A DNA stretch of 53,456 nucleotides from a bacterium (lineage in GTDB: Archaea; Nanobdellota; Nanobdellia; SCGC-AAA011-G17; GW2011-AR17). This document shows positions 1 through 53,456 of the stretch, in pieces (within the stretch, counting starts at the first letter, position 1; every line of letters starts with the position of its first letter). Made by a program: the position numbers and the translations under genes. Below the pieces are notes generated by a model. It did not search any database, was not told where the DNA came from, and saw only the letters and a program-made list of their open reading frames with translations. Where the stretch lies: assembly GCA_030697685.1 (NCBI GenBank), contig JAUYPF010000035.1:1-53456 (forward strand), read 5' to 3'.

Positions 1-650
1 TTTTCTAATAAAGCCCCAGAAATAAAAATGCCTTTTTTTCTCCTTTTGAAAAAATATATAGCAAGAGGAATGAGGAAGAGGAGGATCAAAAGATACCAAG
101 GAAAGGAAGAACTTTTTTCTTGATACAAGACAGAGGTGCTAAAGTCCTCTTCAAAAGATTTTTCTTCCCAGACTAAAACTGTTCTTCTTCCATCAAAGTA
201 TGTTCTTTCTGGCTGTGGAACAAGAAGCTGTTGCTCAATCATTGTTGCTTGTTCAGGTAATTTTAGGATAAATATGAATTCTTCTGCAGAGATCTCTTCA
301 TTCCATTGAAAAGCAGCATTTCCTTCAGATAAAGAAAGGAGAGGAGCATTTGTATGATAGAGTATTTGCACAAAGTGAATGCCTTGTTCCAAAGAACAAC
401 TGAGTTTTGTATTTGTTTCTTCTTCAAGGGCTGTACAAGAGATTTCTTTTTCATCCACAAAGACAGAGAGATCTTCTATACGCAGGGGTAAAGACAAAGA
501 AAGCTTTGATGCAAAAGACCCTTGTATTTCTGTATTCACATAGGCTTGTTCATCTTCCATTTCCACTTCTGTATGATAGGAATCATAGCTATAGGCAAGG
601 CTCAAAGGAAGCAGAGCAAGAAAGATACAGAGTAGTACAAGAATTTTCAT
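1..650 (-). CDS. Membrane-anchored secreted protein, 3' end outside window
   Basis: The reading frame starts at ATG 648-650 and stays open to the window edge, giving 216 codons without a stop. The N-terminus is a signal peptide (MKILVLLCIFLALLPLSLA). A beta-rich ectodomain of about 150 residues with two cysteines follows. Near the edge there is a transmembrane helix (YLLILLFLIPLAIYFF) and then a basic KRRKKK-type stop-transfer segment, so the C-terminal part lies in the cytoplasm. A TATA-like box at about 671-680 (minus strand) fits a start near 650. Archaeal proteins with this layout often carry a cytoplasmic winged-helix domain after the helix, but that part is not in the window. Family not recognised. 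Confidence 0.75.
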   Translation of the reverse strand, partial: MKILVLLCIFLALLPLSLAYSYDSYHTEVEMEDEQAYVNTEIQGSFASKLSLSLPLRIEDLSVFVDEKEISCTALEEETNTKLSCSLEQGIHFVQILYHTNAPLLSLSEGNAAFQWNEEISAEEFIFILKLPEQATMIEQQLLVPQPERTYFDGRRTVLVWEEKSFEEDFSTSVLYQEKSSSFPWYLLILLFLIPLAIYFFKRRKKGIFISGALLE

Positions 651-694
651 AGTCTGTAGAAAGGAGAGAGAGTATAAAAAGCTTCATAGAAAGT

Positions 695-703
695 CTTATA
701 AAT
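695..703 (+). promoter_or_regulatory. TATA box of tRNA-Glu
   Basis: CTTATAAAT is centred about 30 nt before the first base of the tRNA, the normal archaeal TBP-site distance. A separate TATA-like stretch for the divergent membrane-protein gene lies just upstream. Confidence 0.6.
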
Positions 704-728
704 CTTTGAGAATCTTTCAGAATAGAAT

Positions 729-803
729 GCCCCTGTAGTGTAGTTCGGTCAATCATTCCACCCTTTCGAGGTGAAGACCCGGGTTCAAATCCCGGCGGGG
801 GCA
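729..803 (+). tRNA. tRNA-Glu (anticodon UUC)
   Basis: The sequence folds as a full cloverleaf. The acceptor GCCCCTG pairs with CGGGGGC, and the T-arm is CCCGG-GTTCAAAT-CCCGG, the archaeal tRNA-Glu pattern. The anticodon loop is CTTTCGA, anticodon TTC. The outermost anticodon-stem pair (27-43) is a C-A mismatch. CCA is not encoded (the discriminator A is followed by CTA). No intron. Confidence 0.93.
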
Positions 804-847
804 CTATTATTATAATACCACAAGATAAAAATGAACAGCTATTCTTT

Positions 848-1486
848 TTACATCTCTTGTAAATAGCGCAAATATATTTTATTTCTTTCTATAGCATCTA
901 AAAGAACTCTTGCCATCTCAGCCCAATTTCCATAAGAATAAGTAAGCATATCTTTTTCTGTATTCAAAATATATACAGCATTATTTTTTAATAAACTTAT
1001 ATTAGAATTATCTTTTCCATGAATATAAACACGAGCAAGATGAAAAAGATGATTCTCATCAAAATGAAGAACAAATGCAAGTCCATCTCCTTTCCATCTA
1101 TCCCATTTCTCTTCTTCAGAAGAAAAATAAGGAGTTCTAATAAGAGCACTCAATCGCAGAAAATTATTTTTTTTCGATGAAGGAAATTTTTTACTTGAAC
1201 CTAATAAAGGAAGATTTCTTTCTTCTAATCCTTGAAGTATTGCTTTTCCTAATTTTTTTGTATCTTCCCTGCATCGAACATCAAAAGTCTTATACACAGC
1301 ATTCTCATTATCAAAAACAAAAGGAAACTTTTTATTTCCTTCAAAAAAACGAATATTGGAAGGATTTTTACCTGGATTTCCTGCAAGCCATTTAGCAAGA
1401 GGAGTATACGCTGCTGGAATTTTTACTCCCTTAATATACATTCCTTCTTTCTTTCGAGAACCAAACAACCAATCCCATATGCCCAT
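848..1486 (-). CDS. Hypothetical soluble protein
   Basis: A 212-residue protein with no recognised domain, no signal peptide and no membrane helix. The N-terminus is MGIWDWLFGSRKK, a short Trp-rich amphipathic stretch followed by basic residues. The middle is Lys/Ser-rich. The C-terminal third is a helix with WAEMARVLLDAIERNK. The start is supported by a TATA-like TTTAAA at about 1512-1519 on the same strand, about 26 nt upstream, so the message is probably leaderless. It diverges from the helicase cluster across about 180 bp. No function proposed. Confidence 0.6.
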   Translation of the reverse strand: MGIWDWLFGSRKKEGMYIKGVKIPAAYTPLAKWLAGNPGKNPSNIRFFEGNKKFPFVFDNENAVYKTFDVRCREDTKKLGKAILQGLEERNLPLLGSSKKFPSSKKNNFLRLSALIRTPYFSSEEEKWDRWKGDGLAFVLHFDENHLFHLARVYIHGKDNSNISLLKNNAVYILNTEKDMLTYSYGNWAEMARVLLDAIERNKIYLRYLQEM

Positions 1487-1633
1487 TATAACCTGTAAAG
1501 TGAGTAAAACTATTTAAAGTTTTGCAGAAAAAAAGAATGTATATTCTCCAATCTATCAAAGACAAATTTCTTATGAAAATAATAAAATAGTAGTTTAATT
1601 GTAACCACCTTCAAGGAGTATTAAAACGAAAGG

Positions 1634-1641
1634 TTTATAAA
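1634..1641 (+). promoter_or_regulatory. TATA box of the helicase-methyltransferase cluster
   Basis: TTTATAAA, preceded by purine-rich GAAAGG as a possible BRE, is centred about 26 nt before ATG 1664. This implies a leaderless transcript for the first gene. The following four genes have no clear promoter of their own and overlap or nearly touch, so this box probably drives the run from 1664 to 10247. Confidence 0.6.
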
Positions 1642-1663
1642 TCTAAGTCATTGCTAAAATTTT

Positions 1664-3925
1664 ATGGTTAATAGGCACAGAGACTTCATAACAGCATACC
1701 AATTAACATGCACAGAACCAAGATTTGCAGAAGCCCTAGAAAGAAAATTTATGGGCTTTATAGGAAATGGAAAACAGCATGCTGGAAGAAGAGAAGCCTT
1801 TGAAATCACAAGAGAAGGTTATACCTGTATAATAAAACTCTCTAATAAAGAATATGTTTCTGATTTGGCTTCATTTTTACATAGAGAAGTAAAAGATGGA
1901 ACAATAATTCAAACAATAGATCCTACAAGAGCACAAGAAAATATTGAAGAATATAAAAGGAGAATAGGAAGTTTAGAAGAGCAACTTAGTCTAACAAGTG
2001 ATAAAATTGAAAGATTAGGAAGTGATTATACGGCAGTAGAAAAAAGGGCTACAGATCTTACAAGAACGAATGAAGAACTAACAATAATATACCAACAAAC
2101 AGAAGAAAGATATAAAAGAGAAAGAACAGATCTGAATCTAAGACTTACAGATTTAGAAACAGCACTTGCAAATAAAGATTCATTTGACAAAGAAATAGAA
2201 CAATTTAAAGAAATAGAAAAAACATGGAAAAAAGTTAAAGAATGTATTGGAGAAAGAGAGCTAGAAGAAATTATTGCAATAACCAGAGAAGGAAGTGAGG
2301 CCTATCTCAAAGCACAAATACCTAATTATAAAAATATGGAAAAACTAGGTGGAAGAGAACAAATTCTTGCAGAAAAAGGAAGAGCATTTGAAGAGACAGA
2401 CATACACCAAGAAATACAAAAAGCAGAAGGGATTATAAAATATTACGATAGGTTAAAAAAATATTTCACAGAAGATGGAATGATTACAGATGCAAAAGCA
2501 GCAGTAAAAGATTTAGCTATTCCAGAAGCACTTCTCCAAAGACTATTTGCAACGACAAAAGAAGAAGTGCCAAAATATGAAGTAATTTTAAGTAAAAGAG
2601 AAGAAGCAAAAAGGCAGCATCAACAAAAGCAGGGAATTGCTGAATCTTTAGAAAGATTAGAGAAAGAATATCAAGATATTGCTAATATACGACAAAAAAT
2701 AGAAAGAATACTAGAAACAAATAGAACTATAGCATTAGAACTAAAATTACTAGGTGAAGACACAGAAAATATTATATTTGAGGGGAGGCTTCCTCTACAA
2801 AAAACAAATGCAGAAACAGAACTAGGAAGAACATTGCAATTATGTATGCTTGCAACAATAACAGATAAAGAAAATTTTCCAGGTTTAGAATATAGTGAAA
2901 TAGATAACAAAAATGTAACATATCAATTTAAACTTCCAAAAACAAACGCACAAACAGCACTACAAACAACACATACACTTGCAGAAAGAATGACTACTCT
3001 TCTTGGAGAAACGGACTTTGGACTTGCAGGAGGAAAACTAAGAATTCTTTATTCAGGGATAATTGGTGAGCTCCCAACAATAGAAACAGAACAAAGACCT
3101 GTAATAACAATAAAAGAAAATACTCCAAAAGTACAAAATATAGAACTAAATCAAGGATCTAAAATTCTAAGTTATGAAGATTTTATAAAATTACAAGATA
3201 AAGAAGCAGGCCAGTTAGGTATATATCTTCCAACAATAGAAGACTTAAATCTATCTCAAAGAAAAGAGGCAACAGAAGGAACAAAATTAAACCATCTTGG
3301 AGCAAGAGAAATTATTCTTGCAATGGCAGAAACAGGAAGAGTAAGATCTAAAAAAATTGCTCCGTACATAAAAGAAAGAATAAAAGAATTGTATGGATTT
3401 CATATTTTAGAAGAAAAAGAAAGAGATTTTAGATATTCTTCTAGAATGAATGGATGGCTTGCAAGTTTATCCACAGATTTTATTAAAAAACTAGACAATT
3501 TTATTCGTCCTAATCCTTGTTTTAATGTTACAGAAAGAATAATCAAAAGAGATCTAAAAGAGTATAATGAAGAAGATAGAAAACTTCTTTATACTTTCAA
3601 ATCAAAAATTCCATTAGGGTTGCATACAGTCAGGCAAGCAATAGAATATGAAAAAATGGCTGAAGAAAGAATTTCTGCAGGAGAAAGTTTTTCACCTGGA
3701 GAATCAAGATCTATTCTAGCAGTAAAAGCAGCAAGGGTTTTTGATCATTATGTCATCCTTGACATTCTTAAAAAGAATCCAACAACTGCAAATGAACTCC
3801 TATACAATGTTCAAGCTTTTCTACCAATGGCAAATGAGGAATTTATTGGAAGAAGTCTACATAGATTGAGAAAAGCAAAGTTAGAAGATAGATTAGAAAG
3901 AAGAATAGGAGTGCTGCATAGATGA
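1664..3925 (+). CDS. Large coiled-coil protein, first gene of helicase-methyltransferase cluster
   Basis: A 753-residue protein without a recognised family. Residues 1-95 form a small mixed domain. Residues about 95-190 are a strong coiled coil (IEEYKRRIGSLEEQL and following heptads), and more charged helices run to about 370. The C-terminal 250 residues are globular and mostly helical, ending in a basic stretch (RSLHRLRKAKLEDRLERR) that could be a winged-helix-like or nucleic-acid-binding tail. There is no signal peptide or membrane segment. The stop codon overlaps the next start by 4 nt (ATGA), so the two are probably translationally coupled. The layout suggests a structural or DNA-bridging partner of the helicase two genes downstream; this is inferred from context only. 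Confidence 0.7.
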   Translation: MVNRHRDFITAYQLTCTEPRFAEALERKFMGFIGNGKQHAGRREAFEITREGYTCIIKLSNKEYVSDLASFLHREVKDGTIIQTIDPTRAQENIEEYKRRIGSLEEQLSLTSDKIERLGSDYTAVEKRATDLTRTNEELTIIYQQTEERYKRERTDLNLRLTDLETALANKDSFDKEIEQFKEIEKTWKKVKECIGERELEEIIAITREGSEAYLKAQIPNYKNMEKLGGREQILAEKGRAFEETDIHQEIQKAEGIIKYYDRLKKYFTEDGMITDAKAAVKDLAIPEALLQRLFATTKEEVPKYEVILSKREEAKRQHQQKQGIAESLERLEKEYQDIANIRQKIERILETNRTIALELKLLGEDTENIIFEGRLPLQKTNAETELGRTLQLCMLATITDKENFPGLEYSEIDNKNVTYQFKLPKTNAQTALQTTHTLAERMTTLLGETDFGLAGGKLRILYSGIIGELPTIETEQRPVITIKENTPKVQNIELNQGSKILSYEDFIKLQDKEAGQLGIYLPTIEDLNLSQRKEATEGTKLNHLGAREIILAMAETGRVRSKKIAPYIKERIKELYGFHILEEKERDFRYSSRMNGWLASLSTDFIKKLDNFIRPNPCFNVTERIIKRDLKEYNEEDRKLLYTFKSKIPLGLHTVRQAIEYEKMAEERISAGESFSPGESRSILAVKAARVFDHYVILDILKKNPTTANELLYNVQAFLPMANEEFIGRSLHRLRKAKLEDRLERRIGVLHR

Positions 3926-5421
3926 AATCCCTCAAAGACCTTATTAAAGGGCAGCAACCTATTGGAGAAGCATTAAGGGATTTTAGAGCACAAGATTTGA
4001 ATATGGAAGATCTTCTTGAGGGAAGACTTTCCAGAGAAGAAATAACAAAAACACTAGGGCCATCATTAGATCTTGCAGCATTTGGAACAGGTGAATTAGG
4101 AGGAAGAATTATTGTTATTGAACCACCAGATACTTTAGTAGATGGAAAAGGAAGACCAGTACGATTATACTATGTCATTGGTGGAGAGACTTTAACTATT
4201 AATGGAGAACCAGGAGATAGGCCTTTTTATAAAAGAAAAGATATGGAAGCCATACTCCCATTAGACTTAACTGAAATTACTATAGATACAAGTGGACAAC
4301 CACAAATTCAAAGAAAAACAAAAGAAACAGAAAAAAGAAATCCAAATACACCAGAGAAATTAAAAGAAGGAAAAGCAACAACAAAAAGAAGAACAACACA
4401 ATTTGATGCATTATTATATTCTTACTTACTGAAGAACGGAGATGATATTGCACACTTAGTAAATGGTTTAGAAGAAATACCTAAAACAAAACAAGCTATT
4501 TCTGGAGAAGCAGCATTAAGAGAACATTTCCCAGAAGCCGATGCACTTCTTGCATTTGGTGTAACAAAAGTGCATTCATTAGAATCCTGGTTACAAGAAA
4601 TGGTTCAAGAAAGAATTTCAAATTTAAAAAGAGATATCAAAGAGTTTTATACAACAACAGAAGGAAAAGAATTTGTAAGAGAATTTATGAACCAAGAATT
4701 TCCACAAACATATGATCATGCACCAGAAGTCATGAAATGGATCATTAATTATGGAATAGAAGGAAGACAGCCTCAATTTTTACTTTCTGCAATAGGTGCA
4801 GGAATCTTAGGAGAAGAAAAAGAAAAGAAACAAGTATATAGATTCTGGGGCAGAGTTGCAAAAGCAACAAGAGAAGCTGCATCAAATACAGTATTAATCG
4901 AAAAAGGATATTTAGAAGGAAAACATAACATTGATGATATTTATATACCATTATTAAGAGAATTAAGAAATAGAAGAGGGATTTATTCTGGATCTACAGT
5001 TGAAGCAAGTTTATTTGGCCTGTTTGGTTTAGGATTATTACTAGATTCTAAAGGAGAAGTCATAAACGCACATTCTCTAAACAGAACATATACAGAAACA
5101 GGAAGATACATTATAAATAATTATCCTACTATAAAAATTTTAATTGATGAAATGGTAAAAGATGAGGAATTAAGAAAAAAATATTCCTCTTCTAAAACTA
5201 CATCAGGGCTTATTCAAAGAGCAATTCTAAACGAAGAAAGTTTACGTGAAAGACTAACCATGACCAAAGCAGAGAAAGGAGAAATGAAAACAGTTCCTAT
5301 TTCAGAAGCATTACTAAATTTTGTCATCCCAGCATATTTACGAGTAGAAATAGATAGATACAAACCATGTATGACATTAGAAACAGATGCACATTTCTTA
5401 AGAAACACCATGAGTGAGTGA
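3922..5421 (+). CDS. Unknown protein, second gene of helicase-methyltransferase cluster
   Basis: A 499-residue soluble protein. Residues 1-120 look like a small alpha/beta domain (GGRIIVIEPPDTLVDGKGR, then a GGETLTINGEPGDRP hairpin). A Lys/Thr-rich linker at about 133-158 leads into a helical C-terminal domain of about 340 residues containing a Gly-rich helix pair (FLLSAIGAGILG; SLFGLFGLGLLLD). I recognise no catalytic motif. It overlaps the upstream gene by ATGA and the downstream gene by GTGA, so it belongs to the same transcript. The conserved stoichiometric arrangement suggests it forms a complex with its neighbours; unproven. Confidence 0.7.
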   Translation: MKSLKDLIKGQQPIGEALRDFRAQDLNMEDLLEGRLSREEITKTLGPSLDLAAFGTGELGGRIIVIEPPDTLVDGKGRPVRLYYVIGGETLTINGEPGDRPFYKRKDMEAILPLDLTEITIDTSGQPQIQRKTKETEKRNPNTPEKLKEGKATTKRRTTQFDALLYSYLLKNGDDIAHLVNGLEEIPKTKQAISGEAALREHFPEADALLAFGVTKVHSLESWLQEMVQERISNLKRDIKEFYTTTEGKEFVREFMNQEFPQTYDHAPEVMKWIINYGIEGRQPQFLLSAIGAGILGEEKEKKQVYRFWGRVAKATREAASNTVLIEKGYLEGKHNIDDIYIPLLRELRNRRGIYSGSTVEASLFGLFGLGLLLDSKGEVINAHSLNRTYTETGRYIINNYPTIKILIDEMVKDEELRKKYSSSKTTSGLIQRAILNEESLRERLTMTKAEKGEMKTVPISEALLNFVIPAYLRVEIDRYKPCMTLETDAHFLRNTMSE

Positions 5422-8400
5422 GGCATATGGCACTCAACCTAAACAAATATTCTCTTGATGATCGTTTTAGAATGATTATGAGAGAAATAAAAAGAGTTCC
5501 AGATGAAGAAGAACTCCAAGAAGTTCCTTATTTTTCTGAAGTTCTAGAAACGATTACCAAAACCTACGGTACTTTAGAAAAATATCTCAGAACAACAAAT
5601 ATTGCAAATACTTTACAAGTGGAACAATCACCTTTCCCCTCAGTACAACAACTACATACAATGGTTTCCATAACCGAGAGAGAAAGAATTATCATTGGTG
5701 ACGAACCAGGAACAAGAAAAACTGCAGCAGCAGGTTTAGCAAAATATTCTATAGAAAGAAAATTAGGAAAGAAAATAAAAACACTTGTGCTTTGTCCAAG
5801 CTATTTGATTAGTAATTGGATGATGAGATTAGATGAATATCATCAAGAAGAACCAAGTTATTGTGTCATTACACCTGAAGATAAATGGGAAGATTTGAAA
5901 AGAGCAGCTTCTAATGATGTTGATTATATTTTTGTCAGCTATGATTTGCTTTACAAGGATGTAGAAACAACAAATGGTGGAAGCAAAGAAGAATATGAAC
6001 TTCACGCAACTATTTTAGCACAACAATATACAAATGACAAAACAGCTGCATGGAAACATCATCAAGGATTAAATTGTAATTATGGAGCAACAGAAGAAAG
6101 TACAATAGAAGAAATATGCTTAGGTATTGCTTTCGAAGAAGCAGTCCAAACAGAAAATGAAAACAAAAAAGTATGTGATACATTAGAAAGAATACTTACA
6201 AGAAATGATCCTGATGAGACAACAAAACATGATTTTTATTTAATTGCAGATGAATTTCACAACGTACGAGATGCAAGCCTAAAGAAAAAAACAAATGCTT
6301 TTTACAGACTTGCACAAAGAGCAAGGTTCGCAGCTTTTCTTTCTGGAACAAAAACACCAGACAACATAGGAGATATTGCAGTTATAGCGTCTATCCTAGA
6401 TAATCCACGATTCCCAAACCCTAAAGATTTTATTGATGCAGTAGGAAATAATCCCGCAGCAGTAAGAAGATTTTATGCACAATGGGAAAAAAAGCCAGTA
6501 TTAAAAACAACAGATATTGGTGAAGATAATATTCCAAAAGCAAAAGATATCACATTCACATTAAACGAAAAAGAATTCTCATTGTACTTTGCAATTCAGA
6601 ACCATTCTGAAATAGCAGAAGCAGAAAAACTTCTTCTTCTGCGCTATGTTACACTAGATGCAGCATTAATTGATCCCAGAAGATACTTAGGAAGTCCTAG
6701 TATGAGAAATAAATTGCTAAAAATTCAAAAAGAAGAACCAGAAGCTTTTGAAGATATAACAACAAATAATTCTACAAGATATCAAACATTAGAGGGAATA
6801 ATTGAAAATATTCCCTATCCTGAGAAGTATGTTATTTTTTCAAAATTTTCCCTTGGAGTTATTCCAGTTATTGAAGCAAGGCTAAGAGCAAAAGGAGAAA
6901 ATATTGTAAAGGTAGATCAAACTATTGGAACTGAAAATAAAAAAATAAAATTAACAACAAAAGAAATAGCAGAATTAAAAGAAAAAGGGATATATAGAGA
7001 ACAAAAATACAGAGTAGACTTAAAAAGATCCGAAAAAGAAGCAATACATCTAGCAGGAAGAAGAACCTTAAGGTATTCTGAAAGGGACATTGCAGTGCTT
7101 ACAGCACAGTGTAATCCAGACATTGATGGAGTACTTGCAACATACGGAACACTACGAGAAGGAAGAGACCTCACCGCAGTAAATCACATTATCAAGCTGG
7201 ACAGAGAATATCAACCAGGAGTAGAAAGGCAAGCAATTGGAAGGGCTGCTGGAAGAAGTGGACAGCAAAGAAAATGTCACATTTATGCACTACGTGCAAA
7301 TGCAACACAAGATGATGGAATTGAAGATCATGTAAATAGAAAAGAAAGAACCATTATCCTAGCAGAATCCTGCGAAGAAAGAATTTCTTCAGAAGATGCA
7401 CAAAGTCTCGCAGGAAAAATTCGGCCACATAACGAAAGAGAGATTCGTCCATATATGTTCAGCTCACACCAATTAGTACGAATGATTTTAGGAAATTTAA
7501 GTGGAGCAGGAGTTTCTGCAATGGAAGCTCTTGTAGAACAAGGACTAGGTGAACTCTTTGCACAAAATTATAATTACAAATGGGAACTAAGTAGTTCTGC
7601 AAACATTGGAAGGCTCATCGCAATGACCCTAGCATTTAAAGGAAAAGAATTCTCACAAGTGATTGAGTTAGGATCTGGTCCAGCTCAAATGGCAAGAGTC
7701 CTCGGAAGAACAACAACATGTATGGATTATTTAAAGGAACAACTAGAAATAGGAAAAAAAGAATGTGAAAAACTAGGATTCCAAATTAAAACACAACAAG
7801 GGTCTATACACCGAATACCACTCCCATCAGAAACATATGATCTTTCTGTTGCATCAAACGTTTTCAACTTATTAACACTCCAAGAAAGAGCAGAAGCAAT
7901 GAGAGAAAATCAAAGAATCCTCAAAAAAGGAGCAAGAGGAATTTGGGTATTCCCACCAAGTGCAACAGAACTAGAAGCAGGAGATTTAAGTATTATACAA
8001 AAGCTAAAAAGAGATTTTAAGAAAGCAGGTTTTAGTATTGATGAAGAAGTTACTGGAAGATATGTAGCAAGAAATGCTATTGACCTCAATACAGGAAATG
8101 AAATTACAAGTGAAACAAAAACCTTTCTTCTTGCAGCAGAAAATACAGAAAAAGGGATTATCGAAGAAGGAATGTTTGAATTAAAAGTAGACTATTCTTA
8201 TAGCAAAGGAAAAGGAAAACAAAGAAACGTACTAGAACCAATGCAGGGAATCCCACAAGCACAAGCAGAAGTCTGCTTAGCATTTGAAAATATAGACTCA
8301 GGTCTGGAATTAAAAACAAAAGAAAAACCAATTTCAAGAGAAGAGCTCAGGAGAAGAATTAATCAAGGTCTAAAAACGGGAGAATTAGCAGAAGAGGATA

Positions 8401-8444
8401 TTGCAAAAATAATTAGAGCCCTTATTGAAGGAGAACGAAATTGA
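5418..8444 (+). CDS. SNF2-like helicase fused to class I methyltransferase
   Basis: A 1008-residue two-enzyme fusion. The helicase part has motif I GDEPGTRKT (94-102), Ia TLVLCPSYL (122-130), the DExH-type motif II LIADEFH (275-281), III LSGTKTPDN (308-316) and SNF2-style motifs V/VI with QAIGRAAGRSGQQ (605-617). The methyltransferase part (about 725-880) has the SAM-binding VIELGSGPAQ (748-757), an acidic strand end at D770 and a helix after SETYDLSVASNVFN. It lacks an NPPY/DPPY motif, so it is not a standard N6-adenine or N4-cytosine DNA methylase and may act on another target. Motif I deviates from the usual DEPGLGKT (Thr-Arg replace Leu-Gly), which may affect ATP binding. The start is the GTG overlapping the previous stop, or ATG at 5427 (MALNLNK). 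Confidence 0.85.
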   Translation: MRHMALNLNKYSLDDRFRMIMREIKRVPDEEELQEVPYFSEVLETITKTYGTLEKYLRTTNIANTLQVEQSPFPSVQQLHTMVSITERERIIIGDEPGTRKTAAAGLAKYSIERKLGKKIKTLVLCPSYLISNWMMRLDEYHQEEPSYCVITPEDKWEDLKRAASNDVDYIFVSYDLLYKDVETTNGGSKEEYELHATILAQQYTNDKTAAWKHHQGLNCNYGATEESTIEEICLGIAFEEAVQTENENKKVCDTLERILTRNDPDETTKHDFYLIADEFHNVRDASLKKKTNAFYRLAQRARFAAFLSGTKTPDNIGDIAVIASILDNPRFPNPKDFIDAVGNNPAAVRRFYAQWEKKPVLKTTDIGEDNIPKAKDITFTLNEKEFSLYFAIQNHSEIAEAEKLLLLRYVTLDAALIDPRRYLGSPSMRNKLLKIQKEEPEAFEDITTNNSTRYQTLEGIIENIPYPEKYVIFSKFSLGVIPVIEARLRAKGENIVKVDQTIGTENKKIKLTTKEIAELKEKGIYREQKYRVDLKRSEKEAIHLAGRRTLRYSERDIAVLTAQCNPDIDGVLATYGTLREGRDLTAVNHIIKLDREYQPGVERQAIGRAAGRSGQQRKCHIYALRANATQDDGIEDHVNRKERTIILAESCEERISSEDAQSLAGKIRPHNEREIRPYMFSSHQLVRMILGNLSGAGVSAMEALVEQGLGELFAQNYNYKWELSSSANIGRLIAMTLAFKGKEFSQVIELGSGPAQMARVLGRTTTCMDYLKEQLEIGKKECEKLGFQIKTQQGSIHRIPLPSETYDLSVASNVFNLLTLQERAEAMRENQRILKKGARGIWVFPPSATELEAGDLSIIQKLKRDFKKAGFSIDEEVTGRYVARNAIDLNTGNEITSETKTFLLAAENTEKGIIEEGMFELKVDYSYSKGKGKQRNVLEPMQGIPQAQAEVCLAFENIDSGLELKTKEKPISREELRRRINQGLKTGELAEEDIAKIIRALIEGERN

Positions 8445-9601
8445 GCCTTGATCAAATAGCACTAGGCCTTGTACGTGATTATCCCCAGATTAAATACTCT
8501 GTGTATGCAACATTACAAGGCTATGCCATGTATTGGGATGAAGAAAAAAAAGATAGTACAGAAAATCCAAGAAATTTTCCCAAAAATTCTTATTATCATA
8601 GCTGGAAAAGTTTTATAGAAAAATTAAAAACAAAAACAGAATGGAAAATCCCCAAATATAGATTACCAGACACTCCTATATTTGAGAAACAAAATATTTT
8701 AGCACAAGCATTAGCAAATAAAAAAATAGTAAGAGATGCATTTTTAGAAGAGATTAGTCCAGAATTACAAAGGACATTAGCAGACATCCTTTTTGAAAGA
8801 AATATTATTGCAGAAAGTGCAGATCTTTTTATTGATACATTTGATTACGAAAAAGTAAAAAAAGATCCAGAAAGAAATCCATTTGAACATTTTTTAGAAC
8901 ACTTTGATATAGACCAAAGATCCCACAAACAAAAACCAAAAAAATCCTATTTACCATTGCTCACAAGATTAAAAAATGAAGGAGATATCTGGGAAGAAAT
9001 CTATATAGAAAGACTAAAAGAAAAAGATGAGATTCTTGCACAAAGGATACAAAGTATTTTCGAAGGAATAGAAGCAAATAATTTTGACGAGCAAGAAAGA
9101 ATGAAAATTGTAGAACTCCTAACAGAAAAAGGCTGTGTAGGACTTGTAGAAAGACTTGGGCAAGATGCATATGATATTCTTGTTGCAATGTATGGTGAAG
9201 AACAATTTCCAGAAGAAAAAAGGCATATTTTGAGTTCAGGAAAAGCAATACGCCCATACTTAGGAAAATGCAGAAGAAAGATGATACGATCTGAATTTAA
9301 TATTTGGGAAAGGGACCTTATAAGAACCTTAAAAGAAAAAGGATTAAGGCCTTCAATTTATGATAAAAATATTACTGTACAAAGAATTTTACAAACAACA
9401 TTTCTTGCACCATATATAGAAATGGCCTCTAAAGGAGAAGATCCAATAGTCCCATTACAAGCACAGACAAAAGAAGAAGATGTACTTACAAAAAAACTTG
9501 CACGCTATGGATTAGAACATTTCCAAATGATGAGAGAAATCCAAGATTACCCAGAAATTAGCCATACTTTAGCAATAGTACGGGCAAAGAAAGATTTATA
9601 A
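8441..9601 (+). CDS. Unknown charged helical protein, fourth gene of cluster
   Basis: A 386-residue, mainly helical, highly charged protein with no recognised motif, signal peptide or membrane segment. It starts at TTG, overlapping the helicase-methyltransferase stop codon (TTGA), which implies translational coupling. Aromatic residues are frequent at the N-terminus (YSVYATLQGYAMYWDEE). A Lys/Arg cluster near 290 (GKCRRKMIRSEFNIWERD) could contact nucleic acid. Known defence systems with SNF2-type helicases usually include such unassigned accessory subunits, but no homology is claimed. Confidence 0.65.
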   Translation: MSLDQIALGLVRDYPQIKYSVYATLQGYAMYWDEEKKDSTENPRNFPKNSYYHSWKSFIEKLKTKTEWKIPKYRLPDTPIFEKQNILAQALANKKIVRDAFLEEISPELQRTLADILFERNIIAESADLFIDTFDYEKVKKDPERNPFEHFLEHFDIDQRSHKQKPKKSYLPLLTRLKNEGDIWEEIYIERLKEKDEILAQRIQSIFEGIEANNFDEQERMKIVELLTEKGCVGLVERLGQDAYDILVAMYGEEQFPEEKRHILSSGKAIRPYLGKCRRKMIRSEFNIWERDLIRTLKEKGLRPSIYDKNITVQRILQTTFLAPYIEMASKGEDPIVPLQAQTKEEDVLTKKLARYGLEHFQMMREIQDYPEISHTLAIVRAKKDL

Positions 9602-9623
9602 ATCAGAGGAGAAAAAAAAACAT

Positions 9624-10247
9624 ATGGCATCAAGAGTAGAAGAATTATCCAGAGCAGCAAAAAAACTCTCTCCAGAGGATAGAGAAAGGTTAGCAAGAGA
9701 ACTAACAAGAACACTAACACAAAAAGTATCTCAAGCATTTAATTGGACAAGAGACCCTTTTACTGTGGCAGAAGATCTTTGCGGCGCTGTTCTAAAAAGC
9801 AACATACTCTCTGAAGAAGAATATAGAATCACAGATGTTCGTGCTTGGAGAGAAATGGATGCAAAAAGAGCAGGGATATATGATATTGTTCATAGAGAAG
9901 CAGGAACAATACATGCATTTCCTTTGAGAAGATACAAGCCAAGAGCTGAAAACGAAGAAAAAGCCCAGCCATATCACATTTTGTCTATCATTACAAATTC
10001 CCCTGCATATCCAATAGGTCTTATAACACTAAATGGAATAGTATTAGGAAAAGAAAGAATTTCTGCAACAGATATTTGGGAGAGATTAAATATTCCAGAA
10101 AGTGACATCATGAACATTCCATTTTCAGAAAGAGTAAAGATAGAACTACCAGATCTAAGAACACAAAACCTAAGAAGTACATATGAACTAAAAGAATTCT
10201 CTAATCTGAAAGTAAAAGGATATAAGATCACTTTACATTCTCTATAA
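9624..10247 (+). CDS. Unknown protein, fifth gene of cluster
   Basis: A 207-residue protein. The N-terminal 40 residues are a basic amphipathic helix pair (LSPEDRERLARELTRTLTQ). The rest is mixed alpha/beta with a hydrophobic core strand pair (YPIGLITLNGIVLG). ATG 9624 has a good Shine-Dalgarno (AGAGGAGAA, 9606-9614), unlike the coupled starts upstream, so this gene can be translated independently while still sharing the transcript. No family recognised. Confidence 0.65.
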   Translation: MASRVEELSRAAKKLSPEDRERLARELTRTLTQKVSQAFNWTRDPFTVAEDLCGAVLKSNILSEEEYRITDVRAWREMDAKRAGIYDIVHREAGTIHAFPLRRYKPRAENEEKAQPYHILSIITNSPAYPIGLITLNGIVLGKERISATDIWERLNIPESDIMNIPFSERVKIELPDLRTQNLRSTYELKEFSNLKVKGYKITLHSL

Positions 10248-10334
10248 ATATCCAATATTGTAACCCCTTATAAGCAATAGAAATAACAAAATTAAATACA
10301 AAAGCATTTAAACAATAACTAAAATTTTACAGCT

Positions 10335-10745
10335 ATGCCATTAGAAGCAAAAGTAGACGGTAAAGCAATAGAATATACACCCAGTCCTATACAAACACTT
10401 TTTGAACGCCTTAGTTATAATCCTGAAAGAAATTTCTATACCAGAAGATTAGAAAATAATACTTTAGTAAGAATTTCTCCATCATATTATCACAGAGATA
10501 TATTCAAATATAAAGCTACAATATCTAATGATCTAAGAAATATTGGTGTAAGACTTTCAGAACCTCTTAGAGAATATTTAACAATTCATACCCAAAAAGA
10601 AAAAGAAATTATTGTTGAAAGAGATATGAAAAAAGGAAGTATACTTGTCAAACAAAACATCAAAAAAGAGAGATTCACAAGTAGAAGAATTTTTACATTT
10701 GATGATGATGTTGAATTAGAAAGATATGTGAGAGGTTTACTTTAA
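10335..10745 (+). CDS. Small unknown basic protein
   Basis: A 136-residue, beta-rich, basic protein (many Arg/Lys/Tyr; TRRLENNTLVRISPSYYHRD). ATG 10335 lies about 26 nt after a TTTAAA box at 10309-10314, so this gene probably has its own leaderless promoter. It is the first of a two-gene pair: its stop is separated from the next ATG by one base. No family recognised. It may be an accessory gene of the upstream cluster or simply its neighbour. Confidence 0.6.
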   Translation: MPLEAKVDGKAIEYTPSPIQTLFERLSYNPERNFYTRRLENNTLVRISPSYYHRDIFKYKATISNDLRNIGVRLSEPLREYLTIHTQKEKEIIVERDMKKGSILVKQNIKKERFTSRRIFTFDDDVELERYVRGLL

Positions 10746-10746
10746 C

Positions 10747-11100
10747 ATGTATCCATTCAGAGACGCTATTTTAGAAACAATAAACGAACAAAAAAGTGGT
10801 ATTCTCTTTGGCCTAGCAACAATAGGAATAAGCGCAGCTTTAGGGGCATATTTATTCCCAAGAGAAGTCTCTAATATTGGAATTTATGATAAAGATCTTG
10901 ATGGATATGTTGATGTTATAGAAGATAAAAATTGGAAGATTATTCTCACGAATGATAGTAAAAATCTTATACAAGAAGAGAACAGAGATTTTCTATATAT
11001 CACCTGTTATTACTCTGAAACTATTTCTATGAAGAACATTGGGACAGAATTTGCACAAAGAGTAAGGCCATATTTAGAAGACTGCCTTAAAAAATATTAA
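10747..11100 (+). CDS. Single-span membrane protein with an EF-hand-type loop
   Basis: A 117-residue protein. Residues 17-36 form one hydrophobic helix (GILFGLATIGISAALGAYLF). Just after it is a 12-residue loop that fits the EF-hand/dockerin calcium-binding pattern: D48-x-D50-x-D52-G-x-V-D56-x-x-E59. A globular domain of about 55 residues with one cysteine follows. It starts one base after the previous stop and converges on the radical SAM gene, overlapping its 3' end by 4 nt. Calcium binding outside the membrane is inferred from the loop; no family recognised. Confidence 0.6.
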   Translation: MYPFRDAILETINEQKSGILFGLATIGISAALGAYLFPREVSNIGIYDKDLDGYVDVIEDKNWKIILTNDSKNLIQEENRDFLYITCYYSETISMKNIGTEFAQRVRPYLEDCLKKY

Positions 11101-12266
11101 TTTTTTTCTAAATCAGCAATATCAATCAAAGTTTTTGTATCATAGCCCATAGAATCTAATAAATTACAAGGATGTATGCAATCACAGGCTTTCGTTTTCT
11201 TCCGCATATCATCTGCATCTTGTGATTTCCAAAGCGCAGCAAAATTCATATCAAAATCATTCAAGTTTGCAAAAGGCCGCGTTGGCTCACACACAGAAAC
11301 GCCACCATTTGGATAGATAACACCAAAAGTCTTTCCTGCAGTGCAAGTAACAACCCGTTTTTCAGTTGCAAGCATTTGTATAGAATATTTCCATTTCAAT
11401 TTCTGAAAATTCTGCCATATCTTATCTCTATGTGTTTCAACTTCTTTTAATAACAAAGTATCATATAACTCTTGCAATTTTTCAACTGCTACAGATTCAG
11501 TCTTTCCTACTTCACCATCAAGATGACTAACAACATCTTTTGGAACTCTATAGGTTCCTAAATGCGCACCCCTAAGAATATTAAACTTATGCATGACTTC
11601 AGGAAATTTTGTTTTTATTTCTCCCACAAAAACAGGAAGTAAATCATAATTTGCAGTACAAATAGTTGTCATCACAGAAACTTCTAATTTTTTTGTAGTT
11701 TTTCGTAACTCAAGCAATTGTTTCAAAGTCTCTGAAGCTCTTTGATAACATTTAGGAATTCTTCTGAATTTATCATGCATTTCTTCAGGACCATCTAAAG
11801 AAACCTGCACATGAAAATATAAATCAGGGCACTCCGCAAGAATCTTTTTGGTCATAGCCAAAATTCTTTCAGTAGTCATTCCATTCGTAGGAGTAGTAAT
11901 TCTTCGTGTTCCATTAATTGTATGAAAAGCAATAATAATCTCATCAAGATCTTTTCGTAAATAAGGTTCTCCACCTGTAAGCATAAGCGTTCGCAAAGGA
12001 TGCTTCAAAGTTTTCGCAATTCTTCTCATATCATCTAAACTAAGTTCTGGTTTTCCAGTATTCAATTCTTCCCAATAAAAACAATGATCACATTTTGCAT
12101 TACAATAATTTGTCACATACAAAGTCATATTTATAGGCGTCTGTAATTTCTGCATTTGTACAACTCTAATTTTATTTGCTGCACGAATACCAGCATCACG
12201 CAAAGGCTTTGGTAAAGAACCTAAAGTACGAAAACCAATCTCTTCTATCTTTGTTGCTATAGCCAT
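11097..12266 (-). CDS. Radical SAM enzyme with SPASM-like C-terminus
   Basis: A 389-residue radical SAM protein. The [4Fe-4S]/SAM-binding cysteines are C55-x3-C59-x2-C62 (CNAKCDHC), with the GGE strand LTGGEPYLR at 96-104 contacting the methionine amino group. Later Cys residues (around CTAGKTFG, a CEP turn, and CDCIHPC near the end) fit an auxiliary-cluster SPASM or twitch domain. Such enzymes modify peptides, sugars or cofactors; the substrate is unknown. Its ATG lies inside the 3' end of the glycosyltransferase gene (10-nt overlap), so the two are co-expressed, suggesting a glycan- or lipid-linked substrate. Confidence 0.85.
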   Translation of the reverse strand: MAIATKIEEIGFRTLGSLPKPLRDAGIRAANKIRVVQMQKLQTPINMTLYVTNYCNAKCDHCFYWEELNTGKPELSLDDMRRIAKTLKHPLRTLMLTGGEPYLRKDLDEIIIAFHTINGTRRITTPTNGMTTERILAMTKKILAECPDLYFHVQVSLDGPEEMHDKFRRIPKCYQRASETLKQLLELRKTTKKLEVSVMTTICTANYDLLPVFVGEIKTKFPEVMHKFNILRGAHLGTYRVPKDVVSHLDGEVGKTESVAVEKLQELYDTLLLKEVETHRDKIWQNFQKLKWKYSIQMLATEKRVVTCTAGKTFGVIYPNGGVSVCEPTRPFANLNDFDMNFAALWKSQDADDMRKKTKACDCIHPCNLLDSMGYDTKTLIDIADLEKN

Positions 12267-13252
12267 CTTTTTCTCGTCTCTTTCAAATAATCTTTCCTTT
12301 TAAATCTTATGTACATGGTCTCTGAAAAAAAAGCAAAATTATAGAAGTATGCTTTTACAAGTGAATATGCATAATCCAAACCAACAATCAAAAATTTAGA
12401 AGTGTTACTAGATTCTTGTACTTTCTTCTCTTGTGCAGAAACCCACTTTATCACATCTTTATTATTTTGTTTTAGCTCTCGAAATTTCTTTGGACTAAAT
12501 GCATAATAAACATCAAGAAGAGGTAAAAAAGGAATAAGAACAAAAGGATAATTCTTCAAGAATATTTTTATTCTATTCTTATGAAAAACATAGAACACAC
12601 TCTTTCTTCCTTTATCAGAAACATAATGGTATACTAAACATCTCGAATCAACAACACTCTGCAATCCCATTTGTCTCAATTTATATCCTATTTCTTTATC
12701 CTCACCTGCATACATAATAGAAGTATCAAAGCCACCGCATGCTTCAAGATCTTTTTTTCGCATCATACAATTACACGTTGCAATATAACCACAAGGATAT
12801 AATTGATAATCATCTGTCTCCATAATATAAGTAGATGTTTCACAATTTCCAGTAATTTCTTTCCTTTTTGTAATCACACCATTATCTACTTTATATGCTT
12901 CTCCACCCAAGGCACCAATCTCTGGATGCTCTTGAAGAATCTTTACCATATTTGAAATAACAGAATTATGAACCATTTCAATATCTGAATCAAGAAAATG
13001 CACATAGCTCCCAGTAGAAAGTATCACTCCTTGATTTTTTGCAATACTAACTCCAAGATTTTCTTTATTCCTATGCAAGCGCACAGAAGGAAAAGACTTC
13101 TCCACCAATCCCACAGAACCATCTGTACTTCCATTATCAATAACAATCACTTCAAAGTTTTTATAGTCCTGTTTCTCTACACTCTTCAAAGTTCTTCGTA
13201 AATCTTCTTTCCTATTCCATGAAGCAATAATGACTGAAACGTGAGGAAACAT
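12257..13252 (-). CDS. Family 2 glycosyltransferase
   Basis: A 331-residue GT-A fold transferase. The nucleotide-binding strand is VSVIIASWNRKEDL (5-18), the DNGSTDGS turn is at 39-46, and the metal-binding D-x-D is LDSD (87-90). The GGFDTSIMYAGEDKEIGYKLR segment in the second half is the acceptor-side ED motif region. A hydrophobic stretch near 235-255 (NYPFVLIPFLPLLDVYYAF) may associate with the membrane. This resembles rhamnosyl- or other polysaccharide-building transferases acting at the cytoplasmic face. It is the first gene of a two-gene operon with the radical SAM enzyme. Confidence 0.88.
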   Translation of the reverse strand: MFPHVSVIIASWNRKEDLRRTLKSVEKQDYKNFEVIVIDNGSTDGSVGLVEKSFPSVRLHRNKENLGVSIAKNQGVILSTGSYVHFLDSDIEMVHNSVISNMVKILQEHPEIGALGGEAYKVDNGVITKRKEITGNCETSTYIMETDDYQLYPCGYIATCNCMMRKKDLEACGGFDTSIMYAGEDKEIGYKLRQMGLQSVVDSRCLVYHYVSDKGRKSVFYVFHKNRIKIFLKNYPFVLIPFLPLLDVYYAFSPKKFRELKQNNKDVIKWVSAQEKKVQESSNTSKFLIVGLDYAYSLVKAYFYNFAFFSETMYIRFKRKDYLKETRKRWL

Positions 13253-13306
13253 AAAGAAAAAAAAATAAGAATGTTTAAATAGTTTAGGTATAAAAATTCA
13301 AAAAAT

Positions 13307-13588
13307 ATGGTGCAAACAAAATACCAACTAATTACAGAAAAACCTAAAACCACATCCAATTCAATGGGTATCTTTTATATGGGTAGTATTGGCAGATATA
13401 TGTTGGATTTTAGATAACCTACAATATTTGATGAGTTTAGAGAAGAAAGAATAACCTCAGATTTAGGAAGCACACACTCTAACTTAGAAAATCCAACAAG
13501 AATTCCAGCATATCTCTACCATGGAATAGTCTCTGCAGCACCAATAGCATATGGTATCTACAAAGGACAAGAATATCTTCTACAATAA
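13307..13588 (+). pseudogene. Short ORF interrupted by an in-frame TAA
   Basis: A TATA-like TTTAAATA at 13274-13281 lies about 30 nt before ATG 13307. The frame then reads 36 codons (MVQTKYQLITEKPK...), meets TAA at 13415-13417, and continues open in the same frame for another 56 codons to TAA 13586-13588, ending GIVSAAPIAYGIYKGQEYLLQ. The preserved promoter and frame on both sides suggest a recently inactivated gene of 93 codons. It could also be a genuine 36-residue peptide. The parent family is not recognised. Confidence 0.45.
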
Positions 13589-13620
13589 GCCTTAAATAGA
13601 TTCTATTTATTCCTTTCTCT

Positions 13621-14502
13621 ATGTCCTATATAAAAATGCAAGTATTTGATCTTGGTGGCACCTGGATTCGCGCTGCAAATATTTCTAATGAAGGAAAGTT
13701 TGGTTCAATTATAAAAGAACCTACAGAAGAGGATTTCATAGGGCAAATAAAAAAAATCTCAGGACAACTAACACTTTCAACTGAAGAAAGAAACCATCTC
13801 GATTACATTGTAGTTGCCACACCTGGGCCAGTAAGAGATGGAATGCTTTTATCTGCACCACCATTGGGATTGAAAAACTCTCTTGACCTCAAAAAAGAAT
13901 TAGCTTCTTTGGTAACAGGAAAATCTACAGAAATAATTGTAGAAAATGATTTGAATGCTGCAGTATTAGCAGAACTTCACGAAGGTTATGGTAAACAATG
14001 GAACAATTTTTATTTACTAACTTTAAGCACAGGGATTGGCGCAGGGATTGTACTAAATGGAAAATCAGTAAAAGGTGGAGAATTTGGGCATAGCCCAATA
14101 AACCCATTAGAATATCCAGATCAAAGATGTAGTTGTGGAAGAACAAATTGTTGGAGTGCATACGCAAGTGGAAAAGGAATTGAATCACTCATCAAAAAAA
14201 TATACCCTAAATATGAAACAATAGAAGAAGTTTGTAAAGCCTACAAAAAAGAAGAAGCTGCAAGAACAATTATAAACATTGCAAATAATGCAAATGCACA
14301 AGGTCTAGCAATGATGATAAATGCTTTAGAAGTAGAAGGAATTGTGATCATGGGGTCTCTTGGATTACATCAATATAATCTTCTTATCCCTTCAAATATA
14401 GAAATAGAAGAATATGCAATAAATTCTATTCCAGAAATAGTCAAAACAAAACTTGGAGATACGATTGGCCTTTTAGGAGCATATTATAGAGCAATATCAT
14501 GA
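13621..14502 (+). CDS. ROK-family sugar kinase
   Basis: A 293-residue ASKHA-fold kinase that phosphorylates a hexose or amino sugar with ATP. Visible motifs: phosphate-1 DLGGTWIR (10-17), catalytic Asp in VENDLNAA (D110), adenosine/phosphate-2 STGIGAGIV (136-144), EFGH (154-157), and the ROK zinc site CSCGRTNC (C170, C172, C177). The length is typical for single-domain ROK kinases, with no DNA-binding N-terminus, so it is an enzyme and not a repressor. It is followed by a deacetylase (ATGA overlap) and a glycosyltransferase, which points to amino-sugar or surface-glycan metabolism. Confidence 0.9.
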   Translation: MSYIKMQVFDLGGTWIRAANISNEGKFGSIIKEPTEEDFIGQIKKISGQLTLSTEERNHLDYIVVATPGPVRDGMLLSAPPLGLKNSLDLKKELASLVTGKSTEIIVENDLNAAVLAELHEGYGKQWNNFYLLTLSTGIGAGIVLNGKSVKGGEFGHSPINPLEYPDQRCSCGRTNCWSAYASGKGIESLIKKIYPKYETIEEVCKAYKKEEAARTIINIANNANAQGLAMMINALEVEGIVIMGSLGLHQYNLLIPSNIEIEEYAINSIPEIVKTKLGDTIGLLGAYYRAIS

Positions 14503-15251
14503 ACAAACTTATCATAAACGCAGATGATTTCGGTTACACAAAAGAAGTCAACTTAGGAATTCTTGATGCGCATCGTTTTGGCACAGTAACTTCAGCAACC
14601 ATTATGACAAACCAAAATTTTTTTGATCATGCAATTGGCATCTATCCTAAATCTCTTGGTATTGGAGTTCATCTAAATCTCACCTGGGGAAATTCCTTAT
14701 TCAATGGAAAACCTTTCAATAGATTCAATAAATACAAAATTATTCTGGGTATTATAGATGCAGAATTTGTAGAAAATGAATTTCGCAAACAAATAGAAAA
14801 GCTTCTTGAAGTAGGAATACGCCCAGATCATTTAGACACACATCATCATATGCATGCATTCCAACCAGTGACAAATGCAATTATAAAACTTGCACAAGAA
14901 TATCATATTTATAAAATTCGCTGGCCAAAAGAAAAAGGAAAAAAAATCCTTCTACAAACATCTTATATTAAACAAAAATTTATCAATAATAATCTAAAAA
15001 ATTGCCCAATAAAAACAACAGACCATTTTTATGGTATACTACATACAGGCTCTCCAAAGATGAAACACTTTATCTCTTATCTAAACTTTGAAGGAAGCGC
15101 AGAAATTTGTTGTCATCCAGGAAAAAAATCTTTAGTTCAAGACAAACTCTGGAAAACCAGAGAAAAAGAATTAAATATTCTAACCAATGATATTTTTTTT
15201 AATAAAATAAAAGAAAAAGATATTCAACTCATCACATTCAAGGAGCTTTAA
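14499..15251 (+). CDS. ChbG/YdjC-family carbohydrate deacetylase
   Basis: A 250-residue protein of the ChbG/HpnK (YdjC) family, metal-dependent enzymes that remove N-acetyl groups from sugars or modified glycolipids. Motifs: INADDFG with D9/D10, GIGVHLNLT with H58, and DHLDTHHHMHA with the metal-binding histidines (111-119); a second histidine segment CCHPGK is near residue 206. The start overlaps the ROK kinase stop (ATGA), and the next gene starts 2 nt after this stop, so the three form one operon. The substrate is not determinable from sequence. Confidence 0.88.
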   Translation: MNKLIINADDFGYTKEVNLGILDAHRFGTVTSATIMTNQNFFDHAIGIYPKSLGIGVHLNLTWGNSLFNGKPFNRFNKYKIILGIIDAEFVENEFRKQIEKLLEVGIRPDHLDTHHHMHAFQPVTNAIIKLAQEYHIYKIRWPKEKGKKILLQTSYIKQKFINNNLKNCPIKTTDHFYGILHTGSPKMKHFISYLNFEGSAEICCHPGKKSLVQDKLWKTREKELNILTNDIFFNKIKEKDIQLITFKEL

Positions 15252-15253
15252 AT

Positions 15254-16399
15254 ATGCGTATCGCCATGCCTTGTGAAAATCTCAGTACAAACGTTTACTT
15301 GAGAGCTTATCCATTTGCAAAGCTAATGTCAGAAGATCATGATGTAACAGTTCTTGGTCCCATAGAAAAAAAAGGCCTCTTCCTTCCAATAAAAAATGAT
15401 CTCAGTATCAAATATTCTCCAATACCAAAAAAATACTTCCTCCCATGTTATTTGCAAAATCAAAAAGAAATCTACAAGCAACTTAACGATGCAGAACTCA
15501 TCCACGCATTCAAAGTCACTGCATGGAGCTACCTTCCATCATTACTCCAAAAAATAAAAAATAAAAAGAAAATTGTTCTTGACATAGACGATTGGGAAAG
15601 CCAATATATCCTAGACTACTACCTCAAACCTAACCCAATAAAATTAGCACAATTCACTTTCGTTGATGCATACACGCCAGAGTCTTATTTTATAAAAAAA
15701 ATTCTTGAAACACAAATAAAAAAAGCAGACGCAGTAATTACCAGCTCTAAAACTTTACAAAAAATGTTTGGAGGAACGTGGATTCCGACTGGCCCTAATA
15801 CAGACTATTTCAACCCAGAGAATTTTTCAGGAAAAAATATACGAAAAGAATTTCATATTGAAGACAAAACAATTATCCTCTTCATGGGCACACCAAAGAA
15901 ACACAAAGGTGTTGATGAACTCATTCAAGCAGTACAAGAACTAAAAGTGCAGAATGAATCAATCCACTTACTCATTGTAGGTGCAGAAAAAGATAATCCT
16001 TATGTCCAAACATTAAAAACAAATAAAGATATAACTCTAGTAGCTTACAGAGAGCACAAAGAAATGCCAGACTTTCTCGCAGCAGCAGACATAGTCTGCA
16101 TTCCTCACAAAAATAATAAATCTGCAAATGCACAACTTCCTATAAAAATATTCGAACCAATGGCAATGGAAAAACCAGTCATCACCACAGACACCACAGA
16201 CATGAAAGAAATTTTCCAAGACTGTGGCCAAATCATCAAACCTGATTCAGTGCCAGCACTCAAAGAATCTATTCTCACCTATCTCGATGATAAATCCTTA
16301 AGAATCAAGCATGGAAAACAAGCAAGGCAAGAATGTATAGAAAAATATTCATGGAAGATCATGAAAAAGAAAACACAACTAGTATATGATTCACTTTAA
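15254..16399 (+). CDS. GT4-type glycosyltransferase
   Basis: A 381-residue GT-B fold retaining glycosyltransferase. The N-terminal acceptor domain begins MRIAMPCENLSTNVYLRAYP. The C-terminal nucleotide-sugar domain has FMGTPKKHKGVDELI (near 208) followed by LLIVGAEKD. The E-x7-E region is KIFEPMAMEKPVITTD near 300, where the first Glu and the downstream Glu of MEKP bind the donor. It is the third gene of the sugar operon and converges with the DUF1003 gene, overlapping it by 9 nt at the 3' ends. Confidence 0.88.
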   Translation: MRIAMPCENLSTNVYLRAYPFAKLMSEDHDVTVLGPIEKKGLFLPIKNDLSIKYSPIPKKYFLPCYLQNQKEIYKQLNDAELIHAFKVTAWSYLPSLLQKIKNKKKIVLDIDDWESQYILDYYLKPNPIKLAQFTFVDAYTPESYFIKKILETQIKKADAVITSSKTLQKMFGGTWIPTGPNTDYFNPENFSGKNIRKEFHIEDKTIILFMGTPKKHKGVDELIQAVQELKVQNESIHLLIVGAEKDNPYVQTLKTNKDITLVAYREHKEMPDFLAAADIVCIPHKNNKSANAQLPIKIFEPMAMEKPVITTDTTDMKEIFQDCGQIIKPDSVPALKESILTYLDDKSLRIKHGKQARQECIEKYSWKIMKKKTQLVYDSL

Positions 16400-16795
16400 A
16401 TTATTAATTAATTTCTTAATTTCATCTAAATCTTTTTGTATATTTTGTATTTCTCTTTCTGCTTTTCTATTCACATCATAATCATATTTCGCATGTAATC
16501 TATCTCTTTGTGCTTCCCTATTTTGGCTCATAAGAATAATCGGTGCTTGTATAGCCGCAAGCGTAGAAAGAATAAGATTTAATAAAATAAAAGGATAAAT
16601 ATCCCAATGATAAAAATATGCAAAAAAATTCAAGCTCATCCAAATAAAAAGAAATAGAAAAAAGAGAAAGATAAAAGTCCAGCTTCCAGCAAAAGAAGTC
16701 AGCTTATCTGAATATCGTTCACCAAAACTTAATCGATGATGTGGATACTTCTGTAATTTTTTTTTCACCACTTTAAAAGATGCATAGGAGAACAA
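16391..16795 (-). CDS. DUF1003 membrane protein
   Basis: A 134-residue two-helix membrane protein matching the DUF1003 family. The first helix region is GSWTFIFLFFLFLFIWMSLNFF. After a short loop comes the hallmark DxYPFxLLNLxLSTxAAxQAPIIxMSQNR, seen here as DIYPFILLNLILSTLAAI and following. A basic, coiled-coil C-terminal tail (NRKAEREIQNIQKDLDEIKKL) is cytoplasmic. The family's function is unknown. ATG 16793-16795 has a TATA-like TTATAAAT about 10-20 nt upstream. Confidence 0.9.
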   Translation of the reverse strand: MFSYASFKVVKKKLQKYPHHRLSFGERYSDKLTSFAGSWTFIFLFFLFLFIWMSLNFFAYFYHWDIYPFILLNLILSTLAAIQAPIILMSQNREAQRDRLHAKYDYDVNRKAEREIQNIQKDLDEIKKLINNLK

Positions 16796-16820
16796 GCTTA
16801 TAAATATTTCCTACACAAAA

Positions 16821-16835
16821 CCGAAAATCTTCCGG
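16821..16835 (+). promoter_or_regulatory. 15-bp SCGRAAATCTTYCGG element, copy 1
   Basis: CCGAAAATCTTCCGG is an imperfect palindrome ending 47 nt before ATG 16883, just upstream of a TTTTTTAAAA TATA-like box. Near-identical copies sit at the same distance from the start of two VapBC-like operons (30191-30205 and 52399-52413, minus strand). Probably a shared operator or activator site. Confidence 0.5.
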
Positions 16836-16882
16836 AAAAAATGCCTAAAGCTTTTTTAAAACAATATTCCTAAAAAAGTTCT

Positions 16883-17374
16883 ATGAAAAGCATCCAAGAG
16901 AAACAAATAGACGCAGAACAAAAATTTAAAGAATTCTTAGACAAACAAAATATGCCTTATTGGTACATAAACCAAGATATTGAAACCTTTTCACCAGCCT
17001 TAAAAAGACTTCAAGTACAAAGACCAGACTTTTTCATTCTCATTCCTAACTTCGGCTTCATCCTAGTGGATGTGGAACATAATATTCCTTTAGAGAAATA
17101 CAATAAATTCTGTATCTCAGAACCAGAAACATTTCGTTATAACAATCTACAAAAATATTTTAATATGCAAGTATGGTATGCATTTTCTAATGAGAAAATA
17201 CATTATACTACATGGTATTTCATACCTGTTGGAAAAGTTTTAGAACTAAGAAAACAATTTCTGGTAAGAGACAAGCATTATATTTCAGCCCCTATAAATG
17301 CATTCACGCAAATAGCAGGCTCAGAAAAGATTACAAAACTATTCAACAATGAAAATTTCCCACAAACTATATAA
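16883..17374 (+). CDS. Unknown protein, possible PD-(D/E)XK-like nuclease fold
   Basis: A 163-residue protein. The segment RPDFFILIPNFGFILVDVEH (about 47-66) resembles the beta-hairpin core of the PD-(D/E)XK superfamily: Pro-Asp, then a hydrophobic strand and an acidic V-D-V-E. The usual catalytic Lys is replaced by His, so activity is uncertain. An N-terminal helix (QEKQIDAEQKFKEFLDKQ) supplies a possible first Glu. No signal peptide. The promoter carries the 15-bp element shared with two toxin-antitoxin operons, which hints at an accessory or stress-related role. The fold call is low-confidence. Confidence 0.55.
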   Translation: MKSIQEKQIDAEQKFKEFLDKQNMPYWYINQDIETFSPALKRLQVQRPDFFILIPNFGFILVDVEHNIPLEKYNKFCISEPETFRYNNLQKYFNMQVWYAFSNEKIHYTTWYFIPVGKVLELRKQFLVRDKHYISAPINAFTQIAGSEKITKLFNNENFPQTI

Positions 17375-17400
17375 ACAAGAAGAAAATCCAAATTTTCATT

Positions 17401-17505
17401 ATGAAGAGAAGTTCACGAAGATGGAAAAAAAAAGGCCAGATGAGATGGAAATGGCAACGTAAACGAATGCGAAAAGAAAAAGCAAAACGTGCGCAGAAAA
17501 AATAA
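17401..17505 (+). CDS. rpl41e: Ribosomal protein eL41
   Basis: A 34-codon ORF, MKRSSRRWKKKGQMRWKWQR then KRMRKEKAKRAQKK, almost entirely Lys, Arg and Trp. The stretch from Met14 (MRWKWQRKRMRK) matches eL41, the smallest ribosomal protein of archaea and eukaryotes (typically about 25-37 residues: M-R-x-K-W-x-K-K-R-x-R). The first 13 residues may be a genuine extension or untranslated, with the start at 17440. It lies directly before the rRNA operon promoter. No other eL41 copy is seen in the window. Confidence 0.75.
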   Translation: MKRSSRRWKKKGQMRWKWQRKRMRKEKAKRAQKK

Positions 17506-17522
17506 GTCTTCGTAACAAAAGC

Positions 17523-17530
17523 TTTATATA
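17523..17530 (+). promoter_or_regulatory. TATA box of the rRNA operon
   Basis: TTTATATA preceded by AAAAGC. Transcription would begin near 17555, leaving a leader of about 135 nt before the 16S gene. The leader contains a perfect hairpin and the upstream half of the 16S processing stem. Confidence 0.65.
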
Positions 17531-17575
17531 GAGCCTCTTTTTAAAAGAGCATGTGATTCATTTCACGATGATGAG

Positions 17576-17597
17576 TACTTGATTAAATAATCAAGTA
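17576..17597 (+). repeat. Perfect inverted repeat in the rRNA leader
   Basis: TACTTGATTA-AA-TAATCAAGTA: two perfect 10-bp arms with a 2-nt centre, ending exactly where the 16S processing stem begins (17598). In RNA it would form a hairpin with a distorted loop; in DNA it is a dyad suitable for a dimeric regulator. Confidence 0.7.
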
Positions 17598-17609
17598 TGA
17601 GGTATGGAT
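17598..17609 (+). other. 16S processing stem, upstream arm
   Basis: TGAGGTATGGAT is the exact reverse complement of 19217-19228 downstream of the 16S gene. Paired, the arms bracket the whole 16S sequence, as expected for the archaeal rRNA processing stem cut by the splicing endonuclease. Confidence 0.75.
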
Positions 17610-17691
17610 ACGAGCAGAGCTTAGTAGAAACAAATAAAATAAGTGTGCATAAATTAATCCTTTAAGTAAATTAATATTCTTGCGCTAAAAA

Positions 17692-19166
<1,475 letters not shown>

Positions 19167-19216
19167 TTTATTTTAATCTAAAAAATTAAAATTTAATTTT
19201 TACTAAGCGCTTAAAA

Positions 19217-19228
19217 ATCCATACCTCA
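19217..19228 (+). other. 16S processing stem, downstream arm
   Basis: ATCCATACCTCA pairs perfectly with 17598-17609. It sits between the 16S 3' end and tRNA-Ala. Confidence 0.75.
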
Positions 19229-19239
19229 ATCATATTTAT

Positions 19240-19347
19240 GGGCCCGTAGCTCAGCCTGGTAGAGCACCTGCCTTGCAAGTAGGGGGCCTCGGGTTCGAAA
19301 GTGAATCCCCAATATTAAGAGGATCCTCGGAAGTCCCGACGGGTCCA
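19240..19347 (+). tRNA. tRNA-Ala (anticodon UGC) with a T-loop intron
   Basis: The acceptor GGGCCCG pairs with CGGGTCC and contains the G3-U70 pair that identifies tRNA-Ala. The D-stem is GCTC/GAGC, and the anticodon arm is CCTGC-CTTGCAA-GTAGG with anticodon TGC. The T-stem is TCGGG/CCCGA. The T-loop, which should be 7 nt, is interrupted: removing about 34 nt (19300-19333, position ambiguous by 1-2 nt) gives the normal loop TTCGAAT. The inserted segment can form a short ATCC/GGAT helix. I could not place a strict bulge-helix-bulge. Located in the 16S-23S spacer, the usual euryarchaeal-style position. Confidence 0.88.
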
Positions 19348-19483
19348 TATCATAGTCACCATTTGACAAATATAATGCGGCGCATTTCTAAAAAGAAATG
19401 TGCTAAGGGTACTTAACCTCTTGAAACCCAAGAGAGAAATCATATTCAACAATTAGTACCATGCATAGGTAAGAAGGAAATTT
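19348..19483 (+). other. tRNA-Ala/23S spacer with two hairpins and the 23S processing arm
   Basis: The spacer holds a 10-bp hairpin (GCGCATTTCT-AAAA-AGAAATGTGC, about 19380-19403), a second small hairpin (CTCTTG...CAAGAG), and the upstream 23S processing arm at 19459-19478. No gene. Confidence 0.5.
19459..19478 (+). other. 23S processing stem, upstream arm
   Basis: A 20-nt arm beginning CCATGCATAGG and ending AGAAGGA, perfectly complementary to 22406-22425. The pair brackets the 23S gene. Confidence 0.8.
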
Positions 19484-22400
19484 AAATAGTTACTACTAAC
19501 GCCATTAGATGGAAGACTTGGTTCAAGACACTGATGAAGGGCGTGGCAAGCAACGAAAAGCTTCGGCGAGCTGCATGCGAGCATTGAACCGAAGATACCC
19601 GAATGAGACTTCTCAGAAAATCCGAAAGGATAAGGAACCTAGGGAATTGAAGCGTCTCAGTACCTAGAGGAAAAAAAATCAATAGAGATTCCGTGAGTAT
19701 CAGCGAGAAAAAACGGAAGAGAGCAAACTGAATCCTACGCAGAAATGCGTTGGAGATGTGGTGTTACAGACTCACCTTTATACCTTAACTTGTTAACTCG
19801 AAGTCTCCTGGAAAGGAGTGCCAAAGAGGATGATAGCTCCGTAGAGAAAAACAAGAAGGAGAGTGAGTATCTTGAGTAATGTACATTGGAAATTGTGCAC
19901 GAATATGGGAGACATCAACTTCCAACTCTAAATATGTCTTGAGTCCGATAGCATATGAGTACCGTGAGGGAAAGTTGAAAAGAACTCGTGATAGAGAGCG
20001 AAAAGAACCTGAAATCTAATGGCTATGGTGAGATACGGCTCCTCGGAGTTGTATCGTACGTTTCGAATAACGAGCCAGGGAGTTTATCTTAGTGGCGAGG
20101 GTAAGTCCATCAAGGACGTACTCGAAGGGAAACCAATTTCTCGCAGTTTACAAGGAGAGAGGTATGAAAATGCCTTTAGTCATTAGGATATGACCCGAAA
20201 CCGGGCGATCTAGTCGTGAGTAAGGTGAAGCCGTTCTCTGAATGGTGGAGGCCTGAAGACGTGCTACGTGCATGTGTTGTTCTAACTTGCGGCTAGGGGT
20301 GAAAAGCCAATCGAGCCCGGTCATAGCTGGTTCCTACCGAAATAGGCCTAAGTCTAGTCTCAGTGGAGATAGTTGAAGAGGTAGAGCGACGGATTTGAGG
20401 ACTCGGGAGAGAAATCTCTCATCCTCTTGTCCAACTCCAAATTTTCCAACATCGTAGAAGCTGGGAAACGGGGATGCTGGGGTAAACTTGCATTCCAAGA
20501 GGGGAACAACCCCAACTATTGTTAAGGTCCCTAAATAGCAACTAAGTGTTAAAGGGTGAAAGGTGTTCATCACCACAGACAGCGGGGAGGTTGGCTTAGA
20601 AGCAGCCATCCTTTAAAGAAAGCGTAACAGCTCACCTGTCAAGGTCATGTGCCCTGAAAATGGACAGGACTAAGTTGTTTACCGATACAATAGTCCTTCA
20701 TACAAGAGTATGAAGAGAGGTAGGTAGGTGTTCTGTGAGGGCAGAACTGCATTCGAGAGAGTGTTGGGACCTCATAGAATTAAGAATCCTGGTAGTAGTA
20801 GGATCTATTTAAAGTGAGAATCTTTAAGACCGAAAGGGCAAGGGTTTCTCAGCAATGTAAATCAGCTGAGAGTTAGTTAGTCCTAACCACAATCCTAACA
20901 GGAACTGTGGGAAAGGGAAAACGGTTAATATTCCGTTACTATAGAAGTACGCGCGGCAACGCAAGCTTTGTTTCTGACACTTTGGAATAGACTCACAAGT
21001 ACCATCGTGCTTGTTAAAAAGAACAAATCAATGGAGTATCATAACGATGAGAAATTGATTACATCTTTGAGGAGCTCATTTTGTGAGTTGAGTTGATATC
21101 TAGAGTCAGTGAAAAAGGAACAGAGAAGGATCTTCTATAACTATACCTAGATCCGACACTGGTGTCCCTGCGTGAGAAGCGCAAGGTCTGAGGGAGTAAT
21201 TTTGTTTAGGGAACTCGACAGATTGGCCCCGTACCTTCGGTATAAGGGGTCCCTGCGATTGTATTTGTATAAGTGCGATTACAGGGTTCAATAACTCGGG
21301 CGATCCGACTGTTTAACAAAAACATAACAAACTGCGAGCCAGAAATGGTGTGTATAGTTTGTGACGTCTGCCCAGTGCTAGTACTTCAAACTCCGGTTCA
21401 ACGGAGCTAAGAGCTAGTAAACGGCGGGAATAACTATAATTCTCTTAAGGTAGCGAAATGCCTTGTCGTTTAATTGACGACCTGCATGAAGGGCGTAACG
21501 AGATCGCTATTGTCCCAAACAAGATCCCCCCGAACATTACATTCTGGTGCAAAGTCCAGAGACTTCCAGTGGGAAGCGGAGACCCCATGGAACTTTACTG
21601 TAGCTTATTGTTGCGATGCGAGTTTTATTGTGTAGCGTAGGTGGGAGTCGCTATGTTCTGGTCGCTAGATCAGGAATAGACAACAATGAAACACCACTCT
21701 ATAGAGCTTGCATTGCTCACTTTCGCAAGAAAGGACAGCAGTTGGTGGACAGTTTGGCTGGGGCGGCACCCAGCTGAAAAGATATCAGTTGGGCCCAAAG
21801 GTAAGCTCATCAGGTTCAGAAATCCTGAGTAGAGTGCAAGAGCAAAAGCTTGCCTGACTGTATTTCGAACAGTAAGAAATGCAGCACCGAAAGGTTGGTC
21901 TAGCGAACCCCTGTGTCCCAATTGATGGGGGCCAGGTATGACAGAAAAGCTATCCTGGGGATAACTGAGTCGTCGCGCCTAAGAGCTCAAATCGACGGCG
22001 CGGCTTGCTACTTCGTTGTCGGCTCATCGCATCCTGGGTGTGCAGAAGCACCCAAGGGTGGAGGTGTTCACTCATTAAAGCGGTTCGTGAGCTGGGTTAA
22101 GAACGTTGCGAGACAGTTTGTATGATATCTACTGGAAGTGCAAAAAGGTCTGAGAGGAAGGAGTATTTAGTACGAGAGGAACGGTACCTCGACGCCTCTG
22201 GTGTATCGCTTATCTGATAAGGTAGGGCGAGCAGCTACGCGTTACATCATAAGTGCTGAAAGCATCTAAGCACGAAAGATACCTCGAAAAGAGACCGAGA
22301 ACTCCTGCAGAAGACAGGGTTGATGGGACTGGCGTGTACGCATCAAGCTTCGGCGAGATGTTCAGCGCGCAGTTACCAATCGTTCGATTTTAGCTATTTT
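19484..22400 (+). rRNA. 23S ribosomal RNA
   Basis: Large-subunit rRNA of about 2.9 kb. Landmarks: the 5' region with GGGCGTGGCAAGC; GAGTACCGTGAGGG; TAGCTGGTTC; TCTCTTAAGGTAGCGAAATGCC and GACGACCTGCATGAA in domain V; the sarcin-ricin loop AGTACGAGAGGAAC near 22170. Ends are inferred from the flanking processing stem and are good to about 10 nt. No intron seen at the usual homing sites in domains IV-V. No 5S rRNA follows, so 5S is probably elsewhere, as in many archaea. Confidence 0.95.
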
Positions 22401-22405
22401 CAAAA

Positions 22406-22425
22406 TCCTTCTTACCTATGCATGG
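22406..22425 (+). other. 23S processing stem, downstream arm
   Basis: Perfect 20-nt reverse complement of 19459-19478, immediately followed by the T-run. Confidence 0.8.
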
Positions 22426-22432
22426 TTTTTTT
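22426..22432 (+). terminator. Oligo-T terminator of the rRNA operon
   Basis: TTTTTTT directly after the 23S processing arm, followed by an AT-rich gene-free stretch. Archaeal RNA polymerase terminates at such T-runs. From here to 22625 I see no gene; a GC-richer islet of unknown meaning lies at about 22524-22580. Confidence 0.6.
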
Positions 22433-22625
22433 CTAAATAATATTATTCAGAATAAAAATAAATATTTTTCAATGTTTAAATAAATAATAAAGATAAATAA
22501 AATAATTTTTCTAAAATCTATCTTTGTCGCTCGTTTCACTCGCTGTGCTCAAACGCCGCAGGGCTGCACATATTTGCACTGTATACATACTTCTGAGCAA
22601 CAAGGAAAAAAGACAGATACAAAAA

Positions 22626-23234
22626 TTATAATTTTTTATACATACAAGAGAATTTTTTATTACCAATTTCTTTATCTTGGAAACAAGCTTCTTCTCGAAA
22701 GCCTAATTTCTTATAGAAGGGTATAACATGTTCTGGCGTGAAAAGCGCAACGCCCTGACAATGATTTTTTTCTCGAGCAATAACTTCCCTAGTAAGCAAT
22801 TCTCCATAAGATTTTCCTCGATGCAATGGATCAATATATAAGCGATCCACATACAAATCTATTCCTCTCTTTCCTTGTTCCAAATAATACCACAATGCTC
22901 CAACAACAGTATGTTCTACATCTAAAACAAAACAGCTCCCTTCTCTTTGTATTTCAGATCTTCTTCTTCCTTCCAAAACTTCTCTATCAAATGCTTCAAG
23001 ATACTGACGCAGTATGTCCATATCCTTTCTTTCTTCAGAGCGCACACAAGGATGATTCTGTCTTTCTCTTGGCAGAGTGTCTATATCTAAAAGAACATCC
23101 AAAAATTCTCCATCAAAAGAAAATTTCCGTGGTATTCGAAATCCTTGAAGCTGTATTCGAAGTTCAGATGGAGAAATTCTTCCTGCAAGAAAATCTTCTT
23201 GATATAAACACAAAATTTCAAAATCCATTTGCAC
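22626..23234 (-). CDS. GNAT-family N-acetyltransferase
   Basis: A 202-residue protein with a C-terminal GNAT domain (about 95-202). The core is VVGALWYYLEQGKRGIDL, then VDRLYIDPLHRGKSYGELL with the acetyl-CoA pyrophosphate-binding R-G-K-S-Y-G loop, and the late signature IPFYKKLGFREE. The N-terminal 90 residues are an unassigned helical region. The substrate is unknown. The ATG (23234 or 23228) lies about 26 nt from a TTTATAAA box at 23251-23258 on the minus strand. It diverges from a deacetylase-family gene. Confidence 0.85.
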   Translation of the reverse strand: MQMDFEILCLYQEDFLAGRISPSELRIQLQGFRIPRKFSFDGEFLDVLLDIDTLPRERQNHPCVRSEERKDMDILRQYLEAFDREVLEGRRRSEIQREGSCFVLDVEHTVVGALWYYLEQGKRGIDLYVDRLYIDPLHRGKSYGELLTREVIAREKNHCQGVALFTPEHVIPFYKKLGFREEACFQDKEIGNKKFSCMYKKL

Positions 23235-23326
23235 CTTTTACAAAGGATTATTTATAAACGAGGGGTTGAAAAATTTTTCAACAAAAAAGAACAGCTTTAT
23301 ATAAGGAATAAAATTTGTTTTTTTAC

Positions 23327-24181
23327 ATGGAAATATATTCACACCCTATTTTTTCTGTGCAAGGAAGAGACTTTCCAGGTCAAGAGCATCCAAATAGATT
23401 ATCACGTGTATGGAATCTCGTTCAAGAAACAGAAAGAGTATATTCCCGAGATCACGATCAGGATCCAGAAATTCGCAGCAAAATTGAAGATGTACACAAT
23501 TACATTGACACAATACAATATACTGGACCTAGTTACACAACAATTGATGAAGAGAGAGAAACTTTCATAGATAGACTTACTTATCGAGCAGGGATTGCAG
23601 CAGTAGTAACAAGCATCTACGCTGCACAAGCAGAAGGTTTTGCCCTTGTTCGCCCACCAGGCCATCACGCTCACGCAGATTATACGCATGGCTTTTGCAT
23701 TTTCAACAATATGGCCATTGCAGCAAAGCAACTTTTGAAAGATGGAGAAAGAGTTCTTGTTTTAGACCTAGACATTCATCATGGCTGTGGAACAGAAGAG
23801 CTTTTAAAAAAAGAACCTGATGCAAAAATGATTTCTCTCTATCAAAGAGGCACAAAAAGAGATTGGCCGGCAAATAATCATTTTACCTATGCCAAAAATT
23901 GTGATCACATTCCCATTAAAGGTGAGGTACATGATAAACGTTATTGCAAAATCTTTGATAAAATTCTCCCTACTATTGATGCTTTTCAACCAACAATCAT
24001 TGGTGTAAGCCTTGGTCTAGATACATTCGAAGGAGAAGCATATGCTTGGAATCTTACAGGAAAATCCTTACAGCATATTCGCCAAAGATTAAAAGGAAGA
24101 AGAATATTTGCTATTCTGGAGGGTGGCTATACAGAAATAGCAATTGAACAAGGCCTTGCAGCTTTTATTGAAGACCCTTAA
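23327..24181 (+). CDS. Histone deacetylase-family (arginase-fold) deacetylase
   Basis: A 284-residue zinc amidohydrolase of the HDAC/acetylpolyamine amidohydrolase/AcuC superfamily. Motifs: RPPGHHA (109-115) with the charge-relay His pair, GFCIFNN (122-128), DLDIHHG with zinc ligands D139 and H141, the third ligand D222 in SLGLDTFEGE, and the catalytic Tyr region LEGGY (Y258). All active-site residues are present. I chose ATG 23327 because TTTATATA at 23296-23303 is about 27 nt upstream; an earlier TTG in frame would precede the transcript. It may remove acetyl groups from lysine or polyamines. Its 3' end overlaps that of the convergent second GNAT gene by 4 nt. Confidence 0.9.
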   Translation: MEIYSHPIFSVQGRDFPGQEHPNRLSRVWNLVQETERVYSRDHDQDPEIRSKIEDVHNYIDTIQYTGPSYTTIDEERETFIDRLTYRAGIAAVVTSIYAAQAEGFALVRPPGHHAHADYTHGFCIFNNMAIAAKQLLKDGERVLVLDLDIHHGCGTEELLKKEPDAKMISLYQRGTKRDWPANNHFTYAKNCDHIPIKGEVHDKRYCKIFDKILPTIDAFQPTIIGVSLGLDTFEGEAYAWNLTGKSLQHIRQRLKGRRIFAILEGGYTEIAIEQGLAAFIEDP

Positions 24182-24828
24182 ACTAATCTTTTAATTAAAG
24201 ATCGACATGTTCCAGCTTCATTTTTCCTTTTAGGATCATAAGAAAATCCTAATTTTTTATAAAAAGGAACAACCTCTTCTGGAGAACGTAAAGCCACGCT
24301 TCGGCAACCAAAACTTTCGGCATACTCATTAAGTACTTCTTCCATGAGTCTTTTTCCACAATGAAATTTTCGTAGTTCTGGTTTCACATACAAAGAATGA
24401 ACAAAAAATTGATCCTGAGAATTAATTTGGTACCATAATGCTCCTGCAATTCCAGGTTCAAAAACAGAAACTCCAAGTTGAGAAAGATCTTCTGGACTAT
24501 GTTCAAGAACAAGCACATTATCTGGAGCACTATCTTTTACTTTCCCATACAATTCTTTTTCAAAATTATAAAAAAGTTCTTCTATAACAGAAGCATCCTT
24601 TTTAGAAGCGAGTCGCACCAACCCAATAGAATCAATATTTCTTCTCTTTGCTGGTATAAAAGTTTTTTCTGTTGCTTGAAAATTTATGATTGCGAGAAAA
24701 GTAGGATCATAATTTCTTCCTTCTAATTCTTCTGTAGAAATATTTTGCCCTTGAAAAGCAAGAGCAACCTCTCTAATAGTATATATCCCTCCTTTATATC
24801 CAGAATAATACCTCTCAAAGAGATCCAT
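24178..24828 (-). CDS. GNAT-family N-acetyltransferase (second)
   Basis: A 216-residue protein. The GNAT domain occupies about the last 120 residues: IAGALWYQINSQDQFFV, VHSLYVKPELRKFHCGKRL (CoA-binding turn), and VVPFYKKLGFSYDP. It resembles the GNAT gene at 22626-23234 in layout: an unassigned N-terminal half followed by the same ALWY...LYV/LYI...PFYKKLGF order, so the two are likely paralogs. It converges on the deacetylase gene and ends within its last codon. Confidence 0.83.
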   Translation of the reverse strand: MDLFERYYSGYKGGIYTIREVALAFQGQNISTEELEGRNYDPTFLAIINFQATEKTFIPAKRRNIDSIGLVRLASKKDASVIEELFYNFEKELYGKVKDSAPDNVLVLEHSPEDLSQLGVSVFEPGIAGALWYQINSQDQFFVHSLYVKPELRKFHCGKRLMEEVLNEYAESFGCRSVALRSPEEVVPFYKKLGFSYDPKRKNEAGTCRSLIKRLV

Positions 24829-24950
24829 GAACGTTTTTTTCTTTAAATGTTTATAAAGCTTCAGAGGAGAAATAATACAACAAAACAGTTGAAAGGAAAG
24901 CCTTATAAATAATGACTACTCATTGATAATAACAAAAAGGAGACAAAAAC

Positions 24951-25406
24951 ATGACAAACACATTAGGATATGTTACAGGAGCAGTTTCAGGATTAGCAGT
25001 ACTTTGTGGCTTAGGTTATAGCCTTGAAAACCCGCAACGAGCACTTGTTCCTTTTAATGATACAAAAAGTTCTGTAGAAAGAACACTTGTAAAACCAGAA
25101 GGGTACATTGGAGAGGGAAATCTTTTTGAAGTGCTTGGAGATGCAATCCATGATCTCAGACAAAGAAACCTTCCAACAAGACTAGGAACAATAAATGTAG
25201 GTTTTGGCAACACACCCTATCAAGATCAAAGATTACGTTCTTCACATTATGAGAATGGAAGAGATTTGGCAGAATATCTTGATGATGAATTGCAGGAAAA
25301 AGAGCGAGTAACAGGAATGACAAAAGGAGATCTTACTCTTGCTGGAGCAGGACTTGGTCTTGGGCTTTTAGCAGTCTTAGGATATGCGAATAAGAAGAAA
25401 CCATAA
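24951..25406 (+). CDS. Small two-helix membrane protein, first gene of operon
   Basis: A 151-residue protein. A hydrophobic N-terminal segment (YVTGAVSGLAVLCGLGYSL) and a glycine-rich C-terminal helix (LTLAGAGLGLGLLAVLGYANKKK) flank a soluble loop of about 95 residues. ATG 24951 has a clear Shine-Dalgarno (AAGGAGA) and a TATA-like CTTATAAAT near 24902, so the transcript has a short leader. First gene of a same-strand run to 29121. No family recognised. Confidence 0.6.
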   Translation: MTNTLGYVTGAVSGLAVLCGLGYSLENPQRALVPFNDTKSSVERTLVKPEGYIGEGNLFEVLGDAIHDLRQRNLPTRLGTINVGFGNTPYQDQRLRSSHYENGRDLAEYLDDELQEKERVTGMTKGDLTLAGAGLGLGLLAVLGYANKKKP

Positions 25407-25420
25407 AGGAGAATAAAAAA

Positions 25421-26047
25421 ATGAATGAAGAAGAAATACAAAGAATATTTGCAGATCCAGAGAATCAAAGAAGAGTAAATGTATGGTATCAAAGAGAAGT
25501 AGATTATACGGAGCAAGCATTATACAAACAACTGGGTGAAAAACAGCCTTATATAAAGGAAATTTTTGATAGTACAAAATCACAAACAGGTATAGAAAAT
25601 AGAAATAATTTAAAAGTAATGAGAGATACATTAGAAATTTTACTAGGATTACAAACTCTTGAATCTACTCTAACAATTCTTGTAAGGAAGGCACAAGAAA
25701 TTGTTGATAGATGTATTCCAGAGATAGATAGATTTTATCTAGCACTTATAGCACAGACAAAATCTCTCGAAAGAGAATACGGAAAGACTATGGAAGAAAT
25801 TGTTAAGGAAGAACAATATAGAGATGAAATTTACAGAAGAATTTTCCCTACAAGAGAAGAAGCAGAAATGTATATGGTATTATCACATGAACTAGCAAAA
25901 GGAGTAATAGGAATAGAAAAAGTTCTAAACAAAAATCAAAAGACAACAGAATCAGAAAGAGAAGAAGAAATGAAACTAGAATTTCTAAAAGCAATAAGAG
26001 GATATAAAAGAAAAGAATTTGACAGAATTTATGATATATATAATTAA
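25421..26047 (+). CDS. Unknown all-helical protein
   Basis: A 208-residue, strongly charged helical protein with no cysteines except one (IVDRCIPEIDRFYLAL), no signal peptide and no membrane segment. A Shine-Dalgarno (AAAGGAGAA) precedes ATG 25421, 14 nt after the previous stop. Long amphipathic helices (LESTLTILVRKAQEIVDRCI; KSLEREYGKTMEEIVKEEQY) suggest a helical bundle or oligomer. No function proposed. Confidence 0.6.
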   Translation: MNEEEIQRIFADPENQRRVNVWYQREVDYTEQALYKQLGEKQPYIKEIFDSTKSQTGIENRNNLKVMRDTLEILLGLQTLESTLTILVRKAQEIVDRCIPEIDRFYLALIAQTKSLEREYGKTMEEIVKEEQYRDEIYRRIFPTREEAEMYMVLSHELAKGVIGIEKVLNKNQKTTESEREEEMKLEFLKAIRGYKRKEFDRIYDIYN

Positions 26048-26059
26048 AAAAAGGAGAAA

Positions 26060-26701
26060 ATGAACAAAAGTCTTAACCTTGAACTCCAAGTTATCCCAAA
26101 TACTGATAGACTAAGCAGAGCTTTTTTCAGTTCAAAAAAAGAGGTAGTGATAGAAAATCTTTTTGCTCCTACAAGAAGAACCTTTCAAGAAGGTTTAGGT
26201 ATCCCCATTGAAGTTAGTACGAATGAATATGGACAATTTCCTAGAGGAGATATTCTTATTTCCTACACAACACGAGAAGAGTTTGATAGAAGAACAGAAA
26301 TAATTTCAGAATTCAATATGATTAGAGCGTTTTATCTTTCATTCTCTAAAAGAGATTTTCCTGGAGCAGAACTTAACTGGAGAAAAGTTTTAGGGCATTC
26401 AAGAGAAAACAACATTTTCATCTTTTCTGGTCTCCCAAAAATGTTTGCTCTTCGGTATCCTAAAGAGAGAACGGATTTAGAGAAATATTGTACATTCCAA
26501 GGCCATGTTCTTCTCCATGAATTAGGACACACTTTCGGATTAGAACATGCAAGTTATAGAGACATAAGACAGGGAACAACAGACATTATGAGCCAAGGAT
26601 CATCCTATGATTGTTATAAATGGGGAAGATATGATTTTTCAAAAGAAGACAAAGAGAGAATAGCTAAACGAATGAGTGAAGGATGGTCAGATAAAAAATG
26701 A
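26060..26701 (+). CDS. Metzincin-type zinc protease
   Basis: A 213-residue metalloprotease. The zinc-binding HELGHTFGLEH (153-163) is a complete metzincin H-E-x2-H-x2-G-x2-H motif, followed by the Met-turn DIMSQG (175-180). The N-terminal half has the expected mixed beta-sheet (GDILISYTTREEF). This resembles archaemetzincin or matrixin-like catalytic domains, but the extra Cys cluster typical of archaemetzincins is not evident. There is no signal peptide, so it probably acts in the cytoplasm unless exported otherwise. Shine-Dalgarno AAAAGGAGAAA precedes ATG 26060; its stop overlaps the next start. Confidence 0.88.
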   Translation: MNKSLNLELQVIPNTDRLSRAFFSSKKEVVIENLFAPTRRTFQEGLGIPIEVSTNEYGQFPRGDILISYTTREEFDRRTEIISEFNMIRAFYLSFSKRDFPGAELNWRKVLGHSRENNIFIFSGLPKMFALRYPKERTDLEKYCTFQGHVLLHELGHTFGLEHASYRDIRQGTTDIMSQGSSYDCYKWGRYDFSKEDKERIAKRMSEGWSDKK

Positions 26702-27348
26702 TAGACCTTAAACAATTTTTTTCTTTTCAAAATCCAAATCAAGGAAGGTATGCTTCACTTCATGCAGAATCTTATGCCCCTTATTTAGAGACATCATACG
26801 GAAATACCCAATGGGGATTTCTAACACCAGAATGGAATGGAACAATGTATTCTACAGACCCAGAAAAAGCAAAAGAATTTTTTCGCGAAAAACTAAAAGG
26901 AAAACCTCTTATTGATTTAGGCTGTGGACCTTGGCATTGGGCAGAAAGACTTGCTGAAGAATTAGATTTGTCTTTATACATTGGAATAGACCATAGTTTT
27001 GGAAGAAAAGAAGAACAAAGCCTCGAAAGAAATCTTATGAAAGGAAACGGAAAAGTTATTCTCTTAAATGCAAGTATACTACATGCAGTCGCACATCTTC
27101 AATCAGGAGCATATAACATAACAATAAATGGAATTGACCACCACATGATTAGGAATGAAAAATATAGAGATGCAATCGTAGAAGAACTCTGGAGAGCACT
27201 ACAACCAGAATCAACAATCTTTGGATGTAATTCCATATTTTTTGAAAGACTAAAACAAAGAGGGTTTATACAAACAGATTTCCCAGGAAGAAAGAGTCCA
27301 GAATTTCTGGGTGATGAATGGAATGGCTGGTTCTTGGAGAGAAAATGA
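26698..27348 (+). CDS. Class I SAM-dependent methyltransferase with duplicated N-terminal module
   Basis: A 216-residue protein. The SAM-binding motif I is LIDLGCGPWHWAERLA (71-86) and the acidic motif II is YIGIDHS (94-100). A NITINGIDHHMIR segment near 140 occupies the motif IV position, and the C-terminal KQRGFIQTDF strand is typical of the fold. The first 39 residues (MIDLKQFFSFQNPNQ, ending TSYGNTQW) recur, at both protein and DNA level, at the start of the isoprenoid-synthase-like gene at 28120. It starts inside the metzincin stop codon (ATGA). Substrate unknown. Confidence 0.85.
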   Translation: MIDLKQFFSFQNPNQGRYASLHAESYAPYLETSYGNTQWGFLTPEWNGTMYSTDPEKAKEFFREKLKGKPLIDLGCGPWHWAERLAEELDLSLYIGIDHSFGRKEEQSLERNLMKGNGKVILLNASILHAVAHLQSGAYNITINGIDHHMIRNEKYRDAIVEELWRALQPESTIFGCNSIFFERLKQRGFIQTDFPGRKSPEFLGDEWNGWFLERK

Positions 27349-27722
27349 ACAAACAACAACTAGAAGATCTTCTTTTCTTGTCTCAAGAGGAGTATAACGA
27401 TGATAAAAAGGTCAGAAAAAAGGCTATACTTGCAACAACAAATGCTTTTCTCTATGTAGGTTCACATATTCTTGGAAAAAATCTTCAAAATCAAATCATT
27501 GAAAATAATACTGGAGATGCATTTCTCTGTGGTGGATGGTATTTCATAATGAGAATGTGCTTCAATAAAAAAGCCTCAGCAATAGGGGCTTTTGGTGGTG
27601 CAAGTTTTGCGGAGTTCCTCCAATGGGGGTTTAAAGGTTATGATCCAAAAGATTTTGCAGCATATGCTATAGGGGCAGGTCTTGCATATACTTTAGATAA
27701 CCTACTCACAAAACAAAAATGA
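27345..27722 (+). CDS. Small membrane protein, VanZ-like
   Basis: A 125-residue protein read from ATG 27345, which overlaps the methyltransferase stop (ATGA). Three hydrophobic stretches are visible (KAILATTNAFLYVGSHILG; ASAIGAFGGASFAEFLQWGF; DFAAYAIGAGLAYTLDNLL). The order EFLQ-x6-D-x-x-D-x3-Y-x-x-G resembles the VanZ-like family's EhlQ...fD..Di..N..G pattern, but the Asn is absent, so the assignment is tentative. Coupled by overlapping codons to genes on both sides. Confidence 0.65.
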   Translation: MNKQQLEDLLFLSQEEYNDDKKVRKKAILATTNAFLYVGSHILGKNLQNQIIENNTGDAFLCGGWYFIMRMCFNKKASAIGAFGGASFAEFLQWGFKGYDPKDFAAYAIGAGLAYTLDNLLTKQK

Positions 27723-28123
27723 AAACACTACAAGCATTAGTCTTTGCAGCGCTCACATCTTGTGGACCAAAACAGATAGTAATGGAAGTACAAGAAGAAA
27801 TACCTCAAGAAATTCTGCAAGGTTTTGCACGCAAGTATGAAGAGTGTGAAAAGCTTTCCGCACAAGAAAAGATAAATAATTTGGAAAACCCTTATCTTTT
27901 TGCACAACATATTTGTGATACCTATGGTATGGGAACATACAATACACATAGCTGCGAAAAGGAATCCTGGCAGATCGACTGTCACGAAAACAATAGTTTT
28001 GCTTTTACACTAGACAATGATATCGTTTGTTATTCAGACCAAAAAAAATGTATGCAAATAAGTAAAGGATATAAATGGATTGAGTCACCATGGCAAAGAC
28101 CAAAAAGTATGGAGCAGCAATGA
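27719..28123 (+). CDS. Predicted lipoprotein, Cys-rich
   Basis: A 134-residue protein. A short hydrophobic N-terminus (MKTLQALVFAALTSCG) ends in a lipobox-like L-T-S-C, so Cys15 may be lipidated after export. The mature part has six more cysteines (EECEKL, HICDTY, SCEKES, DCHEN, VCYSD, KCMQI), probably forming disulfides outside the cell. Starts in ATGA overlap with the upstream membrane-protein gene and ends in ATGA overlap with the next gene. No family recognised. Confidence 0.65.
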   Translation: MKTLQALVFAALTSCGPKQIVMEVQEEIPQEILQGFARKYEECEKLSAQEKINNLENPYLFAQHICDTYGMGTYNTHSCEKESWQIDCHENNSFAFTLDNDIVCYSDQKKCMQISKGYKWIESPWQRPKSMEQQ

Positions 28124-29121
28124 TAGACCTGAAACAACTTTTTTCTTTTGAAAATCCTAATCAAGAAAGATATGCGTCACTCCATGCAGGATCATACACA
28201 CCTTTTTTAGAAACATCTTATGGAAATACTCAGTGGTCATTAATGAGATTATTTAGAATTTATAGAAAACTTAAACAGGGAGAAACTGAAGCCTATAAGG
28301 TGTTAGAAGATTTTGTTAGTGAAAATCATTCTTCTCAATTTCCTACTTATCAAAGATGGTCTTCTACTCCTCGTAAACTTGCTTGTCCAGCCTTAACTAC
28401 TATGCTTGGAGAACAATTTTGTTATTTAGAAGATCAAGAATTAACAAGACAGAGAAAAGATATTGCATTATTTTCTGGAGCTGCTGCAAGAATTTCTGAC
28501 GATTTAACTGATTCAAGATTAGTTGAACCAGCAGAAGTTTATTTACTTGATGCTAAACAAAGAGATAATGTAACTGAAGAACAATCTCTTTTTTATTTGT
28601 TTAATGAAAGATTAGAAGAATTAGTTTCACCATTTGATTTTAAGAATAGATTTAGGAACTTAATAAAAAAATATAATGAAGCACAACAAAGAGGAAGAGA
28701 CCTACAAAATCCTCTATCAACTCAAGAAGTAGTAACCATAAAAGACCAAACTGGGGGATATCCTTTTTTATTACTTCATGCTTTAATGTTTCCACATCAA
28801 GAAGACCCTTCTTTAAATTTCTCTCCTAATTATAATCCTAATAATGGAACTGTAAAGACAAAATCTGAAGCATTATTTAATTTGGGTGCTTTAGTTAGTA
28901 GACTCGATGATATTTATGATGAAAAGCTTGATAGGAAAACAGGTCATAAATCATTAGCTACAGAAGGAGTCACTAGTTGGAAAACTATAGAAAAAGAAAT
29001 AGTGTATGTTGATGGTGGGTTGAGACAATTTTATCCTGATGATAGAGTTGAAAAAACAATGGATGATTATAAGGCACAAATTTCAAGATTAGCAGTTCTA
29101 GTTAATAACTGGCTTTTATAA
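28120..29121 (+). CDS. Isoprenoid-synthase-like protein with duplicated N-terminal module
   Basis: A 333-residue protein read from ATG 28120 (ATGA overlap with the lipoprotein gene; an upstream in-frame ATG at 28090 is less likely). Residues 1-39 nearly repeat the start of the methyltransferase at 26698. The remainder is all-helical with two aspartate-rich motifs: S-D-D-L-T-D (D127, D128, D131) and L-D-D-I-Y-D-E (D263, D264, D267), 136 residues apart, which is the spacing and context of polyprenyl or terpene synthases (two Mg-binding DDxxD helices). Codons in the synthase part look more T-rich than upstream genes, suggesting a different origin. The enzymatic class is inferred from motifs only. 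Confidence 0.65.
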   Translation: MIDLKQLFSFENPNQERYASLHAGSYTPFLETSYGNTQWSLMRLFRIYRKLKQGETEAYKVLEDFVSENHSSQFPTYQRWSSTPRKLACPALTTMLGEQFCYLEDQELTRQRKDIALFSGAAARISDDLTDSRLVEPAEVYLLDAKQRDNVTEEQSLFYLFNERLEELVSPFDFKNRFRNLIKKYNEAQQRGRDLQNPLSTQEVVTIKDQTGGYPFLLLHALMFPHQEDPSLNFSPNYNPNNGTVKTKSEALFNLGALVSRLDDIYDEKLDRKTGHKSLATEGVTSWKTIEKEIVYVDGGLRQFYPDDRVEKTMDDYKAQISRLAVLVNNWLL

Positions 29122-29230
29122 TTTTGAAAAATTACAAAAGAGTGAGTTAAATGCTTTAAAAAATTTCTATTGTTTTTATGAAATGCTAAAAATCAGGTGA
29201 TTTTAACTTAACAGCCCACTAAACCAAAAC

Positions 29231-29238
29231 CTTAAATA
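29231..29238 (+). promoter_or_regulatory. TATA box of RNase P RNA
   Basis: CTTAAATA, preceded by AAACCAAAAC, lies about 26 nt before the first base of the P1 stem at 29261. Confidence 0.55.
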
Positions 29239-29260
29239 CTCTCTATATCTCATTTCTAAT

Positions 29261-29564
29261 GTAGGCAGGGAGCTCATCACGGCAGAAATGCTGAGGAAAG
29301 TCCAGCCACCAAAGAACTTCGGTTCGAAAAGTTTGCTCTTCAAAAAGAGTTCCTGAAAAGGAAGGCAACCATCCAGAAACGACACGTCCTTGATTTAGGA
29401 TGATAATGGCGAAGTTTCCTGCAAGGGAAATGAGTTAACCCATGGACATTTTTCAAGGGAACGATGAAACGATGAGCCCCAAATGGTGCAAGTCTTTAAG
29501 ACGCTAAGTTGAATCATGAGCACTTCCATAGGCGAAGAACAGAAGCTGGCTTATCCCTGTCTAC
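29261..29564 (+). ncRNA. rnpB: RNase P RNA
   Basis: About 304 nt. The catalytic RNA that removes 5' leaders from pre-tRNA. The ends pair as helix P1 (TAGGCAGGGA at 29262-29271 with TCCCTGTCTA at 29554-29563). Conserved region I is GCTGAGGAAAGTCCAGCC, and the 3' conserved region is AACAGAAGCTGGCTTAT. Both are diagnostic of type A-like archaeal and bacterial RNase P RNA. The size is compact but includes both specificity and catalytic domains as far as I can judge. Some DPANN (Nanoarchaeum) lack RNase P, so its presence is informative. Confidence 0.9.
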
Positions 29565-29567
29565 ACA

Positions 29568-29939
29568 TTATTCTTTCACAAACTCAACATGAGAAATCGC
29601 TCGAAAACCTTCATCTCCTGTAAGAAAAGGAATCTCGAGTTTCCGTGCAAGAGCGTATCCTAAACAATCAACATAGGAAAGTTTTTTTGCTCTATGTTTT
29701 AATTTAAAGTGCATAGCCAGCTCAACATCATCAAGTGTAGGTGTAATAATGAGTGAACGAAAAATAGTAAGAACTTCTTGTGCATCTTCATAACCATATT
29801 CACGAAGAACAAAATAATATACCTCCATAATATTATAAAGGCTCGTAACTCCTACATATTCACTAAAATAAGGAACATAATTTTCACTCTTATTAATATA
29901 TGCAAGAATCGCATAAGAGTCATAATAATATTTATTCAT
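29568..29939 (-). CDS. PIN-domain ribonuclease toxin (VapC-like)
   Basis: A 123-residue PIN-domain protein. The acidic metal-binding residues are in place: D7 (YYYDSYA), E39 (YNIMEVYY), D91 (SYVDCLGYALAR) and D109 (FLTGDEGF). Such toxins cleave tRNA or rRNA. Its start overlaps the end of the AbrB-type antitoxin gene by 8 nt, giving the usual antitoxin-first operon. The 3' end abuts the convergent RNase P RNA gene (3 nt apart). Confidence 0.88.
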   Translation of the reverse strand: MNKYYYDSYAILAYINKSENYVPYFSEYVGVTSLYNIMEVYYFVLREYGYEDAQEVLTIFRSLIITPTLDDVELAMHFKLKHRAKKLSYVDCLGYALARKLEIPFLTGDEGFRAISHVEFVKE

Positions 29940-30144
29940 AGTATTCCTCTTTAAGCTCCTTTTTTATCTGATCCACAGATTTCTTAAACTTGCAAAGACC
30001 AAACAAAGGAGTGAAGTCTACTTTTTTCTTTTCTTTAATATCAATTTCAATAACATCCCCTACATGAAGATCTTTTCCTTTTAATTCATCTTTTCTCAAA
30101 AGAACTCCATAAGAATTACCCCATTTTTTGATTGTTGCTTCCAT
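29932..30144 (-). CDS. AbrB/MazE-type antitoxin
   Basis: A 70-residue protein from ATG 30142-30144 (MEATIKKWGNSYGVLLRKDE), the swapped-hairpin AbrB fold with the KKWGNS signature. A longer frame reaches 30216, but the chosen start places the 15-bp element (30191-30205) and the TATA-like TTATTAAT box at promoter distance and removes an atypical N-terminus. The C-terminal tail (SVDQIKKELKEEYYE) would bind the toxin. It is very similar in architecture to the antitoxin at 52078-52353. Confidence 0.82.
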   Translation of the reverse strand: MEATIKKWGNSYGVLLRKDELKGKDLHVGDVIEIDIKEKKKVDFTPLFGLCKFKKSVDQIKKELKEEYYE

Positions 30145-30190
30145 GTTTAAACATATGTATAACTCATTAATAAAACTATCTGAGACTTTT

Positions 30191-30205
30191 CCGAAAGATT
30201 TCCGG
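30191..30205 (-). promoter_or_regulatory. 15-bp SCGRAAATCTTYCGG element, copy 2
   Basis: Reads CCGGAAATCTTTCGG on the minus strand, 46 nt before the antitoxin ATG. It is followed, as in copy 3, by a CTCAGA then a TTTTATTAAT box. Confidence 0.55.
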
Positions 30206-30273
30206 TTTTCAACCATTTACTCTACTTATCCCTCACAGCAAGATATTTAAAGAAGATATACATTATTTTATAG

Positions 30274-30432
30274 ATGTCAAACGACAAAATCTCTATGCCT
30301 CAATCAGGTGGCGGTTTAATGAGGTATTTTGATGATTATAAAAGTAAAATACAAATCAATAAAAATTGGGTGCTAGTTGCTATTGTTCTAGTGATCGTTA
30401 TCGAACTAGCTCTACAAAAAGGTTTATTTTAA
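30274..30432 (+). CDS. secG: Preprotein translocase subunit Sec61-beta
   Basis: A 52-residue ORF: MSNDKISMPQSGGGLMRYFD, then DYKSKIQINKNWVLVAIVLV and a helix to the end. The P-x-S-G-G-G-L-M-R-Y-F-D stretch before one tail-anchored transmembrane helix is the hallmark of archaeal Sec61-beta. TATA-like ATTTAAA at about 30245-30252 is 26 nt from the ATG (leaderless). The stop is followed one base later by the NAC gene, so translocon and nascent-chain factor are on one transcript. Confidence 0.92.
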   Translation: MSNDKISMPQSGGGLMRYFDDYKSKIQINKNWVLVAIVLVIVIELALQKGLF

Positions 30433-30433
30433 A

Positions 30434-30757
30434 ATGTTTCAAGGTATGGATCCTCGCTTGGTAAAGCAGGCAATGAAGAAAATGGGAATGAAACAAGAGG
30501 ATATTCCTGCAATAGAGGTAATTATTAAATGTGGAGACAAAAACCTTATCATTCACAACCCTAATGTCCAAAAAATGATTATGATGGGTGAAGAGAGTTT
30601 TCAGATTACAGGTCAAATAGAAGAAACATCTGCAATCAGTGAAGAAGACATTCAGACAGTAATGGAACAAGCATCCTGTTCAAAAGAAACAGCAAAAAAA
30701 GCATTAGAAAAAAGCAATGGAGATCTTGCGCAAGCAATCATCAATGTACAATCCTAA
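30434..30757 (+). CDS. nac: Archaeal nascent polypeptide-associated complex protein
   Basis: A 107-residue homolog of NAC-alpha. An N-terminal MFQGMDPRLVKQAMKKMGM, then the NAC beta-barrel (AIEVIIKCGDKNLIIHNPNV; MMGEESFQITG), and a C-terminal UBA domain (VMEQASCSKETAKKALEKSN). It binds nascent chains on the ribosome as a homodimer in archaea. Located between Sec61-beta and two unassigned genes plus MinD, all on the same strand with tiny gaps or overlaps. Confidence 0.93.
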   Translation: MFQGMDPRLVKQAMKKMGMKQEDIPAIEVIIKCGDKNLIIHNPNVQKMIMMGEESFQITGQIEETSAISEEDIQTVMEQASCSKETAKKALEKSNGDLAQAIINVQS

Positions 30758-31112
30758 CCTTGATGAAGCAAAAAAAGCATTCAGTAAAGCAGAAGGCATT
30801 ATCGAAAAAAGTTATGCTTTTACAGGAGAACTAAAATTGCTTCCTCTTGCACTACAGCAATTACAGAAAGCAACAAAGTATGCATGGGAATTTCAAGGAG
30901 AGAAAAAACCAAAACTCCTAATAGACTTGGAAAAAATAAACCAAAATAGAAAAGATAGTCCTCTTGAATTCAAAAGAAAAGAAAAACTAGTGATTTGCAC
31001 AAAAGATTACAAAACGACAATCATTGATGAAAAAATAATAAGAAAATATTTACAAAAAACAAAGAGTTACTTACAAAAATGCAAGAAGAAGACCCAGCAC
31101 GAGAAGAATTAA
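30744..31112 (+). CDS. Unknown helical protein between NAC and MinD
   Basis: A 122-residue basic protein. I place the start at ATG 30744 (MYNPNLDEAKKAFSKAEG), 14 nt inside the NAC gene; a longer frame begins at 30717. The first 70 residues are helical with TPR/HEPN-like character (LLPLALQQLQKATKYAWEF), and the rest is Lys-rich. The next gene begins 34 nt before its stop. Family not recognised. Confidence 0.6.
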   Translation: MYNPNLDEAKKAFSKAEGIIEKSYAFTGELKLLPLALQQLQKATKYAWEFQGEKKPKLLIDLEKINQNRKDSPLEFKRKEKLVICTKDYKTTIIDEKIIRKYLQKTKSYLQKCKKKTQHEKN

Positions 31113-31513
31113 AAAGAATAGATCATTTGATCTTTGTAACATTAAAATACACAAGAACAGCTGATATTATTCGTACGATTATTGGAAAATTTATTCTCAC
31201 ATTAGACCACCAAACAGAAAAGTATTATAGTTTACAATTTGAAAGAGGGAAAATAAAAGAAACTCCTCGTGTTCCATTAATGCGTATGAAAAAGCTGGAA
31301 CAGATTCATGCAAAAGATAGCAAAGTCAAAGATATTATTGATTTTTACGTTCAATTAAAAGCAATTTACAATGCAGATTTCAAGGCCAAAGAAGAATATA
31401 GAAAAAATGTGACATTAGTTACAAAAGGGAAAGAGATAAATATTGCAATGCTTAAAGAGTATGTAAATATAATTAAGGAGCATGTCAATTATATCGATGA
31501 ACTTATCAAATGA
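31079..31513 (+). CDS. Unknown helical protein upstream of MinD
   Basis: A 144-residue helical protein (DHLIFVTLKYTRTADIIRTI; MRMKKLEQIHAKDSKVKDI). Overlaps the preceding gene by 34 nt and the MinD start by 4 nt (ATGA), so it is probably co-translated with MinD and could be its partner. No known MinD-activating motif (MinE-like) is recognised. Pattern of hydrophobic positions suggests a helical hairpin or bundle. Confidence 0.62.
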   Translation: MQEEDPAREELKRIDHLIFVTLKYTRTADIIRTIIGKFILTLDHQTEKYYSLQFERGKIKETPRVPLMRMKKLEQIHAKDSKVKDIIDFYVQLKAIYNADFKAKEEYRKNVTLVTKGKEINIAMLKEYVNIIKEHVNYIDELIK

Positions 31514-32274
31514 AAACAATTGGACTCTTAAGTGGAAAAGGTGGTGTGGGAAAAACAAGTACTGCAATTAATCTTGCTGCAGGCCTAAATTCATATGGAA
31601 AACAAACTATCATTATCGACGCAAACCTAACAACTCCAAACATTGGCATACATTTAGGAAGTCCATCAAATTCTATAACTCTCCACCATGTTCTCCAAGG
31701 AAAAAATTCTATTCATGAAGCACTCTATCGTCATCATTCTGGCTTGTATTTCATTCCAGGTTCTCTCGCATTAGAAAACATGGAAAAGCTCAAGGTAAAT
31801 AATCTAAAGGCAATAAAAGAACTAAAAACAGATTATATTATTCTTGATGGCGCTGCAGGCCTTGGAAAAGAAGCCCTAGCAACCTTAGAGCATTGTGATG
31901 AACTCCTTATTGTTACAAATCCAGAACTTCCTGCAATGACAGATGCATTGAAAACAATTCGTATTGCAGAGGAATTAGGAAAAGAAGTAAAAGGAATCAT
32001 AGTCACAAGAACAAAAAAAGATAAATTTGATATTTCCCTGCGCAACATTGAAGCAATGCTGGAAAAACCAATTATTGGAGTCATCCCTGAAGATCCTACC
32101 CTAAGAGAAGCGCTTGCTTTAAAAGGATCTATTGTCTATACACATCCACATTCCAATGCAGCACGAAGTTATCTAAGACTTGCAGCTGCAATTTGCGGAC
32201 AAAAAGGAGAAGAAGAGATGAAACTCAATTGGATTGATAAATTCTTTAAAGTGTTCAAAAGAGTTCCACAGTAA
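31510..32274 (+). CDS. minD: MinD/ParA-family ATPase with amphipathic C-terminus
   Basis: A 254-residue deviant-Walker ATPase. The P-loop GKGGVGKTS (9-17) carries the signature Lys10. Switch I is IIIDANLTTPN and the Walker B-like strand IILDGAAG. The C-terminus LNWIDKFFKVFKRV is an amphipathic helix like the MinD membrane-targeting sequence, so it should bind the inner membrane face when ATP-bound. It may position a partner (surface, motility or translocation machinery). Last of the overlapping genes in the Sec61-beta/NAC run. Confidence 0.9.
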   Translation: MKTIGLLSGKGGVGKTSTAINLAAGLNSYGKQTIIIDANLTTPNIGIHLGSPSNSITLHHVLQGKNSIHEALYRHHSGLYFIPGSLALENMEKLKVNNLKAIKELKTDYIILDGAAGLGKEALATLEHCDELLIVTNPELPAMTDALKTIRIAEELGKEVKGIIVTRTKKDKFDISLRNIEAMLEKPIIGVIPEDPTLREALALKGSIVYTHPHSNAARSYLRLAAAICGQKGEEEMKLNWIDKFFKVFKRVPQ

Positions 32275-32283
32275 AGGAGAAAA

Positions 32284-32532
32284 ATGACAGAATATCTTGC
32301 AGTAACAGAAAACGGAACCTGCTACAAAATTACAGAAAGAAAAAATGGATGGATAATAATGCCTTGGGCTTCTAAAATTGGAACCAATGTGGAAATTGTC
32401 ACAAAAGGAGTATCAAAAGAAGCTCAAGATATAAAAAACATAAAAGAGTTTATTGGAGCTATAGTCTGGTATAAACAAGGAGCAAAAACTTTCAAGACGG
32501 GAAGAATAGAAAAGGTCTATATGGAAATTTAA
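32284..32532 (+). CDS. Small unknown protein downstream of MinD
   Basis: An 82-residue beta-rich protein (YLAVTENGTCYKITERKNG; WIIMPWASKIGTNVEIVTKG). ATG 32284 has a Shine-Dalgarno (AAAGGAGAA) placed in the end of the MinD gene, 9 nt upstream, so it is probably the last gene of that operon. No family recognised. Confidence 0.6.
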   Translation: MTEYLAVTENGTCYKITERKNGWIIMPWASKIGTNVEIVTKGVSKEAQDIKNIKEFIGAIVWYKQGAKTFKTGRIEKVYMEI

Positions 32533-32586
32533 AATATATCCTTCACTACCTATGTTTTTTTAAAAAACAAAAAATAAAGAATAACT

Positions 32587-32871
32587 ATGGCAACAGAACT
32601 ACACCCAACACATCTAGAATCTTTAGATCCTGAAAAGACATTTCTTGTTGAAACAGAAGACAGCTCTTTTGTATTCCACCTAACAAAAGGTATATTTTAT
32701 GCACGACGTACCACGAGCAAAGATCCAAGGTATTGTCTAGTCACAAAAATCAATGGGAAAAATAAATATAAAGAATCAGATTTAGATTTATACGCAGAAA
32801 TTTCCTATATGCATCCAAAACTCAATCAAGAAGTTCTTGGTGGCAAAGTAAAGAGCGTTGCATTACGGTAA
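32587..32871 (+). CDS. Small unknown protein
   Basis: A 94-residue beta-rich protein (FLVETEDSSFVFHLTKGIFY). The upstream 54 nt include TTTTTTT, which may end the MinD transcript, and an AT-rich stretch that could serve as promoter. The final residues GGKVKSVALR are basic. No motif recognised. The size and mixed content resemble the preceding 82-residue protein, but I see no clear homology between them. Confidence 0.5.
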   Translation: MATELHPTHLESLDPEKTFLVETEDSSFVFHLTKGIFYARRTTSKDPRYCLVTKINGKNKYKESDLDLYAEISYMHPKLNQEVLGGKVKSVALR

Positions 32872-32970
32872 ACAAGTAAAGCTATTTTAGCCTATTTAGT
32901 TTACAATCTAAACAGCTGAGTATGAACAGAAAGATTTATATATTTTAAAGTACGTATAAATACTAATAAA

Positions 32971-33201
32971 ATGAAACAAATTAGCTTAAGCATACCTGAA
33001 AATCTTTTAGAAGCATCTAAAGAATACTCTGAAGAATATGGCTATAGAACTGTTCAAGAATTAATAATTGATATTCTAAGGAAAAGAGTCATCTTAGAAA
33101 ATGCAGAAAGATATAGAGAAATCGAAGAACGAATGAAAAAAGGAATAGGCGTAAAAAAAATGAATCAGAAAGATGCAATGAAATATTTGAGGGATCTTTA
33201 A
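32971..33201 (+). CDS. Ribbon-helix-helix antitoxin-like protein
   Basis: A 76-residue protein that begins with a beta-strand and two helices (MKQISLSIPENLLEASKEYS; YRTVQELIIDILRKRV), the ribbon-helix-helix DNA-binding fold, followed by a charged tail (REIEERMKKGIGVKKMNQKD) suited to bind a toxin. TATA-like TTTATATA at 32935-32942 and a second box TATAAATA near 32956 precede ATG 32971. The toxin gene follows with no gap. Confidence 0.82.
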   Translation: MKQISLSIPENLLEASKEYSEEYGYRTVQELIIDILRKRVILENAERYREIEERMKKGIGVKKMNQKDAMKYLRDL

Positions 33202-33453
33202 GTGTATTCTATTGAATTTAGTGATGAGTTTGAAAAAAGTATGCAAAAACTAAAGAAAAAAGACTTAATTATGTTTAAAAATATCCAAAAAAAGCTTCTT
33301 CAGCTTGTAGAAAATCCAGAACACTACAAACCATTAAGAAATGTTCTTGCAGGGTATAGAAGAATCCATTTTGGAAGTTATGTTCTCATTTATAAAATAG
33401 AAGAGGAAACAATTAGAATTATTAATATCGACCATCATGATCATTCTTATTAA
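33202..33453 (+). CDS. RelE/ParE-family toxin
   Basis: An 83-residue protein of the RelE/ParE fold: MYSIEFSDEFEKSMQKLKKK, a helix hairpin, then YKPLRNVLAGYRRIHFGSYVLIYKI with the basic residues and IINIDHHDHSY at the end, typical of mRNA-interferase/ParE-like toxins. It starts at GTG directly after the antitoxin TAA. Converges on the ScpA gene with a 4-nt overlap. Confidence 0.88.
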   Translation: MYSIEFSDEFEKSMQKLKKKDLIMFKNIQKKLLQLVENPEHYKPLRNVLAGYRRIHFGSYVLIYKIEEETIRIINIDHHDHSY

Positions 33454-34169
33454 GAAGCACTAAACTTATGTATATGTATCTCAGCAAATGCTTCTTCTTG
33501 TTCTAAATTCACTTTTTTATTATTATGAAGATAGAGAAGTGGAAGCATGGTAAGGATAGTTTCTTCTTTTCCTTTTCCAGGATCTAATTCAGAGAATGGG
33601 ATCATTTTTCTCTGTTTAAACAATCCAGCCAGTTTCTTATACACTTCATCAATGAGAAGAATAATATCAACTTTTTTCTCAGGGATTTCAGGTACACTCC
33701 AAGCCAGGAATTTTTGCAAACGCAATTTTCTTCTTGTATCCACATGTAATGCTTTTTCTAAAGCTCCGATAAGATCTGCAATAGAAACTTTTCTCTTTCT
33801 CGCCTGTGGCGTTCGCACACCCAATCGAGGAATTTCTACTTTATGTTCATGATAAGGAAGATACTCTCCTAACTCTTCAAACTCCTGATTTTCTTGATGA
33901 AAAAGAAAAGCATCAAAATTATTAATATCTTCTTGGACGAGCCTATTTGATTTCATTTTCAAAAGAATCGCAGAAGCAAGAAGCACTTTTCCAGAGATAA
34001 AATAATCCATCTCCTTCATTTTTTTAACAGCAACAATATATTTATGTGTTAATTTTGTCAAATCAACATCCCAAGGATCCATCTGTTCATCCTTCACAAG
34101 GTTATGGAGAATATCTTGCCAAGTAACTTCACTCTCTTTCAAGAGCATATCATAAATTTTTTCTTGCAT
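33450..34169 (-). CDS. scpA: Segregation and condensation protein A
   Basis: A 239-residue kleisin subunit. The N-terminal MDPWDVDLTKLTHKYI with the following VLLASAILLKMKSNRLV is the ScpA signature, and the C-terminal winged-helix region appears in the second half (PFSELDPGKGKEETILTMLPLLYLHNNKKV). ScpA bridges SMC heads in chromosome condensation. TATA-like TTTTATAAAC at about 34187-34197 (minus strand) supports ATG 34169. No scpB is adjacent in the window. Confidence 0.9.
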   Translation of the reverse strand: MQEKIYDMLLKESEVTWQDILHNLVKDEQMDPWDVDLTKLTHKYIVAVKKMKEMDYFISGKVLLASAILLKMKSNRLVQEDINNFDAFLFHQENQEFEELGEYLPYHEHKVEIPRLGVRTPQARKRKVSIADLIGALEKALHVDTRRKLRLQKFLAWSVPEIPEKKVDIILLIDEVYKKLAGLFKQRKMIPFSELDPGKGKEETILTMLPLLYLHNNKKVNLEQEEAFAEIHIHKFSAS

Positions 34170-34202
34170 AAATAAATAAGAGAAAAAGAAGTTTATAAAA
34201 CT

Positions 34203-37200
34203 TTAGGGTTTATATTGGATAAGCCAATTCCAGAAAGATTTTTTCTCCTGTTCTGGTGCCTGAGATCTTTCATAATCTCTAACTGCACTTAAGAACAATT
34301 GTTCATCACCAGGACAATAAATCTTTACTTCAAGATAATCGCTAGTATCAAGTACACCACAAGAATCAGAGCCATCTATAATAAAACCTTCTAAAAATCG
34401 TGTAGAAACATCAGAATTCTCTGTAACAAGATATGCAAAGTCTGTAATTAGCGTTCCATTATTAGGACCTATTTCTATTGTACTTTCATCAATTATTGCC
34501 TTATAGACAGCATAAGCCTTTCCTTCTTCCAAAGAACAGCCTCCACAAGTATAACTTCCAGTTTGAAGAGATTCACCAACACATTCTCCATCTATACATG
34601 AATACCCTTCATCACATTCTCTATCATCCTCACAAGGGACACATTCTTCTGGAGCCAAAGAAGGAGCACGAGAAGAACCTGAAGCGTAACACATATTTTT
34701 CTTTTCCACATTAGAAAGAAGCACATCATCATCTAAACAAAGTGCTGCAGTTGCTCCAGCATTATTCCCAACAAAAAGCTCACCAGGATTTTCACAAGTC
34801 CCAGAACAATCATTAGATCTTGTCCATATACCAATACTTCCTCTTTGTCCTAAACAATACATCAAAGTATTTTCATCCGCACAAGACCAATAATTACTTC
34901 TTACAAGATCTTGTTCACAATTATTGCCTAAAACAGGGGTTTCATCAAAAGTCACTTCTTGAGAAGAAGACTTCAGAGTACCACAACCTCCATTTCCTAC
35001 AGAATTAGTCACCCAATGTCCTCTATCAGCATTAGAAGTAAGATAAGGACCATCAACTTCTCCAATACCAGCAACATCTTCACAAGCAGAATATGATCCT
35101 ACTTGTGCACACTTATAATAATAATCATCACCGTCAACATTTCTATCATTGGAAAAACCTTTTTCAACACAATTTTGAGTCTGCTCAACAGAAGTTCTAA
35201 AAAGAGCTGCTCTTTCATCCAACGCATCTTTTACAACCTCTTTTGCCTCTGCTGGAGTTTCTATAACTTCTACAGTATTTCCCCCTATTGAACTAACAAC
35301 TTTATTACCTTTATCATTAGAATATGAAGTCCCATCAATTACACAAGCATTTTTCAATTGTATTGGACCTAAAGGTATAGAAAAAGGGCTTTGAGAAAAA
35401 AAAGTTTTAGGTTCTGTATGTGGGCAAGAATAATCCACACCTTCACCATTAGTGGGTTTTACTCCACAACAACTAATCCAATTTAATGCTGGATCATTTA
35501 TATTGCCATTTTCTTTAGAGAAATCAAGAGTATACGATGAATCCCCTTCTTCTAAATCATAAGAAATTTTTCCATCATAATCCTGTACCTCTCCGCCTTT
35601 TAATTTAAATAGAAGAGAAGCACCTTTTAGAATATCAACCTCTCCATCATCAGCTTTCACTAAATATCCCAAAGAAGGAGAAGAAGAAACAGAAGGGTCA
35701 TAGCCCACATAAAATCTTTTTGCAATAAGAGTATATTGATCATTATAACTAATCAAATCTTTAAAAGCATTATTAACCAATTGAAGAGAAGGCTCATCAT
35801 TATATAAAGTCACTTTTACAGGATCTGCAGCAAAACAAGCATTTCCACGAACAGAAACATCATCATCATAACAACTCCAAATTCCAAGTAAAGATTGAAA
35901 AGATTGCCCCCTATCTATATCACTAATCTCCCAAAGTGGATAAGCATCTCCACACCAAAGTTTTGTAAGAGAACCTATATCCTTTTCAACACCTTGATAA
36001 GAACATGCATTTATAGAACAAGCACCATTATCTAAACTAAATTGAAAATTTGTCCCTGATCCAAAAGCATACTCTGAATTAGAATTATCACTATACTGAG
36101 ACTTTCCACATATTTGTATAGGAACAGCTCCTTTAGGATCTTTTAAGATTAAATTCCCCTTAAAAAGAGTATCATCTATATTTAAAACTAACACATCATC
36201 TTTATTCAAAAGAAAAGGATATTCTAAATATGAATTCTTTCCATCAACAACACTAACTATTTTAAAAAGAATATCTTCACCATTTTCAGGGGAAGAAATA
36301 ATATAACTATAATTCAATGGTTCAGAGACAGTATATTTAAATTTCTCATCAATATAAGTTACCCCATAACTAAAATAGTTATTAGGAGATAAAACTAAGC
36401 CAGTATTACAACTAATTTCACCGTTAGAATTAGAAACAGCATACTTCCCAATAAGATTTTTAGCATAAGGATCATAAGGCCCATACGTCAAAAAATAAGG
36501 CTGAGCAGAGTTAAAATTACAAACACTTTGTTTATTAAATGTCACTTCAAGGGTTTTATCCTCATAATTATAACGAACAACATCCTTTTTACTAGTTAAA
36601 ACAAGATAATACCCATTCAATAAAAAATAAGAATTTTGTGTACTAGATAATGTCGAAGTAGGAGATAAAAAAAGTTGCGAATTACGAATACCCACTCCTA
36701 AAATAGAATCAGTATTTACACTACTATAGGTTATAGTTGTATCAAAATTACCATCAGTCCTTTTAGTATAAGAAAAATAAGTACTTGTATAAGTCTCCAA
36801 ATCATAATCATCAGCTTGTATATCTACACCTTGGTTATTTCCTTTGTCTACTAAAGAAACTTTTTGTTTAGGAGCTAAATAAACTTCAACAAAATTTGGG
36901 CCACCAAGCTCTATTTTAGTCCCCTCATCAGCAGTTAGTTTATATCCTAATAAAGAGCCAGTTGTATCTTTTTGATATTTTAATTGAAAATAAACCTTCT
37001 CCTCACTATCAGGATTAAAAATAACAGTTACTTTTTCAAGATTAGTATCATCAATAGAAGAGACCATAGAACAATCTTTATATTCCCTTTTAGTTCCTCC
37101 TTTCAACAGACTTCCATCCTTTGTAAGCTCATTCCCGGCAAGAATCAAATAATAACCATATTCTCCACTCTGATCTAAAGCAAAAATATTTTCTCCACAA

Positions 37201-37280
37201 ACAATCTTACCAGTAGATTCAGCACCAACAACAAAAGGAAGCAATAAAAGCAGCATTATAAGAATCAATAACTTTTTCAT
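34203..37280 (-). CDS. Large Cys-rich secreted surface protein
   Basis: A 1025-residue protein read from ATG 37278-37280 (ATGA overlap with the upstream pilin-like gene). Signal peptide MKKLLILIMLLLLLPFVVGA. The body is beta-rich with Gly/Ser/Tyr/Asn and repeated statements of the type 'energy-strand' blocks; many paired cysteines occur from about residue 390 on. Near residue 880-905 there is a C-x2-C-x4-C-x5-C-x5-C cluster (CVPCEDDRECDEGYSC), a small disulfide module that is also at the end of the partner protein. There is no C-terminal transmembrane anchor, so it may be held by the partner or secreted. Family not recognised. Confidence 0.75.
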   Translation of the reverse strand: MKKLLILIMLLLLLPFVVGAESTGKIVCGENIFALDQSGEYGYYLILAGNELTKDGSLLKGGTKREYKDCSMVSSIDDTNLEKVTVIFNPDSEEKVYFQLKYQKDTTGSLLGYKLTADEGTKIELGGPNFVEVYLAPKQKVSLVDKGNNQGVDIQADDYDLETYTSTYFSYTKRTDGNFDTTITYSSVNTDSILGVGIRNSQLFLSPTSTLSSTQNSYFLLNGYYLVLTSKKDVVRYNYEDKTLEVTFNKQSVCNFNSAQPYFLTYGPYDPYAKNLIGKYAVSNSNGEISCNTGLVLSPNNYFSYGVTYIDEKFKYTVSEPLNYSYIISSPENGEDILFKIVSVVDGKNSYLEYPFLLNKDDVLVLNIDDTLFKGNLILKDPKGAVPIQICGKSQYSDNSNSEYAFGSGTNFQFSLDNGACSINACSYQGVEKDIGSLTKLWCGDAYPLWEISDIDRGQSFQSLLGIWSCYDDDVSVRGNACFAADPVKVTLYNDEPSLQLVNNAFKDLISYNDQYTLIAKRFYVGYDPSVSSSPSLGYLVKADDGEVDILKGASLLFKLKGGEVQDYDGKISYDLEEGDSSYTLDFSKENGNINDPALNWISCCGVKPTNGEGVDYSCPHTEPKTFFSQSPFSIPLGPIQLKNACVIDGTSYSNDKGNKVVSSIGGNTVEVIETPAEAKEVVKDALDERAALFRTSVEQTQNCVEKGFSNDRNVDGDDYYYKCAQVGSYSACEDVAGIGEVDGPYLTSNADRGHWVTNSVGNGGCGTLKSSSQEVTFDETPVLGNNCEQDLVRSNYWSCADENTLMYCLGQRGSIGIWTRSNDCSGTCENPGELFVGNNAGATAALCLDDDVLLSNVEKKNMCYASGSSRAPSLAPEECVPCEDDRECDEGYSCIDGECVGESLQTGSYTCGGCSLEEGKAYAVYKAIIDESTIEIGPNNGTLITDFAYLVTENSDVSTRFLEGFIIDGSDSCGVLDTSDYLEVKIYCPGDEQLFLSAVRDYERSQAPEQEKKSFWNWLIQYKP

Positions 37281-38116
37281 TCCTCCTCCTCCACACACAT
37301 TTCTTCTTCACAAATGTACCCATCTGCACAATCAAGATCTATGAAACACTCCGCATCTGAAACTAAAGTCACATAATGCTCAGCAAAGAGAAAAGTCATA
37401 TTCTGCTCTCCACCAAAAGACGTCGTATCCTGTAATACATATACATAGGTAAAATTATCCACAGGTGCAACAATAATAGAGGCAACACCATAGGATAACA
37501 ATGTCGTATAATCAATCTCATCAGGATTCGCTATGTCAGCATCCACAATCTGCGTCGCAATACCATACACCCACCCTAATTTTGCCTCAACAAAAGTTTC
37601 ATACGAATCAGTCAAACTATAACTACTCTCAGCAACAGAAACAGTCAAAGGATACTTCACCACAACAGACACAATATTCTGTTCAATATCTACATCAGCA
37701 GAAGCCTCTCCTGTACTAATCGTAAACTCAGGGAATTGCTCTACATTCACACAAGAATTCACCAAAGCAGTAATATAATCATTCAATTCAGAAGTCAATT
37801 GTTCAGAAGAAAGAGTAAGATCCTCTCCATCATAGAGATAATAAGGAACAGCATAAGAATCAGCAACATAACTTTGCTCAGGAAGAGTATAATAGCCACC
37901 AGTATAGCCTATATTAATAACAGCCTCATAGGCAGAAGCATCTACACATTCCTGCACATGTTCAACAACTTCCTGTATTTCAGAAGGATAACTAAGCTCT
38001 TTGCTTATTCCAGTAAAACCCAAAATATCATCTTTGAAAATAAAAAGTAATCCAATAAGAAGTACAATAAGAATTCCTAATACTACAAATAATGTAAACT
38101 GCCCTCTTTTATTCAT
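37277..38116 (-). CDS. Pilin-like membrane-anchored surface protein
   Basis: A 279-residue protein read from ATG 38114-38116 (MNKRGQFTLFVVLGILIVLL). The short basic K-R-G-Q-F leader followed by one long hydrophobic helix resembles archaeal type IV pilin or class III signal sequences. The ectodomain is acidic and beta-rich, and ends with a Cys module C-x5-C-x5-C-x4-C (CFIDLDCADGYICEEEMC) similar to one in the downstream protein. TATA-like ATTTAAAC at 38143-38152 places the transcript start near 38116, ruling out an earlier in-frame start. Co-transcribed with the large Cys-rich gene. Confidence 0.75.
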   Translation of the reverse strand: MNKRGQFTLFVVLGILIVLLIGLLFIFKDDILGFTGISKELSYPSEIQEVVEHVQECVDASAYEAVINIGYTGGYYTLPEQSYVADSYAVPYYLYDGEDLTLSSEQLTSELNDYITALVNSCVNVEQFPEFTISTGEASADVDIEQNIVSVVVKYPLTVSVAESSYSLTDSYETFVEAKLGWVYGIATQIVDADIANPDEIDYTTLLSYGVASIIVAPVDNFTYVYVLQDTTSFGGEQNMTFLFAEHYVTLVSDAECFIDLDCADGYICEEEMCVEEEE

Positions 38117-38143
38117 TACAATATTTTCTATGTAATACACTGT

Positions 38144-38572
38144 TTAAATATCTTTCGTACAATCGAGGCGTTGCTGCATATATTTTCCAATAAATTCCTG
38201 AAACTGCAAACCTTCTTTTTGTAATTGAGAATAACTCACAAGAAAATTTTTTCCTTTTGATTTAGGAATTTTTTTTGCTTCTAAAAAAAACCACCCCTTG
38301 TTATCAAAACGAATTGCCAACCAAGCTTCTGCACCAAAAGTATTTGCAAAAATATGCAATTGTTCAAGTTCATCTGCAGAAAAATATTTTTTTTCATCCT
38401 TAATAGATTTACATTCAATTGCAAATATTTTACTTCCATTACTTGCAAGCAAATCTGGCGAAGGTTGTGATGTACTTCCTGATCCTGCACTCCTAACCGT
38501 CGCATAACCCTCTTTCCACAGTAAGTGAAATAATTCCCTTTCCGCGCGACTTCCTTTTGCTTTTTTGGACAT
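38144..38572 (-). CDS. hjc: Holliday junction resolvase Hjc
   Basis: A 142-residue archaeal Hjc. The conserved GSRAERELFHLL supplies E11, then PDLLA (D40) and FAIECKS (E53, K55) complete the nuclease active site. It cleaves four-way junctions during recombination. The usual length is about 120-140 residues. ATG 38572 is preceded by short AT-rich promoter sequence shared with the histone gene region. Confidence 0.92.
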   Translation of the reverse strand: MSKKAKGSRAERELFHLLWKEGYATVRSAGSGSTSQPSPDLLASNGSKIFAIECKSIKDEKKYFSADELEQLHIFANTFGAEAWLAIRFDNKGWFFLEAKKIPKSKGKNFLVSYSQLQKEGLQFQEFIGKYMQQRLDCTKDI

Positions 38573-38614
38573 AAAAAAATAAAAGAATAAAGAAATTTAA
38601 AAAGATATCTACAA

Positions 38615-38785
38615 TTAAAGATCTCTTGCCTGAATTGTGCTTCTCTTGTTTGCTTTAGCTCTTTCACAAGCTTTCTTTATCAAAGCAGTAACTTCTTCAT
38701 TTAAATGCTCAGCAAAGTCCCCAGCAACATTCATACCTTCTGCAATCTCTTTAATTTTACTTCGTACAACAACCATTTCTGTCAT
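38615..38785 (-). CDS. Small archaeal histone-fold protein
   Basis: A 56-residue protein from ATG 38783-38785: MTEMVVVRSKIKEIAEGMNV, then GDFAEHLNEEVTALIKKACE and RAKANKRSTIQARDL. It matches the short histone-fold/DUF1931-like family that ends in R-x-T-(I/L/V)-x-A/P-R-D-L. Shine-Dalgarno GGAGGT sits 8 nt upstream; an in-frame GTG five codons earlier overlaps that site and is probably not used. TATA-like TTTATATA near 38837 gives a leader of about 25-30 nt. It likely binds DNA as a dimer. Confidence 0.85.
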   Translation of the reverse strand: MTEMVVVRSKIKEIAEGMNVAGDFAEHLNEEVTALIKKACERAKANKRSTIQARDL

Positions 38786-38853
38786 TTTGCATACCTCCAC
38801 TCTATATTGTAATAGTCTGTTTCAAAAAGTCTTGCTATATAAATCTTTCTCAG

Positions 38854-39810
38854 TTACTTTTTAAAGACAACAACAGAATACGATAAATTGTTTGTAGAAA
38901 CTTCCCTTTCCTCAACAATCTCTAATCCTTCACACATACTTTTGAATAACACTAAATGTGGAGCAATACAAACGACTCTCCCTTTTTTCTTTAAAATAAA
39001 AGAAACATGATAAAAAAAGTCTTTATACAGATTCTTCACTTCATTTTCACGCAAAGTTTTCGAAACAAAAGGTACAGCTGTGACAACACAATCCACTTCT
39101 TCTTCACCAAACTTTGTATCTAGCCATTCTGTTTCTATACGAGAAACTTGCAAATCTTTTCGTACTTTCGCTAAAGTTGCATTAATTTCAGTACTTCGTA
39201 CATTCGGAAAAAGAGAATCATACGCAATGACTTTTCCTTTTTTATAAATCAAAGCTTCAATAGAAATAATACCATCTCGACAAAAAGGATCAAGAAGGAT
39301 TTTCTTTGCATTATATCCAGAAAGTCGCACTAAACCATATGCAATACAAGCATTGAGAGATTGATTATGAATTTTTACACGATATTTTCTTTTAGAAAGT
39401 AATTCAGGAGTTTGATCTACTCCAACAAATATTTTTTCATCAATAATATCTATAAAAACAATACTCTTAGGATTCTTTAAATCAACACTATTTCCTCCTT
39501 TGTGAAATTTTTCTCCAATAATTTTTTCTACATCCTGAGAGTTAAAACTTTGTTCACCAAATCGAGAGCAAACAACACGAAAAGGGGTTATTACCGAAAA
39601 GACTTTGATCTCTTTAAGATCAGAACACTCTTGTTGCAAAGAATAAACTTTTATAATACTCTGTGTTTTTTTCAATAATTTAGCTAAACTACTCGTAGAA
39701 AAGAGAACTCGTCCTGGAAGAACTACTTTTGAAAGTACATCAAGAATTTCTTTAATCTCTTTCTGAGTAATATCCTCCAATCCTTTAGGACAAATGGCAA
39801 TGTATTTCAT
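38854..39810 (-). CDS. THUMP-type RNA methyltransferase (Trm14/RlmL-like)
   Basis: A 318-residue protein beginning MKYIAICPKGLEDITQKEIK, the classical N-terminus of the THUMP/RNA-N2-guanine methylase family. The central THUMP-like region is followed by a Rossmann domain with motif I LLDPFCRDGIISIEAL near 170 and a VVTAVPFVSK loop in the place of the catalytic (N/D)PP(Y/F). In archaea the closest role is Trm14/Trm-G10-type methylation of tRNA guanosine. The catalytic loop is atypical (A-V-P-F), so activity should be regarded as likely, not certain. Overlaps the upstream radical SAM gene by 4 nt. Confidence 0.82.
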   Translation of the reverse strand: MKYIAICPKGLEDITQKEIKEILDVLSKVVLPGRVLFSTSSLAKLLKKTQSIIKVYSLQQECSDLKEIKVFSVITPFRVVCSRFGEQSFNSQDVEKIIGEKFHKGGNSVDLKNPKSIVFIDIIDEKIFVGVDQTPELLSKRKYRVKIHNQSLNACIAYGLVRLSGYNAKKILLDPFCRDGIISIEALIYKKGKVIAYDSLFPNVRSTEINATLAKVRKDLQVSRIETEWLDTKFGEEEVDCVVTAVPFVSKTLRENEVKNLYKDFFYHVSFILKKKGRVVCIAPHLVLFKSMCEGLEIVEEREVSTNNLSYSVVVFKK

Positions 39811-40754
39811 TTTGCAAGATAAATGTTATTCTTGGTTTCTAATATCTTCACATTTATTAAATCTCCCTCATTTTTTGTACAATCCTTCACAGTAACAGTC
39901 CTTCCTCTTCCTACAGCAATCATTTGATCCTTAAACCATCCTTTTAATCTCACTTCTAATTTTACTCTTTCTCCTTTTTTAAAAACTTCCTCTACACGTG
40001 AAGCTTTATGAATTCCCAAATCTTTTGCAGTAACTTGTAAAGATAATCCAAACTCCTTCTCCCATTTTTTAATTTGAGAATAAAATTGATACCAACTTTG
40101 AGCTTTTATTTTCTCATGCTTTCGTGAATAAGCATATACTTCATATTTTTGTATTCCTAAAAAATAATCTTTCTCTTTTGCATATTGAATAATCTTTGGT
40201 ATCTCTGTATCATTAACTCCAGGAATCCACACAGGGCACAAACGAACAATAATACCTTTCTTCTTATATCTTTCTCCAAAATCTTTCACTTTGTCTATAT
40301 CCATACAAGGAGAGTTTGCTAATTTCCTCGCAAGAATAGGATCAATTGCATGAAATGAAAGATTCACCACATCAACATTGATATCCTTCCATATCGTCCC
40401 ATTTGTTTGTATAGAGATTTTTTTCACACATTGGATTTCACGCAATCCTTCAACTAATTTTTCTAACTGAGGATAACAAAAAGGCTCTCCTACAGAATCA
40501 ATATTAATCTCCACATCATTTCCTTTCAATGCAACAACCTTTCCTACTTCTTCTAATAAATAATCGCAATCTACTTCATAAAAAACCTTGTGCTGCTGAG
40601 AAAACATTCCACCATCTACGGAACAAAACGTACAATTGATATTACACACTGACGTAGCACGCACTTGCAAAAGATTCGTTCCTCTGTCAATGATTCCAAA
40701 CGCAATATTTCCAAAAAGAGGAATGCCACTTTCCCGAGATATATGAATAAGCAT
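39807..40754 (-). CDS. Radical SAM protein with TRAM-like C-terminus (COG2100-like)
   Basis: A 315-residue radical SAM protein. Cysteines C37, C41 and C44 (SVCNINCTFCS) bind the cluster. The C-terminal 60 residues (FKKGERVKLEVRLKGWFKDQ, then GRGRTVTVKDC) resemble a TRAM RNA-binding barrel. This layout matches an uncharacterised archaeal radical SAM family (COG2100-like). Coupling to an RNA methyltransferase gene by a 4-nt overlap supports a tRNA or rRNA modification role, inferred. Confidence 0.82.
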   Translation of the reverse strand: MLIHISRESGIPLFGNIAFGIIDRGTNLLQVRATSVCNINCTFCSVDGGMFSQQHKVFYEVDCDYLLEEVGKVVALKGNDVEINIDSVGEPFCYPQLEKLVEGLREIQCVKKISIQTNGTIWKDINVDVVNLSFHAIDPILARKLANSPCMDIDKVKDFGERYKKKGIIVRLCPVWIPGVNDTEIPKIIQYAKEKDYFLGIQKYEVYAYSRKHEKIKAQSWYQFYSQIKKWEKEFGLSLQVTAKDLGIHKASRVEEVFKKGERVKLEVRLKGWFKDQMIAVGRGRTVTVKDCTKNEGDLINVKILETKNNIYLAK

Positions 40755-40776
40755 AGTCTTTCTGTCGATAAGAGCT

Positions 40777-42546
40777 TTATAAAGCTTTCTTACTCAAATC
40801 TTCTAACGCATCAAGCATAACTTCAATAGCAACAAATCCTCGATTCCAAAAAGCTTCTGACTCTAAATCAATACCTAACTCCAAAGCAATCTCTTTCGGA
40901 CTCTTCGAACCACCATAAGAGAGAAATTTCAAATATTTTGGAACAAAAGCCTTCCCTTCTTTTTTATACATTGCATACAAAGCAAGAGTAAGTAAATTTC
41001 CAAAACTATAACTATAACAATAAAAAGGACTATTATATATGTGAGGAATATACAACCACTCATACTGAAAATTCTTTGAGACTACAACAGAACTTCCAAA
41101 TTGTTCTTCTAAATTCGCTAAATACAATGCAGAAAGTTGGTCAATGGTCGCACCTTTTTCTACTGCTTCATGTGCTTTTTTCTCAAAAAGAACAAAATAA
41201 CTTTGTCTAATTATAGTTGCATACATATCATCTAACTTTGACATGAGCAATGCTTGTTTACTCTGAACATTCTTTTCATCTTCTAATAATTTCTCTGTCA
41301 AAAGCATCTCCGCAAACACAGATGCAGTCTCTGCAAAAACAAGAGGTGGATGAGAAAGAAGAGATACCTGTTTTTTCGTCAACAAATCATGCACACCATG
41401 TCCCAACTCATGCGCAAGCGTAGAAACATCTCTCTCCATACCAAGATAATTAATCAAAACATAAGGAGTGTGTCCAGCGACATCATAACAATAAGCACCA
41501 TGCATTTTTCCTTCTTGAATAAGCGAATGCACATGTTTTTCTTCTAAGATTTTTCTTCCCATGACTTCCATTTGTGGTGAAAAGTGTCTATAAGAATCTA
41601 AAACAACAGTCACTGCATCAGAAAAACTTCTTTTCTTTTCTTTAACAAAAAAAGGTGCATAAAGGTCATAGCGAGTCATTTTTTTCATCTTCAAAAGTTT
41701 TGTTTTCAAGAGAAAATAACGATGAAACACAGAAATATTTTTTTGCACAGAAGCAAGCATGACTTCAACAGCCTTATCAGAAATATTATTTCCTAAATTT
41801 CTTGGAGAAATAGGCTTAGCATATCCTCGTAAAGTCAAAAAGTCATTCTTCCAATCACTTACAATAAGTTTATAGAGTTCACCAAGCATATCTTTATTCT
41901 GTGCATACTTCTCTAAAAGAAGCTCATAGGCTTGTTTTCTTTCTGCAGCAGAAGAGCTTCGTACATACACAGTCAACTGCTCTTTATTCAATTTCTTCAC
42001 TTTTTTCCCAACATAAAAATCATACGAAAAGGACGTTGTCATCAAACTATACAAAGTAAAGAATGCACTTGACCCAGTAGTCTCTTTCAAAAGAAGTATT
42101 TGTTCCTCTTTCTCACTAAGAGTATAAGGTTTTTCTAATAACAACTTCTGAAAATAATAACGATACTCTCCTGCACCTGCAATGATCTTTTGAGCAGATT
42201 TCTCATCCAAAGACTTAAACCAAATATGAAAAAACAAAATCCTATTTCCAACAGCAGCAGTAAATTGCTTCATCCTATCTTGAAAAGCTCGTGCTTCTTG
42301 GGATTTTGTATTCTCAGAAAACCAAAGGTAAGAATAACAAATTAAAACAGAACATCGCTGCTCTACAGATTCAATGTCCTTCAACAAAAGAATAATTTTT
42401 TGAAGAGAAAAAGAATCTAACTGCATTCGTGAACTCTCAATAGCAACAATATTCGTTTCTAATTTTTTTAAAAAAGCATCAAAATCTTTTCCTTGAGGAG
42501 CTTTAAACAAATGTGTAAGATCCCAAGAAGATTGTACATAAGCCAT
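40777..42546 (-). CDS. pepF: Oligoendopeptidase F (M3 family)
   Basis: A 589-residue zinc peptidase. The zinc site is LAHELGHGVHDLL (HELGH near 378-382) with the third ligand Glu in the following FAETASVFAEMLL. The N-terminal MAYVQSSWDLTHLF is typical of PepF. It degrades short peptides in the cytoplasm. The length is the family's normal. A TATA-like box lies within 42551-42575 on the minus strand. Confidence 0.93.
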   Translation of the reverse strand: MAYVQSSWDLTHLFKAPQGKDFDAFLKKLETNIVAIESSRMQLDSFSLQKIILLLKDIESVEQRCSVLICYSYLWFSENTKSQEARAFQDRMKQFTAAVGNRILFFHIWFKSLDEKSAQKIIAGAGEYRYYFQKLLLEKPYTLSEKEEQILLLKETTGSSAFFTLYSLMTTSFSYDFYVGKKVKKLNKEQLTVYVRSSSAAERKQAYELLLEKYAQNKDMLGELYKLIVSDWKNDFLTLRGYAKPISPRNLGNNISDKAVEVMLASVQKNISVFHRYFLLKTKLLKMKKMTRYDLYAPFFVKEKKRSFSDAVTVVLDSYRHFSPQMEVMGRKILEEKHVHSLIQEGKMHGAYCYDVAGHTPYVLINYLGMERDVSTLAHELGHGVHDLLTKKQVSLLSHPPLVFAETASVFAEMLLTEKLLEDEKNVQSKQALLMSKLDDMYATIIRQSYFVLFEKKAHEAVEKGATIDQLSALYLANLEEQFGSSVVVSKNFQYEWLYIPHIYNSPFYCYSYSFGNLLTLALYAMYKKEGKAFVPKYLKFLSYGGSKSPKEIALELGIDLESEAFWNRGFVAIEVMLDALEDLSKKAL

Positions 42547-42588
42547 ACTTTAAAAAAAGACCTACTATTTATATGCCTTCCCTCATCT

Positions 42589-42629
42589 TACCCTTTAATA
42601 GTATTAATAAAAAATAAAGGGTAAAGCTT
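42589..42629 (+). repeat. Direct repeat with hairpin, copy 1 (upstream of fic)
   Basis: TACCCTTTA (42589-42597) pairs with TAAAGGGTA (42615-42623). The whole 41-bp unit recurs after the fic gene at 43659. It ends where the fic TATA-like box (CTTATAAAAG, 42627-42636) begins. Confidence 0.75.
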
Positions 42630-42655
42630 ATAAAAGGCAAGAACCACCTAAAACT

Positions 42656-43657
42656 ATGGTATATATCTATAAAAAGAAAAGTGGAGAAAAAAACTACTAT
42701 TATCTACGAGCTTCACAAAAGAAAGGGAAAAAAACAATCGTCAAAGACATTGCATATTTAGGAACAACAATAGAAGAGGTAGAACAAGCAATCATAAAAC
42801 TTCCTAAATGGGAGAAAGAAATTAGAAAAGCATATCACACTATCAATAATTTTCTCAAATCAAACCATTACAAAGAGAAAGCAAAAAAAGAAAAAAGAAA
42901 AAAAGATGAATACCTAGAACAAGATCTCTTACTGGAAATAGAAGCTACAAAAATACATTTTCAATCAGTATTCAAAAAGAAAAACACACTCACACAAAAA
43001 GAAACAATAAAAATTTTTACCATTGAGTTTGCATTCAACACTACTTCTCTAGAAGGAAACACAATAAAACTACAAGAAGCAAAAATATTACTTGAAGAAG
43101 GATTAACACCTAAGAATAAAACTCTCAGAGAAGTTTATGATCTTCAAAACACGGAAGAAGTACTTGTAGAAGTAATTTCTGATAAAGAAGATCTCAGCCA
43201 TGAGAAAATACAGGATATACACCTTAAGCTCATGAAGAATATTGACGAGAGAAAGGGCTATAGAAGAGAAGAAGTCAGAGTCTTCAAATCAAATTTTGAT
43301 GCAAGTCCAGCACCTTATGTCAAAACAGATATGGATCTTCTTCTCAAATGGTACAACGAAAATAAAAAAAAGCTCCACCCCTTGATTCTTGCAGGGATAT
43401 TTCATCATAAATTTGAAAAAATACATCCATTTATGGATGGAAATGGAAGAACAGGAAGAATGCTACTCAATAAGATTCTACTTTTGAATGAATACCCACC
43501 GCTCATTATTAGAAAAAAAGAAAGAAAAGGGTATATCCAAGCATTAAGAGAAGCAGATAAAAGCAACCCTTTAGAAAGAGAGAGAAAAAACTATGCCAGC
43601 CTCAATCAGTTTTTAGGAAAAGAACTCATAAGCAGTTATTGGGATATATTTCTCTAA
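42656..43657 (+). CDS. Fic-domain protein (AMPylase-type)
   Basis: A 333-residue Fic/DOC-family protein. The Fic active-site motif is IHPFMDGNGRTGR (about 256-268) with His as general base. An autoinhibitory helix motif (S/T)-x3-E-(G/N) is present upstream as TTSLEGN (about 127-133), which puts it in the class with the inhibitory helix N-terminal to the Fic core. The first 110 residues are basic and Lys-rich, possibly DNA-binding. Fic proteins transfer AMP or other nucleotides to target proteins. A leaderless promoter and flanking direct repeats surround the gene. Confidence 0.9.
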   Translation: MVYIYKKKSGEKNYYYLRASQKKGKKTIVKDIAYLGTTIEEVEQAIIKLPKWEKEIRKAYHTINNFLKSNHYKEKAKKEKRKKDEYLEQDLLLEIEATKIHFQSVFKKKNTLTQKETIKIFTIEFAFNTTSLEGNTIKLQEAKILLEEGLTPKNKTLREVYDLQNTEEVLVEVISDKEDLSHEKIQDIHLKLMKNIDERKGYRREEVRVFKSNFDASPAPYVKTDMDLLLKWYNENKKKLHPLILAGIFHHKFEKIHPFMDGNGRTGRMLLNKILLLNEYPPLIIRKKERKGYIQALREADKSNPLERERKNYASLNQFLGKELISSYWDIFL

Positions 43658-43658
43658 C

Positions 43659-43699
43659 TACCCTTTAAAATAATATTCTAAAAATAAAGGGTAAAGCTA
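43659..43699 (+). repeat. Direct repeat with hairpin, copy 2 (downstream of fic)
   Basis: TACCCTTTA (43659-43667) pairs with TAAAGGGTA (43685-43693). Matches copy 1 at 42589-42629 almost base for base outside the AT-rich loop. The last bases are the stop codon of the convergent phosphodiesterase gene. Confidence 0.75.
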
Positions 43700-45382
43700 T
43701 TTTTTCGCTGTATGATATGCTAAAAATATATGGTACAATTCCTTTGCATTCAACACATGGTCTAAAGAAATCTTATCTCGAGAGATAAAAAACGCATCAC
43801 ACTGCCTTCCCCCTATAGAATCATGTGAACCAAAATGGAAATGTTCAAAAGCTATAATTCTCTCCCCATCAAAAGCACCATTGATAATCAAATCTCCAGA
43901 ATATTTCAACTCCGCAAAATATTTTATTTGCTTGACTAATTTTTTCTCATCACCATATTTTTGTAAAAATCTTTCTCCAACAAACTTCACATCTTTATCA
44001 GTGAGGATAACTTTTCCTTTTGCATGAAGAACAATAATATCCTTGCCTTCTTTCCCAATAGCAAAACCAACACCAGGATGCCCAACAAGTTTCTCCACAA
44101 AGCCAGGATATTTTTTTTCAATCTCAGAAATGTCACAACGATGAGCACTATCGGTAAAATACATCTGTGCTAAAGAAGAAGAATAAAGCATCAAAATTTG
44201 CTTTCTATTCTTCCAATCTATGCTAGGGTCTTTATGTTCCTTACGTAATTGTCTTCCCATATATTTCAATAAAGCATGTATTCCTATGCGCAAAGGAAAA
44301 GACATGTGTTCATAATAATAATGCAACTTATAGTAGATATATTTCATACGACTACTTCGTTCATCTTGATCTGAATGCAAACCTTTCGTAGGAAGATGAC
44401 TAATTCTCTCCACAAAAGTTTCAAAACTTTCATAATAAAGTCGATCAAAAGGAATCGCAGGAACTTGCCCATGATCGGAAAGCACATAGAAGTCATATTC
44501 ATTTTTTCTCGCAACTTTATACATTCGACGAAGATCTGCATCAATCCCCTTAAGCAAAGTAAATGCACTCAAAGAATTAGGTCCTCGATAATGCGAAATC
44601 CAATCATATCCTCCATAGGTAAGATAAATACAAGGGACATTTCTTTGCATTTCTAATAGTGCTGTTTCAGTAGAAATCTCTCTCACTGTAGCATTAATAA
44701 AAGTACGAAAAAAAGGGAAATAAGGAAAGATGAATGGCCAATTAAAATGTTTATTATACAAAAGACCTTTCAAAATCTCTAAAGAACTTTCATAAAGCTC
44801 CACACAAAATTCTATACAACTAGAAAAAATAACTTTTGTCGTTGCAAAAGGATTGAGAAGAATAAGCGCTAGAATATCTCTCAAATTTTTTTGTCCTGTT
44901 TCGGTTTTATAGAGATGAGCCACAGTAATTATAGAACGTGCAGCTCCTCCACAAAAAATATTTCCTATAGATGTTCCACCAGTAAGTATACCATAATTCT
45001 TTGCACTGATTTCCTCTTCTATTGCTCGTGCACTATCAGCAGTACCCATAACATACTGCTTCTGATTTTTTTTATCAAGAAAGCGAAAACCAGGAATATT
45101 TGAATTCTCATTATACATAATACCTGCTTGCACAAAAGGAGTTGTAGAAGGGTAGCCCGGATCAAAACGAGCAACATGATAACTCTTGAGAAGTTTTGTT
45201 AAAAAAGGAATATAGCGAGTATTTCGTAATTGTTGAAGAAGAGAATAAGAAAGCCCATCTACTTGAACGATAATAAATTTTTTATGTTGATGCGAAAGAT
45301 CTTGCAGCTTGAGTCTTCTTTTAAGAAGTGCTGATCTGCTTAAGCGTTTGCGATAAAAATCCTGTACTTTTTTTCTATTCAT
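43697..45382 (-). CDS. Type I phosphodiesterase / alkaline-phosphatase superfamily enzyme
   Basis: A 561-residue protein read from ATG 45380-45382 (MNRKKVQDFYRKRL). A longer frame to 45508 would run through the tRNA gene and is rejected. Superfamily motifs: IIVQVDGLSYSLLQQL with the first metal-binding Asp, PSTTPFVQAGIM with the nucleophile Thr, TYGGYDWISHYRGP with metal-binding Asp and His, and VLSDHGQVPAI with the D-H pair. A phosphohydrolase or phosphotransferase acting on nucleotides, lipids or glycan phosphates. No signal peptide; a hydrophobic stretch near 205-240 may be a membrane contact. Confidence 0.85.
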   Translation of the reverse strand: MNRKKVQDFYRKRLSRSALLKRRLKLQDLSHQHKKFIIVQVDGLSYSLLQQLRNTRYIPFLTKLLKSYHVARFDPGYPSTTPFVQAGIMYNENSNIPGFRFLDKKNQKQYVMGTADSARAIEEEISAKNYGILTGGTSIGNIFCGGAARSIITVAHLYKTETGQKNLRDILALILLNPFATTKVIFSSCIEFCVELYESSLEILKGLLYNKHFNWPFIFPYFPFFRTFINATVREISTETALLEMQRNVPCIYLTYGGYDWISHYRGPNSLSAFTLLKGIDADLRRMYKVARKNEYDFYVLSDHGQVPAIPFDRLYYESFETFVERISHLPTKGLHSDQDERSSRMKYIYYKLHYYYEHMSFPLRIGIHALLKYMGRQLRKEHKDPSIDWKNRKQILMLYSSSLAQMYFTDSAHRCDISEIEKKYPGFVEKLVGHPGVGFAIGKEGKDIIVLHAKGKVILTDKDVKFVGERFLQKYGDEKKLVKQIKYFAELKYSGDLIINGAFDGERIIAFEHFHFGSHDSIGGRQCDAFFISRDKISLDHVLNAKELYHIFLAYHTAKK

Positions 45383-45433
45383 TGTTTTCCAAGAAAAAGA
45401 AAAGAAAGCTCTCTTAAAAAAGCTTACCCAAAG

Positions 45434-45444
45434 ATTTATAAGGC
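45434..45444. promoter_or_regulatory. Bidirectional TATA-like box
   Basis: GATTTATAAGG read on plus and CCTTATAAATC on minus. It lies about 26 nt before the initiator tRNA (45465) and about 55 nt before the phosphodiesterase ATG (45382, leader about 30 nt). One near-palindromic box may serve both divergent genes. Confidence 0.45.
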
Positions 45445-45464
45445 ATTGAAAAGTCATAATCGAC

Positions 45465-45568
45465 AGCGAGGTAGGGCAGAGAATTAAAGGAAACTTTAAG
45501 TCGTCCAATCAGGAGTGCCCGTCGGGCTCATAACCCGGAGGTCGTCGGTTCAAATCCAACCCTCGCTA
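45465..45568 (+). tRNA. Initiator tRNA-Met (CAU) with a D-loop insertion
   Basis: The acceptor AGCGAGG pairs with CCTCGCT: A1-U72 is the archaeal initiator mark. The anticodon arm TCGGG-CTCATAA-CCCGG has the three consecutive G-C pairs of initiators. T-arm GTCGG-TTCAAAT-CCAAC has one C-A mismatch. The D-loop holds an extra segment of about 29 nt (45480-45508; edges ambiguous) containing a hairpin TTAAAG-GAAA-CTTTAA. Removing it restores the classical AG-TCAGGAG D-loop. CCA is not encoded. A LAGLIDADG gene begins 28 nt downstream. Confidence 0.9.
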
Positions 45569-45595
45569 CTTTTTTTTAAAAATATATCCTATTTA

Positions 45596-46153
45596 ATGAA
45601 AGAAAAAATCTCAAAAAAACAACTAGGCTATGTAGTAGGAGTATACTATGGAGATGGGTATATATATTATGATAAGAAATCAAGACACTATAGCATAGAG
45701 TTTTCTCTAAATTCTTTAAAAGATTTAGACATTCTTAAATTTTTAAAAGAGATACTCATAAAAGAAGGATATAATCTTTTCATTAAAAAAGATAAAAGAG
45801 GAAACTGGTTTGTAATTAAAATGTATTCAAAACAACTCTATTCTTATTTGAAAGAATACAAACTACAAAATCTCAAAAGGGAAACAAAAGATTTCAAAAT
45901 AGGATTTATTTCTGGTGTCATTGACGCAGAAGCCTATGTAGGCAATAGTACTATTGAAGTCATAAATACAGACTTAGAATTACTCAAAATCACTAAACAA
46001 ATACTTAATGAAATCAACATTAGTTCAAGTCTTAAAAAACGAGTAAGATCTAAAAAAGATACAAAAGATTCTTTCAGATTACTAGTCTCTACAAAGATCA
46101 AAAAAGCAAAGCATATCTCCCAAAAAGTTTTAAGACTATACCCTACAAAATAG
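45596..46153 (+). CDS. LAGLIDADG homing endonuclease
   Basis: A 185-residue protein read from ATG 45596 (MKEKISKKQLGYVVGVYYGD); an earlier in-frame start would lie inside the tRNA. Two LAGLIDADG helices are visible: LGYVVGVYYGDG (residues about 10-21, with the catalytic Asp D20) and IGFISGVIDAEAYV (with Asp/Glu). This is a single-chain, two-motif monomer of the size of archaeal tRNA/rRNA-intron endonucleases. It follows the split initiator tRNA by 28 nt, so it probably recognises the intron-less tRNA-Met locus. It is free-standing, not inside the intron. Confidence 0.87.
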   Translation: MKEKISKKQLGYVVGVYYGDGYIYYDKKSRHYSIEFSLNSLKDLDILKFLKEILIKEGYNLFIKKDKRGNWFVIKMYSKQLYSYLKEYKLQNLKRETKDFKIGFISGVIDAEAYVGNSTIEVINTDLELLKITKQILNEINISSSLKKRVRSKKDTKDSFRLLVSTKIKKAKHISQKVLRLYPTK

Positions 46154-46191
46154 AAAGCATTATTAAACAAAAAACCTCCACAATAGAAAGG

Positions 46192-49100
46192 ATGAGGAAA
46201 AAGATTGGTATCATTATAGTATTATGTATTCTTTTACTCAGTCAAATAAATTCTGAAGATACTATTATTGAACCAGAAGTACTCAATACTTTAGAAAATA
46301 ATAACGAAGTTCAAGTAATTGTAGAACTCAAGGAACCATTACAAGAACTTTCAATACTAAAACAGCTTTCAACTGCTGATGTCGAACTCAATCATTTCTC
46401 AGGAAACTCCTACGCAGCAAAAGTCAATGAAGAAGAACTTCAAGAACTCATTAATGATCCTAATGTCAAAAGCATACAGCAAGATGAAATTTTTCATATC
46501 CTTCTCGCAGACACAGTCCCGCTCATCAACGCATCAATAATACATTCGAGACAAAATGGCACAACAAACATGACAGGTCTTGGACAAAGTGTTTGTGTGA
46601 TTGATACAGGAATAAATACAACACATCCCGGACTCGCAGGTCGCATTGTCGCCCAAAAATGTTTCTGCGCAGTCTCTGACGCAGGTTCAGGAGGTTGCTG
46701 TCCAGGAAATGTTGCAGAGAACAGCACTGCCGCAACAGACGACCAAGGCCATGGAACGCATATCTCTGGTATCGCCGCAGGGAATGGCTCAGGTATTACA
46801 GGAGTTGCACCAGAAGCATCCATTATCGCAGTAAAAGTTGCCGATGCTGCTGGTGACGCACTTTTTTCAGATATTACCTCAGCAGTAAATTGGTGTACAA
46901 GCAATGCATCAAAATATAATATTTCAGTTATTTCAATCAGTTTAGGAGGAGGTTCTTACGCTACTTCTTGTGATTCCTCCTACACATCACTCTCTTCTGA
47001 AATTAACACTGCATGGAATAACAATGTATCTGTTGTTGTCGCTTCAGGAAATTCTGGTTTCACCACAAACATGACTGCTCCTGCATGTATCAACAAAACA
47101 ATCTCAGTATCTTCAACTACAAAAGCTGACGCAATTTCTTCTTTCTCAAATAGAAACGCATTAACAGACCTCTTCGCTCCAGGCTCTTCCATTAATTCAA
47201 CAAACCTATCCAGCATCACCAAAGTTAGTTCAGGAACATCCATGTCTGCTCCTCATGTTGCTGGGGTAGTTCTCCTGATGCAACAATATAAAGAAACAGT
47301 TGAACGAAGAAATCTAACAGTCAGTGAAATAAACATGACACTTGCAACAAATGGAACAAGTATTGATGATAATGCAGGATCAGGAAGAACTTTCATTCGT
47401 GTAGACGCAAAAAAAGCAGTTACTGCTGGAGATACTCTTTTCCCACAAATAGAAAACCCAAATACAACTTCTACAACATTATTTATTTATAGCAATATTA
47501 CTTTTATTGCAAATGTCACTGATGTCAACAGGGAAACAGTATGGATTGAAGGAAACTGGTCTGGTTCTCGAGTAAACTATACCATAACAAACAAAGTAGG
47601 AGATCAATATAATTATTCTTTGCATAATAATAGTTTTACTGCAGGTCAAGTATTTCATTGGCGTATTCACGCAAATGATAGTAATAACAATGAAAATATA
47701 ACAAGCTGGTTTACAATAACCATACTTACTGGCGCACCAAGAATAACTCTCCATAATCCTAATAACCTAACAAACACAAACAATCTTTCAAACACATTTA
47801 ACTTTACTGCTATAGAAGATGTTTCTGGAAATTTTAATTGTAGTATATACATAAACAGCATAAAAAATCAAACATCAACAACCGTCTCGAATAATACACT
47901 TACAGAATTCAGACAAAATCTTACAGAAGGAACACATCTCTGGAACATTGCATGTACAGATTCTCATAATCTTATTGGCAACTCTTCACTTAGAACATTA
48001 ATTTTGGATACAACATCCCCAACATTCAACGCAGAAGGATATACATCTCTTGTAGAACTTGGTGATAATCAATCCTATTCTATTAATCTGACAGAGCTAT
48101 ATCTCAATTATGCCAACTTCTCCTATATTGGAGTAAACTACACCCTCACAAACAGCTCCACAAATTTCTCTCGAGTATGGAGAACCTTCCAAAATGGAAC
48201 AAACCTTTTTACAATCTATGCATTAGATACTGCAAGGAATCTCAACACAACAACAGGAAATTTCACAGTCAATGATACCATAACTGGTCCGAGAATTCTC
48301 AATACTCTCTATAGCAGTAGCATAACACAAAACACCACACAAAATATTACAGTCTGGGTTTTGAACAACTTTCCTCTTTCTGCAATTCTCATCAATCCAA
48401 ATGGCTCAAACTACTCCATGGCAAATAATACTGCATATAATTTCACTTTTGCATTTACTGCAACAACTTGTGGTTCACAAAGCTTCAAAATATTTTCAAA
48501 TGACACAGCCAATGCTGGGGTAACAAATACAACATCCTATACAGTAACAGGCTGTTGTGGCGACTCCTCGTGTAGTTCTGGAGAATCCTGTTCTACATGT
48601 GCAGCAGACTGTGGAGCATGTTCCACTTCAAGTTCTACAACAACAGGAGCAGGCGGAGGAGGTGGTGGAGGAGGAACAACACCAACAACAAAATCTTTAG
48701 CACCAAGTGCAGTTATAGAAGCACCAAAAATAATAACAGAAACATTTGCGGCAGCAAGCCCAGATACAGGAATCCAAATTGAACTTGTAAGTGAAAACAT
48801 TCCTATAAGCATGGTTGATATCACACTAAATAGTGCTCTAGAAAATGTAGAAGTAACAATAGAAGCACTTGATGCTCGACCTACAGAAATTGAAAGTCCA
48901 GATGGAGTTATTTATCAATATTTAAAATTTACTACAGTCAACTTAGAAAATACAGCAATTGATTCTGCAAAGCTAGAATTTTATGTTCCAAATATTTGGT
49001 TTTTAGAAAATGCTGTTAATGAAAAGACAATACAATTACTGAGATATAATGAAGAATGGCAAGAACTCCCAACAGAATATCTTCGCTTAGAAAATGCAAA

Positions 49101-49350
49101 TCATTATTATAGTGCAACAACAGAAGGCTTTTCCTATTTTGTGATTAAAGGAGAAAAAGCAATGATTGCAACAGAAAATATCACTGCAATAGAAGAGCAA
49201 ATTCAAGCACAACAGAAAGCAGAAATAGCCCTCAAAAAAACAAACATACTCAAAGTTTTAATTATAGGGATAGGAAGTATTCTCCTCTTAATCCTTGGTA
49301 TTATTTTCCTTGTCTGGTATGAAAGAAGAAAAGAACAACAGAACCTTTAA
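46192..49350 (+). CDS. Secreted subtilisin-family protease with cell-surface anchor
   Basis: A 1052-residue S8 protease. Signal peptide (MRKKIGIIIVLCILLLSQIN), an I9-type propeptide (about 25-100), and the catalytic domain: Asp in VCVIDTGINTTHPG (near 138), His in DDQGHGTHISG (near 185), Ser in SSGTSMSAPHVAG (near 348). Two or three Ig/beta-sandwich-like domains follow with many N-x-S/T sequons. A Cys-rich module (C-x3-C-x3-E-x-C-x2-C) precedes a poly-Gly hinge, then an acidic stalk and a C-terminal transmembrane helix (VLIIGIGSILLLILGIIFLV). Likely acts outside the cell, processing host or self surface proteins. Confidence 0.92.
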   Translation: MRKKIGIIIVLCILLLSQINSEDTIIEPEVLNTLENNNEVQVIVELKEPLQELSILKQLSTADVELNHFSGNSYAAKVNEEELQELINDPNVKSIQQDEIFHILLADTVPLINASIIHSRQNGTTNMTGLGQSVCVIDTGINTTHPGLAGRIVAQKCFCAVSDAGSGGCCPGNVAENSTAATDDQGHGTHISGIAAGNGSGITGVAPEASIIAVKVADAAGDALFSDITSAVNWCTSNASKYNISVISISLGGGSYATSCDSSYTSLSSEINTAWNNNVSVVVASGNSGFTTNMTAPACINKTISVSSTTKADAISSFSNRNALTDLFAPGSSINSTNLSSITKVSSGTSMSAPHVAGVVLLMQQYKETVERRNLTVSEINMTLATNGTSIDDNAGSGRTFIRVDAKKAVTAGDTLFPQIENPNTTSTTLFIYSNITFIANVTDVNRETVWIEGNWSGSRVNYTITNKVGDQYNYSLHNNSFTAGQVFHWRIHANDSNNNENITSWFTITILTGAPRITLHNPNNLTNTNNLSNTFNFTAIEDVSGNFNCSIYINSIKNQTSTTVSNNTLTEFRQNLTEGTHLWNIACTDSHNLIGNSSLRTLILDTTSPTFNAEGYTSLVELGDNQSYSINLTELYLNYANFSYIGVNYTLTNSSTNFSRVWRTFQNGTNLFTIYALDTARNLNTTTGNFTVNDTITGPRILNTLYSSSITQNTTQNITVWVLNNFPLSAILINPNGSNYSMANNTAYNFTFAFTATTCGSQSFKIFSNDTANAGVTNTTSYTVTGCCGDSSCSSGESCSTCAADCGACSTSSSTTTGAGGGGGGGGTTPTTKSLAPSAVIEAPKIITETFAAASPDTGIQIELVSENIPISMVDITLNSALENVEVTIEALDARPTEIESPDGVIYQYLKFTTVNLENTAIDSAKLEFYVPNIWFLENAVNEKTIQLLRYNEEWQELPTEYLRLENANHYYSATTEGFSYFVIKGEKAMIATENITAIEEQIQAQQKAEIALKKTNILKVLIIGIGSILLLILGIIFLVWYERRKEQQNL

Positions 49351-49375
49351 ATAGAAAAAGAGAAAAAAGAAATAC

Positions 49376-50230
49376 ATGGAATTTATTGGTGGACAAGCAG
49401 TTATCGAAGGAGTTCTTATGAAATCTGGCTCGAGGGTAGCAATTGCAGTTCGTGACCAAGAAGGAAAAATAAAAATAAAAGAAGAAAAGCACACAAGTAT
49501 AACCAAAAAATACAAAAATCTAAACATCCCATTTGTTCGTGGTCCTATTATTCTTTTTGAAACAACCATTCTTGGTCTCAAAGCCTTAAATTATTCTGCA
49601 AACATGAATCTTGGTGACCAGAAAGAAGAAAAATTTGGCACAGTAACTCTTATTGCAACAGTTCTTTTTTCTTTACTGTTTGCACTTGCTTTATTCAAAT
49701 TATTACCTCTGGGGATTGCACAAATAACAGCAAACAATTTTGCAAGCTTTGAAAATAGATATTTATTCAATCTTCTTGAAGGCCTAACAAAAATAACAAT
49801 TTTAATTTTGTATATTTACTTGATTTCTCTCATGCCAGACATTCGAAGAACATTTCAATATCATGGAGCAGAACATAAAGTAGTAAATGCTTATGAAAAT
49901 AATGATCTCAAAAATGCAAAGAAATACTCTCGCATCCATGTACGTTGTGGCACAAGTTTTATTCTTTTTGTTTTTGCATTAAGTATTATAGTCTATTTAT
50001 TCCTCCCAATAGATATTAGTTTTCTCAGTAAATATGGATTAAGATTATTATTACTTCCAGTAATTGCCGGAATAGGCTACGAGCTAATTCGTATCAGTCC
50101 AAAATGGGAGAAAAATATCTTCTTTAAAATAATCATGACCCCTGGTTTATTATTACAAAGATTAACGACAAGAGAACCAAATGAAGAACAATTAGAAGTT
50201 GCAAAAGCTGCTTTAAATGCAGTAAAGTAA
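49376..50230 (+). CDS. DUF1385 membrane protein
   Basis: A 284-residue protein with the DUF1385 signature: N-terminal FIGGQAVIEGVLMKSG and the central histidine motif YHGAEHKVVNAYE (with RIHVRCGTSFIL after it). Four to five membrane helices are visible (LIATVLFSLLFALALFKLL; ITILILYIYLISLM; ILFVFALSIIVYLFL; LLLLPVIAGIGYELI). Possible metal-dependent membrane enzyme, function unassigned in the family. The start is close to the subtilase stop (26 nt); TTTAAATAG just upstream is a TATA-like box. Confidence 0.9.
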   Translation: MEFIGGQAVIEGVLMKSGSRVAIAVRDQEGKIKIKEEKHTSITKKYKNLNIPFVRGPIILFETTILGLKALNYSANMNLGDQKEEKFGTVTLIATVLFSLLFALALFKLLPLGIAQITANNFASFENRYLFNLLEGLTKITILILYIYLISLMPDIRRTFQYHGAEHKVVNAYENNDLKNAKKYSRIHVRCGTSFILFVFALSIIVYLFLPIDISFLSKYGLRLLLLPVIAGIGYELIRISPKWEKNIFFKIIMTPGLLLQRLTTREPNEEQLEVAKAALNAVK

Positions 50231-50232
50231 TC

Positions 50233-50835
50233 TTAAGTAGAATTTCTTTGTAAACAAGATTCTAAATGCCTATAAATGGGAACAACTTCTGAATGGAGAT
50301 AAGCAGGGAACTTTAATCGTAAACAAATTTTTCCCAAAGAAAGTGCTTTTTCTTCTTTTGTTCCGACATGAAAAGCTTCCCAAGCGTCATGCAATGTTTC
50401 TGCTTCAATAAGATAGCCTTGCATTCTTTGTACAAGATCAGAAGTATTATCCTTCCTCACAGGGTGATGAATAGAGTGAAGTAACTGAAAAGCATCAAAA
50501 TCTTCCTCTTGTTCGTCTCCATCTCGTAAAGGTTCATATCCAGAAATAAAATCTTTTTTTACTGCAGCAAAATCCAATCCAAAAGAAACAATCCCATAAG
50601 AGATAGAATTTCCTTGATCAAGGCCATAGCAAAGGTCATAGCCGGCAGCAAGATGCGCAAGCTGTGTTGCAACACGAACTTCTCTCTCATCAACATCTTT
50701 TTTAAGAAGAATCCAAATAACTCTATCTCGAAGATCAAAATATTCAAAACTCTTGCAACGAGAATAATTTTTATATGCTAAAGCTGAATGCGATGCTTCT
50801 ATGAGGAGAGAATCTCTATCTTTTTCGAAAAACAT
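50233..50835 (-). CDS. Unknown soluble protein
   Basis: A 200-residue protein, mixed alpha/beta N-terminus (SLLIEASHSALAYKNYSRCK) and helical C-terminus with several histidines (LLHSIHHPVRKD; LHDAWEAFHVGT; LHSEVVPIYRHL). The His pairs could bind a metal, but no family is recognised. A TATA-like TTTAAA lies about 26 nt upstream of ATG 50835 on the minus strand. Converges with the DUF1385 gene. Confidence 0.6.
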   Translation of the reverse strand: MFFEKDRDSLLIEASHSALAYKNYSRCKSFEYFDLRDRVIWILLKKDVDEREVRVATQLAHLAAGYDLCYGLDQGNSISYGIVSFGLDFAAVKKDFISGYEPLRDGDEQEEDFDAFQLLHSIHHPVRKDNTSDLVQRMQGYLIEAETLHDAWEAFHVGTKEEKALSLGKICLRLKFPAYLHSEVVPIYRHLESCLQRNST

Positions 50836-50883
50836 TTAGATTTTGGAGGAAGAATCCTATTTAAAGCTATGGTTGAAATTTTT

Positions 50884-51681
50884 TTAAAATGGTTTGCATA
50901 CTCCATAAAAATCACACTGTCCAGTTCTCCATTTACATAAAGGTGTAATATTCTTTTTATATTCTTCTTTCTTTTCACATGTACTTGTATGCGCATGTAT
51001 AGAAGATATTGCTACCTTTGCTCTCTGAAGAAATGGCTGATCTACAGGTAATAAATAAAGTTTATCTTTGAGAAAAAAAACTCCAACCTTATCTGGAGTC
51101 TTGCCATGCTTTTCTTGATACAAGAGAGAATAAATTCCTAACTGCAATTTTATACTATCTTTTATATCAGAATTAGCATTAGTTTTGTAATCAATTATAT
51201 GCACCTCTTCTCCTTCAGAACGAATTGCATCAATAAATCCTCGCACAGAAAGAGTATCAGAGCTATATTCTGCTTCAGTAATAGGTTTAATTTTTGTAAA
51301 AGTTTCTTCAATACCTTCAGAGAATTTTTCTTTAAAATCCTTGAGAAAAAAATTACACCAGTTCATCAGCATAATCAAAGTTTCTTCAAAATATCCGGCT
51401 AATTCTTTTTGTGGCAACTGTAAAGCAAACAATTCTTCTTTATACTCGTCCCATTGTTCTAAGAATAATTTTTGTATAGCTACTTTGAAATCTTTTTCAT
51501 AATTTGTAAAAGAAGAAACATCCAAATCATAAAAATGTTCTAAAGTAGAATGTGCAATATTTCCTCGTACCAAGTGAATACTTCCTTTCGTAGGCAGTTT
51601 TTCAATATACTGATAATAATATTTTCTATTACATTGAAAAAATGTATTAATAGACGATGGAGACTCAACTCTTTTTGGCAT
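50884..51681 (-). CDS. Cas4/RecB-like PD-(D/E)XK nuclease
   Basis: A 265-residue nuclease. The first Cys (FQCNRKYYYQYIEKL, C17) and three C-terminal ones (C249, C256 and C262 in CKWRTGQCDFYGVC) frame a Fe-S cluster like Cas4/AddB. The core has the GNIAHSTLEHF helix (H44), the Asp of VRGFIDAIRSEG, the IIDYKT strand with the catalytic Glu/Lys-type signature (D-x-K), and the QLGIYSLL helix. No CRISPR array or cas genes are near. Probably a free-standing repair or defence nuclease. Confidence 0.86.
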   Translation of the reverse strand: MPKRVESPSSINTFFQCNRKYYYQYIEKLPTKGSIHLVRGNIAHSTLEHFYDLDVSSFTNYEKDFKVAIQKLFLEQWDEYKEELFALQLPQKELAGYFEETLIMLMNWCNFFLKDFKEKFSEGIEETFTKIKPITEAEYSSDTLSVRGFIDAIRSEGEEVHIIDYKTNANSDIKDSIKLQLGIYSLLYQEKHGKTPDKVGVFFLKDKLYLLPVDQPFLQRAKVAISSIHAHTSTCEKKEEYKKNITPLCKWRTGQCDFYGVCKPF

Positions 51682-51718
51682 CTATCCTTGTGATAAAAAA
51701 GAATTTAAAAAGATTTAG

Positions 51719-52081
51719 TTACTTAGGAACAAATTCAACACCAGGAAGAGACTTAAACTCTTTATCTCCAGTAACAAAAGGAATTCCCTGCTCACGTGCA
51801 AACATATAGCCAACTGCATCAAAAAAAGAAATGTTATGCTTTGCATACCTTTGTTTAAACTGTATTGCAGATAAAAAAATGGCTAAAGAACAAGAACTGC
51901 TATAACTTTGAAATTGCTCTACCCAATAAAGAGCTGTTTGTTTGTTAAATTCCCGAAGAAGCACACCGTAGAATTCTGCAAGAGTAAGTTCTGGAATAAT
52001 AAAATCTTTTTCGAAATAATTTTTATATTTTTCATTTCCAGTAACATATTCCCATAAAACATAAGTATCTAAACATTTCAT
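51719..52081 (-). CDS. PIN-domain ribonuclease toxin (VapC-like), second copy
   Basis: A 120-residue PIN protein from ATG 52079-52081 (MKCLDTYVLWEYVTG), which overlaps the antitoxin stop (ATGA). Acidic residues: D5, E36 (LTLAEFYG), D88 (FFDAVGYMFAREQG), D106 (VTGDKEF). Order and layout are as in the pair at 29568-30144, suggesting related but diverged copies. Confidence 0.88.
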   Translation of the reverse strand: MKCLDTYVLWEYVTGNEKYKNYFEKDFIIPELTLAEFYGVLLREFNKQTALYWVEQFQSYSSSCSLAIFLSAIQFKQRYAKHNISFFDAVGYMFAREQGIPFVTGDKEFKSLPGVEFVPK

Positions 52082-52353
52082 AGCCACTTGCTCTCCTTAA
52101 AGTCTTTTCTAAATTCCTTAAGTACTTGATCAGCAGATTTTTTTGATTGTAGTTTTCCAAAAAGATCCTTTACAGCTGTGTGCTTCCTCTCAACTGTAAT
52201 AATAAGCTCTTCTCCAGGTTTTATATGCTCTGTTTGGACAAGTTCAGAAGGGAGAATCACACCTAAAGAATTTCCCCATTTCTTTGCTGTTACGAGAGCT
52301 TCTTCCATAGTATAACTATCAAGTATAACTTCCTTAAGTACTTTGTGTTCCAT
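52078..52353 (-). CDS. AbrB/MazE-type antitoxin, second copy
   Basis: A 91-residue protein with the same KKWGNSLGVILPSELV hairpin as the antitoxin at 29932-30144, and a C-terminal toxin-binding tail (KSADQVLKEFRKDFKESKWL). It has a longer N-terminus (MEHKVLKEVILDSYTMEEAL); the start at 52353 is kept because the promoter element then lies at the same distance as in the other operon. A shorter start at 52308 (MEEALVTAKKWGN) is possible. Confidence 0.82.
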   Translation of the reverse strand: MEHKVLKEVILDSYTMEEALVTAKKWGNSLGVILPSELVQTEHIKPGEELIITVERKHTAVKDLFGKLQSKKSADQVLKEFRKDFKESKWL

Positions 52354-52398
52354 AGATCCATTAGGATTATTGAATTAATAAAAACTTCTGAGAAAAAT

Positions 52399-52413
52399 CC
52401 GGAAGATTTCCGC
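52399..52413 (-). promoter_or_regulatory. 15-bp SCGRAAATCTTYCGG element, copy 3
   Basis: Reads GCGGAAATCTTCCGG on the minus strand, 45 nt before the antitoxin start at 52353. It is followed by CTCAGA and a TTTTTATTAAT box as in copy 2. Confidence 0.55.
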
Positions 52414-52414
52414 T

Positions 52415-52933
52415 TTATTCTGATGCACTTTCTAATTTTTGTTCTATGGTGTTGTAAACTCTTGCACGATTATATCTTTGTACCATTATACAACCAACGT
52501 TTACAGCAGTGGATCCAACACCTAAAGTAGAAAAAAGTAGGTTATCATCAATAAAATTATCTATAGTTCAAATACCTGAGTATAATCCAAAAAAAAGATG
52601 AAATACTTCATTGAATCTCGTTCCTTTTTCAAATTTTTTTAATGCATTAACTGACCTATCATTCTGGCCAACAAAATAATTACTTGCATCTCTATTTGCT
52701 CCAATTTTTCTGCTAAAACTTCCAAACGTACCCATTATTACTTTTTTTAAATATCTTACACCTAAAGCTTCATATAATCTTCCCCTTCTTTCAAAAGATT
52801 GAGGTTCAAAATACACATCAGATATCTTTTGTACTAGACTTTTTGGTTTATTGACTTCTAACAAGTATAGTTCTCTCTCTAATGGAGACATATTTCTTAC
52901 TCCAGCAATTATGGGAAGATTTTTGGTTTTCAT
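52415..52933 (-). pseudogene. Membrane-protein gene interrupted by in-frame TGA
   Basis: The frame begins at ATG 52931-52933 (MKTKNLPIIAGVRNMS), one base after the upstream lipoprotein stop, and runs 121 codons to TGA at 52568-52570. It continues open in the same frame for 50 codons to TAA 52415-52417. The continuation has a plausible membrane segment (LLFSTLGVGSTAVNVGCIMV) and a charged tail (RYNRARVYNTIEQKLESASE) that fits the hydrophobic end before the TGA (VFHLFFGLYSGI). The simplest reading is a nonsense mutation splitting a membrane protein of about 172 residues; readthrough is less likely. Family unknown. Confidence 0.5.
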
Positions 52934-52934
52934 T

Positions 52935-53456
52935 TTACTCAGGATTAAAAATCTCATCTAGTGACTCTAAAACAACACGAGACTCGGAATACTTTTCACC
53001 TTGTTCAATTGCAAGTCTATATGCTTCTTCAAGAGATTTTTTAATAAGTCTAGGATCTTCAGCTTGATAAAAAGGATTAGAAGGATCACAAACATAAACC
53101 TCTGAAAGAAAATTAAATCTTGTACAACCAAGACCAGAATAAACCCAAACTGATGTACAAGAGCCATCGCTGTTACATCCAAATCCAAAAGTACGTTTAG
53201 CATCACTAATACTATCAATCTCTATACCCTCTCTATCGTTTATAATAACCCGTGCTTCTAAAGATGGAGAAACATAAGAATACACTTCAGTAGTAAAGAC
53301 ATCTTTAAGCATATCAATAATCTCTCCTTTTTCTTCATAGGTACAACTTAGGGAATCGTTATGTCGTTGGCATAAATCACTAATAAATTGATTACAAGCC
53401 AACAAAGAAACTCCACTACCAATTAGAAAAGATGGAATAGATAAATATTTTAGAAG
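52935..53456 (-). CDS. Predicted lipoprotein, 5' end outside window
   Basis: The frame is open to the window edge; the first visible residues are LLKYLSIPSFLIGSGVSLLA followed by Cys, a signal peptide with lipobox L-L-A-C, so only the start codon or a few residues are missing. The mature part of about 150 residues has five further cysteines (LCQRH, LSCTY, FGCNSDGSCTS, LGCTR, YVCDP) and ends in acidic helices. The downstream interrupted gene begins 1 nt after the stop, so the two were probably co-transcribed. No family recognised. Confidence 0.65.
   Translation of the reverse strand, partial: LLKYLSIPSFLIGSGVSLLACNQFISDLCQRHNDSLSCTYEEKGEIIDMLKDVFTTEVYSYVSPSLEARVIINDREGIEIDSISDAKRTFGFGCNSDGSCTSVWVYSGLGCTRFNFLSEVYVCDPSNPFYQAEDPRLIKKSLEEAYRLAIEQGEKYSESRVVLESLDEIFNPE

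Follow-up and report, generated by a model that had tools for sequence, protein, structure and literature searches.

A LAGLIDADG endonuclease gene beside an intron-bearing initiator tRNA gene in DPANN archaea: a probable case of collaborative homing

Cyanobacterial initiator tRNA genes carry self-splicing group I introns with their own endonuclease, of a nuclease family other than the one considered here, and thus also represent a selfish pair at an initiator tRNA. In phages, collaborative homing has been described, whereby an endonuclease encoded on its own targets the place at which a nearby group I intron lacking an open reading frame (ORF) is inserted, as in cyanophage psbA (Zeng et al. 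2009, as reviewed in PMC3984707). Within archaea, a 1.87-kb insert in tRNA-Thr(GGU) of Caldiarchaeum subterraneum was ascribed to an integrase/recombinase of the pNOB8 type (Sugahara et al. 2012, PMC3293823), whilst tRNA intron transposition in Thermoproteales involved similar introns that had moved among different tRNAs (Fujishima et al. 2010, cited in PMC4033280). In the open-access full-text literature we found no report of homing endonuclease genes (HEGs) linked to archaeal or DPANN tRNA introns in the manner described here.

The window, the whole 53-kb contig analysed (C11), belongs to a 1.07-Mb draft archaeal genome (G000) with 23 tRNA matches, several of them with long introns. An initiator tRNA-Met (iMet) gene lies on its plus strand at 45465..45568 (pre-tRNA 104 nt), identified by its CAT anticodon (within CTCATAA), an anticodon stem with three G:C pairs, and A1:U72. 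The gene was missed by ARAGORN and at the Rfam gathering cut-off, and is detected (E 9.8e-16) by a dedicated covariance model built partly from the same gene. Automated splice-aware alignment divided it into a 5' exon of positions 1-15 (AGCGAGGTAGGGCAG, 45465..45479), a 29-nt intron at position 15/16 (AGAATTAAAGGAAACTTTAAGTCGTCCAA, 45480..45508), also supported by the helix test below, and a 3' exon of positions 16-73 (45509..45568), all on the plus strand. The spliced form, AGCGAGGTAGGGCAG continuing into TCAGGAGTGCCC, aligned without gaps to its orthologues over 75 columns, with 90% mean column identity. The 29-nt hairpin insert that the sequence-only reading had placed in the D-loop is therefore real, with TTAAAG-GAAA-CTTTAA forming the hairpin at 45480-45508. 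Under the bulge-helix-bulge rule, whereby four exon bases ending 2 before the 5' cut pair with four intron bases ending 2 before the 3' cut, the helix is GGGC/GTCC, with AG^A and AA^T as predicted cut sites; a non-canonical outer exon helix places the motif in its relaxed form.

A spacer of 27 nt (45569..45595, +), rather than the 28 nt first counted, separates the tRNA from the ATG of the endonuclease gene; its T-run probably terminates the tRNA transcript, and a TATA-like stretch rich in A/T ahead of the ATG is a putative promoter. The endonuclease gene, HEG-A (45596..46153, +; 185 aa), likely starts at ATG 45596, and a listed longer ORF from 45515 begins within the tRNA. The locus is preceded by genes for a Fic-domain protein (42656-43657, +; Pfam 5.6e-22) and a phosphodiesterase/nucleotide pyrophosphatase (43697..45382, -; PF01663 7.3e-14), and followed by a subtilisin-like S8 peptidase gene (46192..49350, +; PF00082 1.9e-39). 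The earlier identification of a two-motif LAGLIDADG endonuclease beside iMet was borne out by a match in two stretches to PF14528 (LAGLIDADG_3; 1.4e-12) and by the motifs LGYVVGVYYGDG and IGFISGVIDAE, both with an acidic residue (D20 and E112), of which D20 is invariant and E112 nearly invariant among 10 HEG-A members. The AlphaFold model (pLDDT 89) gave the archaeal endonuclease I-DmoI as its best Foldseek match (E 5.3e-10, TM ~0.67), so that HEG-A has the motifs, catalytic acids and fold of its class. It is the sole close copy within the G000 genome.

Neither a single-protein scan of the genome collection nor a scan of viral contigs returned relatives of HEG-A, and an alignment-based scan recovered them where the single-protein scan had failed. 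Searching 145 and 378 related genomes and the GTDB contigs with profiles, and recognising one remnant by eye, yielded 16 members (G000, G126, G123, G080, G018, G129, G350, G259, L174, L175, L176, L178 and L182, with the degraded G109, G042 and G008). The genomes compared are metagenome-assembled, and those with matches include records labelled Nanoarchaeota, Pacearchaeota, Parvarchaeota and Aenigmatarchaeota. All 16 members adjoin an intron-bearing initiator tRNA gene and have the arrangement of collaborative homing, a free-standing endonuclease adjoining an ORF-less intron. A D-arm intron (positions 9 to 17) was present at 15 of these loci, the exception being G018, with an intron at 37/38 only. 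Five members (L174, L175, L176, L178 and L182) were found in a scan made after the association had been predicted, and all fit it. HEG-A lies on the 5' side of the tRNA in all members except G080, where it is convergent at the tRNA 3' end, and G000, where it is downstream on the same strand. Most of the genes are flush with the tRNA 5' end, and in G126, G018, G129, G350 and L174 the stop codon is shared with the tRNA (a T joined to the initial AG of the tRNA). The distribution is patchy, with about 11 of the 378 genomes of the class encoding HEG-A; together with the decay series described below, this is consistent with a protein that would cut a long DNA site and promote its own transfer.

We put at roughly 70% the probability that these loci reflect collaborative homing at iMet, in which HEG-A cleaves iMet copies that have no intron, the intron shields the site in those that have one, and endonuclease gene and intron are copied as a pair; cleavage of iMet DNA, protection by the intron, splicing and transfer are what we infer from sequence comparison. 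The I-DmoI-like HEG-A would target the D-arm half of the iMet gene, which is essential and highly conserved, and would cut uninterrupted copies, whereupon repair from the resident copy would transfer the flanking endonuclease gene along with the short intron a few bases inside the tRNA. Because the intron would split the recognition site, the converted allele would be immune, and because the splicing endonuclease EndA would excise the intron from the RNA, the tRNA would still function. In most relatives, one contiguous insertion would comprise the endonuclease gene, a regenerated tRNA 5' end and the intron, with the old 5' end staying as a direct repeat; once fixed, the endonuclease would decay and the intron persist. 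The window would hold a version with the endonuclease on the tRNA 3' side and the protecting intron at 15/16.

Comparison of occupied and empty loci bears on this proposal directly. The iMet 5' half is uninterrupted in 279 of the 378 class genomes, and among HEG-A genomes only in G018, plus G123 by way of its other allele. G123 has two alleles of the iMet locus, strain variants inside one assembly, whose flanks are 95.8% and 95.1% identical. In the allele on contig 49, a D-arm intron accompanies a HEG-A gene flush with the tRNA; the allele on contig 60 has neither, bearing a different LAGLIDADG gene within an intron at 37/38. Similarly, G109 has a decayed HEG-A and a D-arm intron at the locus where its congeners G136 and G150 lack both. 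This joint presence and absence is unpredicted under intronless homing, in which HEG-A would settle next to iMet through cleavage of a site in or close to the gene and the introns would be an unrelated trait of the whole lineage. The same holds for the rarity of introns at 9-14 without HEG-A. A HEG next to an unblocked target tRNA would, moreover, leave its own chromosome cleavable. We had initially held that introns at 9-14 never occur without HEG-A, a statement softened on account of G106, which has a D-side insert and no HEG at all. We consider such independent neighbours unlikely. In their favour, tRNA introns are abundant in the lineage, 15/16 introns are common without HEG-A, and G000 shares its intron, but not its HEG, with the congener G005.

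In G005, the intron of the window and its synteny are retained, with the S8 peptidase gene directly after the tRNA and the phosphodiesterase gene upstream of it, and no HEG is present. A 15/16 intron without HEG-A was also found in at least 12 other genomes, one of which (G249) has another LAGLIDADG-like gene upstream. Together with G106, these cases indicate that the intron can outlive, or precede, the endonuclease, and G005 makes the pair separable at the window locus. A strict tie between the window's own intron and the endonuclease was therefore dropped. The endonuclease may be a late arrival in the window or may have been lost from the sister genome G005, and the pairing there could be coincidental, given the same intron without HEG-A in G005 and the others. 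The claim of the sequence-only reading that the intron was mobilised by the neighbouring endonuclease thus holds up across relatives, through the 16 adjoining pairs and the G123 and G109 comparisons, and weakens at the very locus for which it was made. Its expectation of a joint distribution likewise stood in one direction, as endonucleases without introns at random were not seen; in the other direction, introns without the endonuclease are common at 15/16.

Further endonuclease families occur at the same tRNA. HEG3 and HEG4 were spotted beside HEG-A-free iMet loci and then used as search queries. HEG3 is convergent and flush with the iMet 3' end (11 of its 12 top matches at iMet, the twelfth at a contig edge), and HEG4 is near iMet on either side (11/11 top matches at iMet). 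Counting related genomes as independent, D-arm introns accompany HEG-A at 15/16 loci versus 5/23 for HEG3 and HEG4 combined (Fisher p 1e-5), introns at 27-30 (given also as 27-31) accompany HEG4 at 11/11 versus 7/28 in the other two families (p 2e-5), and introns at 42/43, 43/44 or 53/54-54/55 accompany HEG3 at 12/12 versus 8/27 in the other two (p 5e-5); the iMet search pattern used at HEG3 and HEG4 loci favoured an uninterrupted D-arm, and of four loci missed three were added by eye. The endonuclease family hence predicts intron position, as collaborative homing requires and as independent neighbours would not. On contig 60 of G123 (L112), the LAGLIDADG gene of ~200 aa lies inside the iMet 37/38 intron, and a short intron resembling this one at its 3' end occurs in the sister allele. 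Family 2, a ~180-aa protein with a single GEG motif encoded just downstream of iMet with a 15/16 intron (L089/L113 in G012 and L090/L114 in G075), had no Pfam match and is a candidate further endonuclease family by its motif and position.

LAGLIDADG genes were also encountered away from iMet. In G000, a HEG3-like gene on contig C48 (L230, 493-1430) precedes another tRNA gene by 145 nt. Longer genes of the HTH-LAGLIDADG type terminate flush against tRNA-Gly (L010, L013, L015, L031, L034, L036, L038, L043 and L048) and tRNA-Pro (L008, L009, L018 and L040), isotypes being assigned partly by eye; several of these tRNAs have introns, and the stop codon often comes from the reverse T-loop. These loci are the same principle at other tRNAs. 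In L012, L016 and L017, LAGLIDADG genes lie between rpS17e and an Alba gene (names by eye). The ~30 nt, stop included, that break the Alba frame after GSKPF/GNKPF may be a short mRNA intron with its endonuclease gene alongside. An element, CGACATACYCGYCATACCCCCGTGAG...TTATAAA, which is absent from the window, occurs upstream of HEGs of different families (L003, L013, L014, L031, L090 and L109) and is perhaps a common promoter or operator.

Most HEG-A loci carry a second trace of the tRNA. In 10 of 14 members, a copy of the tRNA 5' end (GCGRRGTRGW; GCGGGGTRGA-like, <=1 mismatch) lies just ahead of the first LAGLIDADG motif; G000 and G080 lack it. The signal is weak at single loci and clear only when pooled against a local background of ~0.025 per scanned window (binomial P ~1e-13, overstated since the members are related). 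The repeat is translated in some members (MRGRE, MRGGE), yet in G018 and L174 it is not part of the reading frame, and conservation of the protein is thus not a sufficient explanation. Of two copies that are not identical, it is the tRNA-proximal one that pairs with the 3' acceptor strand. On the simplest reading, one insertion at about tRNA position 10 would have brought in the endonuclease gene, a new 5' end and the intron, leaving the old 5' end behind. A plasmid or virus recombinase that re-formed the tRNA, making the 5' duplication and the intron with the endonuclease as passenger, would yield the same architecture, since the Caldiarchaeum tRNA-Thr locus combines a 5' fragment, an insert, a flush ORF and a new intron (PMC3293823). 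Such an origin is nevertheless quite improbable for inserts of only ~0.6 kb, with a single LAGLIDADG ORF and no integrase or recombinase between the tRNA copies in the loci read, and with a duplicated tRNA 5' piece of only about 10-13 nt.

The fate of HEG-A further supports a selfish gene over a domesticated one. Its members form a series from intact, through stop-containing (G109) and half-gene (G042), to a 26-codon remnant (G008), with the intron still adjacent in each. Were the protein retained for a cellular function, for example to help splice iMet (a maturase) or to regulate it, its constant association with one essential RNA gene would be explained, and domesticated LAGLIDADG folds such as WhiA do exist. 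We regard this as very improbable in view of the patchy distribution within the class, the decayed copies beside intact-looking intron-bearing tRNA genes, the retained catalytic acids and the absence of HEG-A from the congener with the same intron.

In the proposed scheme, the insert would be removed from the RNA. In 20 iMet introns at 15/16, the 4-bp splice helix (for example GGGC/GTCC, GAAC/GTTC, GAGC/GCTC and GGAC/GTCC) pairs in 79 of 80 cells. Random 4-mers from the same introns paired in a mean of 35.4/80 cells and intron ends shuffled among species in 73.9/80; none of 5000 shuffles reached 79, indicating covariation of the helix. Pairing was found in 24/24 cells for introns at 10/11 and 46/48 for those at 53/54. 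On the strength of helix pairing and covariation at these positions, the iMet inserts would be spliced introns by all sequence criteria. That the insert is instead an expanded D-loop kept in the mature tRNA can, despite its stable hairpin, scarcely be credited alongside this covarying helix, spliced forms that match intronless orthologues, and variable insertion sites. One EndA gene was detected in G000, most similar to the alpha subunit of Nanoarchaeum equitans EndA, and no beta subunit was found in that genome at E 1e-3. The two-subunit N. equitans enzyme cleaves noncanonical motifs, according to a reference title in PMC4090602. With this nearest relative, and with iMet genes of relatives interrupted at many different positions, broad-specificity splicing in G000 is plausible. 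The sequence-only reading had inferred such splicing from the iMet insert together with a T-loop intron in tRNA-Ala, which is likewise real: read by eye, a 34-nt intron (AGTGAATC...CTCGGAAG) lies at 59/60 in the tRNA-Ala of the 16S-23S spacer (19240-19350, +), its exon TTCG pairing with intron CGGA under the same splice rule.

Overall, it seems to us an even proposition that in these DPANN archaea the iMet gene serves as a hotspot for the homing of three or more LAGLIDADG families, probably five, each a compact element of endonuclease gene, regenerated tRNA end and short intron that would insert into, restore and immunise the tRNA in one step, and that many noncanonical archaeal tRNA introns are fossils of such events. 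The pairing gives a concrete, testable cause for the gain of archaeal tRNA introns and their pile-up at odd positions, the introns being that part of a homing element which confers immunity and rides along, and suggests that many spread as protection against, and passengers of, selfish endonuclease genes. It would also take collaborative homing beyond the group I introns of phages, to introns that are spliced by protein and interrupt an essential tRNA of the cell. As in the phage systems, the HEG-A gene lies outside the intron, its predicted target is the intron site and the intron would protect the allele; the iMet introns are, however, of the bulge-helix-bulge type and spliced by protein rather than group I ribozymes, the target is an essential initiator tRNA, several endonuclease families each have their own intron position, and cleavage here is deduced. 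HEG-A shares the two-motif monomeric form and fold of the intron-encoded I-DmoI, yet at ~19% identity; the I-DmoI gene lies within an intron of 23S rRNA, that of HEG-A outside its tRNA intron. The Thermoproteales, too, have rapidly gained tRNA introns at noncanonical sites, in the cited account with no endonuclease named, whilst here one tRNA gene has been hit repeatedly. The closest architectural precedent is the Caldiarchaeum tRNA-Thr(GGU) insertion, which likewise combines a 5' tRNA fragment, an insert whose ORF directly adjoins the tRNA, and a newly gained intron shortly inside the tRNA, polymorphic in one population; at iMet, by contrast, the ORF encodes a LAGLIDADG endonuclease and many genomes show the pattern.
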